A stretch of 64,000 nt of DNA from the NCBI GenBank assembly GCA_001657385.1, contig LYSZ01000004.1, positions 310,001 through 374,000 on the forward strand. The letters run 5' to 3'. The translations under genes and the position numbers were made by a program. Below are positions 1 to 64,000 of this stretch, in pieces. Positions within the stretch are counted from its first letter, which is position 1. Each line of letters opens with the position of its first letter. The notes below the pieces were generated by a model. It had not been told where the DNA came from, ran no database searches, and was given only the letters and a program-made list of their open reading frames with translations. This DNA comes from Parvularcula sp. BBD 1991-13 (GTDB lineage Bacteria > Pseudomonadota > Alphaproteobacteria > Caulobacterales > Parvularculaceae).

Positions 1-268
1 GATAAGCGGCCTCGACTTCAAACCGAAGACGGCCCATAGCGCCATCCGCGGCGATATAGCCGAGCGCCGCGGCGGCGTAGCGGCCCCCGTCAAATTCGAT
101 ATCGATATTTCGCGGCGCGCCGGCGACATTGGCGCCGCGAATGGCTTCGTCTGACTGTTGGTCGAGGCCGTATTTGGCGGAGACGTAGAAATTGCGGTCA
201 TCGGCCGCTGCAGCGCCCCCCGCCAGGACGCCAATGCCAGCGGCAATCGCCGCGCTGAAGTATTTCAT
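1..268 (-). CDS. Outer-membrane beta-barrel protein, partial (runs off left edge)
   Basis: Reverse-strand reading from ATG at 268: MKYFSAAIAAGIGVLAGGAAAADDRNFYVSAKYGLDQQSDEAIRG...RFEVEAAY; signal peptide plus alternating beta-strand pattern; RBS-like GGAG upstream. Confidence 0.65.
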   Translation of the reverse strand, partial: MKYFSAAIAAGIGVLAGGAAAADDRNFYVSAKYGLDQQSDEAIRGANVAGAPRNIDIEFDGGRYAAAALGYIAADGAMGRLRFEVEAAY

Positions 269-339
269 CGGAGTTCTCCTTTGTTTGCAAAGCACCGGTC
301 AGGCGTGCTGACAAAGGAAGAACGCGCAGATGAATTGAA

Positions 340-567
340 TTATTCGGTCTTGTACAAAATTATTTTTGATTGAGTGCGCTTTTTCGCTTCCGAGAGTCTC
401 ATTCGCATTCGATCGACGGGCGCCTCTTTGAGGCGCTCATTGAGAGCCTTTCGGATCGCCCGATCCTCTTTCAAAGCCGCGTCATTCTCGGCGCCGCCCG
501 AATCGCTATCTTGCGAATCGACGACTGTCTCCTTTGTTTTTCGGCGACCTGGCGGTCGGGAGGACAT
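340..567 (-). CDS. Small charged hypothetical protein
   Basis: 75-aa ORF divergent from the ECF sigma gene; hydrophilic, no recognised domain. Confidence 0.35.
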   Translation of the reverse strand: MSSRPPGRRKTKETVVDSQDSDSGGAENDAALKEDRAIRKALNERLKEAPVDRMRMRLSEAKKRTQSKIILYKTE

Positions 568-694
568 GGCGCACCTCGATGACTTTGCAGAATAGAAACG
601 CGCAAGATAGTATATTTATTCGCAGTTGGCGAGCCGGCGCCCGCGCCGGCTGCGCGTGCGGAACGCGAGGGGCATTTTCTCGATATGGCGAAAG

Positions 695-1249
695 ATGAAC
701 GCTGAACAAGATTCAAGCGACCGTGAGATGGTGCAAGCAGTTGCGGCTGGCGACAGGGGTGCTATGAAGACCCTCTACGAGCGCTACTATGCGGCTGTCC
801 ACCAGTTCATCTGCTCACGCTCCATAGAGCCGTCTTCTGCAAATGACGTACTCCATGACACAATGCTGGATGTGTGGCGCAACGCCGGCCGGTTCGCCGG
901 TCGGTCATCGGTGAAAACCTGGATTTTCTCGATCGCCAAAAACAAGATCATTGATCGCTACAGAAAAGCAAAACGCACCGAACCATATGACGAAGACTGG
1001 GACGCGATTGACGAAGCGCCAGATCCCTTCCATGTGGTTGCAAAGAGCGAGGACATCGCGATCGTGCAAGACGCCATCAAGGAATTGAGCGCAGAGCACC
1101 GCGCCGCAATTTACCTAGCGTTCGTCGAAGAGTTGCCGTACGCTGAAATCGCTGAGATCGAAGGCGTCGCGGTGGGTACGATCAAGACTCGCATCTTCCA
1201 CGCCAAGCGGCGCCTCGCTCGCCTGGTCATTGAGCGGTACGCGGATTAA
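695..1249 (+). CDS. ECF-type RNA polymerase sigma factor
   Basis: Sigma r2-like (DVLHDTMLDVWRNAGRFAGRSSVKTWIFSIAKNKIIDRYRK) and r4-like (LPYAEIAEIEGVAVGTIKTRIFHAKRRL) regions. ATG at 695 preferred over ORF start 626. Confidence 0.9.
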   Translation: MNAEQDSSDREMVQAVAAGDRGAMKTLYERYYAAVHQFICSRSIEPSSANDVLHDTMLDVWRNAGRFAGRSSVKTWIFSIAKNKIIDRYRKAKRTEPYDEDWDAIDEAPDPFHVVAKSEDIAIVQDAIKELSAEHRAAIYLAFVEELPYAEIAEIEGVAVGTIKTRIFHAKRRLARLVIERYAD

Positions 1250-1842
1250 TCGTCGACCGGGGTGACCATTTCAACAAGATGGGCCTGCGCCTTAAGATCT
1301 GCGATCGCTGGCGCGATTTCGATACTGCCGGCGAACTGGACATCATAGACGCCGATCGCACTGGGCCCTGCAATGACGCGGGCGTTTACACGGGTTAGAA
1401 GAGCGTTGATATCGTCAACACGCGCGTCCGGTTGAAACACGACCTTTGCCTGAGCATCGGCTGGCGCCGCGGTGGCGGGAAGATAGATGTCTGGTTCCCG
1501 ACCGCCGCTGAAATACGCGGTCGCAAAACTGCAGATGATCGCGAAGGATGCGGCGATGCCGGCGGTCTGCCAGACAGTGAATCGCTTGCCCGGCAAAGCG
1601 CCGGCGCGCAGCGACTCATTTTCCTTGTCGATTGCACGATTAAGGCGCGCCCACCCCAATTCCGGCGCCGCCGGCGCATCGCTTCGCGCCGCCGCCTTAA
1701 TTTGGCGCGCAAACGCTAGTTGCGCGCGAAGGCCTGGGTCAGCTTCGAGCGCCGCCTCGAAAGCAGCCTTGGCTTTTTTATCTAACCTGCCGCAGAGATA
1801 GTCCTCAACCGCCGTCGCCTCAATGTCGCGCCGTTCCATCAC
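1246..1842 (-). CDS. Anti-sigma factor, single TM, with C-terminal prodomain-like region
   Basis: Anti-sigma-like N-terminus (VEDYLCGRLDKKAKAAFEAALEADPGL), one TM (VWQTAGIAASFAIICSFATAYF), C-terminal KVVFQPDARVDDINALLTRVNARVIAGPSAIGVYDVQF. Confidence 0.75.
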   Translation of the reverse strand: MMERRDIEATAVEDYLCGRLDKKAKAAFEAALEADPGLRAQLAFARQIKAAARSDAPAAPELGWARLNRAIDKENESLRAGALPGKRFTVWQTAGIAASFAIICSFATAYFSGGREPDIYLPATAAPADAQAKVVFQPDARVDDINALLTRVNARVIAGPSAIGVYDVQFAGSIEIAPAIADLKAQAHLVEMVTPVDD

Positions 1843-2037
1843 GTGTCACCTACATTCGAGCAGACTCTTTGTCGACCCGCGCTTGCCTTTGCCTATTAGA
1901 CGCGCTGCGGCGCCAGCGGTTCATAATACTGTGATGAATTTCTTTGTATGAACCGAAATGGTGGCGCGTGCGGTGCGTGCGTGTGATGATTATCACAGAT
2001 TGGCTTAAGAGGGCGCCGTGCGCGGGGCGGATAGTCG

Positions 2038-3276
2038 GTGGGGCGGATTGCGACAAAAAACGCGAGCGGCGCGCGGGTGGGCGCGTTAACGGCGGCGCTG
2101 TGCTTCACCTCTGTCGGCGCGGCGTCCGCTCAGCAGATACCTGAATCCGTAAGACTGCATGGCGATCTTAGATTAAGAGTTGAGCATGCACGGTCGGACG
2201 CTTTCGAAAACGACAGCGACGCTTTGACCCTGCGCGGGAAGGTCAGCGTTGAAGCGCCGATCGGGCGGCGCGCATGGATCTTGGTCGAAGGCGAAGGAAA
2301 CGCTCGCCTCGCCGGGGTCTATGATGATCTGATCGGTCCCCGCCTAGACAGACCGGTCATCGCAGATCCTGGTGGCGTGGAGCTTAACCGGTTCGTTTTC
2401 GGCGCAAGACTGGGCGCGGGCTCGCAGATCCGGATCGGCCGCCAAAAACTGTCGCTCGACGATGAGCGGTTTCTCGGCGCGGTCGCATTTCGCCAGAACG
2501 ATCAGACGTTTGACGCCATTTCGCTCTCGGCAGCGCCGATCAAGAATATTTCGTTAGAAGCCGGCTACATTCGGCGCGCCAATCGCATTCTTGGGCGTCG
2601 CAATCCGGCTGGCGTATTTCGCGGCGACAGCTTTTATCTGAACACCTCTGTCATCACGCCGGCCGGGCGCGTGACCGCATTTCACTACGTATTCGATTTG
2701 GATGATCGCACGGGGGCGCCCGGCGCTTCGCTCAATTCTTCCGCAAGCACGGGCTTGCGCCTAGAAGGCAGTTGGAAACGTGAAGATTGGGGCGCCGCTT
2801 GGGAAGCCTCCTATGCGGTGCAACGTGATTTTGCTGACAACCCGATTGACTACAAAGCCGAGTATTTCCTGGTCGGCGGCTCGGTCGAGTTTAACCGATT
2901 TACCGTTGCGTTGCGGCAAGAAGAACTGGGGGCCGGCAATGGCCGAGCCTTTCAGACACCGCTCGGCACGCTACACGCTTTTCAGGGTAGCGCGGATCTT
3001 TTCCTGACAACGCCGGAGAACGGCGTTATAGATTACTCGGTCATGGCCGCTTACGCCTTTGGCGACTTAGGCGCTGTGCGCGGCGTTAGGGCTTTTCTCC
3101 GCCGCCACTGGTTCGATGCTGAAGCGATCGATCAGGACTATGGGCGAGAATGGGATATGGGGCTACGCGCGAATGCGGGCGGCGTCCAAGCTTCTATAGA
3201 GTTTGCACGATACGCCGCCGACCAGTTTGGGGCGAACGAAAGGCGGCTGTGGGTTACGGCATCGAAAAAATTCTAG
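2038..3276 (+). CDS. Alginate-export/porin-like outer membrane protein
   Basis: Signal peptide followed by RLHGDLRLRVEH..., IRIGRQKLSLDDERFLGAVAFRQNDQTFDAISL, typical of alginate-export-type porins; GTG start. Confidence 0.7.
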   Translation: MGRIATKNASGARVGALTAALCFTSVGAASAQQIPESVRLHGDLRLRVEHARSDAFENDSDALTLRGKVSVEAPIGRRAWILVEGEGNARLAGVYDDLIGPRLDRPVIADPGGVELNRFVFGARLGAGSQIRIGRQKLSLDDERFLGAVAFRQNDQTFDAISLSAAPIKNISLEAGYIRRANRILGRRNPAGVFRGDSFYLNTSVITPAGRVTAFHYVFDLDDRTGAPGASLNSSASTGLRLEGSWKREDWGAAWEASYAVQRDFADNPIDYKAEYFLVGGSVEFNRFTVALRQEELGAGNGRAFQTPLGTLHAFQGSADLFLTTPENGVIDYSVMAAYAFGDLGAVRGVRAFLRRHWFDAEAIDQDYGREWDMGLRANAGGVQASIEFARYAADQFGANERRLWVTASKKF

Positions 3277-3316
3277 GCCGGATTGAACCTATCGGCGCTC
3301 CTCGCGACAAAGACGC

Positions 3317-4522
3317 ATGACAACATGGTCTCAAACGATGAATTCGGCCGTCCGCGCCAGGCTGGGCGTTATACTTGTTGGCTTTCTCAGCGTCCTTTCA
3401 GCCTGCCAGAGTTATCGGTTGTCGCCGCCAGACGACTCCGTCGTTCGGGCGGAGGCGGACAAGGTCGTCGACCCCTCCGAAATCGTTGTTCTCGTCAATT
3501 CCCGCGGCGCCGCGAGTAATTTGACCGTCAATGCGCTGCGGCGCGGTTATCGTCTCAAAGCCGAAACGCCTCTGAATTCGCTAGATCTCATCATGATCAC
3601 GATGGAGATTCCGGACGGCCGCGACGGCCCCGGCGCCATCAGGGAGCTTGAAGGCATAGAGCCGACGGCGACCGCCGGCGTCAATCACGCCTATCAACTT
3701 CAGGCGACGCCGGCCCGGCGAACATATCTCGACTATGGGCTTGAACTCATCGCCTGGCCGACGACGGCTTGCCCCGCTTTTGCCCGGATCGGAGTGATCG
3801 ACGCGATGCTCAACCCAGAAGACGCAGGGCGGGCGAGGGTGACGGCGCACAATTTTACGTCGGGCGAATTCGCGGCCGGCGGGCATGCAGATGCGATTGT
3901 CGCGATATTGACGGAAGAGCGCCTGTTGCTGGAGCCGGCTCTATTCGTCGCGGGCGTTGTGGGTCAGACCGCTTCCGGAGAGGAAGCGGCCGGCGTTGAC
4001 GGTATCCTCCGCGGGCTGAACTGGCTTGCAAGCCATGAAGTCCAAGTCGTCAATATCAGTCTTGCGGGGCCGTACAACAAAATACTGGATAGAGCCGTGC
4101 AGCGCGCGAGCGACGCCGGCATGATCATGGTGGCGGCGGCTGGCAATGCCGGCCCGGCCTCGCCGCCGCGCTATCCGGCGGCGTTCGAGGACGTAATCGC
4201 CGTCACCGCTGTGGACGCCGTTCCGAGAATTTACGAGCACGCTGTCCGCGGCCGCCATATTGATGTCGCTGCGCCGGGCGTTGACATCCTTGTTCAACTG
4301 AACGGCGCGCCGCGATTTATGTCCGGCACTTCTATGTCAGCACCGCTCGTTGCAGCGCGCATCGCGGCCGATCCGAAACTCAAACTCCCAGACGGGATAG
4401 ACCTCGTAAAGGCCGATGTCAGGACCAGCGTGGTCGATCTTGGCGAACGCGGCCGTGACGATATCCACGGGCACGGGCTGCTTCATCTTTCAGGCGAATG
4501 CCCGTCGCTCAAATATGGCTGA
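3317..4522 (+). CDS. S8 family (subtilisin-like) serine peptidase, probable lipoprotein
   Basis: Lipobox-like LSAC; IGVIDAMLNPED (Asp), GGHADAIVAIL (His), AAAGNAGPAS (Asn), SGTSMSAPLVAARIA (Ser); N-terminal prodomain-like segment. Confidence 0.85.
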   Translation: MTTWSQTMNSAVRARLGVILVGFLSVLSACQSYRLSPPDDSVVRAEADKVVDPSEIVVLVNSRGAASNLTVNALRRGYRLKAETPLNSLDLIMITMEIPDGRDGPGAIRELEGIEPTATAGVNHAYQLQATPARRTYLDYGLELIAWPTTACPAFARIGVIDAMLNPEDAGRARVTAHNFTSGEFAAGGHADAIVAILTEERLLLEPALFVAGVVGQTASGEEAAGVDGILRGLNWLASHEVQVVNISLAGPYNKILDRAVQRASDAGMIMVAAAGNAGPASPPRYPAAFEDVIAVTAVDAVPRIYEHAVRGRHIDVAAPGVDILVQLNGAPRFMSGTSMSAPLVAARIAADPKLKLPDGIDLVKADVRTSVVDLGERGRDDIHGHGLLHLSGECPSLKYG

Positions 4523-4584
4523 TAAAAGTGCAACCCTCTTCGTTTACGCTTGAACCGATCGCCGACGTCGCTCGACGAAGCAAT

Positions 4585-5073
4585 ATGAAGGATCCGGCCC
4601 GCATAGAAATTGAAGAGGCGCTTGACACGTTGTTGCCTAGGCTCTGGCGCTTCGCGGTCTCGTTAACCCGCGCTGGCGATCACGCTGAGGACCTTGTCCA
4701 GGCCACATGTCTGCGCATGCTTGAAAAAGCCTCCCATTACAAGCCCGGCACTAAGATCGATCGCTGGGCCTTCACGTTGATGGTGAACCTCTGGCGTTCC
4801 GAAAAACGCCGAAAGCAGGTCGTCCAATTCGGCGACGATTTTGACCGCGACGTTGCTGACGAAATGCAGGCGACGCCGGAAACCGCCGCCGAACATGGAC
4901 GCCTGTTGCGGGAGATCGACAGATTACCGCTGGCGCAACGTGCGGTCGTCACGTTGATTTTCGGCGAGGGATACGCCTATCGAGAAGTCGCCGAGATCCT
5001 GGATATACCGATTGGAACGGTGATGAGCCGGCTGTACGCAGCCCGTAAAACGCTAAAGGCCGTAATCAGATGA
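4585..5073 (+). CDS. ECF-type RNA polymerase sigma factor
   Basis: AEDLVQATCLRMLEKASHYKPGTKIDRWAFTLMVNLWRSEKRR and LPLAQRAVVTLIFGEGYAYREVAEILDIPIGTVMSRLYAARKTL. Confidence 0.9.
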   Translation: MKDPARIEIEEALDTLLPRLWRFAVSLTRAGDHAEDLVQATCLRMLEKASHYKPGTKIDRWAFTLMVNLWRSEKRRKQVVQFGDDFDRDVADEMQATPETAAEHGRLLREIDRLPLAQRAVVTLIFGEGYAYREVAEILDIPIGTVMSRLYAARKTLKAVIR

Positions 5074-5170
5074 AATACTCTTTAAATTCGAATAAAACGC
5101 CTAGCCCGATCGTTTACCACGCGTTCGCGCAATGACGCGGATTTGAAACCGGTATCGAAAGGGAAGCAAC

Positions 5171-5737
5171 ATGAAACATTCTTTACTCGCCTGTCTGGCG
5201 TTGTCGGCGGCGCCGGCAATCGCACATGCTGGCGATTTCCGCACAGCGCTTGAGTCAAAAAGCGTCATTGAAGGCGCGCAGGAAGTGCTCGGCGACGGCT
5301 CACTCGGCAACGGCTCGCAAGGGCTGGGAAACGGCATCATTCGCTTCAATAGAAATATGACCCGCGCCGACATCAAGGTTACGTTCAGCAACTTGGAGGG
5401 CGAATTCACCCGCCTTCACCTGCACTGCAACGTTGCGGGCCTCAATGGGCCGATTGCCGTCGGCCTCGTCGATCTGGTCGCTATCGCGCAAGACAATAGC
5501 GAAGTCTCAACGCTCGATTCAAATACGGTGGTGGCGCGCATTCGCAACGTTCAGCTTCCGCAAGACGGGGGCCCATGCAATATCAGCAATCTCAGAACAC
5601 TCGCCAATGAAATCAACAATGACGGAATCTATTTCAACCTGCACACGACCGCATTTCCGCCGGGAGAACTGCGCGGGCAGATCGAACCGCTGGAACCCGT
5701 CCGTCGCCGCAACAAGGATGAAGACGACGATGATTAA
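5171..5737 (+). CDS. CHRD domain-containing secreted protein
   Basis: Signal peptide; IYFNLHTTAFPPGELRGQIEP is a characteristic CHRD motif. Confidence 0.85.
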   Translation: MKHSLLACLALSAAPAIAHAGDFRTALESKSVIEGAQEVLGDGSLGNGSQGLGNGIIRFNRNMTRADIKVTFSNLEGEFTRLHLHCNVAGLNGPIAVGLVDLVAIAQDNSEVSTLDSNTVVARIRNVQLPQDGGPCNISNLRTLANEINNDGIYFNLHTTAFPPGELRGQIEPLEPVRRRNKDEDDDD

Positions 5738-5766
5738 CTGGGGCGGCTTTTTCATTGCCCCTATGA

Positions 5767-5802
5767 CGACGCGGTTTGAACAGCCGCGTCGTTTTGTTTT
5801 TT
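5767..5802 (+). terminator. Rho-independent terminator downstream of CHRD gene
   Basis: CGACGCGG-N9-CCGCGTCG followed by TTTTGTTTTTT. Confidence 0.85.
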
Positions 5803-5804
5803 CG

Positions 5805-6236
5805 GATCTAGAAATTGCGCAAGCCGAGCGCCCCCGAAGCAGATCAGCGTTTTCGGCCGGTCTTGAACAGCGGCGCGCTGCGTTGATTGTCAAACCCTCA
5901 GGGGCCGGAAAGTCCGCTTTGATCTGGTAGGCCGCCAAAGCGTTGCGTCGTACGGTGCGGTGGTTTCGGATCCGTCGTCTTAGTGCGGCGGATATTCCTC
6001 CTCTACGCCAGCTCATCCGAACGTTGCCTGCCTCGGAAGACAGTCCTGTGGGCTTCGTCATGGACGACATCAGACGTGACAGGCTGGGAAGCTGAGGCGC
6101 TCTGCTAAAAGAAGTAGTGTCTGTACCCGGCGTCGTGCTGCTCGGTTCGGTCCCAGAAGAAGATGCAACCCTAATTTCCGAGCGCGCACGCGCGGTTGAA
6201 GTGCGCGCCGATCCCGACGACGAACTCGCAGAACGC
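5805..6236 (+). pseudogene. Remnant of P-loop NTPase (STAND-like?)
   Basis: One frame reads ALIVKPSGAGKSALIW*AAKALRRTVRWFRIRRL...VGFVMDDIRRDRLGS*GALLKEVVSVPGVVLLGSVPEEDATL; Walker A and B-like motifs with in-frame TAG (5928) and TGA (6093). Confidence 0.7.
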
Positions 6237-6238
6237 CT

Positions 6239-6764
6239 GCCAGCTTCGCGTCATCGTCGTCGGCGGGGCCGAGGCCTGGCGCGTCGCGGCCGAACTGGCG
6301 GCGGTGAACGTTCCGGTCGTGCTCTATCCTTTCCATAACCTGCCGGGCGCGTTCGGTGATCCGGGCGCCAGCCTTAAAAACGCCGCGCGGCTTCATGCCG
6401 CTGGCGTGCGCATCGGCTTTTTCAATCCGCCTTCCGGGTCCCACAACCTCCGCCTGCTGACGCAAATGGCGGGCAACGCCGTCGCCAACGGCTTGCACTA
6501 CGACGCGGTGCTGGCCGCGCTGACCGAGACGCCAGCGGCTCTTTTCGGTCTCGGGGCCGAGCTTGGAACCCTTAAGCCGGGCAAGCGCGCTGACGTCGCC
6601 GTCTGGAACGGCGCCGTCCTGATGCGGGACAGGCGCGTCGCCGCCGTGGGCGAGCGCGATGCGGTGTCAGCGCCGGAGTGCGCACGCGTGATCGAGATGG
6701 CGGGAAAATGGATGACGCTGGGCGTCATGGACATTTACCCCCATCTCGGCGGCTACCCGTCCCC
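6239..6764 (+). pseudogene. Scrambled amidohydrolase (imidazolonepropionase-like) remnant: C-terminal piece joined to N-terminal piece
   Basis: SLKNAARLHAAGVRIGF...NLRLLTQMAGNAVANGL...LGTLKPGKRADVAVWNG (C-terminal type), then AVLMRDRRVAAVGE...GKWMTLGVMDIYPHLGGYPSP (N-terminal type). Confidence 0.65.
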
Positions 6765-6808
6765 TCCGAAGGCGGATGTCAGAGGTTCGAATCCTCTCGG
6801 GTGCGCCA
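6763..6808 (+). tRNA. Truncated tRNA-Arg(CCG): 3' half from anticodon loop to CCA
   Basis: CTCCGAA GGCGG ATGTC AGAGG TTCGAAT CCTCT CGGGTGC G CCA; 5' half absent upstream. Confidence 0.75.
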
Positions 6809-7336
6809 TTGTCGATCTCACGCTTGCTCGCTTCGCTGGCCGCTCCGATCGGGCGGACTGGCCGCCCGGAACGCGGTCGCGTTCTTGCGCCGAGATTGAG
6901 CTTCGTTCGAAACGCTCCGCCATCATCTTGCTCGCACACAGCGCCGAGCGTGCTCTTGCTTCCCAGCTTTCGGCAGGCGTTCTCTCCGACAGGACCGGCG
7001 AGAGCCACGGCGGCATTTTACTCTTTATACCGATAAATGTCGAGGTCTGGCGTTTGCGCTGGCAACCGTGTTTCGCGAACGGCGCCTGTCGGTGCGGAAA
7101 CTCCAGCTATCGAAGTAATACTGGGCCCTGTGAATTCATGGACTTCGACAGATCTTTAAAACCGACAGGGGAAACGCGGCTTATTTTTCTATTATCCGGA
7201 GATTTCGCGGGGCGTCATGTCAATAAAAACAATAATCTGGAAAATAAAAAGAAAACCAGAAGAAAAGTGAATCGATGTAATATTTTACTTGATTTTTAAT
7301 TCATTTCGGGGGTTTAATTCATAAACTGGAGAGGGT

Positions 7337-9685
7337 ATGGCCGCTATTCGCAAATCGCTGTTTCTCGGCGTCGCTGCGGCGATCGCTCTGAACGCGTGCG
7401 CCGTGACGCCCCGAATTCAGGGCTCGCTAGACGATATTGCTCTCAATACTGAGCAACGGACCAGCAACAGAAGGCTCGGGGACAGCGTGAATTTCGAGAC
7501 CGGCGATGTTTCGCTGCCTCTCGCGCTGGAATATGCCGACAACCGGAAAAAAGCCTGGGAGTCGCTGATCGACGAGAAACTCCGCATCCAGACCGGCGCC
7601 GCCGCCGTGACGTTCGGTTCGTTGCTGTCCGCGCTGGGCCTTTCCCTCGCGGGCGCGGGCGGACCCGACCTTTTTACGGTCCTCGGACTGGGCGGCGCGG
7701 CGGCGGTCGGCGGCTCGCGGCTGCTGCCGTCCACAGCGCAATTGACGATCATTCAGAACGGCGTCGGCGCCCTCGACTGTCTGACGACGGCGGCGGACCC
7801 TTATGTGATCGACAAGGCCAGGGCGGCGCGTCTGTTCAAGGACGCCGGGGCTTCCGGCGCCCCCGCTTCGCCGACCATATCCCTCAGCCGCGCCCATGCT
7901 GAGGCGATCGCGAGCGGCGCCAAAGACGGTTCCGCCATTCGCGCTGTCGAGAATGCGCTTGACTCCCAGGGCGGCCTGAGCCTTGAGGAAAGGCTTTCGT
8001 CGGCCGAGAACCGGGTCGAGGCGGCGAAATCGGCGCTTGAGCAGAAACTCAAAACGCTGCCGTCCGGCAATACGGACGAGCGCGCCAATCTGGCCTTGCG
8101 GCGCGCCGTCACCGCGCTTGCCGGGAGCGCGCGCGTCAGCGATCAGTTCGCCGAATATAAGGCGGGCGTCTATGTCGCGGGCGTGCAGCTTTACGACGCC
8201 GTCAGAGGCATCGAGAACGCCCTGCGCGCGCAACTCATCCCGGGCGAGGCGACCCCGGAACGCGCGGCGGCGGCGTTCAATCAGGCCCGGGACGCGGCCC
8301 TCTCGTTTTTCACATCCGCAAACGCAGGAACGGACCTCTCCCAGAGTTTGGCGACCCTGACCGGCGGCGATCTCGAACCCGGTTCGGAAAACCAGGCGAC
8401 GTCGGTCGGGAAGCCCGATGACGCCTTGGCTGACGAGATCGCCGCCCTGAACGGCGCGACCGACACTCTTCTGAAACAGGCGCGGGAAGCGAACGGCGTT
8501 GTGACGCAATTCGCCAAGGAAGTCGGCAAGCTAGGCGACGCCGGCAAATGCCCGCAATCGGTCTCCCCGCGGACGCTCATCGTCACCCCTGAGGCGGCGA
8601 TCATTTCCCTCGGTGCGGGCGATAAGGAAACGATTGTGGTTGTGGCCGGCAAGAAACCGGTCGTCGCCAAAACTCAGGACCCGCTGAACGTGCTGACGGT
8701 GGACGGGCCGACGCTCGATTCCGCTTCGGTCGATCGTTACACGATCGACCTAACCGCCGCGAAGAGCGTCGCAAAAGCGTCCACCGCCGTCGTTGAAATC
8801 AGCCTTGAGGGCCGGCGCGAGATAAAGACGATCGCCGTCTCGGCCAGTCCGCCGGCGACGGTGACCGTATCGCCGACGTCGAAGACGATCGCGCGCGGCG
8901 CAACAGGCGATTTCGTCGTCACCGCGAGCGACGGCGAGACGCCGCAACTGTGGGACCGGAATGAGCGGAGCGCGCCTGAAGAAACCATCGCGACAGCCGA
9001 GTTCAAGGTCAAGGACGCTGACAGGAACGAATTCACCATGTCGGTGAAGGTGCATGAAAAGCTCGACGCCAAGGAAGATAAAATCAATCTGACCGTCGCG
9101 TCGGCGGACGGCCGCGCCAGCGACGATTTCGATGTCGTCGTGCCGCCCGCGTCGGGCGCGCCGTCCTCCGCGCCGGGGATCATCGGCGACGCCAATGAAC
9201 TTGAAAAACTGCCGAAGCTGGTCGCGCAGGTGCAGAAGGTCCTGAACGGCGAGCTGGGATTAAGCGGGGATGAGGCCCTGCCCCTGTCCGGCGAGTACGA
9301 CGCCAGGACAAGTCAGCAGGTCAAGGCGTTTCAACAGAAATCCGGCCTGTCGCCGCAGAACGGCCGGCTTGACCAGGCGGTGCTGACGAAGGTCCGCGAG
9401 GCCGTGTTGAAACTGCCCGAAACCAAAGCCGCGCATGCGAGTGAAGGCGCATCGTCCGATACGATCGGGAAAGTCGAAAAAGCGCTTTATACTGATGAAC
9501 GATTTCGCGATGTCAGGTCTTTCATCGAGCAGGACGGCGCCTTAGACGAGGGCGAGCGCAAAGCGATCTGGAGCGTGCAACTGCGCGCCCTGCGCGACGG
9601 CGGCGTTCAGGCCGAGCAAGTCGACCTCAACGGCGCGCTGGGGCCTGCGACGGTTTCCTACATTACCGGCAATGTGAGCAAGTGA
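7337..9685 (+). CDS. Large lipoprotein with coiled, Ig-like and C-terminal PG-binding-like regions
   Basis: Lipobox ALNAC; ATVTVSPTSKTIARGATGDFVVTA Ig-like segment; LVAQVQKVLNGELGLSGDEALPLSGEYDARTSQQVKAFQQKSGL resembles PG_binding_1; GGAGAGGG RBS. Confidence 0.75.
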   Translation: MAAIRKSLFLGVAAAIALNACAVTPRIQGSLDDIALNTEQRTSNRRLGDSVNFETGDVSLPLALEYADNRKKAWESLIDEKLRIQTGAAAVTFGSLLSALGLSLAGAGGPDLFTVLGLGGAAAVGGSRLLPSTAQLTIIQNGVGALDCLTTAADPYVIDKARAARLFKDAGASGAPASPTISLSRAHAEAIASGAKDGSAIRAVENALDSQGGLSLEERLSSAENRVEAAKSALEQKLKTLPSGNTDERANLALRRAVTALAGSARVSDQFAEYKAGVYVAGVQLYDAVRGIENALRAQLIPGEATPERAAAAFNQARDAALSFFTSANAGTDLSQSLATLTGGDLEPGSENQATSVGKPDDALADEIAALNGATDTLLKQAREANGVVTQFAKEVGKLGDAGKCPQSVSPRTLIVTPEAAIISLGAGDKETIVVVAGKKPVVAKTQDPLNVLTVDGPTLDSASVDRYTIDLTAAKSVAKASTAVVEISLEGRREIKTIAVSASPPATVTVSPTSKTIARGATGDFVVTASDGETPQLWDRNERSAPEETIATAEFKVKDADRNEFTMSVKVHEKLDAKEDKINLTVASADGRASDDFDVVVPPASGAPSSAPGIIGDANELEKLPKLVAQVQKVLNGELGLSGDEALPLSGEYDARTSQQVKAFQQKSGLSPQNGRLDQAVLTKVREAVLKLPETKAAHASEGASSDTIGKVEKALYTDERFRDVRSFIEQDGALDEGERKAIWSVQLRALRDGGVQAEQVDLNGALGPATVSYITGNVSK

Positions 9686-10425
9686 GGCGCAACATGGAGC
9701 GGATCCGTCCCGGCATGGCCATCAGGAACGCAAGCGCGCCGAACCGCATCGGCACGATCGCGGGCTTCGCGCAGGTTCGGGGCGACGCCACCGGCGCCAT
9801 TTACATGATATCGTGCTCGCACGTCCTGGCGCCTTATCACGACCTGCCGCCCGGAGGCGGGCGCGACATCGAGACCCTGGCCGGCGTTAGGGTGGCCTCG
9901 CTGTTCGCGCGGACGCTGAACCAGCATGGCCAGGGGGATGCCTGGCATTCGGATGCGGCGCTGGCGAAAGTGGACCGCAACGCCGCCGCAGTGGATCTCT
10001 CCATGAAAGGGGTCGGCCCGCTGACCGGGCGGAGCGCCTTTCGTCACGAGGGGCTGCTTGTCTATATCGTGGGCCAGGACGACGAGCGGCCGAAAAAGGG
10101 GTGCGTCAAGGACGCCTGGCAAGGCTCGATCACGTTCACGTTCGATACGATCGACGCCGGACCGAAAACCTACCTGCTGAGAGAGGCGACGTCCGTCGAA
10201 GCGATCGACGCCGGCTTCGGCAATCCGGGCGACAGCGGCGCGATGGTTTTCAATCGTTTCGGCCTCGCCCTCGGCGTCGCCACCTTCCTGGCCACCGGAT
10301 CGGGCGATCGCTATTTCGCCCCGATCGGGCTTGTGCTGCGCGATCTTGAACGCGCCGCCGGCTTCACTCCGGGAACATTGCAGCTTGTAACGGGGGCGGA
10401 CCATGTCGAACTGCCGACGGCCTAA
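9682..10425 (+). CDS. Trypsin/chymotrypsin-fold serine protease
   Basis: Triad context: SCSHVLA (His), HSDAALAKV (Asp), NPGDSGAMVFN (Ser). GTG start overlaps upstream stop; alternative ATG at 9694. Confidence 0.75.
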   Translation: MRRNMERIRPGMAIRNASAPNRIGTIAGFAQVRGDATGAIYMISCSHVLAPYHDLPPGGGRDIETLAGVRVASLFARTLNQHGQGDAWHSDAALAKVDRNAAAVDLSMKGVGPLTGRSAFRHEGLLVYIVGQDDERPKKGCVKDAWQGSITFTFDTIDAGPKTYLLREATSVEAIDAGFGNPGDSGAMVFNRFGLALGVATFLATGSGDRYFAPIGLVLRDLERAAGFTPGTLQLVTGADHVELPTA

Positions 10426-10479
10426 TCCGCTCCCGGGTATTGCGGCGCCGGGACGTCCAACGAAAGGGGCGTATGCATC

Positions 10480-11889
10480 ATGACCTTCGAGGCGATTCTC
10501 GATGTTTCGATCGGGCTTGTCCTGATCTTCGCATTATTCAGCCTGCTGACCACGACGATTGTCGAGCTGGCTTCGGCGATGCTTCGCCGCCGGGCCCGCA
10601 TGCAGGAGCTGGGCATATACTACCTGCTCGACGGCGAGGGGCCGCGCCGCCCCTTGTTCAGCCGCCTGTTCGGGGGCAACGCCTATGTTACCCTTTCGGT
10701 GGCGAAAAACGACACCCTCGCCGCGAGGTTTTACGGGCTTGAATCGATCAAGGCGCTCATGGACCGGCGGCGCTTGCCGACCTATATCGGCGCCGACGCT
10801 TTCGTGACCGGCGTCATGGCGCTAGTGCACACGGATCTTCCCGTCGCCGGGGACGATCCCGACTACGGCGCGGCGGCGCGCGCCGACCAGACGGGGTCCA
10901 GGCTCGCCTCGATCATCAAGGAACTGTTTCCCGGCAAGCCCGTCGGGCGCGGCGAACTGGAAAAGCGGCTGAGGGCCTACTACAAGGACGCCACCGACCG
11001 CATTGTCGGGTGGTACGCGCGCGAGACGCAGATCTGGCTGGTGGCGGTCGGTTTCCTCACCGCCGTCATTTTCAACGTGAACGTCATCGCAATCACGGCC
11101 GAGCTTGCCGGCAACGCGACCCTGCGCGAGCGCCTCGCCAACGCGGCCGCCTCAGACCAGGAGATCGCGAAACTCGCGGCGACGTTAGCCGAGCAGGACG
11201 ACGGGGCCTCGGAGGACGCCAGGGACTATATCCGGTTGAAGCGGCGGCAGATCAGCGAGATCGAACAGGAAGTCTCCGCGCTCGGCCTGCCCATCGGATA
11301 TTGCAGCGCGCCGTCCCCCGATCGCGGCGTTTCCGGCGCAGCGCCGGCGCAGGAACCGCCCGTCCTCCTGCCGCCTGCGCCCACATTATCCCTGACCGCC
11401 GCGCCTCCGGCCCCGGGCGATTGCGGTTTTTTCGCACAACTTGCCAAGCCGGCGAGCTATTTCGGGTGGCTTCTGACCGCGATCGCAATTTCGCTGGGGG
11501 CGCCGTTCTGGTTCGATCTGTTGTCGAAGCTTGTCGCCATTCGCCGGGTGGGAAAGACGCCTGCGGACGATAAAGGGGAAAAGGAGAAAGACGCCGTTCC
11601 GGGCCGGACCGGATCCGAAGGCGGCATTCTGCCCGCCGGCGCCGGCCCGGCCGACGCCGATCGCTCGCGCGGCGGCGCGACCCTGACCGATTTTGAAAAG
11701 GAGTGGCTGAGCACGGACGATGTCAAAACCGTTCAGAGACTGATCGGCGCCCCGGCGCGCAACGGCGATCTCACCGACCCGGCCACCCGCGAGGCGATTG
11801 TCAGATGGAAAGAGGCGCGGGGCCAGAGCCGGCCGAGCGCCGACATCACGGCGCAAATGATGCTCGATCTTTACGGGAGGCGGTCATGA
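10480..11889 (+). CDS. Uncharacterised multi-TM membrane protein with C-terminal PG-binding-like segment
   Basis: TM segments near residues 10-30, 185-210 and 325-350; C-terminus DVKTVQRLIGAPARNGDLTDPATREAIVRWKEARGQ. Confidence 0.65.
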   Translation: MTFEAILDVSIGLVLIFALFSLLTTTIVELASAMLRRRARMQELGIYYLLDGEGPRRPLFSRLFGGNAYVTLSVAKNDTLAARFYGLESIKALMDRRRLPTYIGADAFVTGVMALVHTDLPVAGDDPDYGAAARADQTGSRLASIIKELFPGKPVGRGELEKRLRAYYKDATDRIVGWYARETQIWLVAVGFLTAVIFNVNVIAITAELAGNATLRERLANAAASDQEIAKLAATLAEQDDGASEDARDYIRLKRRQISEIEQEVSALGLPIGYCSAPSPDRGVSGAAPAQEPPVLLPPAPTLSLTAAPPAPGDCGFFAQLAKPASYFGWLLTAIAISLGAPFWFDLLSKLVAIRRVGKTPADDKGEKEKDAVPGRTGSEGGILPAGAGPADADRSRGGATLTDFEKEWLSTDDVKTVQRLIGAPARNGDLTDPATREAIVRWKEARGQSRPSADITAQMMLDLYGRRS

Positions 11890-12317
11890 GACTGTCGAAG
11901 GATTTCTGGCTTTACGAATTCACGCGCTCCCAGACGGCGTCCCGCCACGGGATCGACAACACGCCGCCCCTGGCGGCGATCGTGGAAATCCGCGCCCTCG
12001 TCGACAATGTGCTGCAGCCCTTGCGGGATTTCATCAGCCGGCCAATCAACATCAATTCCGGCTACCGCAGCGAGGCGCTGAACGCGGCGGTCAGGGGCAG
12101 CGCCAACAGCCAGCATATGAAAGGGCAGGCCGCCGATATTGAGTGTTTCGGGTACAGCAATGTCGCCCTGTTCCAGTCGATCCGGCAAAATCTCTATTTC
12201 GATCAGCTTCTGCTTGAATTTCACCGCCCGGAGGACGGGCCGAATTCGGGCTGGGTTCATGTTTCCTTCAAGTCCGACGGAAACAACCGCGGCGACGCGC
12301 GTCAGCTTGGCGCCTGA
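11886..12317 (+). CDS. M15-family (D-Ala-D-Ala carboxypeptidase-like) peptidase
   Basis: NINSGYRSEALNAAVRGSANSQHMKGQAADI and GWVHVSF zinc/active-site motifs; ATGA overlap with preceding gene. Confidence 0.85.
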   Translation: MRLSKDFWLYEFTRSQTASRHGIDNTPPLAAIVEIRALVDNVLQPLRDFISRPININSGYRSEALNAAVRGSANSQHMKGQAADIECFGYSNVALFQSIRQNLYFDQLLLEFHRPEDGPNSGWVHVSFKSDGNNRGDARQLGA

Positions 12318-12346
12318 GGCCCGCGCCGCCGCATAGCGCCGCCCGT

Positions 12347-12379
12347 CCCGGCGCAATTCGGCCCGGCGCAATTCGGCCC
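12347..12379. repeat. 15-bp tandem repeat x2
   Basis: CCCGGCGCAATTCGG at 12347-12361 and 12362-12376, followed by CCC. Confidence 0.9.
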
Positions 12380-12419
12380 ATTTCGGCGCTTTCAAAAAAA
12401 GCCGGAACCGGATACGACC

Positions 12420-13397
12420 ATGGGCATGGTCGGGATTTCCGATATTCAGCGCGCCGCGGCGCGCCTTGCCGGCGTCGCCGCGCGCACGCCCCTTCTGGAA
12501 AGCGCCGCCCTCAACGAGGCGTGCGGCCGGCGCGTCTTCATCAAACCGGAAAACCTTCAGCGGACCGGTTCGTTCAAGTTCCGCGGCGCCTATAACAGGC
12601 TGTCGCAACTGGACGAGGCCGCGCGCCGGGCCGGCGTGGTCGCCTGGTCGTCCGGCAATCACGGGCAGGGCGTGGCGGCGGCGGCGCGGCTGCTTGGCGT
12701 GCGGGCGAGCGTCGTCATGCCGGGCGACGCGCCGGGGGTGAAAATCGACAACACCCGGGCGCACGGCGCCGAGGTCATTTTTTATGATCGTTATACGGAA
12801 GACAGGGAGGCGATCGCCCGGGATCTGTGCGCGGCGCGCGGCGCGACGCTGATCCCCTCCTATGACGACCCCGGGATCATCGCCGGGCAGGGTACGGTCG
12901 GGCTTGAAATCCGTGAAGACGTCGGCCGTCTCGGCGCCCGTCTTGACGCGGTCCTGGTCTGTTGCGGCGGCGGCGGTCTGGTCGCGGGAACCGCGACGGC
13001 GATCAAGGACGCCGATCCAGCGACCGCCGTCTACGCGGTCGAACCGGAAGGTTATGACGATTATGCAAGGTCGCTGGCGTCCGGGCGCAGGGAAACCGCC
13101 GACGCCAGCCGCCCCTCCATCTGCGATGCGCTGCTGGCGCCGGCCCCCGGCAAACTCACCTTTCCCATCAACAGGCAGTTGCTCGCGGGCGGCCTTGTCG
13201 TCGCCGAAGACGAGGTGATCGAAGCCATGCGCTATGCCTTCCGCACCCTGAAGCTCGTGGTGGAACCGGGCGGGGCGGTCGCGCTCGCCGCGCTCCTCGC
13301 CGGCAAATGCGACCGCGCGCATGAAACGCTCGCCGTCGTCCTGAGCGGGGGGAACGTGGACCCGGCCTTCTACGCCGGCGTCCTGAGCGAAGACTAG
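12420..13397 (+). CDS. Threonine/serine dehydratase (PLP-dependent)
   Basis: KPENLQRTGSFKFRGAYNRL PLP-lysine motif; SSGNHGQGVA; CCGGGGLVAG. Confidence 0.9.
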   Translation: MGMVGISDIQRAAARLAGVAARTPLLESAALNEACGRRVFIKPENLQRTGSFKFRGAYNRLSQLDEAARRAGVVAWSSGNHGQGVAAAARLLGVRASVVMPGDAPGVKIDNTRAHGAEVIFYDRYTEDREAIARDLCAARGATLIPSYDDPGIIAGQGTVGLEIREDVGRLGARLDAVLVCCGGGGLVAGTATAIKDADPATAVYAVEPEGYDDYARSLASGRRETADASRPSICDALLAPAPGKLTFPINRQLLAGGLVVAEDEVIEAMRYAFRTLKLVVEPGGAVALAALLAGKCDRAHETLAVVLSGGNVDPAFYAGVLSED

Positions 13398-13497
13398 CGC
13401 CGGGCGCGCGGTTCGGCGCTGTTTTCTGCGCCGGCGTGGAATCATCGGCCAGAAAGAAAGGTTTGAATGATGCGGCGCCAGATCGTAAGCATGCGCC

Positions 13498-16329
13498 ATG
13501 ACCAAGATCATACAAACCGCTGACGACCTCGCCGCCGGCGCCCTGCAGGCGATCTTCGCGCGTTACAAGGCCGATGCGGAGGACGATCCCCTGACCAATC
13601 CGGTCCGGCGTCTCGCCTCGGAGATCTTCCGCGTCCTTGAGGAGGGGGCTGCGTCCCTCGCCGACCTGGAGCGCGTCGTGATCGAAATGGGCGAGGAGGC
13701 TTTCGAGGACCGCACCGCTTCTTTTCATCGCCGCCGCAGCCGCGGCGCGCCGGTTCGCGCGATTCTCGACGCCGCCGCGGGCCGGGGCTTCGAGGCGTTT
13801 CGGAGCCTTGTGGAGCAATGCCGCGCGGGCGTGGTCTTCACCGCGCATCCGACCTTTTCCCTGGGAGAACAAAAGCGCGACCTGATGGAGCGCTATCCCC
13901 TGGACGGCGATGAGGACGCGCGCGCCGCCTGGCGGCGCGATCTCGGCGAATTGCCGCCAGCCCCGAAACGGGCGATCACCCTGCGCTACGAACACGCCCA
14001 GGCCCGCAAGGCCATCGCCAACGCGCAGGCCGCCCTGCGCGCGCTTAACGCCGAGATCCTCGCCGCGGCGCGTGCGCATTTCCCCGCCGCCTGGGCCTCG
14101 CTCGAACCGCGACCCGCCAGCATCGCCACCTGGGTCGGGTACGATCTCGACGGACGCACGGACATTCACTGGGGCGAGACGATCCGCATCCGGCTCGAAG
14201 AAAAGGCCGCGCAGCTGCGCCGTTACGAGCGCGCCCTGGCGGACGTTCTCGGTCTCGGCGAGGATGAAACGCTGGAGGCGATGCGCGACGCGGTCGCCGC
14301 CGGCGCGGCATTCGCGGAACGCCAGAGCGAGGCGTTCGCCGGCGATCTCGACGATCCCGACAGGGCGGTGGCCGCCGCCAACCTGATGACCGCCGACGAC
14401 CCCGGCCGTCTGATCAGTCTTCAGCCCATGATCGCCGCGTTGACCCGGCGCATTGGCGAGATTGCCGGCGAGGCGGAAAAGCAGGAGGCGCTTATTCTGT
14501 TGCGCGCGGAGATGCAGGCCTGCGGGCTCGGCGTCGCGCGCATCCATCTGCGGGTCAACGCCGCCCAGGTGCGCTCGGCCCTGCGCGTCGATCTGGGGCT
14601 TGAGCCGGAGGCCGGGTTCATGGGGCGCTCCGCGCTCAATGTCGCCGCGCAGAAAGCGGACATGACCGAACCGAAAGCGATCAATTTCGGCTCTGTCTTC
14701 CTGGAGAAAATGACCGCTCGCCGCCAGTTCATGCTGTGCGCGCAAATCCTGAAGCATATCGACGCCGACACGCCGATCCGTTTCCTCATCGCCGAATGCG
14801 AGGCGCCGGCGACGGTCATGGGCGCGGTTTACCTGGCGCGGCTTTACGGCGTCGCCGACCGGCTCGACATCTCGCCCCTGTTCGAGACCCCGACGGCGTT
14901 GGAGCGCGGCGGACGGTTCATCGAGCGGCTCCTGCAGGAAGACGCCTTCAGGCGTTACGTGACCGGGCGCGGGCGCATGGCGATCCAGCTCGGATTTTCC
15001 GATTCCGGACGGTTCATGGGACAGGGGGCGGCCGCCCTCGCGGCGGAACGGCTGCAGGTCCTGTTCCAGCGCGCGCTCACGGCCGCGGACCTTCCCGGCG
15101 TCGAGGCGCTGATCTTCAACACCCATGGCGAGTCCATGGGACGGGGCGCCCATCCCGTTTCCTTCGAGGACCGTCTCAACCACATCGCAACCCCCTGGGT
15201 GCGCCGGCGCTTCGCCGATCACGGCATCGCCCTCAACGCGGAGTGCAGTTTCCAGGGCGGCGAGGGGTATCTGCACTTCCAGACCGAAGCCCTGTCGCGG
15301 GATGCGTTCAGCGCGGTATGGGCCAATGCGGCGGCGGTTCCGGATGTCGATCAGTCGGCGGACCAGTTCTATCAGGACATCAATTTTTCATGGGATTTTT
15401 ACCGCGGCCTGAAATCCTGGCAGGAGGCGCTCTACGCTCGCGAGGACTATCGCCGCGTCTTGTCGTCCTTTCCGCAGAATTTCCTGTTCAAGACCGGCTC
15501 GCGCCAGTCCAAGCGGGCCAAGCGCGGCGAGGGCGGTCCCGATCTCAGCGCGTTGCGGGCGATCCCGCATAACGCCGTCCTGCAACAGCTCGGCGTTCCC
15601 TCCAACGTGTCGGGCGGCGTCGGCGGCGCGGCCGGCGGCGAGGCGGAGCGGCTTGTCGATCACATCGCCGGCTCGGCGCGCATGCGCGAGCTGATCGCCT
15701 ACACCCATTATGCGCGCTCGCTGACGGATGTGTCCGCCATGCGCGCTTACGGCGTCATTTACGCCCCTTCCTACTGGACGCGGCTGGCGGCCAACGCCCG
15801 CGCGGCGGGCAAGGCGGAAGTATACGAGGCGGTGCAGGACGCGCTCGGCGACGGCAAGACGGCGATCGCCGTCGACGGACTTGCGGATTATCTCATGCGC
15901 GACCTGCGCCGTTTCGACGCCCTGTGCGCCCGGCTTGAGGGCGATGAGACGAAGCCGCGCGCGCCGGGCGGCGACCGTCTCGCCATCCTTCACGCCATCC
16001 GCCAGGCGCTGATGGCGCGCGCGGTCTCTCTCGCCGCTGCGGCGCCTGCCTTTTCGCGCCGGCATGACGTCGACAATGGCGACCTTGTGCGCATGACCGC
16101 CGATATGCGGCTTGCGGACAGTATTGAAACGCTGAAAATGATCTTCCCCAGGCAGAGCGAAAACGGCCATGCTTTCGCGCGGCTTGAGGAAAAGATCCCC
16201 GACGGCGAGCAGCAGGGCGGCGCCTATCCGGACCTGCATGAAAAGATCATCGCCCCGCTTGAGCATGTAAGCCGTCTGCTCGACCGGTTGAGCCGCATCA
16301 TCGCGGACCATTACGGGGCGTTCGGCTAG
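13498..16329 (+). CDS. Phosphoenolpyruvate carboxylase-like protein (divergent)
   Basis: VVFTAHPTFSL, GYDLDGRTDIHWGETIRIRLEEK, IQLGFSDSGRFMGQGA resemble PEPC signatures with substitutions. Confidence 0.75.
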   Translation: MTKIIQTADDLAAGALQAIFARYKADAEDDPLTNPVRRLASEIFRVLEEGAASLADLERVVIEMGEEAFEDRTASFHRRRSRGAPVRAILDAAAGRGFEAFRSLVEQCRAGVVFTAHPTFSLGEQKRDLMERYPLDGDEDARAAWRRDLGELPPAPKRAITLRYEHAQARKAIANAQAALRALNAEILAAARAHFPAAWASLEPRPASIATWVGYDLDGRTDIHWGETIRIRLEEKAAQLRRYERALADVLGLGEDETLEAMRDAVAAGAAFAERQSEAFAGDLDDPDRAVAAANLMTADDPGRLISLQPMIAALTRRIGEIAGEAEKQEALILLRAEMQACGLGVARIHLRVNAAQVRSALRVDLGLEPEAGFMGRSALNVAAQKADMTEPKAINFGSVFLEKMTARRQFMLCAQILKHIDADTPIRFLIAECEAPATVMGAVYLARLYGVADRLDISPLFETPTALERGGRFIERLLQEDAFRRYVTGRGRMAIQLGFSDSGRFMGQGAAALAAERLQVLFQRALTAADLPGVEALIFNTHGESMGRGAHPVSFEDRLNHIATPWVRRRFADHGIALNAECSFQGGEGYLHFQTEALSRDAFSAVWANAAAVPDVDQSADQFYQDINFSWDFYRGLKSWQEALYAREDYRRVLSSFPQNFLFKTGSRQSKRAKRGEGGPDLSALRAIPHNAVLQQLGVPSNVSGGVGGAAGGEAERLVDHIAGSARMRELIAYTHYARSLTDVSAMRAYGVIYAPSYWTRLAANARAAGKAEVYEAVQDALGDGKTAIAVDGLADYLMRDLRRFDALCARLEGDETKPRAPGGDRLAILHAIRQALMARAVSLAAAAPAFSRRHDVDNGDLVRMTADMRLADSIETLKMIFPRQSENGHAFARLEEKIPDGEQQGGAYPDLHEKIIAPLEHVSRLLDRLSRIIADHYGAFG

Positions 16330-16394
16330 AGCGTATTGCAGCAACGGTGGATCATCGGTTTTTGCGGTTCGCGGGTGCGCGCCGCTTGAAAATC

Positions 16395-16433
16395 CAGAGC
16401 CGATTGCGAGCGCGTTGAACGCGATTGGCTCTG
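16395..16433. other. 14-bp stem hairpin between convergent genes
   Basis: CAGAGCCGATTGCG-N11-CGCGATTGGCTCTG pairs with two G-T wobbles. Confidence 0.7.
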
Positions 16434-16491
16434 TAGCCGGGTCGGGGCCGGGCGGCCGTGAAGGATCGGTATGGGGCCGGGGGGCCGCGCC

Positions 16492-17340
16492 TCAGAGCGT
16501 CGCCGGCAGGCGGCCTTCCTCGTCGAAAGCGACGGGGCCGGTCATGACGATGTGATCGTCGTCCTCGCGCCATTCGACGGCGAGGTCGCCGCCGTCGAGC
16601 GTCACCGTCGCCTTGCGTCCTGTGAGCCGGCGGCGATGGGCGGCGGCGACGACGGCGCAGGCGGCCGTGCCGCAGGCCCTTGTGATCCCGGCGCCGCGCT
16701 CCCACACCCGCAGGCGAATGGCGTGCCGGCTCGTCACCTGGGCGACGGAAACGTTCGCCCGCTCGGGAAACAGCGGATGGTTCTCCACCATCGGTCCGAA
16801 CCGCTCAAGGGCCTGGGCCTGCGCGTCGTCGACGAAGAAGATGCAGTGAGGGTTGCCCATGTTCACCGCCGACGGTCCCCACAGGACGGGATTGTCGATG
16901 GGGCCGAGCTTGATGTCGATGAAACGGGTGTCGTCCATCTGCTCCGCCAGCGGAATATCCTGCCAGCGAAATCGCGGCGGCCCCATGTCGACGGCGACGC
17001 GCTTGTCGCCGACGCGCGTCGCGGCGAGCGTCGCCTCGCCCGTGGCGAAGGCGACCGCGTCGCTTCCAAGCTCCTCCATCAGCAGCCAGCCGACGCAGCG
17101 CGCGGCGTTGCCGCAGGCGCCGACCTCGGAGCCGTCCGCGTTCCACACGCCCATGAAGCGCTCGCCGTCGCGGTGTTCGATAGTGATCACCTGGTCGCAT
17201 CCCGGTCCGGTTTTCGGGTCCGCGATCAGGCGCGCGCTGTCGGCGTCGACCGCGGCGCCGCTATCGCGCAGGTCGAGAATGACGAAGCTGTTGCCGAGCC
17301 CGTTCATTTTTCGATAGGGGTGGTCTGCAAGGCTGCCCAT
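16492..17340 (-). CDS. dapF: Diaminopimelate epimerase
   Basis: MNGLGNSFVILDLR; GACGNAARCVG; ERGAGITRACGTAACA. Confidence 0.95.
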   Translation of the reverse strand: MGSLADHPYRKMNGLGNSFVILDLRDSGAAVDADSARLIADPKTGPGCDQVITIEHRDGERFMGVWNADGSEVGACGNAARCVGWLLMEELGSDAVAFATGEATLAATRVGDKRVAVDMGPPRFRWQDIPLAEQMDDTRFIDIKLGPIDNPVLWGPSAVNMGNPHCIFFVDDAQAQALERFGPMVENHPLFPERANVSVAQVTSRHAIRLRVWERGAGITRACGTAACAVVAAAHRRRLTGRKATVTLDGGDLAVEWREDDDHIVMTGPVAFDEEGRLPATL

Positions 17341-17438
17341 GAATGCCGTCCGGCCGTTGTCGCGCGTATCCGCCTTATCAAGGGTCGCGGCGGGCAAATG
17401 TCAAGCAGCGGGGCGCGCGGCGCCGGCGCCAGACGGGG

Positions 17439-18329
17439 CTAGAACGCCGTCCACACGCTGACAAACGCCTTGCGCCCGCGGGCGACGTTGCGTCCGGCGA
17501 TTTCCTCGCTGTAGCCGAGTTGCAGAGACCAGCGGCCGGTTTCCCCGTCGCCGAAGCGGCGCACAATGGAGGGGTTGATCTTGACGATGTCGAAATCGGC
17601 GCCGGCGCCGGTTTCGTTGCGCAGGGAGAATTCCCCAAAGCTTTGTATAAGGAGCACCCAGCGCCTGCCGGGCTTAGCGCCGATCTCGGCCTGGAGGCGG
17701 ATCTGGTCGGCCGCGTCGCCGAAACGGCGCCGGTAGCCGGCGTCGAGGCCGACAAAGACCCCGAACGGCGCGATGTCGACATTGCGGCCGTAAAGCAGCG
17801 CGATGTCGGCGTCGACGCCTTCCGCCGCCGTTTCCGTCCGCACGCCGTCGTCAAGGCTCGAAGGCGAGAACGCGCCGATGCGCGCCGACGCGGCGTGCCT
17901 GTCGTTGCGCAGGAACTGGTATTGCAGGAAGCCGCCATATTCGCTGACGCCCGAGGCCGTTTCAACCTCGACGCCCCCGCGGCGAAGCTCCGAGGTTCCG
18001 TAAATCGCCTTGCCGCCGATCATGATCGAGGGGGTTACGCCGTATTCGACGTACAAATCCGTTTCAAGGCGGTTGAACCGCTGGCGGACGATTTGTCCGT
18101 CGACCGATACCGGCTCGGTGCTGGTGAAAACGCCGGTCTGTGAAATCACCAGGGCCTCGTTTTGGCCCCTCGCCCAGGGGGAGGCGCTGGCGCTCCCGGC
18201 GACGGCGCCGGCGACAGCCAGCGCCGTCAACGCCGATCCCGCTGACGTCTGTCCCGCTAACGCCCGCCGCTTCGGGCCCCGCGGCGTGAACGGGTCAGGA
18301 AAAATACTCGCCTTGACTGATTTGCACAT
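17439..18329 (-). CDS. Outer-membrane beta-barrel-like hypothetical protein
   Basis: Signal-like N-terminal hydrophobic segment, amphipathic strands, C-terminal aromatic (SVWTAF). Confidence 0.6.
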   Translation of the reverse strand: MCKSVKASIFPDPFTPRGPKRRALAGQTSAGSALTALAVAGAVAGSASASPWARGQNEALVISQTGVFTSTEPVSVDGQIVRQRFNRLETDLYVEYGVTPSIMIGGKAIYGTSELRRGGVEVETASGVSEYGGFLQYQFLRNDRHAASARIGAFSPSSLDDGVRTETAAEGVDADIALLYGRNVDIAPFGVFVGLDAGYRRRFGDAADQIRLQAEIGAKPGRRWVLLIQSFGEFSLRNETGAGADFDIVKINPSIVRRFGDGETGRWSLQLGYSEEIAGRNVARGRKAFVSVWTAF

Positions 18330-18414
18330 GATTTTTCCATCGGTTTTTCTTGAGTAGTTTCAGTCATGATGTCACGAGGGAAAGTATTGATCCACGAACC
18401 TGGAGTCGCGCATG

Positions 18415-18447
18415 CAAAAAAGGCGCAACTTGACGTTGCGCCTTTTC
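18415..18447 (-). terminator. Rho-independent terminator for acnA (possibly bidirectional)
   Basis: AAAAAGGCGCAAC-TTGAC-GTTGCGCCTTTT. Confidence 0.85.
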
Positions 18448-18470
18448 GGTCGACGGGTTTTCGGTGTCGC

Positions 18471-21146
18471 TTAGGCGGCGAGCTTGCGGATGACGTAATG
18501 CAGGATGCCGCCATTGCGGAAGTAGTCGAGCTCGTCCGCCGTGTCGATGCGCACGAGAACGGTCAGGTCTTTCGCATCGCCGTTGGCGTATTTGACCGTG
18601 ATCTTCGCGTCCTGGCGCGGCTCGATGGTTTCGACGTCATGGACAGTGATCTCCTCGTCGCCCGTCAGCCCGAGGGACTGCCAGGAATCGCCGTCCTTGA
18701 ACTGCAGCGGCAGAACGCCCATGCCGATCAGGTTGGAGCGGTGGATGCGCTCGAAGCTCTCGGCGATGACCGCGCGCACGCCGAGCAGGATCGTGCCTTT
18801 CGCGGCCCAGTCGCGGGACGAGCCGGTGCCGTATTGCGCGCCGGCGACGACGACCAGCGGCGTGCCGGCGTCCCTGTATTTCATCGCCGCGTCGTAGATC
18901 GCCAGTTGCTCCCCGGACGGAATGTGTTTGGTGTACCCGCCCTCGACGCCGTCGAGCATCTGGTTCTTGATGCGGATGTTGGCGAACGTGCCGCGCATCA
19001 TCACTTCATGGTTGCCGCGGCGCGAACCGAAGGAGTTGAACTCCTCCACCGGCACCTGGTGCGATTTCAGGTATTCGCCCGCGGGGCCGTCTTCCTTGAT
19101 CGCGCCGGCGGGCGAGATGTGGTCGGTGGTGATCGAGTCCCCGAAGAGCGCCAGAATGCGCGCGCCCTGCACCGGCTGAACCGGCTTTGGCTCTTTCGAC
19201 ATGCCCTCGAAATAGGGCGGGTTCGCCACATAGGTCGAAGGCGGCCACTGATAGGTCTCGCTGTCGCCGGCGTCGATCTTCCGCCATTGCTCATCGCCCT
19301 TGAACACGTCGGCATAGCGCGAGGCGAACATCTCCCGCGTCACATGCTCGCGGACGACCTCGGCGATCTCCTTGTTGGACGGCCAGATGTCCTTCAGGAA
19401 AACGTCCTTGCCCTCCGCGTCCTGACCGATCGGCTCGGTGGTGAGGTTGATGTTCATCGAGCCGGCGATGGCGTAGGCGACGACGAGCGGCGGCGAGGCG
19501 AGATAGTTCGCGCGCACGTCCGGCGAGACGCGGCCCTCGAAATTGCGGTTGCCGGAAAGGACGGACGCGACGGCGAGGTCGTGCTCGTTCACCGCTTCGG
19601 AAATCGCCGGCGGCAGCGGCCCCGAATTGCCGATGCAGGTGGTGCAGCCATAGCCGACGAGGTTGAAGCCGAGGGCGTCGAGATCGTCGGAAAGCCCGGC
19701 CTTGTCGAGATAGTCGGTCACGACCTGGCTGCCCGGCGCGAGGGAGGTTTTCACCCACGGCTTGACCGAAAGGCCTCTCTCGCGCGCGTTGCGGGCGACA
19801 AGGCCGGCGGCGATCAGCACCGACGGGTTTGATGTGTTGGTGCACGACGTAATCGCCGCGATGGCGACGTCGCCATGGCCGATGTCGAAATCCTCTCCCG
19901 GCACGGGGACCCGCTTGCCGGCCTCGGCGCCTTTGCCGTATTCCTTGTCGAGGGCGGTCGCGAAGCCCTGCGGCGCTTCGGAGAGGAGAACGCGGTCCTG
20001 CGGGCGTTTCGGTCCGGCGAGGGACGGCACGACCGTGGCGAGGTCCAGCTCCAGCGTGTCGGTGAAGACCGGGTCCGGCGTGTTCTTGTCGCGCCACATG
20101 CCCTGCTCCCTGGCGTAGGCTTCGACGAGCGCGATGCGGTCGTCGGCGCGGCCCGTAGCCTTCAGGTAGCGGATGGTTTCCTCGTCGATGGGGAAGAAGC
20201 CGCAGGTCGCGCCGTATTCCGGCGCCATGTTGGCGATGGTCGCCTGGTCCTCGAGCGACAGGTGGTCTAGGCCGGGGCCGTAGAACTCGACGAATTTTCC
20301 GACCACGCCCTTTTGTCGCAGCATTTGCGTCACCGTCAGCACAAGGTCGGTCGCGGTGGCGCCTTCCGGCAGCCTGCCGGTCATCTTGAAGCCGATCACT
20401 TCCGGGATCAGCATGGAGACCGGCTGGCCGAGCATCGCCGCCTCCGCCTCGATGCCGCCGACGCCCCAGCCCAGCACCGAAAGGCCGTTGACCATGGTGG
20501 TGTGGCTGTCGGTGCCGACAAGGGTGTCGGGATAGGCGTAGGTCTCGCCGTCATGGTCGGCGGTCCAGACGGTCTGGGCGAGATATTCGAGGTTCACCTG
20601 GTGGCAGATGCCGGTGCCCGGCGGGACGACGCGGAAATTGTCGAACGCGCCCTGGCCCCATTTCAGGAACTTGTAGCGCTCGCCGTTGCGCTCATACTCG
20701 CGGTCGACGTTTTTCTTGAATGAGTCCGGGCCGCCGAAATAGTCGACCATCACCGAGTGGTCGATGACGAGATCCACCGGCGCGAGCGGGTTGATCTTTT
20801 CCGGGTCCTCGCCGAGCGTCTTCATGGCGTCGCGCATGGCGGCGAGGTCGACGACGGCGGGAACGCCGGTGAAGTCCTGCATCAGGACGCGGGCCGGGCG
20901 GTAGGCGATTTCGCGGGTGGACTTGCCGTCCTTCACCCAGTCGGCGAACGCCTTGACGTCGGCCACCGTCACCGAGCGGCCGTCTTCGTAGCGCAACAGG
21001 TTTTCCAGAAGCACTTTCAGGGAGAAGGGCAGGCGCGAGACGTCGCCGATCTCTTTTTCCGCTGCGGCGAGGCTGTAATAGGCGTAGGTCTTGCCGCCGG
21101 CGGCAAGGGTCTTTTTGACGTTGAGCGTATCGCGTCCGGGTATCAT
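18471..21146 (-). CDS. acnA: Aconitate hydratase
   Basis: Full-length AcnA architecture: [75 protein letters not shown]. Confidence 0.97.
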
Positions 21147-21310
21147 TCAAGTCCCTCCGGTTGAAACTGTTCGGAAAATTCCTGGTTCTTATGGCGCAAG
21201 GCGCCCCGGCTTTCAATTCGGCGAACCGCCATGCTCGCGACAAAATGTGAACTATGATAGGCGTAGGACCGAATCCTGCGTTTGATGATCCGAAGGAGGC
21301 ATTTGTCGCC

Positions 21311-21829
21311 ATGTTCCGATCCGTTGTTTTTGCTGTAATTTCAGGCGTTTGCGTCATGTCCGCCGATGGCGGCGCACGCGCCCAGGAGACCGAGCCCAAG
21401 GCGGTTGCGACATTCCGCGACTGGAGCGTTTTCGTGCGCGGCGACGGCGACAAGAAGGTCTGCTTCGCGGCGACGGAGGCCAAGGACAAGTCGCCCAAAT
21501 CGGTCAACCACGGCGATATCTTTTTCCTCGTCGCAAGCTGGGAGTCCGGCGCCGCGACCAACCAGCCCAGCCTGATGACCGGCTATGATCTCAACACGCG
21601 TCCGGAGCCGACGCTGCGCATCGGTTCGGACAAGTGGGAAATGTACACATCCGAGAACGAGGCGTTTATCGAAGCCTCCGCCGAGGAAGAACGTCTTGTC
21701 CGGGCCATGCGCCGGGGCGCGGACATGCGGGTGTCCGCCGTGTCCCAGCGCGGCACGGCGACGAGCTATGTCATCTCCCTGCGCGGCGTGTCGGCGGCGC
21801 TCGACCGGGTGGCGCAGGAGTGCCGCTAG
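21311..21829 (+). CDS. Invasion-associated locus B family protein
   Basis: Signal peptide; FRDWSVFVRGDGDKKVCFAATEAKDKSPKSV typical of the IalB family. Confidence 0.8.
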   Translation: MFRSVVFAVISGVCVMSADGGARAQETEPKAVATFRDWSVFVRGDGDKKVCFAATEAKDKSPKSVNHGDIFFLVASWESGAATNQPSLMTGYDLNTRPEPTLRIGSDKWEMYTSENEAFIEASAEEERLVRAMRRGADMRVSAVSQRGTATSYVISLRGVSAALDRVAQECR

Positions 21830-21871
21830 CAGGAACGCCCGTAGCAGGAACGCCCATAGCATGAATGCCTG
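21827..21871. repeat. 15-bp tandem repeat x3 starting at the stop codon of the preceding CDS
   Basis: TAGCAGGAACGCCCG / TAGCAGGAACGCCCA / TAGCATGAATGCCTG. Confidence 0.9.
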
Positions 21872-21907
21872 AAGGGGCCCGCCGCCGGCGGGCCTTATCC
21901 TTTTCGG

Positions 21908-23317
21908 TCAGGGGGCGAGCCCTTCGGCGGCGAACACGGCCCGCAGCGTCGTGTCGACGCCCGAGGCGTAGTCGGCATAGCGCAGCGCCGCGTCGATGTC
22001 CGGGGCCAGCGGACCGGCGGCGACGCCGAGGAAAATGTTCGGCCAGAAGCATCGCGACCAGTCCTGACAGCCATTCTCCCAGTCATGGTATCCGGTCGTG
22101 ACCCAGATCCGGAACCCTGAATTGGGTAGCGTCAATACCCCGCCGCCTTCGGCCCAGAACTGTTCCTCGTCGCCGATCGGCGCGCCGACGACGACCCCCT
22201 GCTCGCCGGCGGCGTGAAGCGCGAACGCCTGGGTCACGATCGCCGCGGAAAACGTACCGCCGTCCGTGAGCAGATAAATTCGCCCGCCGGGACGCACGAA
22301 GTCGCGAACGCCGCGCGCGAACTTCCGCGCCAGCATGTAGTTCCCGCCGAATGTCGAGCGAACGTCGATCACGAGATAATCCGCCGGCTCGGCGCGCAGG
22401 CCTTTGGCCAGGCCGTCGAGCCAGCGGCCGAGCGAGCGGTCGTCCTGATCCAGGATAAGCCGCAGACGGATGTAAAAACCGCCGCCCGGCAGTTCGTCCG
22501 TCCAGTGATGGGTTTCCGGATGGCGGCCGTAATGCGCGCCCGCATCCGGATCGACGGGTGCGAAACGCCAGTCGTGGCCGCTGTCGGCTTCCTGTCTTGT
22601 CTCGACGGGGAGCGGCGTCCTGTCGACGCGGGCGACGGCGGTCGGTTCTTCTTCCCGGCCGATGACGACCGCGCGCTCGCTCCCGTCGGGAAAGGCAAGC
22701 GTCAGCGTCGCCCGGTCGGGGCGCTCGGCCAGGCCGGCGGCGTGCATCGCCGCCGGCGATGCGAAGAAATACGGGCTGTTGAATTTGAGAAAGGCCGCGT
22801 TGCCGCCGTAATAGGGGGCGAGACCCGCCAGCAGCGCTTCCGGCGCCGCGCCGTCATAAGCGACGACCCGCGCGCCGATAAGATCTTCATGCGCTTTACG
22901 GGCGCGCACGACATGGAGCCCGTCCGCGAACCAGAAAAAGCGCAGCGGCAGGCTGTTGAGGGCGCCGAACAGATCCCCTCTGTAAAGATTGGTGTGCCCG
23001 TTATCGGCGATCGCGGCGGCCGCGGCGACGCCCATGGCGAATTCGGCTTCGCTCATCTCGCCGGCGCGCGCCCGCAATGCGCGGACATGGTCCTGGAACC
23101 GGGCGGTTTCCTCATCCGAAAAGCTATGATCTGTATAGGGAAGGCTTAACAGATAATCGAGGTCCTGTAATCTCGCCTCCGTCAGGTTTTCCGGCTGCGG
23201 ATAATTTGGCTTTGGCGGGTTCGCCTGAAAGCGCATGGTGAAGGCCCCGTATCCGAGCCCCGCCATGGCGCCGGACAGGAGGGCGAGCCCGGCAACAATA
23301 ACAAATACGCGTTTCAT
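21908..23317 (-). CDS. S41-like peptidase
   Basis: N-terminal anchor/signal MKRVFVIVAGLALLSGAMAG; YLVIDVRSTFGGNYMLA and YLLTDGGTFSAAIVT resemble the S41 catalytic core. Confidence 0.7.
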   Translation of the reverse strand: MKRVFVIVAGLALLSGAMAGLGYGAFTMRFQANPPKPNYPQPENLTEARLQDLDYLLSLPYTDHSFSDEETARFQDHVRALRARAGEMSEAEFAMGVAAAAAIADNGHTNLYRGDLFGALNSLPLRFFWFADGLHVVRARKAHEDLIGARVVAYDGAAPEALLAGLAPYYGGNAAFLKFNSPYFFASPAAMHAAGLAERPDRATLTLAFPDGSERAVVIGREEEPTAVARVDRTPLPVETRQEADSGHDWRFAPVDPDAGAHYGRHPETHHWTDELPGGGFYIRLRLILDQDDRSLGRWLDGLAKGLRAEPADYLVIDVRSTFGGNYMLARKFARGVRDFVRPGGRIYLLTDGGTFSAAIVTQAFALHAAGEQGVVVGAPIGDEEQFWAEGGGVLTLPNSGFRIWVTTGYHDWENGCQDWSRCFWPNIFLGVAAGPLAPDIDAALRYADYASGVDTTLRAVFAAEGLAP

Positions 23318-23659
23318 CGTGTTACCCATCCTTGAACGCTTTTTCCTGAGCATTCTTTTTTGAACGCCCTTTTTTAAGCCAACGCCCTTGCCGCAAGCTT
23401 CCTCGCCGCGCCGCCGGTCCAGCGCCCGACCGGAAGACAACGATCGGAAGAAACCGGTCGGAAAAGGCCCGGCCGGAAACAAGACCGCCTCCGAAGAAGG
23501 AACGGGCGGTCCTGCGATGACGAAGAATTCATTCCCCTGACTATTTGCGCCCATACTACACGGGCGCCGCCGCACGGCAAGCAGGCGGCGCACTGCTCGC
23601 TGCGGCGCAAGACGGCTGCGGCCTTGCCAAGCCGGGCGTAATCGCCTCATTTTACGCCC

Positions 23660-25279
23660 ATGGACGATGCGCAAAAGGCTGAGGCGGCGGCGAAGCGGGC
23701 GAATGCGCGCCGGCGCGGTGTTTCAGATTCGGATGACCCGGATTTGGGCGCTTCGGACGCCGGGGCGTCCGGTTTGCGCGCCGCCGGAACTGGCGCATCA
23801 GGGCCGGGCGCGTCCGGGCCGGGCGCATCGGGGCCGGGCGCCGGCGGCTCCCGCACGACCGGACAATGGGTCGGGCTGTTCGCGGGCGCGGCGGTGTTTT
23901 TCTCGATGATGCTGGCGCCGGCGCCCGAGGGTCTCTCGCGGGAAGCGTGGATCACCGCCGCGCTGGCCGCGCTCATGGTGGCGTGGTGGATCAGCGAGGC
24001 CCTGCCGATCGCGGCGACCTCGCTCCTGCCGCTGGCGGTTCTGCCGCTCGCCGGCGTCGCCTCCATGCGCGAGGCGGCGGCGCCCTATATGAGCCCGATC
24101 GTCGTTTTGTTGATGGCGGGCTTTATCATCGCCAAGGGCATTGAGCGCTGGAACCTGCACGAGCGGATCGCGCTCACGATCGTCGACAGCATCGGCGCGC
24201 GCCCGCCGGCCCTGATCGCCGGGTTCATGATCGCCGCGGCGCTGTTGTCCATGTGGATCTCCAACACCGCGACGGCGCTGATGATGACCCCCATCGCCCT
24301 GTCGGTCGCCCATGCGGTGCTCGGCCCGGCGGCGATGCAGTCGCGCTTCGCCGTCGCCCTGTTGCTGGCGGTCGCCTACGCCTGCTCCATCGGCGGGCTC
24401 GGCACGCCCGTCGGCTCGCCCACCAACCTGATCGTCATCGGGTATCTCGCCGAGCAGGGGGTCGCCGTCGGCTTCTCCGACTGGATGCGGTTCGGCCTGC
24501 CGGCGGTCCTGACGATCCTGCCGCTGGCGTGGCTGGTGCTTGTGCGATACGGCGCGCGCGACGCCGGCGCGGACATGGCCGCGGCGGGGCGTGTGGTGCG
24601 CGAGGCGCGGGCCGCGCTCGGCCCCGCTACCGCGCCGGAAATCCGCACCCTGATCGTATTCGCGCTGATCGCGGGCGCCTGGATCTTTCGCGCGCAGTTG
24701 CAGCATGCGCCGGGGCTTGAGCGCCTTAACGATCAGATCATCGCCGTCGCCGGGGCGATCGTGTTCTTCATCCTGCCGTCGGGCTCGAAGGCCGAGCCGG
24801 GCGCGCCGCTGCTTGACTGGGCGAGCGCCGAGCGCATTCCGTGGGGCGTCGTGCTGTTGTTCGGCGGCGGTCTAAGCCTCGCCTCGGCCATCGCCAAGAC
24901 CGGGCTGGCGGCGTTTCTGGCGGCGGGGTTTTCCAAACTCGGCGGGGCGCCCGACATCGTCATGATCCTGGCGCTGACGGCGCTGGTGCTGGCGCTGACG
25001 GAGGTGATCAGCAACGTGGCGACCGTTTCGGCGATCATGCCCATGGTCGCCGCGATCGCGATCGCGGCGGGGGCCGACCTTCTCCTGCTCTCCGCGGCGG
25101 TGGGGCTCGCGGCGAGCTGCGCCTTCATGCTGCCCATGGCGACGGGGCCGAACGCCGTCGCCTACGCTTCCGGCGCGCTGAGCGTCGGGCGCATGGCCAG
25201 GATCGGCGTGCGCGTCAACCTGATCGCGGTGGCCGCGATCACCGTGCTTGTCGCCGTGCTTGGTCCCCGGATCGGATAG
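23660..25279 (+). CDS. SLC13/DASS-family permease
   Basis: WWISEALPIAATSLLPLAVLPL, SNTATALMMTPIALSV, IGGLGTPVGSPTNLIVIG motifs; multi-TM. Confidence 0.9.
   Translation: MDDAQKAEAAAKRANARRRGVSDSDDPDLGASDAGASGLRAAGTGASGPGASGPGASGPGAGGSRTTGQWVGLFAGAAVFFSMMLAPAPEGLSREAWITAALAALMVAWWISEALPIAATSLLPLAVLPLAGVASMREAAAPYMSPIVVLLMAGFIIAKGIERWNLHERIALTIVDSIGARPPALIAGFMIAAALLSMWISNTATALMMTPIALSVAHAVLGPAAMQSRFAVALLLAVAYACSIGGLGTPVGSPTNLIVIGYLAEQGVAVGFSDWMRFGLPAVLTILPLAWLVLVRYGARDAGADMAAAGRVVREARAALGPATAPEIRTLIVFALIAGAWIFRAQLQHAPGLERLNDQIIAVAGAIVFFILPSGSKAEPGAPLLDWASAERIPWGVVLLFGGGLSLASAIAKTGLAAFLAAGFSKLGGAPDIVMILALTALVLALTEVISNVATVSAIMPMVAAIAIAAGADLLLLSAAVGLAASCAFMLPMATGPNAVAYASGALSVGRMARIGVRVNLIAVAAITVLVAVLGPRIG
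23786..23845. repeat. 15-bp tandem repeat (about 4 units) encoding GPGAS
   Basis: GGGCCGGGCGCGTCC / GGGCCGGGCGCATCG / GGGCCGGGCGCCGGC plus a degenerate preceding unit. Confidence 0.85.
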
Positions 25280-25509
25280 AGCGGATATTTTTCTAATGAT
25301 TACAAAGTATTGAGCGTTATTCTCCAGGCCGCGCGGGGCGCCGGGCCGGCGGCGGCGCGGATTCTCCTTCGCCGCGCGCCTTGACGGCGCGCCGAAAAGC
25401 GTTATCTCAGGGAAAATCTTCCAATAATCCAAGAAGAAGAGCGGCAGCGTCCAGGCGGCGCACCCCGCATCGTGTCTTCGAGGAAGGGCCGTAACAGAGA
25501 ACGGGCGAT

Positions 25510-25791
25510 ATGGCGAAGAACAAAAAATCCGGCGGCTCGCCGGTGATCGAAGGCAAGGCCGACGAGGTCGGCAAGAAGAAAAAGAAGAAAACCAGCCCGC
25601 TGGAATTCTTCCAACAGGTGCGCAGCGAAGGCTCCAAGGTGACCTGGACCTCGCGCAACGAAACCATGGTCTCCACCATCATGGTGCTGATCATGGTCGT
25701 GATCATGGCGGTCTTCTTCTTCGCCGTGGACCAGAGCCTGCGCTATGTCGTGTGCAATATCCTGCCCATCCAATGCGTTGCGTTGAGCTAA
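25510..25791 (+). CDS. secE: Preprotein translocase subunit SecE
   Basis: EFFQQVRSEGSKVTWTSRNETMVSTIMVLIMVVIMAVFFFAVD. Confidence 0.95.
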   Translation: MAKNKKSGGSPVIEGKADEVGKKKKKKTSPLEFFQQVRSEGSKVTWTSRNETMVSTIMVLIMVVIMAVFFFAVDQSLRYVVCNILPIQCVALS

Positions 25792-25815
25792 AACCAAAAA
25801 GAACGGAACTCCGCC

Positions 25816-26349
25816 ATGGCGACGAACTGGTACATCGTTCACGCATACTCCAACTTCGAAAAAAAGGTCGCGGAATCGATCCGGCAGTCGGCGCGCGAAA
25901 AGGGCCTTGAAGACATGATCGAGGAGGTCTTCGTCCCGACAGAGGAAGTGACCGAGGTGCGCCGCGGACGGAAGATCAACACCGAGCGCCGGTTCTTCCC
26001 GGGCTATGTGCTGGTGAAGATGGAGCTGAACGAGAACACCTATCACCTGATCAAGGATACGCCGAAAGTCACCGGCTTCCTCGGCGCCGGCCAGAAGCCC
26101 ATGCCCGTGCCGCAAAAGGAAGTCGACCGCATCCGCGGCGTCATGGAGGAGGGCGAGGCCCGGCCGCGTCCCAGCATCACCTTCGAGATCGGCGAGACCG
26201 TGCGCGTCACCGACGGTCCGTTTGCGTCCTTTTCCGGCATCGTCGAGGATGTGGACGAAGCAGCCACCCGCCTCAAGGTAGCGGTGTCGATCTTCGGCCG
26301 CGCAACGCCGGTGGAGCTTGAATTCACCCAGGTCGAAAAGGCCGGCTGA
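25816..26349 (+). CDS. nusG: Transcription termination/antitermination protein NusG
   Basis: NWYIVHAYSNFEKKV; RRFFPGYVLVKM; FASFSGIVEDVDEAATRLKVAVSIFGRATPVELEFTQVEK. Confidence 0.97.
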   Translation: MATNWYIVHAYSNFEKKVAESIRQSAREKGLEDMIEEVFVPTEEVTEVRRGRKINTERRFFPGYVLVKMELNENTYHLIKDTPKVTGFLGAGQKPMPVPQKEVDRIRGVMEEGEARPRPSITFEIGETVRVTDGPFASFSGIVEDVDEAATRLKVAVSIFGRATPVELEFTQVEKAG

Positions 26350-26363
26350 CCCCGCGGCGGCGC

Positions 26364-26660
26364 CTATCGCGCCGGCGGCCCCGGATCGTCCCGCGGCGCG
26401 GCGCCGGGGTCGGTTTCCTCGATCACGTCCTTGAAGCGCGGCGGCGAGCGGTGCGCGGCGAGGCGCACCAGCTTGTCGAACCAGCGCCAGCGCCGGCGCA
26501 TGGCCCGGATCAGCGGGCGCGCCGCCGGGTTGGCCCCGGCGATCATGACGAACCCCACCGCGATAAGGATGACGCCCAGCGGCAGCGGCGAGATCGCCGC
26601 GACCACGCCGTAAAGAATGAGAACGACGCCGACAAGCGTCGTGGCGATGCGGGCGATCAT
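26364..26660 (-). CDS. Small membrane protein, hypothetical
   Basis: Two adjacent TM helices then a basic tail. Confidence 0.55.
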   Translation of the reverse strand: MIARIATTLVGVVLILYGVVAAISPLPLGVILIAVGFVMIAGANPAARPLIRAMRRRWRWFDKLVRLAAHRSPPRFKDVIEETDPGAAPRDDPGPPAR

Positions 26661-26788
26661 CGCCGGGCCGGCCTGTCTGCGCGCCGTCGGCGCCGCGCTG
26701 GCGTCATGTTCAAGGTCCTTGTCACGTTGCGTCCCGTGATCGTAGGCTGTCGATCATAACGCGCGATAAACAACAGGGAGGCGAGCGC

Positions 26789-27400
26789 ATGCCTGATCAC
26801 GGCCAGCCCGGCGCCGGGGCGCCACCCACGCAGCGGGCCAAGTTTCGCGCAATGACAGAGGGCACGCAAGAAGACTGGATGGCCATCGCCGGCGCCTTCG
26901 CGCCGTTCGCGGCCAGCGGCGGCAAGCGGGTTCTCGATCACTTGCGGCTGCTCGACGGCGACTATGGCGGGTTTCCCGTCGACCGGCTGACCCATTGCCT
27001 GCAAACCGCGACCCGCGCCTACAAGGACGGCCGCGACGAGGAATATGTGGTCTGCGCGCTGCTGCACGACATTGGCGATACGCTCGGCGCGTACAACCAT
27101 CCCGACATCGCCGCGGCGATCCTGAAGCCCTTCGTGTCGGCGCAAAATCACTGGATGGTGCAGCAGCACGGCATTTTTCAGGGGTACTATTTTTTCCATT
27201 ATCTCGGCATGGACCGGGACATGCGCGAGCAGTTTCGCGACCACCCGCATTTCCAGCATACGGCCGAGTTCTGCGAGAAATACGACCAGACGGCGTTCGA
27301 TCCCGATTACGAGCACATGCCGCTTTCGGCGTTCGAGCCCATGGTCATGAAGCTGTTCGAGCGCCCGAAGAATTCCATGTACAGTTTTTCCGAGGAATGA
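26789..27400 (+). CDS. HD-domain protein (PhnZ/MIOX-like oxygenase or phosphohydrolase)
   Basis: THCLQTATRAYKDGRDEEYVVCALLHDIGDTLGAYNHPDIAAAIL...QHGIFQGYYF. Confidence 0.8.
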   Translation: MPDHGQPGAGAPPTQRAKFRAMTEGTQEDWMAIAGAFAPFAASGGKRVLDHLRLLDGDYGGFPVDRLTHCLQTATRAYKDGRDEEYVVCALLHDIGDTLGAYNHPDIAAAILKPFVSAQNHWMVQQHGIFQGYYFFHYLGMDRDMREQFRDHPHFQHTAEFCEKYDQTAFDPDYEHMPLSAFEPMVMKLFERPKNSMYSFSEE

Positions 27401-27436
27401 GGGCTTCGAGCGACGCCGAAATTGCCCCGTTACGAT

Positions 27437-27465
27437 AAAAGCCCCGGCGCAAGGCCGGGGCTTTT
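27437..27465. terminator. Bidirectional rho-independent terminator
   Basis: AAAAGCCCCGGC-GCAAG-GCCGGGGCTTTT between convergent genes. Confidence 0.9.
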
Positions 27466-27501
27466 CCTGTTGAACGCCGGCCCGCGCCGGGGCGTTCGCC
27501 G

Positions 27502-29808
27502 CTACCGGCGCAGGGTCAGTTGAACGCCGAAGATGCGCGGCTCGTTGACGAAGCCCGTCAGGTTGTTGAAGTCGATCGCGCCGCGCACGTTCTGCTCGTC
27601 CGTGATGTTGCGGGCGAACAGGGCTGCTTCGTAGCGGCCGTCCGCATCGCGATAGCCGAGGCGAAGTCCGCCCTCGATATTGCCGCTGGTGCGGAATTCC
27701 GCCGCCTCGTAGAGGAACAGGTTCGTGTTCCCCTGGAGCGCCCAGTCGGTATTGACGAAGAACTCGCCTTTGTCGCGATAGGGCAGGGTGTATTCGACGA
27801 AGGTGTTGAAGGTCAGCTCCGGCGCGTTGGGGAACGGGTTGCCGTCGATCAGCGCCTGTCCGAAGGCGTTCAGCGGGTCGAGCACGGTGCAAAGCCCCGA
27901 TCCGCATGGCGCGGTGGCGAGGTCTTCGTCCTTGATCTCGGTGTTGTTGTAGCTGAATCCGGTCGCGATGAAGAGATTGTCCGTGAGCAGCGCTTCGGCG
28001 TCGATCTCGAAACCCCAGCCCACGCCCTTGTCGGCGTTGATCACCTGGTTGACGTTGGCGGCGCCGCCGATGATGGAGAACTGCTGGTCGTCCACCGTGT
28101 AGTAATAGGCGGCGGCGTTCAGCCGCGCGCGGTTGTCGAGGAATTCCGACTTGAAGCCCGCTTCGTAGGAGAGGATGGTTTCCGACGTCGCCACGGTTTG
28201 CGGATCGACCGCGTCCGCGCCGGCGAAGGCGACGTCCCGGCCCTGGATGGTCGGTCCGCGGAAGCCGCGCGCAACGCGCGCATAGATGTTGAGACCGTCC
28301 TGCAGGCGGTAAAGCGCGCTCACGTCCCAACTCACGTCTTCGTCCGACGCGCTGGTCGGGTTCACCGTCGCGCCCAGCCCGGCGACCAGAGCCTCGAAGT
28401 CGCGATTGTCCTCGGTATAGCGAAGGCCGGCCGTCACGTTCAGGCGGTCCGAGACGTCATAGCTCGCCTGCCCGAACAGGGCCCAGCTGTCGTTTTCGTG
28501 CAGGACGGTGGTTCGCGGCGGAAAATCCGCGCCGAAGGTCGACACTTGAAACTCCGTGTCGAAATAGAAAAAGCCGACCTGCCAGTTGAGGGGGCCGTCG
28601 CTGTTGGAGGCGAGGCGCAGCTCCTGCGTGAACTGGTCGAGATCGTCGATGGCGTCCGTCGTGTCCGAAGGGAACGGAATGAAGCCCGGAAACGATCCGC
28701 CCGGAAGGAAAACGGCGCCGGCGCCGCCGTCGATATCGCCGCGGCTGGAGCTGGAGGCGTCCTCGAAAGCGGTGATGGAGGTCAGCGTCACCGCGCCGAA
28801 ATCCCAGTCGATTTTCGCCGACGCGCCCCAACCCTCCGCGTCCTGCGGATTGTCGCCGCCGCCGTCGAAAAAGACGGTGTCGCGGTCGAAGTTTTCGTTG
28901 AGCTGGTTGCCGCCGGGGTCGAAAACATTGGCGCGGAAGACCGCCGACGTGCCGTCATAATCGCGGGCGTGCGCGCTCAGGAGAACGCTCAGATCTTCCG
29001 TCGGCGTATAAAGAAGCTGCACACGCCCGGCCAGTTCCTCGAACCCGCCAAGGGCGTCGTCCTCGCCGGTGACGGCGTTGTCGATCCAGTCGTCCCGGCG
29101 CTGGTAAAGGCCGGAAACGCGCACGGAGAGAAGATCCTTGATCAGCGGCCCGCCGACGCCGGCCTGGGCGGTCACGGTGTCGTAGCTGCCATAGGCGACC
29201 TCTCCGACGGCGTCGAATTCGTCCGTGGGCTTGCGGGTCGCGAATCGCACGACGCCCGCGGGCGTGTTGCGCCCGAAGAGCGTGCCCTGCGGTCCGCGCA
29301 GGACTTCCACCTGTTCGATGTCGAAGAGAGGCGCGCTTTTCAGGACCACGTTTTCCTGCACCACGTCGTCGATGACGATCGAAACCGGTTGGGAGGCCGC
29401 GACGTCGAAATCCACATTGCCGAGCCCGCGCATGTAAAAGCGCGGCGCGAGCCGGCCGTTGGAGGATTCCGCGTAAAGGCTCGGCACCCGCGCGGCGAGC
29501 GCCAGGATGTCTTCGCCCGCCGCCTGGATGGCCGAGAAGCGCGCCGCCGACAGGGTCTCGACGGAGATCGGCACTTCCTGCTGGTTTTCCTCGCGTTTTT
29601 GCGCGTTGACGATAATGGTGTCGAGGCCGTCGCCCACCTCGGCGTCCTGCGCGCGCGCGGATGGCGCGACGAGGGCGAGGCACGCGCCCGCGGCAAGGCC
29701 CGCCGTCAGCGCGCGGCGGCTCGGAAGGCTTTTATTCAGAAGGCTTTGGCCCATAAGGCCGCGACGAACGGCGCCGCTGCGACGCGGCGCGATAGCATGT
29801 GATGTCAT
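27502..29808 (-). CDS. TonB-dependent receptor
   Basis: DTIIVNAQKREENQQEVPISVETLSAARF plug, IEQVEVLRGPQGTLFGRNTPAGVVRFATRKP, C-terminal beta-strand FGVQLTLRR; start may be ATG at 29754. Confidence 0.95.
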   Translation of the reverse strand: MTSHAIAPRRSGAVRRGLMGQSLLNKSLPSRRALTAGLAAGACLALVAPSARAQDAEVGDGLDTIIVNAQKREENQQEVPISVETLSAARFSAIQAAGEDILALAARVPSLYAESSNGRLAPRFYMRGLGNVDFDVAASQPVSIVIDDVVQENVVLKSAPLFDIEQVEVLRGPQGTLFGRNTPAGVVRFATRKPTDEFDAVGEVAYGSYDTVTAQAGVGGPLIKDLLSVRVSGLYQRRDDWIDNAVTGEDDALGGFEELAGRVQLLYTPTEDLSVLLSAHARDYDGTSAVFRANVFDPGGNQLNENFDRDTVFFDGGGDNPQDAEGWGASAKIDWDFGAVTLTSITAFEDASSSSRGDIDGGAGAVFLPGGSFPGFIPFPSDTTDAIDDLDQFTQELRLASNSDGPLNWQVGFFYFDTEFQVSTFGADFPPRTTVLHENDSWALFGQASYDVSDRLNVTAGLRYTEDNRDFEALVAGLGATVNPTSASDEDVSWDVSALYRLQDGLNIYARVARGFRGPTIQGRDVAFAGADAVDPQTVATSETILSYEAGFKSEFLDNRARLNAAAYYYTVDDQQFSIIGGAANVNQVINADKGVGWGFEIDAEALLTDNLFIATGFSYNNTEIKDEDLATAPCGSGLCTVLDPLNAFGQALIDGNPFPNAPELTFNTFVEYTLPYRDKGEFFVNTDWALQGNTNLFLYEAAEFRTSGNIEGGLRLGYRDADGRYEAALFARNITDEQNVRGAIDFNNLTGFVNEPRIFGVQLTLRR

Positions 29809-29999
29809 GATGAAATCCCGAGTTCTCCCACACGGCCGGGGCGCGGCCGCACCTAGCGTTCCCAGGATTGAAAGTTAACGACGTTTGACGCTTTTGTGTC
29901 AGCTTTTTTTCTGCAATGCGACATTCTTCGCGTCATTGTTGCGCAATTACACCGCACCGCACGCACGGGGCTCCGTCGAGAGGCGGCTTATGGTCAAAT

Positions 30000-30051
30000 G
30001 CAGGGATTGGTCGCAGGGACTGATCGCCGAGGCTGATTGCAGAGACTGATG
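30000..30051. repeat. 13-bp degenerate tandem repeat x4
   Basis: GCAGGGATTGGTC / GCAGGGACTGATC / GCCGAGGCTGATT / GCAGAGACTGATG. Confidence 0.85.
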
Positions 30052-30203
30052 GCGTAAAATGGCCGGAAGGACTGTCCAGCGCTCAGTAGGCGGATTAAAT
30101 GCGCGGGTTCTTCGGCGATTTCATAGGCGGCGGCTCCATAGCTGCGCCCGGCTTTCGCGGGGACGCGACAATGGAGTGCGGCCGGGGCGTGCGATCGGGG
30201 CTT

Positions 30204-30242
30204 GCCGCTGGGGATTGCGGCTGGGGATTGCGGATCGGCTGC
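30204..30242. repeat. 13-bp tandem repeat x2-3
   Basis: GCCGCTGGGGATT / GCGGCTGGGGATT / GCGGATCGGCTGC. Confidence 0.8.
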
Positions 30243-30334
30243 AAAAAGTCTTTGTTTTTACAGACTGTATCTTGCCTTGAGGACGCGCCCCTGGCTTATG
30301 GGTGTGTGATATTATAACAACTACGGAGGGTCTT

Positions 30335-31855
30335 TTGCGCAACCTGCTATTCATCGCCGTCGTTCTGGCGTGCATCGCCCCGGCGCACGCTCAGCGCAGC
30401 ATTGATTTTGCGGAGGCGGCCGCGCCGGACGGCGCGCTCATCGCCGGGGTCGCCGACGTCGCCGACCTGTCCGCCATTAAGCGCGTCATCGGTCCGGAGG
30501 CCGGCGACGCCCTTGCGCGCGCCGTCGAGACGGCGGGATTCGACGCGGCCAGGGGCGCGACGGCCCAGCTGCTGACCGGTGCGGCGCGGTTCGGGGAAAT
30601 CCACCTTATCGGCCTCGGCGAGGACGAGATGCGCGCCCGCGACTGGGAGGATTTCGGCGGCCGCGCCGGCGGCCTCGCCCGGTCGAGCAAGGCGGAGGCG
30701 GTCTACGTACTCGCGCCGGGCGCTGACGCCGAGGATCTCGCCGACGCGGCGATGGGCGCAGCCCTGGGGCAGTATTCCTTCGATCTTTACAAGAGCGACG
30801 CCAGCCCCGTCGAGGGGGCGCTGACCTTTGTCTCGGACGAGGCCGGCGCCGCCGGCGCGCGTTATGACGGCGTTGAGCGCCACCTCGCGGACGCCGTCAT
30901 CTGGGCGCGGAACATGCAGTCCGAACCGGCGAATGTTCTCTATCCGGAAGAGTTCGTACGCCGCGCGCGCGCCGGGTTCCAGGGCGTTGCGGACGTGTCG
31001 ATCACGGTGTTGAACCGCCGCCAGATGGAGCGTCTCGGCATGGGCGCGCTGCTCGGCGTCGCGCAAGGATCCGTGCGCCCGCCGCAACTGCTCGTCGTTC
31101 GTTACAATGGCGGCGCGGCCGGCGCGGCGCCGGTGGTGTTCGCCGGCAAGGGCATCACCTTCGACTCGGGCGGCATATCGCTGAAGTCCAACAGCGGCAT
31201 GTGGCTGATGAAATCCGACATGACCGGCGCCGCCGCCGTCACCGCCGCCGTCATGTCCCTCGCCAAGTCCCGCGCGCCGGTGAATGTGGTGGCGGTCGCG
31301 CCCCTGGTCGAGAACATGCCCGACGGCGGCGCGCAGCGGCCCGGCGACGTGGTCAAGACCATGTCGGGCCTGACGGTCGAGATCCGCTCCACCGACGCCG
31401 AGGGCCGGCTCGTCCTGTCCGACGCCGTCTGGTACGCGCAGGAAGAGTTCAAGCCGCGCCTGCTCGTCCATGTGGCGACGCTGACCGGCTCCGTCGCCCG
31501 CGCCCTGAGCGATGAATATGCGGGCCTGTTCGCCCGCGACGACTCCATCGCCGCACGCCTGACGGCCGCCGGCGACGAGGCGGGCGAGGATCTGTGGCGC
31601 CTGCCGCTGCATCCCAATCACGACCGGCAGCTGGTCTCGCCGATCGCCGACATCAAGAACTCGGACGCGGGCAGTCCCGGCGCCTCCATCGGCGCGGCGT
31701 TTATCGGTCATTTCGTCAAGGAGCAGACCCCCTGGGCCGGTCTCGACATCGCCGGCGTCGACTGGCGCGAGGAAGCGTTGCCGACCGTGCCCGTCGGCGC
31801 GTCTGGCTTCGGCGTGCGTCTGCTCGACCGGCTGGCGCGCGAAGGCGCGGAGTAA
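30335..31855 (+). CDS. M17 leucyl aminopeptidase with signal peptide
   Basis: GKGITFDSGGISLK, STDAEGRLVLSDA motifs; RBS GGAGGG before TTG start; N-terminus MRNLLFIAVVLACIAPAHAQ. Confidence 0.9.
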   Translation: MRNLLFIAVVLACIAPAHAQRSIDFAEAAAPDGALIAGVADVADLSAIKRVIGPEAGDALARAVETAGFDAARGATAQLLTGAARFGEIHLIGLGEDEMRARDWEDFGGRAGGLARSSKAEAVYVLAPGADAEDLADAAMGAALGQYSFDLYKSDASPVEGALTFVSDEAGAAGARYDGVERHLADAVIWARNMQSEPANVLYPEEFVRRARAGFQGVADVSITVLNRRQMERLGMGALLGVAQGSVRPPQLLVVRYNGGAAGAAPVVFAGKGITFDSGGISLKSNSGMWLMKSDMTGAAAVTAAVMSLAKSRAPVNVVAVAPLVENMPDGGAQRPGDVVKTMSGLTVEIRSTDAEGRLVLSDAVWYAQEEFKPRLLVHVATLTGSVARALSDEYAGLFARDDSIAARLTAAGDEAGEDLWRLPLHPNHDRQLVSPIADIKNSDAGSPGASIGAAFIGHFVKEQTPWAGLDIAGVDWREEALPTVPVGASGFGVRLLDRLAREGAE

Positions 31856-31960
31856 GGCGGGCTTGCGCAACGACGGCTGTGCGAGGCCGTGCGGGGTCCG
31901 GGCTGGGGGCCGGTCCGGGCTGCGCGCCGGGTGGGGGACAGGAGGCGCGCGCGGGTCCCT

Positions 31961-33049
31961 TCAGGCCGTCAGCGCGTTCTTTTGCCCGACGCCCCCGCGG
32001 CCGTCGCTTGCGCCGTCGGCCGGCGCGGCGTCTTCGCAGGCGACGCGATTGCGCCCGGCGCGCTTCGCCGCCGCGAGCTGTTCGTCGGCGCGCTCAAGCA
32101 ACTGCTCCGCCGTGTCTTCCCGCCGGCGCGCGCTGACGCCCATGGACAGGGTGATGACGCCGAGATCCTCGTTGGTGCGGCGCTTTTTCAGGCGGCGCGA
32201 CTCAACGGCGCCGCGAATTTGTTCCGCAATCGACGCGGCTAGGGCCGCCGAAGCGTTGGACATGATAACCGCGAATTCCTCGCCGCCGAAACGCGCCAGC
32301 TTGTCTTCATTGCGGATGCAGGAAAGCATCACCTGCGCGACGAGTTTCAATACCTGGTCGCCGGTCTGGTGTCCCCACCTTTCGTTGAACTGATTGAAGT
32401 TGTCGATGTCCGCCATCAGGATGCAGAGCGGGACGCCGTCCCGTTCGGCGGACGCGAAGCTTTCCTCCAGCATCCGGTCGAAACCGTCGCGGTTCGCAAC
32501 GCCGGTGAGCTTGTCGGTCATGGCGTCCGACTGGATGGAGAGGGCGTTTTCCTGCAACGCGCCGATTTCCGCAGCCGCCTCTTCCAGGCGGGCTTCAAGC
32601 CGCCTGTTGTGTTCGCAAAGATCCGCGGCGACGCCGACAATGCTCTCCGCGAGCCTGGCGGCGGCGGGATTGCCCTCGACCGAATGCGTCAGCTGGCCCG
32701 ACAGCTCGCTCAGCGCCCTGCTGTGATTGGCGGCGCTCGTTCCGCCCTCCTGAAGGGCGTGTTGCAGGTCGGCGGTTTCTTCCCTGATCCGGGCCACGAG
32801 ATCGAGGACGCTGCGGGACTTGTCTGCATGCTGGATGTGCGTGCTGAAAAGCCGTTGCGCCGTCTCCTGCGACAATTTGCCGGTCGCTTTCAGGGCGCGT
32901 TCAAGGGCCCGGCTGAGGGCGGGGTTCTTGCCCTCCAGATGCGCATACCAGAGCTCGTAATTATACGCAGTCGCCGCAAGGCCGGCGTTTTTCAGCTCCT
33001 CAAGCGCGGCCTCTCCGATCCTGTATGTCTTCTCCGCATCGCTCGTCAT
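31961..33049 (-). CDS. GGDEF-domain diguanylate cyclase
   Basis: DKLTGVANRDGFDRML; RFGGEEF active site with RNED I-site five residues upstream. Confidence 0.95.
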   Translation of the reverse strand: MTSDAEKTYRIGEAALEELKNAGLAATAYNYELWYAHLEGKNPALSRALERALKATGKLSQETAQRLFSTHIQHADKSRSVLDLVARIREETADLQHALQEGGTSAANHSRALSELSGQLTHSVEGNPAAARLAESIVGVAADLCEHNRRLEARLEEAAAEIGALQENALSIQSDAMTDKLTGVANRDGFDRMLEESFASAERDGVPLCILMADIDNFNQFNERWGHQTGDQVLKLVAQVMLSCIRNEDKLARFGGEEFAVIMSNASAALAASIAEQIRGAVESRRLKKRRTNEDLGVITLSMGVSARRREDTAEQLLERADEQLAAAKRAGRNRVACEDAAPADGASDGRGGVGQKNALTA

Positions 33050-33269
33050 CGATTTCCCCCGACCCCCGACTGTCAGCAGCGTGACGGAGTCTAGGTCAAG
33101 GGCGTAAGAAAATGTTTAACTGGATTCAGCAGCGCTCATCCATGTCCCGCATTCCGTCCCGGAATGGTGCGCAAACCACTGTTTTCCAAATGAACCAGCG
33201 GCAAGGCGCTGGCGCGTTGGTTGTCGCGTCGCCGGTGAAGAAGCCGCGCGCGCTATTCCTCGAAAGGCG

Positions 33270-34643
33270 TTAGCTCGCGACCGTCCGCGTCAGGAAGGCC
33301 GGCACGTGGTCGCCCATGCCGACAACCTTTTCCGGCTGGCTTTCCCGCCGGCCCGATCCGGAGGCGGGCTTGCCGCGTTTGCGCCGCGGCGATGCGGCGG
33401 CGGGATCGTCCGTCGTCCGCGTCTCCTCTTTTTCGGGCTTGCGCGGCCTGGCGGAGTCGTCCTTCGCGCCCCGGCGGGCGCGGCGCGCGTCGGGGACCGG
33501 GTTGTCCTCGAAAAACCGGCTGAAATCGAGCGCCGGGATCTCTTCGGCGCCGATCGTCTTCAGGATCGAGGCGTAATACTTCTCGTCCGCCGGCGTCATC
33601 AGCATCATCGCCGCGCCTTTTCGGCCGGCCCGTCCGGTGCGGCCAATGCGGTGAACGTAATCGTCCGCATGGATAGGAACGTCGTAGTTGAAAACATGGC
33701 TGACCGCCGGAATGTCGAGCCCCCGCGCCGCGACGTCGGAAGCGACGAGAAACTGCACCTCGTCGCTGCGGAACTTGTCCAGGGTTTCCATGCGGAAGGC
33801 CTGCGCCAGGTCGCCGTGGATCGGGCGCGCGTTGAAGCCGTGTTTCTGAAGCGACTTGGCGATGACGTCGACGGTCGATTTCCGGTTGCAGAAAATGATG
33901 CCGTTTTTCACGTCCTCATGACGCAGAAGCTCGCGCAGGGCGGCCCGTTTCAGCTTGTCGTCCTTGCTCGGCACGCGCACGACCCGCTGGGTGATGGTCT
34001 CCGCGGTGGTGGCGGGCTTGGCCACTTCGATTCGCGCCGGCGCCGACAGGAACTGGTCGGTGATGCGCTGGATTTCCGGCGGCATGGTGGCGGAGAAAAA
34101 CAACGTCTGCCGCGTCATCGGGGTAAGTTTGAAAATCCGCTCGATGTCGGGGATGAAGCCCATGTCGAGCATGCGGTCGGCTTCGTCGACGACCATGACC
34201 TCGATGCCGGTGAGCAGCAGCCGGCCGCGCTCGAAATGATCGAGCAGGCGTCCCGGCGTGGCGATCAGGACGTCCACGCCGCGGGTGAGCTTGGCGTCCT
34301 GGTCGCCGAAGGAGACGCCGCCAATCAGGAGCGCCATCGAGAGCTTGCAGTTGGCGCCGTATTTTTCGAAGTTTTCAGCCACCTGCGCGGCCAGTTCCCG
34401 CGTGGGCGCAAGCACCAGCGAGCGCGGCATGCGCGCCTTGGCGCGGCCCCTGGCGAGGCGCTGGATCATCGGCAGCGTGAAGGAGGCGGTCTTGCCCGTG
34501 CCGGTCTGGGCGATGCCGAGGACGTCGCGTCCTTTCAACGCCTCGGGGATGGCTTCCCTCTGGATCGGCGTCGGCGTCGTGTAGCCGGCGTCAACGATGG
34601 CGCTGAGAATTTTCGGCTCCAGGCCGAGATCGTCAAAAGACAT
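33270..34643 (-). CDS. rhlE: DEAD-box RNA helicase, RhlE-like
   Basis: MSFDDLGLEPKILSAI, AQTGTGKTASFTLPM, VVDEADRMLDMGF, HRIGRTGRAGRKG. Confidence 0.92.
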   Translation of the reverse strand: MSFDDLGLEPKILSAIVDAGYTTPTPIQREAIPEALKGRDVLGIAQTGTGKTASFTLPMIQRLARGRAKARMPRSLVLAPTRELAAQVAENFEKYGANCKLSMALLIGGVSFGDQDAKLTRGVDVLIATPGRLLDHFERGRLLLTGIEVMVVDEADRMLDMGFIPDIERIFKLTPMTRQTLFFSATMPPEIQRITDQFLSAPARIEVAKPATTAETITQRVVRVPSKDDKLKRAALRELLRHEDVKNGIIFCNRKSTVDVIAKSLQKHGFNARPIHGDLAQAFRMETLDKFRSDEVQFLVASDVAARGLDIPAVSHVFNYDVPIHADDYVHRIGRTGRAGRKGAAMMLMTPADEKYYASILKTIGAEEIPALDFSRFFEDNPVPDARRARRGAKDDSARPRKPEKEETRTTDDPAAASPRRKRGKPASGSGRRESQPEKVVGMGDHVPAFLTRTVAS

Positions 34644-34695
34644 TAAAGCTCCGTTTCAGGTTTGCGCCGGATGCGCGGCCCCCGCCTTGAGCGAC

Positions 34696-34743
34696 CCTTG
34701 GTCAAGCAATGCCTTGGTCAAGCAATACCTGTGTCAAGCGATC
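34696..34743. repeat. 16-bp tandem repeat x3 (plus partial unit)
   Basis: CCTTGGTCAAGCAATG / CCTTGGTCAAGCAATA / CCTGTGTCAAGCGATC. Confidence 0.88.
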
Positions 34744-35304
34744 CTTGCGTCGAAGGGGCGGACGGCTCCGTTCGAAATCGGCTGGTAGGGCTGGTTTCGT
34801 AAACGTTTCCCGGTCGTCATGGGTCCGTTTAAGGCGTCCGGTTGCGGCGTCTCGGGCGGTCTTGGGTTTTACGCGCCGCCCCTTCCGCCAGAAGGCGAAG
34901 CGTGTTCGCGGCGTGATGTCGATATGCGCGAAAATCCCGGTCCGGTTCGCTTCGGGCCATGAAAGGCCCGGGGGCAATCCGGTCAGGGCGCTGGCGTCTT
35001 ATTGTGGGGCCGTCCGGTTGCAGGAACCTTCGGGCCGGGAGCGCGCGCCGCGCCGCGTCATCACGCGATGTGACGTAGAAGCGGCCATGGCGAAAGTCAA
35101 CGTTTCCGGGGCCTGTTCGCGCGGCCTTTGCCGGCGGGTGTGGCTTAAAATCCCCTTTTTCGACAGCATTATTCCTCGTCGGCGCCGCGATCGCCGGGAT
35201 AGGGCGCGTATAGGAGGGTGGGCGGCGATTTGGAGCCTGCCCGCCGTGGGCCTATATTAAGCTGTGCTGCAAAACCCCTGAAGCGGCGCGGATCCGTCGC
35301 CTAC

Positions 35305-35961
35305 ATGAGAACGAAGCGGGCAATAGCGCAGCGGGCGCGGCGAATGGAGAGCTTGATGAAGCACGTCACTAAAAGAAAAACGGCGCTTCTCGCGGCGGCG
35401 TCGCTGCTGGCGGCGGCGACGGCCACGTCCGCCGGCGACGCCGCGCCTGCGCCGAACGAACCGGCGGCGATCTCCGCCGCGACGATCGCGGCGGGGGATG
35501 CGGCAGAAGCGCCCGCCAAGGCGGTCGCGGCGGGCAAATGGATGCTGGCGGGGGCTCTTGTCGGCGCCGTCGCCGGCGCGCTGCGTCTTGTTGGCGGGCG
35601 CGTCGTCGGCTTGGGCAAGGCGGCGCGCGCCGTTTCGGGCGCGGCCGGCGCCGCAGCCAGAACGGCGGCGAGGACCGCTGCGCGGGGTGCGGCGACGACG
35701 GCGGGCGTCGCGGCCAGAACCGCCGGCCGGCTTGCCGGCGCAACGCTGGGCGGTCCCTTGCGCTGGGCGGGCGTGACGGCGGCGGCGGGCCTTGTGGTCC
35801 TCACCGGCGCCGGGCTCTATGACGTCGAATGGATTGCGGGCCTCGTCATCGGCGCCGGCCTTGCTGTCGCCGCGATTGTCACGGTCGCCCGGTGGCGGCG
35901 CGGGGCGGTGCGCCTCTTGGCGCGGCGCAGCCGTCAGAAGATCACGATTAACGGGAATTAA
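35305..35961 (+). CDS. Ala-rich membrane protein, hypothetical
   Basis: Signal-like N-terminus, GAAARTAARTAARGAATTAG low-complexity region, then TM segments; start uncertain (35305, 35344 or 35356). Confidence 0.5.
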   Translation: MRTKRAIAQRARRMESLMKHVTKRKTALLAAASLLAAATATSAGDAAPAPNEPAAISAATIAAGDAAEAPAKAVAAGKWMLAGALVGAVAGALRLVGGRVVGLGKAARAVSGAAGAAARTAARTAARGAATTAGVAARTAGRLAGATLGGPLRWAGVTAAAGLVVLTGAGLYDVEWIAGLVIGAGLAVAAIVTVARWRRGAVRLLARRSRQKITINGN

Positions 35962-36033
35962 CCAATATTTTCAGTGATTTGGAAAATCGCCCGCCGGTTT
36001 TGTCTTATTTCCGCCCCATTCTGCTTCTATAAA

Positions 36034-36153
36034 ATTTTCAGTTTCGAGAGGCGCACGCCGAAGGCAAAAAAGAGCTCGCGCCCACCTGACCGACACCCTT
36101 CGCTTGCACACCACGCCCTTCAAGCCCCGCTTAGCAAAGCGGGGCTTTTTTTT
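36034..36153 (+). ncRNA. Candidate sRNA ending in orphan terminator
   Basis: No convincing + strand CDS between 35961 and the terminator; possible -10 TATAAA at 36028-36033; 5' boundary approximate. Confidence 0.35.
36122..36153 (+). terminator. Strong rho-independent terminator
   Basis: AAGCCCCGCTT-AGCA-AAGCGGGGCTT followed by T8. Confidence 0.93.
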
Positions 36154-36253
36154 GCGCATTCGCCGCCTGTCCCGCCGGCGCCCGTCCCCCTGTGGATGAT
36201 TTTCCGCCCCCGCATATTGCTTCGCCAGCCGACATCGCGATACCTCAGAACCC

Positions 36254-36925
36254 ATGAGAAAAATCGCCGTCGCTCCGTCCATCCTCGCCGCCGATTTCGC
36301 GCGCCTGGGCGAGGAAATCGCCGCCGTGACCGCCGCGGGCGCGGATTACATCCACGTCGACGTCATGGACGGACATTTCGTGCCGAACCTCACCATCGGT
36401 CCGGCGGTGGTCAAGGCCGTGCGCGGCGCGACCGACCTTCCCTTCGATGTGCACCTGATGATTTCGCCGGTCGATCCTTACATCGAGGCCTTTGTCGAGG
36501 CGGGCGCGGACATTCTCACCGTGCATCCCGAGGCGGGCCCGCATCTGCACCGCACCCTTCAGACCATCAAGGCCGCCGGCGCCAAAGCCGGCGTGTCCCT
36601 CAACCCGGCGACGCCCGTCGCGGTCGTCGAGCCGGTGCTGGACGATATCGACCTCGTGCTCGTGATGTCGGTCAATCCCGGTTTCGGCGGTCAGAAATTC
36701 ATCCCGTCCCAGCTTGCGAAAATCGAAAAGATCCGAGCGCTGATCGATGCGTCCGGCCGCGACATCGCCCTGGAGGTCGACGGCGGCGTGGACCCGCACA
36801 CCGCGCCGCGGGCGATCGCCGCCGGGGCGGACATGCTGGTCGCCGGATCGGCGGTGTTTCGCGGCGGCGCGGCGCGCTATGCGGCCAATATCAGCGCGCT
36901 CCGTTCCGGGGCGGGGCCTGAATGA
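36254..36925 (+). CDS. rpe: Ribulose-phosphate 3-epimerase
   Basis: [49 protein letters not shown]. Confidence 0.97.
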
Positions 36926-38610
36926 GGCGCCCGCCGTCAAAGCAACATATCAGCGCGCCCCACGGGCGATCGGGAGACGGCGGCGGTTTGATTGGCCGCG
37001 TGCGGAAGGCCTGGGGCGAAAGCCTGTTCTACCAGGCGCAACTGAAAGGCCCGGCGCCGGACCGGCTGTTTCACCAGCCCGAGGACCCGAGGACGCCCGA
37101 CGCCGATCTTGCGAAATCCTTGGTGCGCGGACGGATCGCCCTCGGCGACGAAGCGGTCGACTGCGAGGGCGATCTGGAAAGCCTGTGGGACCGTGCGCGC
37201 GGCGGCGGTCTTCTTTATGCGTATCTTCAGGAATTCTCGTGGCTTGTCCATCTGAACGCGCTGGATGAGGCGGGCAGGGCGCCCGCGCGGGTTCTCGTGA
37301 AAGCCTGGCTCGACCGTTACGAGCGCTGGTCCGCGCAGGCCTGGACGCCATATTTCACCGCGGAGCGGCTGATCGCCCTGTGCGCGCATTACCCGCTGAT
37401 CCTCTCCGGCGCCGATCCGTTATGGCGCAGCCGGGTCCTCACCTCCATGGCGCGCCAGACGCGCCACCTCGCGCGCACCGCCCATTGCGCCGAGACCGGA
37501 TTCGAACGGCTGATGACGGCGCTCGGCCTCAGCGTCGCCGGCTTCTGCCTGCCCGGCTGCGAAGGGCCGGCCGAACGCGGGCTGGAGATGGTGCGCCGCG
37601 AGCTGCGGTTGCAGTTTCGCGCCGATGGCGGCCATGTCAGCCGCAACCCGTCGCGGCAGCTCAAGGCCGCCCTGCGTCTGCGGACTCTCGCGGCGGCGAT
37701 GGCCGCGCGCGGCGGCCAGCCGCCCGGTTTCCTGCGCCATATGGTCGTGCGCGCGAGCGCCATGGCGGTATTCTTCCGTTGCGGCGACGGCGGTCTGGCG
37801 GTGTTCAACGGCGGCTATGAAGACGACGGCCGGGCCGTTCTGGCGGCGCAGAAAGCCGTCGACGCAGACGCCGCGCCGGCTGATTTCGCGCGCCATTCCG
37901 GCTATCACCGCCTCAGCGCGGCGCGTTCCCTGTTGATTGTCGACGCGGCGAGCGACGCCGGCGAGCGGCATGCGTTCAAAAGCGCCGGCTCCTTGCATTT
38001 TTCTTCCGGGCGCGCCCGGCTCTTTGTCAATTGCGGCAATGGCGGCCACCGCTCGGCGGAGTGGCGCAAGGCGCTGGAGCGCCGCGCCGCCCACACGGCG
38101 CTGTCTTTCGAGATATCGCCGCCGGTGTCCTTCGGCGAGACCGTCCATCGCCGCGCGGAGGAGGCGCAGGGGCAGCTCCTTGAAATCAAGCGGCAAATCC
38201 TGACGGCGCGCACCGACAACGCCAGTTGCATGCGCCGGCTCTACCTTTCCGCCGACGGCGGGGACATGCGGGGCGAAGACGCGATCTTCGACGCGCCCCG
38301 CGACCTCGTCGCCAACGCGGTGCTGCGGTTTCATCTGCATCCTTCGGTGCGCGCGTCGCTCGCCCGCGACCGGCGGTCGGTCATTCTCCTCCTGCCGAAC
38401 AAGGAGGGCTGGCGCTTCAAGGCCGACTGCCCCCAGATCCAGCTTGAGAAAAGCGTCTATTGCGGCGGCGGGGCGGCGCCGGCGGCGACCGAGCAGATCG
38501 TGCTGCGTCCGCCGGCTGAGATCGCAGAGGCGCCCGGCGCGGCGGACATGTCCGGCGGGCGGGTCGCCATACGCTGGGCGCTCAGGCGCCTTGATGCGGT
38601 ACAGGCTTGA
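36922..38610 (+). CDS. Heparinase II/III family protein
   Basis: ATGA overlap with rpe; RPPSKQHIS... family-like length, [17 protein letters not shown] and C-terminal [14 protein letters not shown]; typical neighbour of rpe and purH. Confidence 0.85.
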
Positions 38611-38703
38611 TTTACTTGTCCCCGGCCTTCGTTTATGGCCAATCTGCCGTTCATGACGGGCATGTCGTTTACGGGGGACGGTTGAGGGCGAAAGCGGCGA
38701 GGC

Positions 38704-39903
38704 ATGATCAGGAAGTTCATCAACAGGGCGTTTGGCCGGGACGCGGCGGCTGAAAAACTGGCCGCGCGCAACGCCATCGACCTGCCGTCCCTGCTGGCGC
38801 GCCCGCCGCGCAAGATCGACCTGCGCCTTGCCCGCCGCATGGTCGCCGGACGCCGGGTGCTGGTGACCGGCGCGGGCGGCACCATCGGCTCCGAGCTTTG
38901 CCGGCAGATCGCCGCGATGGAGCCCGAACGCCTGGCGCTGGTCGATAACGGGGAGCTGGCGCTTTACACTATCGATCTTGAGCTGCGCGAGCGGGGGCAT
39001 GGCGACATGATCACCGCCAACCTGACCGACGTGTGCCGCGACGCGCATCTGGACCGCGTCTTCGAGCGCGAGCGCCCCGACATCGTGCTTCACGCGGCGG
39101 CCTTCAAGCATGTGCCCATCGTCGAGCACAATCGCTGCGCCGGCGCGCTGACCAACGTGCTCGGCGCCCGGAACGTTTTCGATCGGGCGATCGCCCACAA
39201 GACCGATACGGTGGTGTTCATCTCCACCGACAAGGCGGTCAATCCGACGAGCTTCATGGGCGCGACCAAGCGGATCGCGGAACTTTACGCTCAGGCGCTC
39301 GACGTCGCGCAGAGCGACACCCGTTTCGTGACCGTGCGGTTCGGCAACGTACTCGGCTCCACGGGTTCGGCGGCGCTCCTGTTCCAGCGCCAGATCGAGT
39401 ATGGCGGGCCGGTGACGGTCACCCATCCGGACATCATGCGCTACTTCATGACCACCCGCGAAGCGGTGCAGCTTGTCCTGCAGGCGGCGAGCCTCGACAG
39501 CGCCGAGATGCAGATCGTCACCCATGACGGGCGCGTCTTCGTCCTCGATATGGGCGAGCCGGTGAAAATACTCGATCTCGCCACGCGGATGATCGAGGCG
39601 AACGGCCTCACCCCCGGCAAGGACATCGAAATCAGATTCACGGGGCTTAGGCCCGGCGAGAAGCTCTACGAGGAAATCTTTCTTGATACGGACAAACTCG
39701 TGAAAACCGGCGCCGACGGCGTGCTGCTGGCCGCGCCGGCGATGATCGACCTGCCGTTGTTGAACCCGCGCCTGAACCAGGTGGTCGAGACGGCGGCGGC
39801 GGGCGAACGCGAAAGGCTCGACGAGGCGGTGCGCCATCTCGTGCCGGAATTCAGCGCCTATTCTGAAAAGGCGGCGCGCCTGCGCAAACAGTCCCAACCC
39901 TGA
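38704..39903 (+). CDS. CapD-like NDP-sugar dehydratase/epimerase, soluble form
   Basis: RRVLVTGAGGTIGSELCRQIA; HAAAFKHVPIVEHNRCAGALTNVLGARNVFD; STDKAVNPTSFMGATKRIAELY. Confidence 0.9.
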   Translation: MIRKFINRAFGRDAAAEKLAARNAIDLPSLLARPPRKIDLRLARRMVAGRRVLVTGAGGTIGSELCRQIAAMEPERLALVDNGELALYTIDLELRERGHGDMITANLTDVCRDAHLDRVFERERPDIVLHAAAFKHVPIVEHNRCAGALTNVLGARNVFDRAIAHKTDTVVFISTDKAVNPTSFMGATKRIAELYAQALDVAQSDTRFVTVRFGNVLGSTGSAALLFQRQIEYGGPVTVTHPDIMRYFMTTREAVQLVLQAASLDSAEMQIVTHDGRVFVLDMGEPVKILDLATRMIEANGLTPGKDIEIRFTGLRPGEKLYEEIFLDTDKLVKTGADGVLLAAPAMIDLPLLNPRLNQVVETAAAGERERLDEAVRHLVPEFSAYSEKAARLRKQSQP

Positions 39904-39963
39904 CCCATGACCCTGGCCGCCCGCGCCGGTCGCGGCGGCGATACATTGCCTACGGAGTATATT

Positions 39964-41547
39964 ATGAGCGCTGACGATCGCGCCCGCCGCGCGTTGATTT
40001 CCGTTTCCGACAAGAGGGGCGTCGTCGATTTCGCCGCCCGCCTCGCCGCCGCCGGCGTCGAGCTGATTTCCACCGGCGGCACGGCCCGGGCCCTGCGCGA
40101 GGCCGGGCTTGACGTTCGCGACGTGTCCGACGTCACCGAGTTTCCCGAAATGATGGACGGGCGGGTCAAGACGCTGCATCCGCGCATACATGGCGGGCTC
40201 CTCGCCCTGCGGGACAATGACGAGCATGTGCGTGCGATGGAAGCGCACGGCATCGGCGGCATCGACATCCTGGCGGTCAATCTCTATCCGTTCGAGGAAA
40301 CCCTGCGGGGCGGCGGCGATTTCGCCGCCTGCATCGAAAACATCGATATCGGAGGTCCGGCGATGCTCCGCGCGGCGGCCAAGAACCACCGCTTTGTCGG
40401 CGTCGTGACGGACCCTGACGATTACGATACGGTGGCGAACGAAATCGAACAGGCGGGGGCGCTGGCGCAGGAGACGCGGCGCCGTCTCGCGGCGAAAGCC
40501 TACGCCAAGACGGCCGCATACGACGCGGCGATTTCCGGGTGGTTCGCCGGCGAGATCGGCGAGGCGTTTCCGAAACACGTCGCCGTGGCCGGGCGGCTCG
40601 CCAGCGAGCTGCGTTATGGCGAGAACCCGCACCAGCGCGCGGCGTTTTACGCAACCGGCGAGGCGCGCCCCGGCGTCGCCGGCGCGCGCCAGGCGCAGGG
40701 CAAGGCGCTCTCCTACAACAATCTCAACGACACCGACGCGGCCTATGAGCTGGTTGCCGAGTTCGACCCCGCGCGCCCCGCCGTCGCCATCATCAAGCAC
40801 GCCAACCCTTGCGGGGTCGCCGTCGCCGACGATTTGGAGACGGCCTATGCGCGCGCCCTGCGCTGCGATCCGGTCTCGGCCTTCGGCGGCATCGTCGCGC
40901 TTAACCAGACCCTGACCGGGCCGGTGGCGGAAAAAATCGTCGAGGTTTTCACCGAGGTCGTCATCGCGCCCGATGCGGACGACGCCGCGCTTGCGGTGTT
41001 TTCGAAAAAGAAAAACCTCCGCCTCCTGATCGCCGGCGGCCTGCCCTCGCCGTCCGCGCCCGGCAGGACGATCCGCCCCATCGCCGGCGGCTTCCTCCTG
41101 CAGGACCGCGACGCCAGGACGGTCGGCCCCGACGATCTGAAGGTCGTGACGAAGCGCCGGCCCGAGCCGCGGGAGATCGACGACATGCTGCTCGCCTTTC
41201 GCATCGCCAAGCATGTGAAGTCGAACGCTATCGTTTATGTGAAGGACGGCGCCAGCGTCGGCATCGGCGCCGGGCAGATGAGCCGGCTCGACTCAAGCCG
41301 CATCGCCGCGCGCAAGGCCGCCGACGCGGCGCAGGCGGCGGGCGAGGCGGCGCCGCTGACGAGAGGATCGGTGGTCGCTTCCGATGCGTTCTTTCCGTTT
41401 GCGGATGGACTTCTTGCGGCCGCGGAGGCCGGCGCGACGGCGGTGATCCAGCCGGGCGGGTCGATCCGCGACGAGGAGGTGATCGCCGCGGCGGACGATG
41501 CGGGGCTCGCCATGGCTTTTACCGGCGTGCGTCATTTCCGGCACTGA
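39964..41547 (+). CDS. purH: Bifunctional AICAR transformylase/IMP cyclohydrolase
   Basis: [58 protein letters not shown]-terminal FTGVRHFRH. Confidence 0.97.
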
Positions 41548-41562
41548 CCCCGGAGCGCCTGG

Positions 41563-41904
41563 TTACTTCAGCAGCGCGTCCTGAACGTCCTTTGTCCAGC
41601 CGATGGTGACCTTGCCGCCGGCTTCGATCACCGGGCGCTTGATCAGGGCGGGGTTTTCTTCCATCAGCGCGATGGCCTTGGCCTCGTCCACATTGCTTTT
41701 GTCTTCCTCGCTGAGGCCGCGCCAGGTGGTCGAGCGGGTGTTAAGGAGCGCCTGCCAGCCCGCGGCTTTCGCCCATTTGGTCAGATACGCCCGGGTGACG
41801 CCGTCGACGCGCACGTCGTGAAAGTCCGGCTGTTTCCCGGCATCCTTCAGGGCGTTCAGCGCCTTGCGGCAGGTATCGCAGTTTTTCAGTCCAAAGAGTT
41901 TCAT
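41563..41904 (-). CDS. ArsC/Spx family protein
   Basis: MKLFGLKNCDTCRKALNALKDAG; NTRSTTWRGL; LIKRPVIEAGGKVTIGW. Confidence 0.88.
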   Translation of the reverse strand: MKLFGLKNCDTCRKALNALKDAGKQPDFHDVRVDGVTRAYLTKWAKAAGWQALLNTRSTTWRGLSEEDKSNVDEAKAIALMEENPALIKRPVIEAGGKVTIGWTKDVQDALLK

Positions 41905-41957
41905 GATCGGCGTCTTTCGAATAGGGCGAGGGCCGGGGCGGGCCGAGACAGGCCGGC

Positions 41958-43346
41958 TCACGCCACCTGCAGTCTCAGATAGTTCAACAGATCCGTGCGG
42001 GTGATCAGCCCCTCGAACTTGCCGTCCATCAGCACCACCGCCACATGGCCGCGGGCGAAGACGGGCAGCAGTTCCTCCAGTTTTTTATGGGCCTCCATCG
42101 TCTCGACCCGGTAGGTCATGGCGGCCTTGACCGGGTCCTTGAACTTGTCGCGATTGCGCACCACCGCGAAGAGGAGATCTTCCTCGTCAAGCAGGCCGAC
42201 CACCGTTCCGTCCTCGTCGAGGACGGGAAGCTGCGAGATGTCGTAGAGCTTCATCTTGCCGTAGGCCTGCATCAGCGTGTCGTCGGGCTTGACGGTGACG
42301 GCGGCGCGTTCTGAATGGCGCCGCGAGATGAGATCGGTGAGATCGCCCTTCGGCGCGCGCTTCAGGAACCCCTGGTCGTACATCCAGTAGTCGTTGAACA
42401 TCTTGGAGAGGTACTTGTCGCCACGGTCGCAGACAAAGGCCACCACGCGCTTTTTTTCCGTCTGTTCACGGCAGTATTTCAACGCCGCCGCGATGATCGT
42501 GCCGGAGGACGACCCGCCCAGCACGCCTTCCTTTTTCAATAGATCGCGCGCCGCCTCGAAGCTTTCCTTGTCGGTGATCGCGAACGCTTTTTTCACGTGG
42601 GACAGGTCGGCGATGTCGGGGATGAAATCCTCGCCGATGCCTTCCACCAGCCAGGAGCCGACATGGTTCGGGATCGCGCCGGTATTGATGTAGTCGGCGA
42701 GGATCGACCCCTTCGGATCGGCGAGGATGATCTCCGTCTTCGGCGAATGCTCCTCGTAGAACTGCGACAGGCCGGTGATCGTGCCCGCGGAGCCGACGCC
42801 GCATACGATGGCGTCCACGTCGCCGTCCATCTGGCCGAGAATTTCCGGCCCCGTGCCCTCGACATGGGCTTTCGGATTGGCGGGATTGCCGAACTGGTTG
42901 ACGAAAAACGCCCCGGTTTCCTCGGCGATGCGCTCGGCCATGTCCTGATAATATTCCGGGTGTCCCTTGCCGACGTCTGAACGGGTCAGGCGCACGTCCG
43001 CGCCGAGCGCCTTGAGGTGGAAGATCTTTTCCTGCGCCATCTTGTCGGGCACGACGATGATTGTCTTGTAGCCCTTTTGCGCCGCCACCAGGGCGAGGGC
43101 GAGCCCGGTGTTGCCGGCGGTCGCCTCGATGATCGTCCCGCCCGGCTTGATCTTGCCCTCGCGTTCGGCGGCCTCCAGCATGGCGATCCCGATTCGGTCC
43201 TTGATCGACCCGCCGGGATTGTTGGCCTCAAGCTTCAGGAACAGATCGCACGACCCCGTGTCGAGATGGGAGACTTTCACCATCGGCGTCTTGCCGATTC
43301 CCTCCAGCACGTTGTCGTAGACAGGACCGTATGGCGTATCCTTCAT
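41958..43346 (-). CDS. Cystathionine beta-synthase-like (PLP domain plus CBS pair)
   Basis: GKTPMVKVSHLD, NPGGSIKDRIG, TAGNTGLALA, C-terminal CBS pair. Confidence 0.92.
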   Translation of the reverse strand: MKDTPYGPVYDNVLEGIGKTPMVKVSHLDTGSCDLFLKLEANNPGGSIKDRIGIAMLEAAEREGKIKPGGTIIEATAGNTGLALALVAAQKGYKTIIVVPDKMAQEKIFHLKALGADVRLTRSDVGKGHPEYYQDMAERIAEETGAFFVNQFGNPANPKAHVEGTGPEILGQMDGDVDAIVCGVGSAGTITGLSQFYEEHSPKTEIILADPKGSILADYINTGAIPNHVGSWLVEGIGEDFIPDIADLSHVKKAFAITDKESFEAARDLLKKEGVLGGSSSGTIIAAALKYCREQTEKKRVVAFVCDRGDKYLSKMFNDYWMYDQGFLKRAPKGDLTDLISRRHSERAAVTVKPDDTLMQAYGKMKLYDISQLPVLDEDGTVVGLLDEEDLLFAVVRNRDKFKDPVKAAMTYRVETMEAHKKLEELLPVFARGHVAVVLMDGKFEGLITRTDLLNYLRLQVA

Positions 43347-43423
43347 GAGACGCTTCCTTTTTGCGATGCCTTGCGCCCGCCATACCCTATCGCCGCCGTC
43401 CGCGGCAAGGCGCCGGCGGCGGC

Positions 43424-45364
43424 TCAACGGGCGGCGCGCATCCGCGCGCGCCTGAGGTCGCGGATGAAAAAACGGGCCGGATGAAGCGCCTCGGCGACGG
43501 CGCGGTCGACGGGCGCCGGCGCGCCGGTCATGTGCGCGGCGATCATGGCGGCGGCGAGCGGCGCGGTGACGAGCCCGCGCGAGCCGAGGCCGGAAAGGAC
43601 GTAAAGTCCCGGCTCGACCTCCCCGGGCGGGCCGTCGACCTGTCTGCCGGCGCGCAGCCCGTCATAGGCGCCCCCGTAAAACCCCCAGGCCGGAACCGGG
43701 CCGACGACCGGCAGCCTGTCCGGCGCGACGCAGCGCACGCTCGCCCGCGGGCGCGCGGCCGCCGGGTCGAGGCCGGCAAGCTCGGGCAGGGCGGCGCCGA
43801 CGGCCGCGATATTGGCGCGGGTTCCCCGTGCGCTCGCCGCGGCTGCGTCGCCCGGCCGGCAGGGGACGTAGGTGGCGCCGATCACCGTTCCCCCGGCGCC
43901 TTTATCCGGCGCGGGCGCGGCGTAGGGGCCGAAGGCGTGCGCGTGCGCCGGTCCCGGCGTATCCGGGAAATGGTCGACCTGCCCCGCCGAGCCCGCCAGC
44001 GGGACCGATCGCATCTGCACGAAACGCAGGGCGTCGAGCCCGTTCGCGATGACGGCCGCGTCGACGCGCGCAAGGCCCGTTTCGGTCCGTACGCGCCATC
44101 CGTTCGGCTCTTTCGTCAGTTTAAGGACTTTACCGGCCTGCCGCGGGGCGTCGCCAAGCAGCGCGCGCACATAGGCCGGGGGCGCGACGACGCCGCCCTG
44201 CGGGAAAAACAGCCCGTCTTCCCGGGGGATCATCCATGTCTCGGGCAGGGCGCCGCGCGCGATCAGTTTTTTCTGCCGTATGCGTTCCTTTTCATCTCGG
44301 GCGTGGAGCAGGACGCCGCATGGATTGAACAGGAGCGCGTCGCATTCGCGTTGCAACGCCAGCAATACGCGCACCGCATGAAGATAGCTTTGCGCGTGGA
44401 AACGCCCCGCGGGCGTGTCGTCCGCGTCGAGGCGCGGCATGATGAGGCCGGCGGGATTGCCCGACGCGCCGCTTGCCGGCGTCAGGGTCTCGCACAGCAC
44501 GGGCGCGAGCCCCGCCCCCGCCAGCGCGCGTACGAGGCTTGCGCCGGCGATCCCCGCGCCGATCACGGCGACGCGCGCGCCCGGCCCGAGCATGCGGGCG
44601 GGCGGGGTGTCGAACCAGGGCGCATGGGCGCGCGCGAACGGCGCCGCCGCGTCGAGCCGGCCCGTCAGCATCTCGCGTTTGCGGCCGAAGCCGGGGCGTT
44701 TTTCAACCGCGAAGCCGGCGTCCCGAAGCCCCCGGCGCACCGCGCCGGCGACGGTGAAGGTCGAGCAGGTCGCGCCCGGCGCCGACAGGCGCGCCGCCTC
44801 CCGGAACAGCGCCGGCGCCCACATCGCCGGATTTTTCGCCGGCGCGAAGCCGTCGAAAAACCAGGCGTTGATCGCGGCGTCCGCCCGGCTCAGTCCCTCC
44901 AGCGCGTCGCCGTAATAAAGCGTCAGCGAGACATCCGCACTTGGATGAAGCTGATGAAAGCCCGGCTGCGCCGGCGGCAGGGCGTTGCGCAGCTCCGTCG
45001 ACTGGCGCGCCAGCGCCGGCCAGGCCGCATGGGCGCGCGCCATGTCTTCCGTGGACAGTGGATATGCTTCCGTCGAGAAGAAGTGCAGCCGCGCGCCTGG
45101 CGGCTTCGCCGCTTCGCTCCAGGCTTTCATCGTACACAGAAAGTTCAGTCCCGTGCCGAACCCAAGCTCGCCGACGCAAAACCGCGCCGATGTCGCGAAC
45201 CGGGCGGGGAGGCCGTTGCCCGCCAGAAAAACATGCGCTGTCTCCGCCGGTCCGTCCTCAGCGAAATAGATGTCGTCGAATGCGACCGAGCGCGGGGCGG
45301 GCGGGGCCGCGCCTTCGGCGCGCCAGTCGAGCCGCGCCGGTCTGATCTTTCTGTCGTCGCTCAC
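43424..45364 (-). CDS. mnmC: Bifunctional tRNA mnm5s2U biosynthesis protein MnmC
   Basis: FVGELGFGTGLNFL-like methyltransferase region (CVGELGFGTGLNFLCTMKAW), NAWFFDGFAPAKNPAMW, then FAD oxidoreductase RVAVIGAGIAGASLVRAL; GTG start. Confidence 0.93.
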   Translation of the reverse strand: MSDDRKIRPARLDWRAEGAAPPAPRSVAFDDIYFAEDGPAETAHVFLAGNGLPARFATSARFCVGELGFGTGLNFLCTMKAWSEAAKPPGARLHFFSTEAYPLSTEDMARAHAAWPALARQSTELRNALPPAQPGFHQLHPSADVSLTLYYGDALEGLSRADAAINAWFFDGFAPAKNPAMWAPALFREAARLSAPGATCSTFTVAGAVRRGLRDAGFAVEKRPGFGRKREMLTGRLDAAAPFARAHAPWFDTPPARMLGPGARVAVIGAGIAGASLVRALAGAGLAPVLCETLTPASGASGNPAGLIMPRLDADDTPAGRFHAQSYLHAVRVLLALQRECDALLFNPCGVLLHARDEKERIRQKKLIARGALPETWMIPREDGLFFPQGGVVAPPAYVRALLGDAPRQAGKVLKLTKEPNGWRVRTETGLARVDAAVIANGLDALRFVQMRSVPLAGSAGQVDHFPDTPGPAHAHAFGPYAAPAPDKGAGGTVIGATYVPCRPGDAAAASARGTRANIAAVGAALPELAGLDPAAARPRASVRCVAPDRLPVVGPVPAWGFYGGAYDGLRAGRQVDGPPGEVEPGLYVLSGLGSRGLVTAPLAAAMIAAHMTGAPAPVDRAVAEALHPARFFIRDLRRARMRAAR

Positions 45365-45466
45365 CGCGTCTCCTTTCGACTGGCGGCATGCATAACGCGG
45401 CCAGGGCGGGAAGGAAACGGGCGGTAAAAGACGCCGGAGAAGGACGCGGGAAGAACGCAAACCGGC

Positions 45467-45501
45467 AAAAAAACGCGCGCCGGCGGCAAGGCCGGCGCGC
45501 G
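45467..45501 (-). terminator. Terminator downstream of phasin gene
   Basis: CGCGCGCCGGC-N6-GCCGGCGCGCG with an A7 tract that is the T tract on the minus strand. Confidence 0.8.
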
Positions 45502-45526
45502 GTTTCTACGCTGAAAGCAACCGTGT

Positions 45527-46066
45527 TCAGGCTTTGCCGGAGAACGGGAAGAATTTCTCGAACGCCTTCATGTCAAAATAGCTCGTGAAAGCGCCGTCGG
45601 CGGGCGCCGCCGTTTCACGCGCCAACGCCACCGATTGCTCGGTCATGCCGCGGGCGCGCTCGATCCGGGTTTCGAACAGTTTCGAGAAATATCCGCGCTG
45701 GATTTCCAGCGCGTCGGCGACGCTTTTCGCCTGCGTCATGTCATTGGCGAACTGAACGGCGTCGGACATTTCCGTACGCGCCGCTTCCATCAGCTCGTTG
45801 TTCATGTCGGTCACGTGTTTCTGGGTTTTCTCAAGCCGGGCGCGCATTTCTTCGTTCAGCGCTTCGGCTTTTTCGCGCATCTCGTCGGCGTTGCCGGTGA
45901 AGGCGCCCATCAGGGTTTCCATCTGTTCGCGGGCCGCGTTGGCGAAACCGTCGGCGCTTGCAAACATGTTGTCGTTATTGCTTCGTATAGAGACGGATTC
46001 CGCAGCGGTCTTTCCGGTTTCGGCGGCGGTCTCCGCGGTGGTGGTCTTGCTCGTGGCAGCCGGCAT
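45527..46066 (-). CDS. Phasin family protein
   Basis: MPAATSKTTTAETAAETG...NAAREQMETLMGAFTGNADEMREKAEAL...ALEIQRGYFSKLFETRIERARGM; AGGAGG RBS. Confidence 0.9.
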   Translation of the reverse strand: MPAATSKTTTAETAAETGKTAAESVSIRSNNDNMFASADGFANAAREQMETLMGAFTGNADEMREKAEALNEEMRARLEKTQKHVTDMNNELMEAARTEMSDAVQFANDMTQAKSVADALEIQRGYFSKLFETRIERARGMTEQSVALARETAAPADGAFTSYFDMKAFEKFFPFSGKA

Positions 46067-46256
46067 TTTCAGCCTCCTATAGTCGATGTCGGATTGTGCT
46101 TGTAACGCGCGCATTACGAAAGACAGGCCGCGGCGCAGCGCATTGTGTACAGCGTTTTGTGCGCTGCAACAAGAGGCCGCGTCCGGATTTCGACGGGAAT
46201 ATTCGAGGCCCGGCGATAGGAGGCCCTGGCGCCGGCCGGTCCGCAGCGCCGGCCGC

Positions 46257-47525
46257 TCAGAGGCCCATCGCCCGAAGCACCGCCGCGGAGGCGTAGCCGT
46301 CCGCGGGCAGGCCGTTGTCCTGCTGCCAGGCGCGCAGCGCCGCACGCGTCCCCGCGCCGACGATGCCGTCCACCGGGCCCGGATCGTATCCGCGCGCCGT
46401 CAGCGCCGCCTGCAGCTGCTTGCGTTCGCTCAGGGACAGCGGGCGGTCGTCCCGCGGCCAGCCGGCGACGATCGCGCCGCCGGATCCGGCGGCGGCCTCG
46501 CTCAACAGCGCCACGGCGAGGGCGTATGCGGTCGAGCGGTTGTACTTCAGAATGGCGCCGAAATTGTCGAAGACGAGAAAGGCCGGCCCCTGCGAGCCCG
46601 CCGGCAGGATCAGCCGGGCGCGGCCGTTGGGGTCGTAGGCGCCGATCAGGCTCGCCCCCCGCGCCTGCTTCACGCCCATGGCGGCCCATTCGACGACCGG
46701 CTTGCGCACATTGCGGTCGGCGAGGGCGTAGTCGAAGCCCTCGGGCAGGGAGACTTCCGCGCCCCACGCCTCGTTGCCGCGATAGCCCGAGGCGCTGAGA
46801 TAGTTGGCGGTGGAGGCGAAGACGTCGCCCATGTTGCGCCAGATGTCGCGGCGGCCGTCGCCGTTATGATCGACCGCATAGGCGAGATAGGTGGTGGGAA
46901 TGAACTGGGTGTGGCCCATGGCGCCCGCCCACGAGCCCTTGAGGTCGTCCCGGTCGGCGTAACCGTTCTGGATGATCTTCAGGGCGCCGATCAGCTGGCT
47001 GCGGCCGTAGCCGGTGCGCCGCCCCTCGAACGCCAGGGTGGCGAGCGCCTGGATGGCGTCGTAATCGCCCATGATCGCCCCGTAGGACGTCTCCAGGCCC
47101 CAGATGGCGACGAGAATTTCCGCGTCGACCCCGTAAGCCTGTTCGATCAGGGAGAGCAGGTCGCGATGCTCTGCGAGCTTGGCGCGGCCGTCGGCGATGC
47201 GCCGCGCCGAGACGGCCCCGTCGAGATAGTCCCAGATCGCGCGGGAGAATTCCGGCTGGTTGTCGTTGAGTTCGTAAACGCGGGCGTTGACCGAGAGCCC
47301 GGCGAAAGCGTCGTCCATCACGTCGGCGCGCACGCCCGCCGCGGCGGCCTCGGCGCGAAAGCCGTCGAGCCAGGCCTGAAAGTCGCCCCGGCCTGCCTGC
47401 GCGCTCATTCGCTGGGGCTCTGTTCGCTGGGGATCCGGGCGCAGCGACGGCGTGTCCTGGGCAGCGAGGGGGCTTGCGGCGGCGAGGGCTGCGGCGAGGC
47501 CCAAAACAGCGAGCGGCGTTCTCAT
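46257..47525 (-). CDS. Lytic murein transglycosylase with PG-binding domain
   Basis: ILVAIWGLETSYGAIMGDY; GSWAGAMGHTQFIPTTYLAYAVD; C-terminal PG_binding_1 (LQAALTARGYDPGPVDGIVGAGTRAALRAWQ). Confidence 0.93.
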   Translation of the reverse strand: MRTPLAVLGLAAALAAASPLAAQDTPSLRPDPQRTEPQRMSAQAGRGDFQAWLDGFRAEAAAAGVRADVMDDAFAGLSVNARVYELNDNQPEFSRAIWDYLDGAVSARRIADGRAKLAEHRDLLSLIEQAYGVDAEILVAIWGLETSYGAIMGDYDAIQALATLAFEGRRTGYGRSQLIGALKIIQNGYADRDDLKGSWAGAMGHTQFIPTTYLAYAVDHNGDGRRDIWRNMGDVFASTANYLSASGYRGNEAWGAEVSLPEGFDYALADRNVRKPVVEWAAMGVKQARGASLIGAYDPNGRARLILPAGSQGPAFLVFDNFGAILKYNRSTAYALAVALLSEAAAGSGGAIVAGWPRDDRPLSLSERKQLQAALTARGYDPGPVDGIVGAGTRAALRAWQQDNGLPADGYASAAVLRAMGL

Positions 47526-48015
47526 TCCCGGCGATCCCCTTTTCCTGCCCGGCTTTTTACCCGGCCTTTCGCTGTTCGGCCATCCGCGGTCCGGGTTTGC
47601 CCGCCGGCCCTTTTTCGCAATCGCTTGCTCCGCCCCCGGCGCAATCCGTTCCGGCCGTCGACGGCTGGTTTCCGACACCGGCGAGCGGCGTTCGCGACGC
47701 CGCTGCGAAGAAGCAATAAGTCAAGCCTGTCATGGCGGCAAGGCTGGAATAAGGCGGCGTTTTCCGGACAGCGGCCCCGTCTGCGACCGGTGGCGAGGAC
47801 GCGACAGCCCGCCTCATGCGACAGTCGCAACTGGAAAGACTGATAGCACAGCCCTTGCAAGCGCTGTACTAAGGTTTCAGGGCGGCGAACTTGGGTAAGA
47901 AAAAAAGAGAAAAACTCTATGACGAACGGCCCTTTTCGCCATGATTGCGCTCCGGCCTTAAATAACAAGGTAAGCCGGTCACTTTTCTATTTAACGATGA
48001 ACAAGGGCTTGAATT

Positions 48016-48648
48016 ATGGCTGTTTCAAAAGGACTGAAGGACTATCAGGACCGGGTGGCGGGGGAGAAGCGCGCCGCGGTGATGGATGCGGCGATTACGC
48101 TTTTTTTGTCGGACGGCTATGACCGCGTCTCCCTGGAGGCGGTGGCGAAGGCGGCCGGCGTGTCGTCGGCGACGGTGTACAAGCATTTTCCCACCAAGGC
48201 CGATCTTTTCGGGGGGATCATGGCCCGCCTGTGGGAAAACGAGGCAACCGGCGAGGGGGGCGTTCCGCCGGCCGGCGACCCGCGCGCGGGGCTGTTGCAG
48301 ATCGGCCGGGACTACGCCGCGCTGTTGCAGCGCCAGCAGACGCTGGACCTGTACCGGGTGATCATCGCCGAAGCGCCGCGCTTTCCGGAACTGGGCCAGG
48401 AACTCCATGAGCGCGGCAAGAAGCCATATCTCGACCGCCTGCGGGTGTACCTGATCGGCGAAATCGAGGCGGGGCTGCTGTCGATCGATGACATACCGCT
48501 GGCCAAGCGGCAGTTTCTCGGCATGATCAACGATGTGGTGTTCTGGCCGCGGTTGCTGATCGTCGGTCTTGAAGTGACGCCGGAGGAAACGGAAAAGGTT
48601 GTCGCGGCGGCGGTTGAGACGTTCATGGCCGCCTACGCCGCGCGGTAA
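48016..48648 (+). CDS. TetR/AcrR family transcriptional regulator
   Basis: AAVMDAAITLFLSDGYDRVSLEAVAKAAGVSSATVYKHFPTKADLF. Confidence 0.95.
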   Translation: MAVSKGLKDYQDRVAGEKRAAVMDAAITLFLSDGYDRVSLEAVAKAAGVSSATVYKHFPTKADLFGGIMARLWENEATGEGGVPPAGDPRAGLLQIGRDYAALLQRQQTLDLYRVIIAEAPRFPELGQELHERGKKPYLDRLRVYLIGEIEAGLLSIDDIPLAKRQFLGMINDVVFWPRLLIVGLEVTPEETEKVVAAAVETFMAAYAAR

Positions 48649-48668
48649 CGCCGGGTTGGGAGCATGAC

Positions 48669-50138
48669 ATGAACATAACCGCGATCGTCCGCGCGCGCGT
48701 GAATGCCGCCCTGAATGCAGCCTTGCGCGCCGGCCTGCGCGAGGTCCCGGGCGCGGCCCGCCTGTATCGGCCCGCGCTGGGCGCGCTGGCGTTGTGCGCG
48801 GCGCCGGGCCTCGCCGCCGCGGCGGACGATCCGGCGCATCGTTCACTGGCCGCCGGCTACAAGGCGGCGTTCACATGCTCGGCGCATTTCAACGCCGGCC
48901 GCAGTCTGGACGAAATCGCGGGCGACGAGCTGAACCGGATCTACCCGGATTATCGCGACGCGCTGGCGAGCTTGCCCGACGCGGTGGTGGACAAGGAAAC
49001 CGCGACGGTTTCGGTCGCTTTCGCCGACGGATTTCCCCCGCGCATCGCGCAGTGGCGGCCCTATCTCGGTTGCGCGCAACTGCCGTCGGGGGCGGGGATC
49101 GAGGCGGCGGGCGTCCTGCCCGAAGTCCGGGTGCGCCAGACCCGCGAGGCGACGCCGCCGCTTCCGTCCGCGCAGACCGCCGATGCGGACATCGACGCCG
49201 CGCTCGCCAGGGCCTTTGACCGCGAGACCTACGGCGCGGGCGTCGACACCTCCGCCGCCCTTGTCGTCAAGGACGGCGTGATCCTCGCCGAGCGCTACCG
49301 CGACGGCTTCGACCGGCAAACCCCGCAACGCACATGGTCCGTCGCGAAATCGATCGCCGCGACCGTGATCGGCGCCGCGGTTCACGAGGGGATCGTTCGC
49401 GTCGGCGATCCGGCCGGGCTGTCGGCGTGGTCCGCGCCGGGCGATCCGCGCGCGGCGATCACCATGGAGAACCTGCTGCACATGTCGAGCGGGCTTGATT
49501 CAACACCCGCCGGCAACCGCACGGACGACGTCTATTTCGGCGGCGGGCGCATCGTCGATCACGCCCTGTCGCGGCGGCTGGTCGCCGCGCCGGGGACCCG
49601 GTGGCGCTACGCCAATAACGACACCATGATCGCCATGCGGGCCCTGCGCGAGGCGATGGATGACGATCGCGCCTATCTGCGGTTCCCGTTCGAGCGCGTG
49701 CTGCTTCCGATCGGCATGCGGAACACCTATCTGGAGACCGACTGGAACGGCGATTTCGTCTTGTCGAGCCAGGTGTGGACGACCGCGCGCGATCTCGCCC
49801 GCCTTGGTCTTCTCTATCTCAACGACGGCGTATGGAACGGCCGGCGCATCCTGCCCGAAGGGTGGGCGGGTTTTGTGGCGGCGCCGGCGCCGGACCAGCC
49901 CGGCCCGCGCCGCGACGGGACGCCGCGCCCCGGTTACGGCGCGCAGTTCTGGCTGTTCGGCGAGGCGGACGGCCTGCCCTCCGGAACCTACGCCGCGATG
50001 GGCAACAGGGGCCAGTATCTCGTGATTGTCCCTGAACGGAACGTCCTGATCGTGCGGCGCGGGTTCGACGACAATGGCGGCGCGCGCTTCGACATCGCCC
50101 GCTTCGCCGCGGACATGCTCGCCGCGATTCCGCAATAG
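48669..50138 (+). CDS. Serine hydrolase (class C beta-lactamase-like)
   Basis: TWSVAKSIAATVIGAAV (SxxK), YANND, LLHMSSGLD. Confidence 0.9.
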   Translation: MNITAIVRARVNAALNAALRAGLREVPGAARLYRPALGALALCAAPGLAAAADDPAHRSLAAGYKAAFTCSAHFNAGRSLDEIAGDELNRIYPDYRDALASLPDAVVDKETATVSVAFADGFPPRIAQWRPYLGCAQLPSGAGIEAAGVLPEVRVRQTREATPPLPSAQTADADIDAALARAFDRETYGAGVDTSAALVVKDGVILAERYRDGFDRQTPQRTWSVAKSIAATVIGAAVHEGIVRVGDPAGLSAWSAPGDPRAAITMENLLHMSSGLDSTPAGNRTDDVYFGGGRIVDHALSRRLVAAPGTRWRYANNDTMIAMRALREAMDDDRAYLRFPFERVLLPIGMRNTYLETDWNGDFVLSSQVWTTARDLARLGLLYLNDGVWNGRRILPEGWAGFVAAPAPDQPGPRRDGTPRPGYGAQFWLFGEADGLPSGTYAAMGNRGQYLVIVPERNVLIVRRGFDDNGGARFDIARFAADMLAAIPQ

Positions 50139-50157
50139 GCCGGCCCTTCGCCGGGCG

Positions 50158-52083
50158 CTAGATGCTCCAGTCGCCGTCGCTCTTGAGATAACCGTTTTCG
50201 TCGAGATAACGCACGATGATTTCGGCGGCTTCTTGCGCTGAGATATCGGCCGTGTTGACGTCGATCTCGGGGTTTTTCGGCGCTTCGTAGGCGGAATCAA
50301 TGCCGGTGAAGTTCTTGATCTCGCCGCGCCGGGCCTTGGCGTAGAGCCCCTTGACGTCGCGCTTCTCGCAGACATCCAGCGGCGTCGAGACGTAGACTTC
50401 GATGAACTCTCCGTCCTGGAGCAACTCCCGCGCCATGCGGCGCTCGCTCTGGAAGGGAGAGATGAACGACACCAGCGTGATCAGCCCGGCGTCGGTCATC
50501 AGCCTTGCGGTCTCGCCGACTCGGCGGATGTTTTCCACCCGGTCGGCGTCGGTGAAGCCGAGATCCTTGTTGAGGCCGTGACGCACATTGTCCCCGTCCA
50601 GCGTATAGGTGTGCCGTCCCATGTCGTGCAGGCGCTTTTCGACAAGGTTCGCCACCGTTGACTTGCCCGACCCGGAAAGCCCGGTGAACCACAGGACGCA
50701 TGGGCGCTGGTTCTTCGCAACCGCGCGCGCGGCCTTGTCCACGTCGAGGTCCTGCCAGTGGACGTTCTGGGCGCGGCGCAGGGAAAAGTCGATCAGCCCC
50801 GCGCCGATGGTCGCGTTCGAACGGCGGTCGATCAGGATGAACGAGCCGGTGCGGCGGTTGTCCTTATAGGGATCAAAAGCCACCGGCTGCGCCAGGTTCA
50901 GATTGCACACGCCGACCTCGTTCAGCTCCAGCGTCTTGCCGGATTCCTTGGCCAGCGTGTTGACGTTGATCTTGTGCTTCAGCGCCGTGATCGTGGCGGG
51001 GACGGTGCGGTTCGCAGTCTTGAGAAGATACTGGCGCCCCGGCAGCAGACAGTCCTCCGCCATCCACAACAGATGCGCCGCGAACTGGTCGGTCTGCTCG
51101 GCGGGGGCGTTGCCGGCGCAAATCACGTCGCCGCGCGAGATGTCGATTTCGTCTTCAAGGGTCAGGGTGACGGCCATGTCGGGCCGAGCCTCGGCGAGGT
51201 CGCCGTCCATGGTGACGATGCGCGCGACGCGCGATCGCTTGGCGGAGGGAAGAACGACGATGTCGTCGCCCGGCCGGATCGAGCCGCTGGCGACCGTGCC
51301 TGAAAAGCCGCGAAAGTCGAGATTTGGCCGGTTCACCCATTGCACCGGCAGGCGGAACGGCTTGTCGCCGTGGTCCGCGCGCACGTCCGCGGTCTCAAGA
51401 TACGGCATCAGCGCCGGCCCGTTATACCAGTCGGTGTGCGGACTTCTTTTCGTGATGTTGTCGCCTTCCAGCGCCGAGATGGGAATGCAGGCGATGGAGG
51501 CGAAGTCCAGCGAGCTTGCGAAGGCGCGGTATTCCTCTTCGATTTTCCGGAATGCGTCTTCCTCGTAGCCGACGAGGTCCATCTTGTTGACGGCGAGAAC
51601 GATGTGGCGGATGCCGAGGAGGGAGACGATAAAGCTGTGGCGGCGCGTCTGCGTCAGGACCCCCTGGCGCGCGTCGACCAGGATGACGGCGAGGTCCGCC
51701 GTCGATGCGCCCGTCGCCATGTTGCGCGTATACTGTTCGTGGCCCGGCGTGTCGGCGACGATGAACTTGCGCTTGTCGGTGGAGAAAAAACGGTAGGCGA
51801 CGTCGATGGTGATGCCCTGTTCGCGCTCCGCCGCGAGGCCGTCCACGAGCAGGGCGAAGTCGATCTTGTCGCCCTGGGTGCCGTATTTCTTGGCGTCGTT
51901 TTTCAGCGCCGTCAATTGGTCGTCATAGATCAGCTTGGAATCGTAGAGCAGGCGCCCGATCAGCGTCGATTTGCCGTCGTCGACGCTGCCGCAGGTGATG
52001 AAGCGCAGCAGCCCCTTGTTTTCGTGGGCGCTGAGATAGTCGGCGATGTCGTCCGACGGGGCGATGAGGTTCGCTTGCGACAT
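50158..52083 (-). CDS. cysNC: Bifunctional sulfate adenylyltransferase subunit 1 / adenylylsulfate kinase
   Basis: [25 protein letters not shown] GTPase, then [29 protein letters not shown] kinase. Confidence 0.96.
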
Positions 52084-53234
52084 TAGAAGTACCCCTCCTG
52101 TTTTTTCTTCTCCATGGAGGCCGACTGGTCATGGTCGATGACGCGGCCTTCGCGTTCGGAATTGCGCGCGAGCAGCATTTCCTCGATGATCTCCGGCAGG
52201 GTCGTCGCCGTGGACCGGGCCGCGCCGGTCAGCGGATAGCAGCCCAATGTCCGGAAGCGGACCATTTCGTTGCTCGGCGTCAGGCCGTCGAGCGGCATGC
52301 GGTCGTCATCGACCATGATCATGACGCCGCCGCGCGTGACGACAGGGCGCTCGGCCGCGAAATAGACGCCCGGCAGCTCGATGTTTTCGCGGTAGATGTA
52401 TTGCCAGATGTCCAACTCGGTCCAGTTGGAGATCGGAAAGGCGCGGATGGTCTGTCCGTCGGAGATGCGGGCGTTGTAGATCGACCATAATTCCGGACGC
52501 TGATTTTTCGGGTCCCAGCGGTGGCCCGGCGCGCGAAAGGACAGGATGCGCTCCTTGGCGCGGGACTTTTCCTCGTCGCGCCGCCCGCCGCCGAAAGCGG
52601 CGTCGAAACCGTGCTTGTCGAGCCCCTGACGCAGGGACTGGGTCAGCATAACGTCGGTGTAGATCTGCGAGCCGTGGCTGAAGGGCGTGATCCCCTGTTT
52701 CACGCCGTCCTCGTTGACGTGCACGATCAGGTCGAACCCCAGCTCCCGCACCACGCGGTCGCGAAACTCGATCGTCTCGCGGAAATTCCAGGTGGTGTCG
52801 ATATGCATCAGCGGGAAAGGCGGCTTGCCCGGGTGGAACGCCTTGCGCGCCAGATGCAGCATGACGGTCGAATCCTTGCCGATCGAGTACAGCATGACCG
52901 GGTTTTCGGTTTCGGCGACCACCTCGCGCAGGATGTGGATCGCTTCCGCTTCCAGGCGGTCCAGGTGGGTCATGCGCGTCGGCGAGAGGAGGGCGCCCGG
53001 CGCGGCGGCGGCGGCCGGCGTTCCGGCGGTCTTTTTCCTTGCCTGCTCGGTTTCCAGCGCGGCGAGGCGCGCCTCGGCCGTCTCCAGCGTTTTCAGGGTG
53101 CACTGCCCGCCCGCCTCGAGCCGGGCGATGGCCTTGCCGTCATTGAAGAGCTTCCGCGAGACGGTGGACAGCGACAGGTCCGCCCTGTCGGCGGTGGACT
53201 TGGCGCGGGCGATAAGGTCTTGGATGTCTGGCAT
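52083..53234 (-). CDS. cysD: Sulfate adenylyltransferase subunit 2 with N-terminal HTH-like extension
   Basis: [60 protein letters not shown], linker, then canonical [19 protein letters not shown]...[17 protein letters not shown]. Confidence 0.93.
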
Positions 53235-53317
53235 TGGGATCTTTCCCACAACAGGTTCGACGAATTCGGCGCATATGGCAGGGGCGTGGGACGAGCGCAA
53301 GACGTTTTTTGTGAAAT

Positions 53318-53335
53318 TGTGGGGTTAATCCCACA
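53318..53335. promoter_or_regulatory. Inverted repeat upstream of cysD
   Basis: TGTGGG-GTTAAT-CCCACA. Confidence 0.5.
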
Positions 53336-53450
53336 TTAAGCGACCATTTTCCTGTTGCACCGTCCTTTCACGAGCGCTTTGCATGACGACGCAGGATCCC
53401 GGGCGCTGCGGCAATCTGTCAGCTCGATTTCCTGTCCTTCTTATCTGATA

Positions 53451-53468
53451 TTTCTGTCATGACAGAAA
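53451..53468. promoter_or_regulatory. Perfect 18-bp palindrome overlapping start codon of regulator
   Basis: TTTCTGTCATGACAGAAA; ATG at 53459-53461. Confidence 0.65.
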
Positions 53469-54028
53469 CAACTGAAAAAAAGGAAACGCTCAGCCCGGCC
53501 ATGGAGCGCTTCATTCTTCACTGGGGCGACATGGGCGCGACCTGGGGCGTCAACCGGTCGGTGGCGCAGGTCCACGCGCTGCTCCTGGTCAGCGACCGTC
53601 CGCGTCCGGCGGACGAGATCGCGGAAACCCTGAATCTCGCCCGGTCCAATGTCTCCACATCGATCAAGGACCTGACGGGTTGGGATCTTGTCCGGCGCGT
53701 GCCGGTGCGCGGCGAGCGCCGCGACCATTTCGAGGCGGTGGGCGATGTCTGGGAGATGGTCGCGCGCATCGTCGAGATCCGCAAGGCGCGCGAGATCGAT
53801 CCCGCCAAGGCGGTCCTGAAAACCTGCCTCGACGACGTGCGGAACGACCCGGCGGCCAGTCCGGTCGCGGTCGGGCGCCTCAGCGACATCGCCGAACTGA
53901 TCGATCTCTTCGACGGCTGGTACGGCCAGGTCAAGGATCTGCCGAAGGATTCGCTATTGCCGTTGATCCGCATGGGATCGAAGGCGGTGGATCTCCTGAA
54001 GCCCTTCGTCGGGAAAAAGCGCGAGTAA
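53459..54028 (+). CDS. GbsR/MarR-type transcriptional regulator
   Basis: Winged-HTH core VAQVHALLLVSDRPRPADEIAETLNLARSNVSTSIKDLTGWDLVRRVPVRGERRDHFEA. Confidence 0.9.
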   Translation: MTETTEKKETLSPAMERFILHWGDMGATWGVNRSVAQVHALLLVSDRPRPADEIAETLNLARSNVSTSIKDLTGWDLVRRVPVRGERRDHFEAVGDVWEMVARIVEIRKAREIDPAKAVLKTCLDDVRNDPAASPVAVGRLSDIAELIDLFDGWYGQVKDLPKDSLLPLIRMGSKAVDLLKPFVGKKRE

Positions 54029-54056
54029 CGGCGCTGAACAAAACAGGCTTTGCAGC

Positions 54057-54605
54057 ATGAAAAGGAGACGGGTGATGGCTTACGAGGCTTATGTCGCTGA
54101 CGAAACGGCGCCGGGCGCCAGGACGTCTCCAAATCGCCGGCCGCCGCGGGTTTCCGCAAGGGGGCCGGCGTCTGGCCCGACAACCGGCGCGGCCCAGCTT
54201 CTCGCCTATCTCGCCGCCGCGCCGCTGATCGCCGCCGCTCTCCTCATCGTCGCCCTGAACGGCGGTTCGGGACCGGTCCCGGAGCTGATGGCGCTTTACG
54301 GCGCGGCGCTGATCGTCTTTTTCGGCGGCGTGCGCTGGGGCGTCGCGGTGATGCGGCCTGAGGGGCCGACCCTTCGCAGCCTGCTCGGCTCCGCGCTGCC
54401 GCTCATGCTGGCGCTGCCGCTGTTTCTTCCGTGGGCGCTGCATCTGAAGTTCGTCGCCATCATGGCGCTGACGGCGGCGCTGCTCGTCGACGACCTGAAC
54501 GCCACCCGGCGCGGCTCCGGCGCGCCCGCATGGTATCTCGCCGTGCGCCTGCCGCTCACCGTGCTGATCGAAGTGGCGTTTCTCGTCGCGCTGGCGGAGG
54601 CGTGA
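54057..54605 (+). CDS. DUF3429-like membrane protein
   Basis: LMALYGAALIVFFGGVRWGVAV typical segment; multi-TM; alternative start 54075. Confidence 0.75.
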   Translation: MKRRRVMAYEAYVADETAPGARTSPNRRPPRVSARGPASGPTTGAAQLLAYLAAAPLIAAALLIVALNGGSGPVPELMALYGAALIVFFGGVRWGVAVMRPEGPTLRSLLGSALPLMLALPLFLPWALHLKFVAIMALTAALLVDDLNATRRGSGAPAWYLAVRLPLTVLIEVAFLVALAEA

Positions 54606-54607
54606 GC

Positions 54608-55108
54608 ATGGCGACCGGCTTCCTTCGCGAAGCAGCGCCGGCGTCGCGCATCTATGCCGGCCTGTGGATTATTCTGGTCTACGCCGCGTTCGGCCCACCG
54701 CTCGGGTGGGCTGTGCTTGCGGCGTTCTTTGCCGTTTCCGCTGTCGGGAAGGGGATTGTCGAGACCGGCATTGATACCGAGTCAGTGCGCGCATTACTCA
54801 AGGCCGTCCCCGCTTTTCTGGCTGTTCTGTCGATCGGCGGTCTGCTTTCCTATGTCTTCGGCCTCATCCCCGCCTTCCTAACCGGAGTCGCGCTTGCGGC
54901 GTGGCATGGGGCGAGCGGACGGGCGGGATATGCGGCGGCGTTTGTCGCGGCGCTTGCGGCCGGTCTGATCGCGCGTACGGTCAACATTCTCGACAACCGC
55001 GAACTCACCGCGTTTTCGGCGGGGCTGATCTGCGCCGGCCTCGCTTCAAGTCTGATCCTGCGTTTCTTCTTCCGCGGCCTGTTTGCCAAAGCGCCCCGTC
55101 CCGCTTAA
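54608..55108 (+). CDS. Hypothetical membrane protein
   Basis: Continuous multi-TM ORF immediately following previous gene. Confidence 0.65.
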   Translation: MATGFLREAAPASRIYAGLWIILVYAAFGPPLGWAVLAAFFAVSAVGKGIVETGIDTESVRALLKAVPAFLAVLSIGGLLSYVFGLIPAFLTGVALAAWHGASGRAGYAAAFVAALAAGLIARTVNILDNRELTAFSAGLICAGLASSLILRFFFRGLFAKAPRPA

Positions 55109-55154
55109 GGAAAGGCGGCGCGCGGCGCCGTTCCTTCCCTTGTTGTCTCCGGTT

Positions 55155-55904
55155 ATGACCCCCGATCCCCTTCAGCTCGCCATCCTCTTCGTCGCCGGCG
55201 TGGCGTCCGGCTGGATCAACGTGCTTGCGGGGGGCGGATCGATCCTCACCGTGCCGGTGATGGTGTTCATGGGGCTGCCGGGTCCTGTCGCCAACGGCAC
55301 CAACCGCATCGGCATCATCACCCAGAACATCGCCTCGGTCGCGACCTTCTTCCGCAAGGGCTATTCGGATTTTCGCCTCAGCGCGACGCTGGCCGGCGCG
55401 GCCTGCGTCGGGGCGTTCTTCGGCGCGAATGTCGGCGCCGAGCTTGACGGCGTATGGTTCGACCGCACCATCGCCGTCATCATGATCGGGGTGCTCGTCA
55501 TTATGCTGACCGACATCGGGCAGAAACCGGTCGATCCGGCGGCGCGGCCGCGCAACCTGCTCGCCGGTCATCTCCTCATGGTCGGCGCCGGGGTCTGGGG
55601 CGGTTTCATCCAGATCGGGGTCGGCTTTATCATGATGCCGATCCTCAACCGCGTGATGGGGCTCGACCTGATCCGGGTGAACATGCACAAGGTGTTCATC
55701 GCCCTGATGTTCTCCTTCGTCGCCCTGGCCGTGTTCGCCGTCAGGGTGGAGATCGAATGGGGCCTTGGCGCGGCGCTGGCCGGCGGATACGCCATCGGCG
55801 GCTGGCTCGGCGCGGGCTCCGCCGTGGCGAAGGGCGAGGGGCTGATCAAGCGGGTTTTCTACATCGCCCTGGCGGCGATGGCGGTGAAGCTGCTGTTCTT
55901 CTGA
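55155..55904 (+). CDS. TauE/SafE-family (TSUP) permease
   Basis: FVAGVASGWINVLAGGGSILTVPVMVFMGLPGPVANGTNRIGI. Confidence 0.9.
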   Translation: MTPDPLQLAILFVAGVASGWINVLAGGGSILTVPVMVFMGLPGPVANGTNRIGIITQNIASVATFFRKGYSDFRLSATLAGAACVGAFFGANVGAELDGVWFDRTIAVIMIGVLVIMLTDIGQKPVDPAARPRNLLAGHLLMVGAGVWGGFIQIGVGFIMMPILNRVMGLDLIRVNMHKVFIALMFSFVALAVFAVRVEIEWGLGAALAGGYAIGGWLGAGSAVAKGEGLIKRVFYIALAAMAVKLLFF

Positions 55905-56186
55905 CGGCCGGCATGCCGCCCGCCCTCACCTTTTGCGCAGCGTGCGCGAAGCGCAACCGTTTCCATTAAAAGGTGTATGCTGTCGCCCAAGAATTTTACT
56001 AAGTATCTGCTTTTATTAAAAAAGTTTTCCAGAGGCGTTATGCCGCCAGTTTTCCACAGGGGTTTGCTTTGACAGACTGTCGCAGGTCGGGCACGTAGCG
56101 CGTGACATCGCCGCCGCTGTCGCCGCAAGGCCTTTTATGCGCGCGGCGGCGACACGTTACGCTCTATTATCCGAGAAGGCATCTCC

Positions 56187-57728
56187 ATGGAAATTCATGA
56201 CGTCCGCGCGCATCGCTCCAAAGACAACCTGAAGCGGGAGGACCAGCTCGCCTGGAAGATCGCCGAGGTCGCCGCCGACGCGGTCGAGGTCGACGCCGAG
56301 GCGACGGACATGATCATCAACCGCATCATCGACAACGCGTCAGTGGGGATCGCCTCGCTGAACCGCGGGCCGATCAAGTCGGCGCGGGCGATGGCGAACG
56401 CCCATCCGCGTTCCGGCGGCGCGACCCTGTTCGGCCTGCCCGCGGCGCATACGGTGTGTGCGGAATGGGCGGCCTGGGCGAACGGGACGGCGGTGCGCGA
56501 GCTGGACTTTCACGACACGTTTCTGGCGGCGGACTATTCCCACCCCGGCGACAACATTCCGCCGGTGCTCGCCGTGGCGCAGCAATGCGGCCGCGACGGC
56601 CGCGACCTCGTGCGCGGCGTCGCGACGGGCTACGAGATCCAGGTGAACCTCGTCAAGGCGATTTGCCTGCACGAGCACAAGATCGACCATATCGCGCATA
56701 TCGGACCGTCCGCCTCCGCGGCGGTCGGAACGCTTCTTGGTCTGCCCACGGAGGTCATCTACCAGTCGGTGCAGCAGGGCCTGCATACGACGGTGACGAC
56801 GCGCCAGTCGCGCAAGGGCGAGATCTCCACCTGGAAGGCGTTCGCGCCGGCCTATGCAGGCAAGCTCGCCATCGAGGCGGTGGACCGCTGCATGCGCGGC
56901 GAGGGCGCGCCGAGCCCGATTTACGAGGGCGAGGATTCCGTAATCTCGTTCATTCTCAACGGCCGCACCGCCCGCGACAGGGGCGAGAGCCCGTACGAGC
57001 CGACTTATCACGTGCCCCTGCCGGCCAAGGGCGAGGCCAAGCGCGCGATCCTTGAGACCTACACCAAGGAGCATTCGGCGGAGTATCAGTCACAGGCGCT
57101 GATCGACCTTGCCTTCCGTATGGGGAAGGTCATCGTCGAGCGCGGCGGCTTCGACAAGGTCAAGTCGATCGTTCTGCACACGTCTCACCACACGCATTAC
57201 GTCATCGGCACCGGTTCCGGCGATCCGCAAAAGATGGACCCCAACGCCAGCCGCGAGACCCTCGACCATTCGATCATGTACATCTTTGCAGTCGCGCTTC
57301 AGGACGGCGAATGGCATCACGTCAAGTCCTACGCGCCGGAACGGGCGCGGCGCGAGGACACGGTGCGGCTCTGGCATAAGATTTCGACCACCGAAGACCC
57401 GGAATGGACGCGGCGCTATCACAGCCAGGACCCGAACGAGAAAGCCTTCGGCGCCCGGGTTGTCGTCGCCATGGAGGACGGCTCGGAAATCGTCGACGAG
57501 CTTGGCATCGCCAACGCGCATCCCTTCGGCGCGCGCCCGTTCGGCCGCGCGGAGTACGTGAAAAAGTTCAAGACCCTGACCGAGGACATTCTCGACCCGG
57601 CGGAATCGGAGCGTTTCCTCGATCTCGTGCAGCAACTGCCGAACCTGTCTGCCGAACAGGTCAAACTGCTCAATCCGGTGGCTCCGGCGGGCTATCTGGT
57701 GGAAAATCCGGCGAAGGGGATTTTCTAA
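56187..57728 (+). CDS. prpD: MmgE/PrpD family 2-methylcitrate dehydratase
   Basis: [47 protein letters not shown]. Confidence 0.93.
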
Positions 57729-57764
57729 AGGGCGCGGGACGCGCCCGAAGCAAAGGAGAACGTC

Positions 57765-58145
57765 ATGCTGGCTTATTCAACCATCGGCGTCAGCGACATG
57801 GACGCGGCGCGGAAATTCTACGACGCGCTGTTCGAGGAGATCGGCGCCAAAGTGCTTTTTGAGCGGCCGGACGGGGGCTTCGTCGGTTACGGCGTGGCGC
57901 CGGGCCAGCCGATGTTCGGGATCGCCCGGCCCTATGACGGCGGCGAGGCGTCGCCGGGCAACGGCAATATGGTCGCCATCGCCGCCAAGGATCCCGCGCA
58001 GGTGAAAGCCCTCTACGACAAGGCGATTGCGCTCGGCGCCTCATGCGCGGGCGAGGCCGGCCCGCGCCTCAACGGCGCGGCCACCTGCGGTTACGTGCGC
58101 GACCCCGACGGCAACAAGCTGAACTTTTTCTGCATGGGCGGTTAA
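57765..58145 (+). CDS. VOC (glyoxalase/bleomycin resistance) family protein
   Basis: MLAYSTIGVSDMDAARKFYDALF; GYVRDPDGNKLNFFCMGG. Confidence 0.93.
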   Translation: MLAYSTIGVSDMDAARKFYDALFEEIGAKVLFERPDGGFVGYGVAPGQPMFGIARPYDGGEASPGNGNMVAIAAKDPAQVKALYDKAIALGASCAGEAGPRLNGAATCGYVRDPDGNKLNFFCMGG

Positions 58146-58285
58146 GGATCGGCGTCAACGGCGGCGCCCGCCGCGCTCGACCGCTGGCGCCGGCTTGTCG
58201 GCGCGGCCTGAAGGCGCGGGGCGAAGAGGCGAAGAGACGGGCAAACGCCGGCGCCGAGCCGACGGCGTTCAGATTGGAGACGAAT

Positions 58286-59197
58286 ATGTTGTTTACGGAA
58301 AAATCGCCTGCGGAAAAACGCAAAGCTTTTCGCGAGGGCCTCGCCTCCGGGAAGCTGTTGCAGTTTCCGGGCGCATTCAACCCGCTCTGCGCACAGATGA
58401 TCGAGCGCAAGGGGTTTGACGGGGTCTATATCTCAGGCGCGGTGATGGCCGCGGATCTGTGCTTGCCCGATATCGGTCTTGCGACGATGACGGAGTTCGT
58501 CGAGCGCGGCCAGCAAATCGCCCGCGTGAGCGATCTGCCGGCCTTTATCGACATCGACACCGGCTTCGGGGAGCCGATGGCGGCCGCGCGCACCGTCCGG
58601 TCGATGGAGGAGGCGGGGCTTGCCGGCTGTCACATCGAGGACCAGGTGATGCCCAAGCGCTGCGGCCATCTCGACGGCAAGGAAATCGTGCCGACGGAAA
58701 TCATGGTCCAGCGCGTCAAGGCCGCCGCCGAAGCGAAGCGCGATGCGAATTTCGTCCTGATCGCCCGGTCCGACGCCCGCGCGGTTGAGGGGCTCGACAG
58801 CGCCATCGACCGGATGAAAGCTTATGTGGACGCCGGCGCCGACATGATCTTTCCCGAAGCGATGAAGTCGGAACAGGAGTTCGAGGCGGTGCGCGCCGCC
58901 CTTGACGTTCCGATCCTCGCCAACATGACCGAATTCGGCAAAAGCCGCCTGCTGAACAAGACCGAGCTGGAAAATCTCGGCTTCAATGTGGTGATCTATC
59001 CGGTGACGACGCTGCGCCTGGCCATGGGCGCGTGCGACCGCGGTCTCGACCGCATCCTCGCCGACGGCGACCAGAACGCCATTCTGGACGACATGCAGCA
59101 CCGGCGCGATCTCTACGATCTTTTGCGCTACCACGACTATAACAAGTTCGATGAGTCGATATATAATTTTCAGGTGGGCGATACGCCCATGGAGTAA
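58286..59197 (+). CDS. prpB: Methylisocitrate lyase
   Basis: FPGAFNPLCAQMIERKGFDGVYISGAV; DIDTGFGEPMAAARTVRSMEEAGLAGCHIEDQVMPKRCGHLDGKEIV. Confidence 0.93.
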   Translation: MLFTEKSPAEKRKAFREGLASGKLLQFPGAFNPLCAQMIERKGFDGVYISGAVMAADLCLPDIGLATMTEFVERGQQIARVSDLPAFIDIDTGFGEPMAAARTVRSMEEAGLAGCHIEDQVMPKRCGHLDGKEIVPTEIMVQRVKAAAEAKRDANFVLIARSDARAVEGLDSAIDRMKAYVDAGADMIFPEAMKSEQEFEAVRAALDVPILANMTEFGKSRLLNKTELENLGFNVVIYPVTTLRLAMGACDRGLDRILADGDQNAILDDMQHRRDLYDLLRYHDYNKFDESIYNFQVGDTPME

Positions 59198-59198
59198 G

Positions 59199-59531
59199 AT
59201 GACCGCTGACCGCCAGAACGAGAAGCGCGCCTGTTACGCCGTTATCTTTTCCAGCGTGCGCAAGAATGAGCATCACGGATATGACGAGACCGCGGCGGCG
59301 ATGGAGACGCTGGCGCGGACCATGCCGGGCTATCTCGGGCACGAGGCCGCGCGCGGAAGCGACGGTTTCGGGATCACGGTTTCCTACTGGGAAAGCGAGG
59401 ACGCGATCGCGAACTGGAAGCGGCATGCGGATCATCTGGCGGCGCAGCAGCGCGGCAGAAAAGATTGGTACAGCGATTATATGGTGCGGGTCGCCAGGGT
59501 GACGCGCAGCTACGGAATGAAAAGAGCCTAA
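59199..59531 (+). CDS. Antibiotic biosynthesis monooxygenase (ABM) family protein
   Basis: YAVIFSSVRKNEHHGYDETAAAMETLARTMPGYLGHEAARGSDGFGITVSYWESEDAIANWKRH. Confidence 0.85.
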   Translation: MTADRQNEKRACYAVIFSSVRKNEHHGYDETAAAMETLARTMPGYLGHEAARGSDGFGITVSYWESEDAIANWKRHADHLAAQQRGRKDWYSDYMVRVARVTRSYGMKRA

Positions 59532-59543
59532 GGAGACGACAAC

Positions 59544-60680
59544 ATGGCGGACAGCGACATAAAATACGGCCTCGCGGGGGTGATGACGGACGACACGGCC
59601 GTTTCCAAGGTGATGCCGGAAACCAATTCGCTTACCTATCGCGGATACGCGGTGCAGGATCTCGCGGAACACTGCCGTTTCGAGGAGGTGGCTTACCTGA
59701 TCTGGAACGGCGAGTTGCCGACGCAGGGCAAGCTCGACGAATTCATCGCCCAGGAAAAGGCCGACCGCGGATTGTCCGATGATCTCATCGCCGTCATGCG
59801 CAAATTCCCCGAGGGCGCGCATCCGATGGCGACCTTGCGCACGGCGGTGAGTTTTCTCGGCCTCGAAGCGGATATCGAAGGCGACCACGCCACGGACCGG
59901 CTTTACGAGCGCTCGATCAGCCTTTACGCCAAGCTTCCGCAGATCGTGGCGGTCGATTACCGCCTGCGCAACGGCTTGGAGCCGATCGCGCCGGACCCGG
60001 ATCTCGGCTTTTCCGAAAACTTCTTCCATATGTGTTTCGGCAAGGTTCCGGCCCCCGAGGTCGTCAAGTGCTTCGACGTGTCGATGACCCTTTATGCGGA
60101 GCACTCCTTCAACGCGTCGACCTTCACGGCCCGCGTCATCGCCAGTTCCCTGTCGGGGATTTACTCCGCCGTCACCGGCGCGATCGGATCTCTCAAGGGC
60201 CCGCTTCACGGCGGCGCCAACGAGGCGGTGATGCACATGCTCAAAGAGGTCGGGACCGCCGAGAATGCGCGGGCGTGGATGCTCGACGCGCTTGCGACCA
60301 AGAAAAAGATCATGGGCTTCGGCCACCGGGTCTATCGTTCGGGCGACAGCCGGGTGCCGACCATGACGCAAGCCTACAAGGCGATGGTCGACATCATCGG
60401 CACCGACGAAGCGAAAATGTACTGGGACATGTCGCGCATCCTCGACGAGACCATGGTGGCGCAGAAGGGGATCTATCCCAATCTCGATTTTCCGGCCGGT
60501 CCGTCCTATTATCTCATGGGATTTGAAATTCCCATGTTCACGCCTATCTTCGTGATGAGCCGCATCACGGGATGGACGGCGCATATCATGGAGCAGCTCG
60601 CGGACAACAAATTGATCCGCCCGCTGTCGAATTATACAGGGCCGGCGCAGCGCGAGGTGGTTCCCATCGGCCAGCGCTAG
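59544..60680 (+). CDS. prpC: 2-methylcitrate synthase/citrate synthase
   Basis: LTYRGYAVQDLAEHCRFEEVAYLIWNGELPT; HGGANEAVMHML; MGFGHRVYRSGDSRVPTM. Confidence 0.93.
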   Translation: MADSDIKYGLAGVMTDDTAVSKVMPETNSLTYRGYAVQDLAEHCRFEEVAYLIWNGELPTQGKLDEFIAQEKADRGLSDDLIAVMRKFPEGAHPMATLRTAVSFLGLEADIEGDHATDRLYERSISLYAKLPQIVAVDYRLRNGLEPIAPDPDLGFSENFFHMCFGKVPAPEVVKCFDVSMTLYAEHSFNASTFTARVIASSLSGIYSAVTGAIGSLKGPLHGGANEAVMHMLKEVGTAENARAWMLDALATKKKIMGFGHRVYRSGDSRVPTMTQAYKAMVDIIGTDEAKMYWDMSRILDETMVAQKGIYPNLDFPAGPSYYLMGFEIPMFTPIFVMSRITGWTAHIMEQLADNKLIRPLSNYTGPAQREVVPIGQR

Positions 60681-60701
60681 CGTCCGGCGGGCAAGGATGG
60701 C

Positions 60702-61313
60702 ATGACGGACCTTTCCACAGACACGGCCTCTCCCCGGGCGCGGAGCGACGCCGAACGCGAACGCGCCAAGGAGGCGGTGCGCGAGCTTATTCGCTGGATC
60801 GGCGACGATCCCGAACGCGAAGGTCTGAAGGATACGCCCCGGCGGGTCGTCGACGCTTTTCTGGAATACTTCCAGGGCTATGAGCAAAACCCCGAGGAAT
60901 ATCTCACCCGCACCTTCGAACAGGTCGGCGGCTATGACGAGATCGTGCTGTTGCGGGAAATCCCGTTCCACTCGCACTGCGAACATCACATGGCGCCGAT
61001 CCTGGGCAAGGCCCATGTCGCTTACCTGCCCCGCGACAAGGTGGTCGGCATTTCCAAGCTCGCCCGCGTGGTGCACGCCTACGCCAAGCGCCTCCAGGTG
61101 CAGGAGCGGCTGACGGCGGAGATCGCCGACTGCATCCACAAGGTGCTCGATCCCTACGGCGTCGCCGTGGTGGTGGAAGCGACCCATGCCTGCATGACCT
61201 GCCGCGGGGTTGAAACGCCCGGCGTTATCATGACAACAAGCCGCATGATGGGCGTGTTCCGCGAAGACGAAAAAGCGCGCCAGGAAGTTATCAAGCTGAT
61301 CGGCCTAACCTGA
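60702..61313 (+). CDS. folE: GTP cyclohydrolase I
   Basis: [58 protein letters not shown]. Confidence 0.96.
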
Positions 61314-61329
61314 ACATTTTGAGGTTTTC

Positions 61330-62106
61330 ATGTCCTATGAATGCATCCTGACCGAAACCGACGGCGGCGTCGGCGTCATCACGCTGAACCGGCCGGAGGC
61401 GCTGAACGCGTTCAACGCCAAGCTGATGGACGAGGTGACCGACGCCGTCAGGAAATTCGAAGCCGACGACGCGGTGGGCTGCCTGGTCGTCACAGGCTCG
61501 GAAAAAGCCTTCGCCGCCGGCGCCGACATCAAGGAAATGGCCTCCAAGGATTACATCGACGTCTTCAAGGAAGACTTCATCACCGCCAACTGGGAGGAAA
61601 CCACCCGCGCCAGAAAGCCGGTCATCGCGGCGGTGGCGGGATACGCCCTCGGCGGCGGGTGCGAACTGGCCCTGATGTGCGATTTCATTATCGCCGGGGA
61701 CAACGCCAAGTTCGGCCAGCCTGAAATCTCCATCGGCGCCATGCCCGGCGCCGGCGGCACGCAGCGTCTGGCGCGTTTCATCGGCAAGTCCAAGGCCATG
61801 GAAATGTGCCTGACCGGTCGGATGATGGACGCGGAGGAGGCCGAGCGCTGCGGCCTGGTCAGCCGCATCGTGCCCAAAGGCGAGTTGCGCGACGAGGCGA
61901 TTCGCGTCGCCAAGCAGATCGCCGGTTTTTCCCGGCCCATCGCCATGCTGACCAAGGAAGCGGTCAACCGCGCTTACGAGACCACCCTGTCGGAAGGCGT
62001 GCGCTTCGAGCGGCGGGTCTTCCACTCTGTCTTCGCCCTCGAAGACCAGAAGGAAGGCATGGCGGCCTTCGCCGAAAAGCGCAAACCGAGCTTCAAGAAC
62101 AAATAA
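61330..62106 (+). CDS. Enoyl-CoA hydratase
   Basis: [19 protein letters not shown]-type start ([20 protein letters not shown]), [30 protein letters not shown]. Confidence 0.95.
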
Positions 62107-62190
62107 AATACTGAAAAACATTGTCTTTTCGATAAGCGCCGGTCTACGCTCCCGAAGCAGCGTTCGGCGGGCGTTGGAAGCCGCGCCGGA

Positions 62191-62212
62191 CCAGTAGGGA
62201 GCCAGTAGGGAG
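62191..62212. repeat. 11-bp tandem repeat x2
   Basis: CCAGTAGGGAG CCAGTAGGGAG. Confidence 0.9.
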
Positions 62213-62220
62213 AAGGTCAA

Positions 62221-62697
62221 GTGAAGGTTCTATACGGCTTATTGGCTATATTGCTGGTTCAGGCTTGCGCCAGCGGGACAACGACGGTTCTGGCGCCGGC
62301 GAAAAGCGAAGCCAGGTTTTCTTCGGCGTCGATCGAAACCGGCGACGACACCGTCGCCGTGGAAGACGGCCTTGCGGAGTATTACGAGGAGAAGCTGCGC
62401 GAATACCTTTACGCGGAGGACGGTTTTTCCGAAGGCGACGAGCTTACGATCCGGTACAGGTTTATCCAGCTCGACAAGGGAAGCCGGGCCGCGCGCTATA
62501 TCATCGGCTTCGGCGCCGGCAAGGGGGAGTTGACCATCGAGACGGTTTTCCTGGATAGCGAGGGCGTTGAAGTTGCGAGGATTCAATCCGGGGGCGAAAT
62601 CGCCGTGGGTTTCGCCGGCGGCAGCTTCAGGGAAGCGGTCGCGAAGGCGGCCGAGAAAACCGCCGATTACGCCAGGGAGAACCTTCTGGCTGGCTAA
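62221..62697 (+). CDS. DUF4410-like lipoprotein
   Basis: Lipobox LVQAC; IRYRFIQLDKGSRAARYIIGFGAGKGELTIETVFLDSEG. Confidence 0.8.
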   Translation: MKVLYGLLAILLVQACASGTTTVLAPAKSEARFSSASIETGDDTVAVEDGLAEYYEEKLREYLYAEDGFSEGDELTIRYRFIQLDKGSRAARYIIGFGAGKGELTIETVFLDSEGVEVARIQSGGEIAVGFAGGSFREAVAKAAEKTADYARENLLAG

Positions 62698-62751
62698 ACC
62701 TCCCGTTTCTCTCTAAAACACCGAAACTAGCGGGAAGAGCGCCGGATCACC

Positions 62752-64000
62752 TTGGATAATCTTGTTCTTGCTTTCACGATTATCGGCGTGCTCGGCGTCG
62801 GCGCACAGTGGCTCGCCTGGCGGTTCAATCTGCCCGCAATCGTCCTGATGGCCATCGCCGGCGTTCTCGCCGGTCCCGTGCTGGGCGTTTTCTCCGCCCC
62901 GGACGCCGCGCCGGGAACCCCGCCCATGGAGGCGTTGCTCGGCCAATTCTACCGTCCGATCATCGCGGTCGCGGTTGCGGTCATTCTGTTCGAGGGCGGA
63001 CTGACCCTCAATTTTTCCGAGATCCGCGAAGTGACGAAGGGCGTGCGCCGGCTCATCTTTCCAGGCGCGTTCCTCGCCTGGGGGCTGGGGGCCGCGGCGG
63101 CGTATCTCGTCGGCGGGCTGACCATCCAGATCGCCATGCTGTTCGGCGCGGTCATGGTGGTGACGGGGCCGACGGTGATCATCCCGCTGCTGCGGCAGTC
63201 GAAACTGAACGCCCGCCCCGCCGCGCTGCTGAAATGGGAAGGCATCATCAACGACCCGATCGGCGCCCTGCTCGCCGTGCTGGTGTACGAATTCCTGGTG
63301 CTGGGCCAGGCCGGCGTTTCCTCAGGCGGCATCGTCAGCTCGATCGTCCTCGCTGCGGCGCTCGCCGCCGCGCTCGGCTTCGCCATCGGCAGCTTCGCCG
63401 CCTTTCTGTTCCATCGCGGTTACGTGCCGGAATATCTGAAGCCGCCGACGCTGCTCGCCCTCGTGCTCGTTTGTTTCGAAACGGCGAACCTGCTTCAGCA
63501 CGAGGCGGGCCTGCTCGCGGTGACGGCCATGGGCGTCACCATGGCGAACGCGCGCATCGCCAGCATCAACGAGCTGCGTCTGTTCAAGGAAAACATCGCG
63601 GTTCTGATGGTGTCCGGCGTGTTCATCATCCTTACCGCCAACCTGACGTTTCAGTCGCTCTCGCTGCTTGACTGGTCGGCTTTCTGGCTGATTGCGGCGA
63701 TGCTGTTCATCGTCCGCCCCCTGACGGTGTTCGCTTCGACCATCGGCGCCGGGCTGCCCTGGAAGGAGCGCCTCCTGGTCGGCTGGGTTGCGCCGCGCGG
63801 GATCGTCGCCGTTGCGGTGTCGAGCTTTTTCGGCGCGGCGCTGACCGCGGAAGGCTACGCGGACGGTGAAAAGCTGATCCCGCTGGCCTTCGCCATGGTC
63901 TTCGCGACGGTTGTGATGCACGGCTTCACCATCGGCCCTCTCGCAAAGGCGCTGGGGCTCGCCGTCAGCGAGCGGCCGGGCGTCCTGATCGTGGGCGCGA
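62752..64000 (+). CDS. Cation:proton antiporter (CPA1-like), partial at right edge
   Basis: Frame from TTG 62752: LDNLVLAFTIIGVLGVGAQWLAWRFNLPAIVLMAIAGVLAGP...VILFEGGLTL...VVTGPTVIIPLLR...NDPIGALLAVL; open to the window end; start uncertain. Confidence 0.88.
   Translation, partial: MDNLVLAFTIIGVLGVGAQWLAWRFNLPAIVLMAIAGVLAGPVLGVFSAPDAAPGTPPMEALLGQFYRPIIAVAVAVILFEGGLTLNFSEIREVTKGVRRLIFPGAFLAWGLGAAAAYLVGGLTIQIAMLFGAVMVVTGPTVIIPLLRQSKLNARPAALLKWEGIINDPIGALLAVLVYEFLVLGQAGVSSGGIVSSIVLAAALAAALGFAIGSFAAFLFHRGYVPEYLKPPTLLALVLVCFETANLLQHEAGLLAVTAMGVTMANARIASINELRLFKENIAVLMVSGVFIILTANLTFQSLSLLDWSAFWLIAAMLFIVRPLTVFASTIGAGLPWKERLLVGWVAPRGIVAVAVSSFFGAALTAEGYADGEKLIPLAFAMVFATVVMHGFTIGPLAKALGLAVSERPGVLIVGA

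Follow-up and report, generated by a model that had tools for sequence, protein, structure and literature searches.

A chromosomal operon of Parvularcula joining a member of an unnamed, predicted inner-membrane protein family to a protease and a phage-type endolysin-like peptidase

Layout of the operon and its four products

What do four closely packed genes for a lipoprotein, a protease, a membrane protein and a peptidase do together on the chromosome of Parvularcula sp. BBD 1991-13? An earlier note, made from the DNA sequence alone, had proposed an uncharacterised system for cell-wall remodelling, lysis or conflict. We examined the window, by which we mean the whole stretch of 64,000 nucleotides that was analysed, and compared the four products with proteins from other genomes, plasmids and viruses. 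All four open reading frames were found where the note had placed them on the plus strand, and the features referred to below are as follows.

7337-9685, + strand: P0001, a lipoprotein of 782 aa (lipobox LNAC, Cys21; hydrophobic N-terminus)
9221-9391, + strand: PG_binding_1 domain of P0001, residues 629-685 (Pfam E 3.7e-7, over the cut-off)
9694-10425 (alternative start GTG 9682), + strand: P0002, a trypsin-like serine protease without signal peptide (Trypsin_2 match below the cut-off; triad; GAGG upstream of ATG 9694)
10480-11889, + strand: P0003, a 469-aa member of the GAPFWFD inner-membrane family (alignments, hydropathy, structure model)
11695-11886, + strand: C-terminal helical tail of P0003, residues 406-469, peptidoglycan (PG)-binding-like (homologous tails at two related loci, L164 and L149)
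11886-12317, + strand: P0004, a phage-type M15_3 endolysin-like peptidase of 143 aa without signal peptide (Pfam, PHROG, Zn ligands)
6781-6808, + strand: tRNA 3'-end-like fragment (T arm, acceptor, CCA), outside the operon (sequence)

The operon is chromosomal and single copy, and it adjoins metabolic genes. The P0003 and P0004 genes overlap by the four bases of ATGA at 11886-11889, as had been described, and 54 bases separate P0002 from P0003. No terminator-like site was found on the plus strand between the four genes, the sole plus-strand match (8288) lying inside P0001. A second overlap had been proposed, with P0002 starting at a GTG within the P0001 stop codon, which would give a protein of 247 aa from GTG 9682. 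Since ATG 9694 has a Shine-Dalgarno-like GAGG 6 bases upstream, translation probably starts there instead, 8 bases past the P0001 stop, and the two genes therefore probably do not overlap. As to the "att scar" that was said to flank the operon, the tRNA 3'-end-like fragment is present, while a second copy was not found genome-wide at up to 2 mismatches and the 64-kb window holds no complete tRNA.

P0004 is assigned to Peptidase_M15_3 (Pfam E 1.1e-18; 67.8 bits against a cut-off of 23.2) and to the PHROG 894 endolysins (phrog_894, E 1.1e-40), along its length it shares 48-54% identity with endolysins of Salicola and Pelagibacter phages, and its Zn ligands His77, Asp84 and His125 are invariant when compared with the phage enzymes. 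It carries no N-terminal signal-like segment.

P0002 scores 25.4 bits with Pfam Trypsin_2, under the cut-off of 27.6. Its triad of His47, Asp91 and Ser185 (GDSG) looks intact, in agreement with the earlier description, and is conserved in two distant relatives, at L164 and L168. Searches of 288 other genomes, plasmids and viral contigs returned no relatives of P0002, and the L164 protease likewise has 0 relatives in 245 other genomes of Herbaspirillum's family.

For P0001, 148 other genomes yielded a single weak and partial match, at E 0.003, while plasmids and viral contigs yielded nothing. Two PG-binding-like C-termini had been reported in the operon; Pfam supports the domain in P0001, whereas the tail of P0003 is probably cytoplasmic, as judged below, which speaks against wall binding. 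Any role for P0001 is a guess based on its position and predicted wall-binding domain, and we found nothing to support the suggestion that it is a sensor.

The GAPFWFD membrane protein family

No family in Pfam, PHROG or NCBIfam matched P0003, and its peptide patterns have diverged too far for a scan of genome contigs with P0003 alone as query to give any matches. It had been called an orphan, a description that did not hold. A search of 100 related genomes identified a full-length relative in one of the 99 genomes other than the host (G073), directly followed by an M15_4/VanY peptidase gene, and a more distant relative (G026) followed by endonuclease I. Profiles built from these relatives brought in 9 more genomes of the class; where the single sequence had recovered nothing, profiles of three and of ten rows did find relatives. 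By a motif scan of GTDB contigs we confirmed at least 581 P0003-related loci among GTDB species, in Proteobacteria, Acidobacteria, Bacteroidota, Chloroflexi, Actinobacteria, Verrucomicrobia, Planctomycetota and others. Judged by these alignments, P0003 belongs to a widespread, unnamed family, some members of which are plasmid-borne. We found the family in none of 50,697 phage records and in one viral contig, phages being otherwise essentially without it. We found no description of the GAPFWFD motif or of such an operon in the open-access literature, and as the family has no Pfam, NCBIfam or PHROGs model, annotation hides its members as "hypothetical protein".

Members are 300-480 aa long with a large conserved domain, predicted to be cytoplasmic, and their hallmarks are an invariant R38, the P and Y of a PSYI motif, a DRxxGWY helix and GAPFWFD at the last membrane segment. 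In alignments P0003 carries the GAPFWFD motif, the DRxxGWY helix, the PSYI/PTYI motif and the three transmembrane (TM) segments, predicted at about residues 5-23, 187-205 and 327-345; hydropathy marks the first two, and the third comes from the alignment and the model. The predicted topology, based on hydropathy and the positive-inside charge rule (the latter part by inference), is an external N-terminus, TM1, the conserved cytoplasmic domain, TM2, a periplasmic loop with two Cys in P0003 and several other members, TM3 and a cytoplasmic tail. Pfam does not recognise the P0003 tail; being probably cytoplasmic by the positive-inside rule, it is likelier to be a dock for a partner than a wall binder. 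Structure prediction had been proposed as a check: the P0003 model reached pLDDT 75 (core blocks >90) and a fold search with it against PDB and the viral library BFVD gave no match, while the single-sequence model of P0002 reached pLDDT 31. Nothing in P0003 was recognisable as a holin, a spanin or a known export motif. A PADLOC match to BrxHII (E 0.003) was rejected, as it falls on a helical, coiled-coil-like stretch and has no other support.

Partners of the family and the C-terminal tails

A PG hydrolase gene lies directly 3' on the same strand of 13 of 77 family genes, as against 1 of 1068 other genes at the same loci (Fisher 3e-15), counts that are drawn from the best 80 of at least 581 family loci, which are related by descent, and that use a hydrolase query set built from the partners, so that the background is limited to those same families. 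Gaps between the paired genes run from -37 to +104, and the commonest junction (6/13) is a 4-base stop/start overlap like that of P0003 and P0004. Pfam confirmed Amidase_2, M15_4/VanY, Muramidase and Phage_lysozyme among the partner classes; a GH19 match was below the cut-off, one partner (L103) is M15_3-like by motif, and CHAP and GH25 hydrolases occur in related operons. Plasmids of Hymenobacter and Caballeronia show an annotated "hypothetical protein" followed by an N-acetylmuramoyl-L-alanine amidase. None of the PG-hydrolase partners has an N-terminal signal-like hydrophobic stretch, unlike P0001, endonuclease I and RNase T2, each of which has one. The pairing of a family membrane gene with a signal-less PG hydrolase of changing class is thus well supported at the sequence level, and this recurrence supports the earlier idea that the genes encode an envelope system, so far uncharacterised, that includes a wall hydrolase. 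Wall lysis cannot, however, be a function common to the whole family, because at about 83% of the scanned loci no hydrolase adjoins the family gene and at several there are other enzymes, with lipases, nucleases, TIR proteins and a haloperoxidase among the neighbours.

Comparison of the C-terminal tails suggests how partners might be told apart. Within one clade, named STVKP (19 tips, support 0.92), six tails linked to amidases, which come from Bacteroidota, Burkholderiales and Acidobacteria, have a common DEDLP..GGV-like ending, four M15_4-linked tails have a common W..G ending (three end in EGVL or EVL), and two muramidase-linked tails are alike, so that by sequence the tail type matches the hydrolase class in three classes. 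L098 (amidase-linked) and L047 and L060 (both M15_4-linked) are split in the core tree from others of their class, with weak support. In the STVKP clade a hydrolase adjoins 13/13 long-tailed and 1/6 short-tailed members (p 5e-4, kinship ignored). P0003 lies outside this clade, in one of 7 tips (support 0.95), and its tail, helical and PG-binding-like, is of a third kind, found also at L164 and L149. If the lysis or release reading set out below is true, the pairs of tail and enzyme would amount to a code, open to testing, by which a membrane gate recognises its cargo.

Proteases are found with the family as well. In Herbaspirillum sp. SJZ107 (L164) a lipoprotein, a trypsin-like protease and a TM protein with a P0003-type tail are encoded in the same order as here, with no hydrolase gene beside the set; the TM protein is homologous to P0003 (shuffle z 38) and the protease to P0002 (shuffle z 7.3). 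Homology of the lipoproteins was considered and rejected (hhalign E 0.1-0.9; shuffle z 3.6 at full length, in low-complexity sequence, and 0.9 for the first 400 residues), and the L164 lipoprotein appears to be only an analogue of P0001. Proteases and large exported proteins also recur at three loci of P0003's own clade: L168 (Bacteroidota) combines a C1 protease, a fusion of a TM protein to a trypsin-like domain (so called from its GDSG/triad motif, with no Pfam match), an exported protein of 888 aa and a CHAP enzyme with PG_binding; L170 has a TM protein, a GH25 hydrolase, an S8 protease and an exported protein of 749 aa; and L167 has a TM protein, an S8 protease and an exported protein of 643 aa. 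On a Hymenobacter plasmid the order is TM protein, amidase, S8 protease. Protease and endolysin thus recur as joint partners of the membrane protein, with the enzyme families swapped.

The earlier note had suggested a search for co-occurrence of all four families. We did not find this exact set of four genes elsewhere, while the pairings of P0003-type proteins with hydrolases and with proteases do recur. The absence of the full set is what one would expect if the genes were accidental neighbours without a common function, an explanation that we regard as scarcely credible: the pair statistics make chance untenable for P0003 and P0004, and the recurring protease partners make it unlikely for P0002 and P0003.

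Candidate functions and comparison with known systems

The reading we favour, tentatively and at somewhat short of even chances, is that the cluster is a chromosomal module for enzyme release or lysis based on a new inner-membrane family. We infer its working as a whole: topology, tail docking, membrane passage, lysis or release, the parts played by P0001 and P0002, and the trigger. P0003 would be embedded in the inner membrane and expose a variable C-terminal tail to the cytoplasm, where the tail would dock the cognate cytosolic enzyme, here the endopeptidase P0004. Upon a signal P0003 would allow P0004 through the membrane to attack the wall, and the outcome would be cell lysis or an opening of the envelope for controlled release. 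P0002, presumably cytosolic, may be a second cargo or a proteolytic trigger, and the exported, putatively wall-binding P0001 may act outside, in an outer-membrane or wall step or in sensing. Docking and regulated passage would be the simplest reading because the enzymes are signal-less, their substrate, the wall, is outside and the variable tail is probably cytoplasmic. The evidence does not separate the remodelling, lysis and conflict that had been proposed together, but a signal-less, phage-type endolysin tilts the balance toward lysis or release.

The main rival to lysis or release is defence, in which the membrane protein would sense infection or membrane damage and activate a toxic enzyme in the manner of abortive infection, so that the cell dies. 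Several neighbours fit such a role, namely a TIR-domain protein with, by eye, a DUF4062-like protein (L032), a patatin (L054) and a phospholipase-C-like phosphoesterase (L083), as do the fusions of family members to Lipase_3 (L147) and to the trypsin-like domain of L168, and the patchy distribution among near genomes and the plasmid-borne members are in keeping with it. The commonest partners, however, are wall hydrolases, which are atypical as abortive effectors; P0001, P0002 and P0004 had no PADLOC match and that of P0003 was spurious; no sensor or nucleotide-signal gene is present in the window operon; and clustering with known defence genes forms no part of the support. We therefore consider a defence function rather unlikely. 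The diversity of partners (TIR, patatin, phospholipase, nuclease, haloperoxidase) suggests that wall attack may be one use of a wider platform, and it is compatible with a conflict role. Extended accordingly to the family, our reading would make GAPFWFD proteins a new docking or gating class of the inner membrane, unrelated to holins or named secretion systems, whose exchangeable, cytoplasmic tail picks the toxic enzyme (endolysin, protease, lipase or nuclease) for release through the membrane, with the window operon as a protease-plus-endolysin version; this bolder proposal we hold to be doubtful at present.

P0003 might alternatively anchor or regulate a domesticated endolysin that opens the wall locally during growth or envelope assembly, without lysis. 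Tight gene coupling and specific tails suit an anchor as well as a gate, P0001 is a predicted wall binder, and a single-copy chromosomal position beside metabolic genes accords with such remodelling. Yet an anchor alone fails to bring hydrolases without signal peptides to the wall, and the operon is missing from nearly all relatives, unlike housekeeping wall enzymes, making this explanation unlikely in our view and less probable than defence.

Release of particles or toxins was also considered, the pair serving as the lysis cassette of extracellular contractile injection systems (eCIS) in some genomes and releasing other cargo elsewhere. Genes for eCIS_core, DUF4255-like or sheath proteins lie within a few kb of five family loci (L068, L072, L113, L157 and L158), and some eCIS loci are without a lysis cassette according to a review (PMC10598620). 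These are only 5 of about 100 loci, and PF04984 (sheath) had no match in the host genome, with positive controls. We consequently rejected eCIS lysis as the role of the window operon and regard the explanation as very unlikely. If the lysis or release reading is true, hundreds of species in many phyla carry an unrecognised module of membrane protein and wall-cutting enzyme, which could explain the exit of cytoplasmic products such as eCIS particles in genomes without a lysis cassette.

A match to a described system would have spoken against novelty; none emerged, as PADLOC gave no credible match and the features of holins and spanins were not found. Among known systems, the phage M15_3 endolysins (PHROG 894) are close to P0004, which shares with them the identity and Zn ligands given above but is encoded in a bacterial operon with a non-phage membrane protein. 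The lysis cassettes of eCIS and tailocins (PMC10598620) resemble the five loci at which a family membrane protein and a hydrolase lie beside eCIS genes; the present host has no eCIS, however, and the canonical cassettes employ holins and spanins.

A close comparison can be made with type 10 secretion, in which a holin (ChiW/HolA), an endolysin (ChiX/PepB) and spanins act in Serratia, Yersinia and Salmonella (PMC10847048, PMC10109510, PMC9527704). No profile identifies P0003 as a holin, and at 469 aa it is not small; the i-spanin and o-spanin profiles are unmatched, P0001 being a 782-aa lipoprotein; and the partner classes of the family are far more varied, proteases and lipases included. We have not filed the cluster as a type 10 cassette because holin and spanins are missing by profile. 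Both have a chromosomal gene for an inner-membrane protein with a signal-less phage-type endolysin and possible controlled release, and the natural holin-endolysin fusion that has been reported (PMC9527704) can be compared with the TM-enzyme fusions at L147 and L168. In our reading, the cluster would work like a holin-endolysin or type 10 cassette.

DNA upstream of the operon

Two features lie upstream of the four-gene operon in the window:

3317-5737, tandem genes for a secreted subtilase (Peptidase_S8), an ECF-type sigma factor and a CHRD-domain protein
6196-6808, amidohydrolase-like remnant that leads into a lone tRNA 3'-end fragment (6781-6808)

The remnant with its tRNA fragment looks like an integration scar; a search of the host genome allowing up to 2 mismatches returned no further copy of the fragment. 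The subtilase unit is distinct from the operon.

Neighbours and fusions of GAPFWFD family proteins

Among loci with family relatives elsewhere (L-numbers; coordinates within each locus), we noted a two-gene module, common to Herbaspirillum and a viral-collection contig, and two direct fusions:

L126 5986-10324 and L140 652-3675, transmembrane protein (578 or 640 aa) and very long protein without a Pfam match
L147 487-2586 (-), family membrane protein fused to class 3 lipase
L168 6148-8478 (-), family membrane protein fused to a trypsin-like domain (by triad motif)

Family members also adjoin a TIR protein and, by eye, a DUF4062-like protein (L032 7904-10993), a patatin (L054), a phospholipase-C-like phosphoesterase (L083) and, across L115, L006, L119 and L121, RNase T2, endonuclease I and vanadium haloperoxidases. 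Acidobacterial members have their own fixed neighbours, of two kinds in three loci each: a 2'-5' RNA ligase-like gene, recognized by eye (L062, L085, L087), and a secreted protein of ∼310-340 aa without an assigned family (L041, L089, L106).

Contractile injection systems

Genes of contractile injection systems (eCIS) adjoin family genes in L068, L072, L113, L157 and L158. In L068, eCIS_core (PF13699) was a profile match. DUF4255-like and sheath assignments at these loci were made by eye and similarity. The family genes at these five loci are possibly the missing release cassette of those eCIS.
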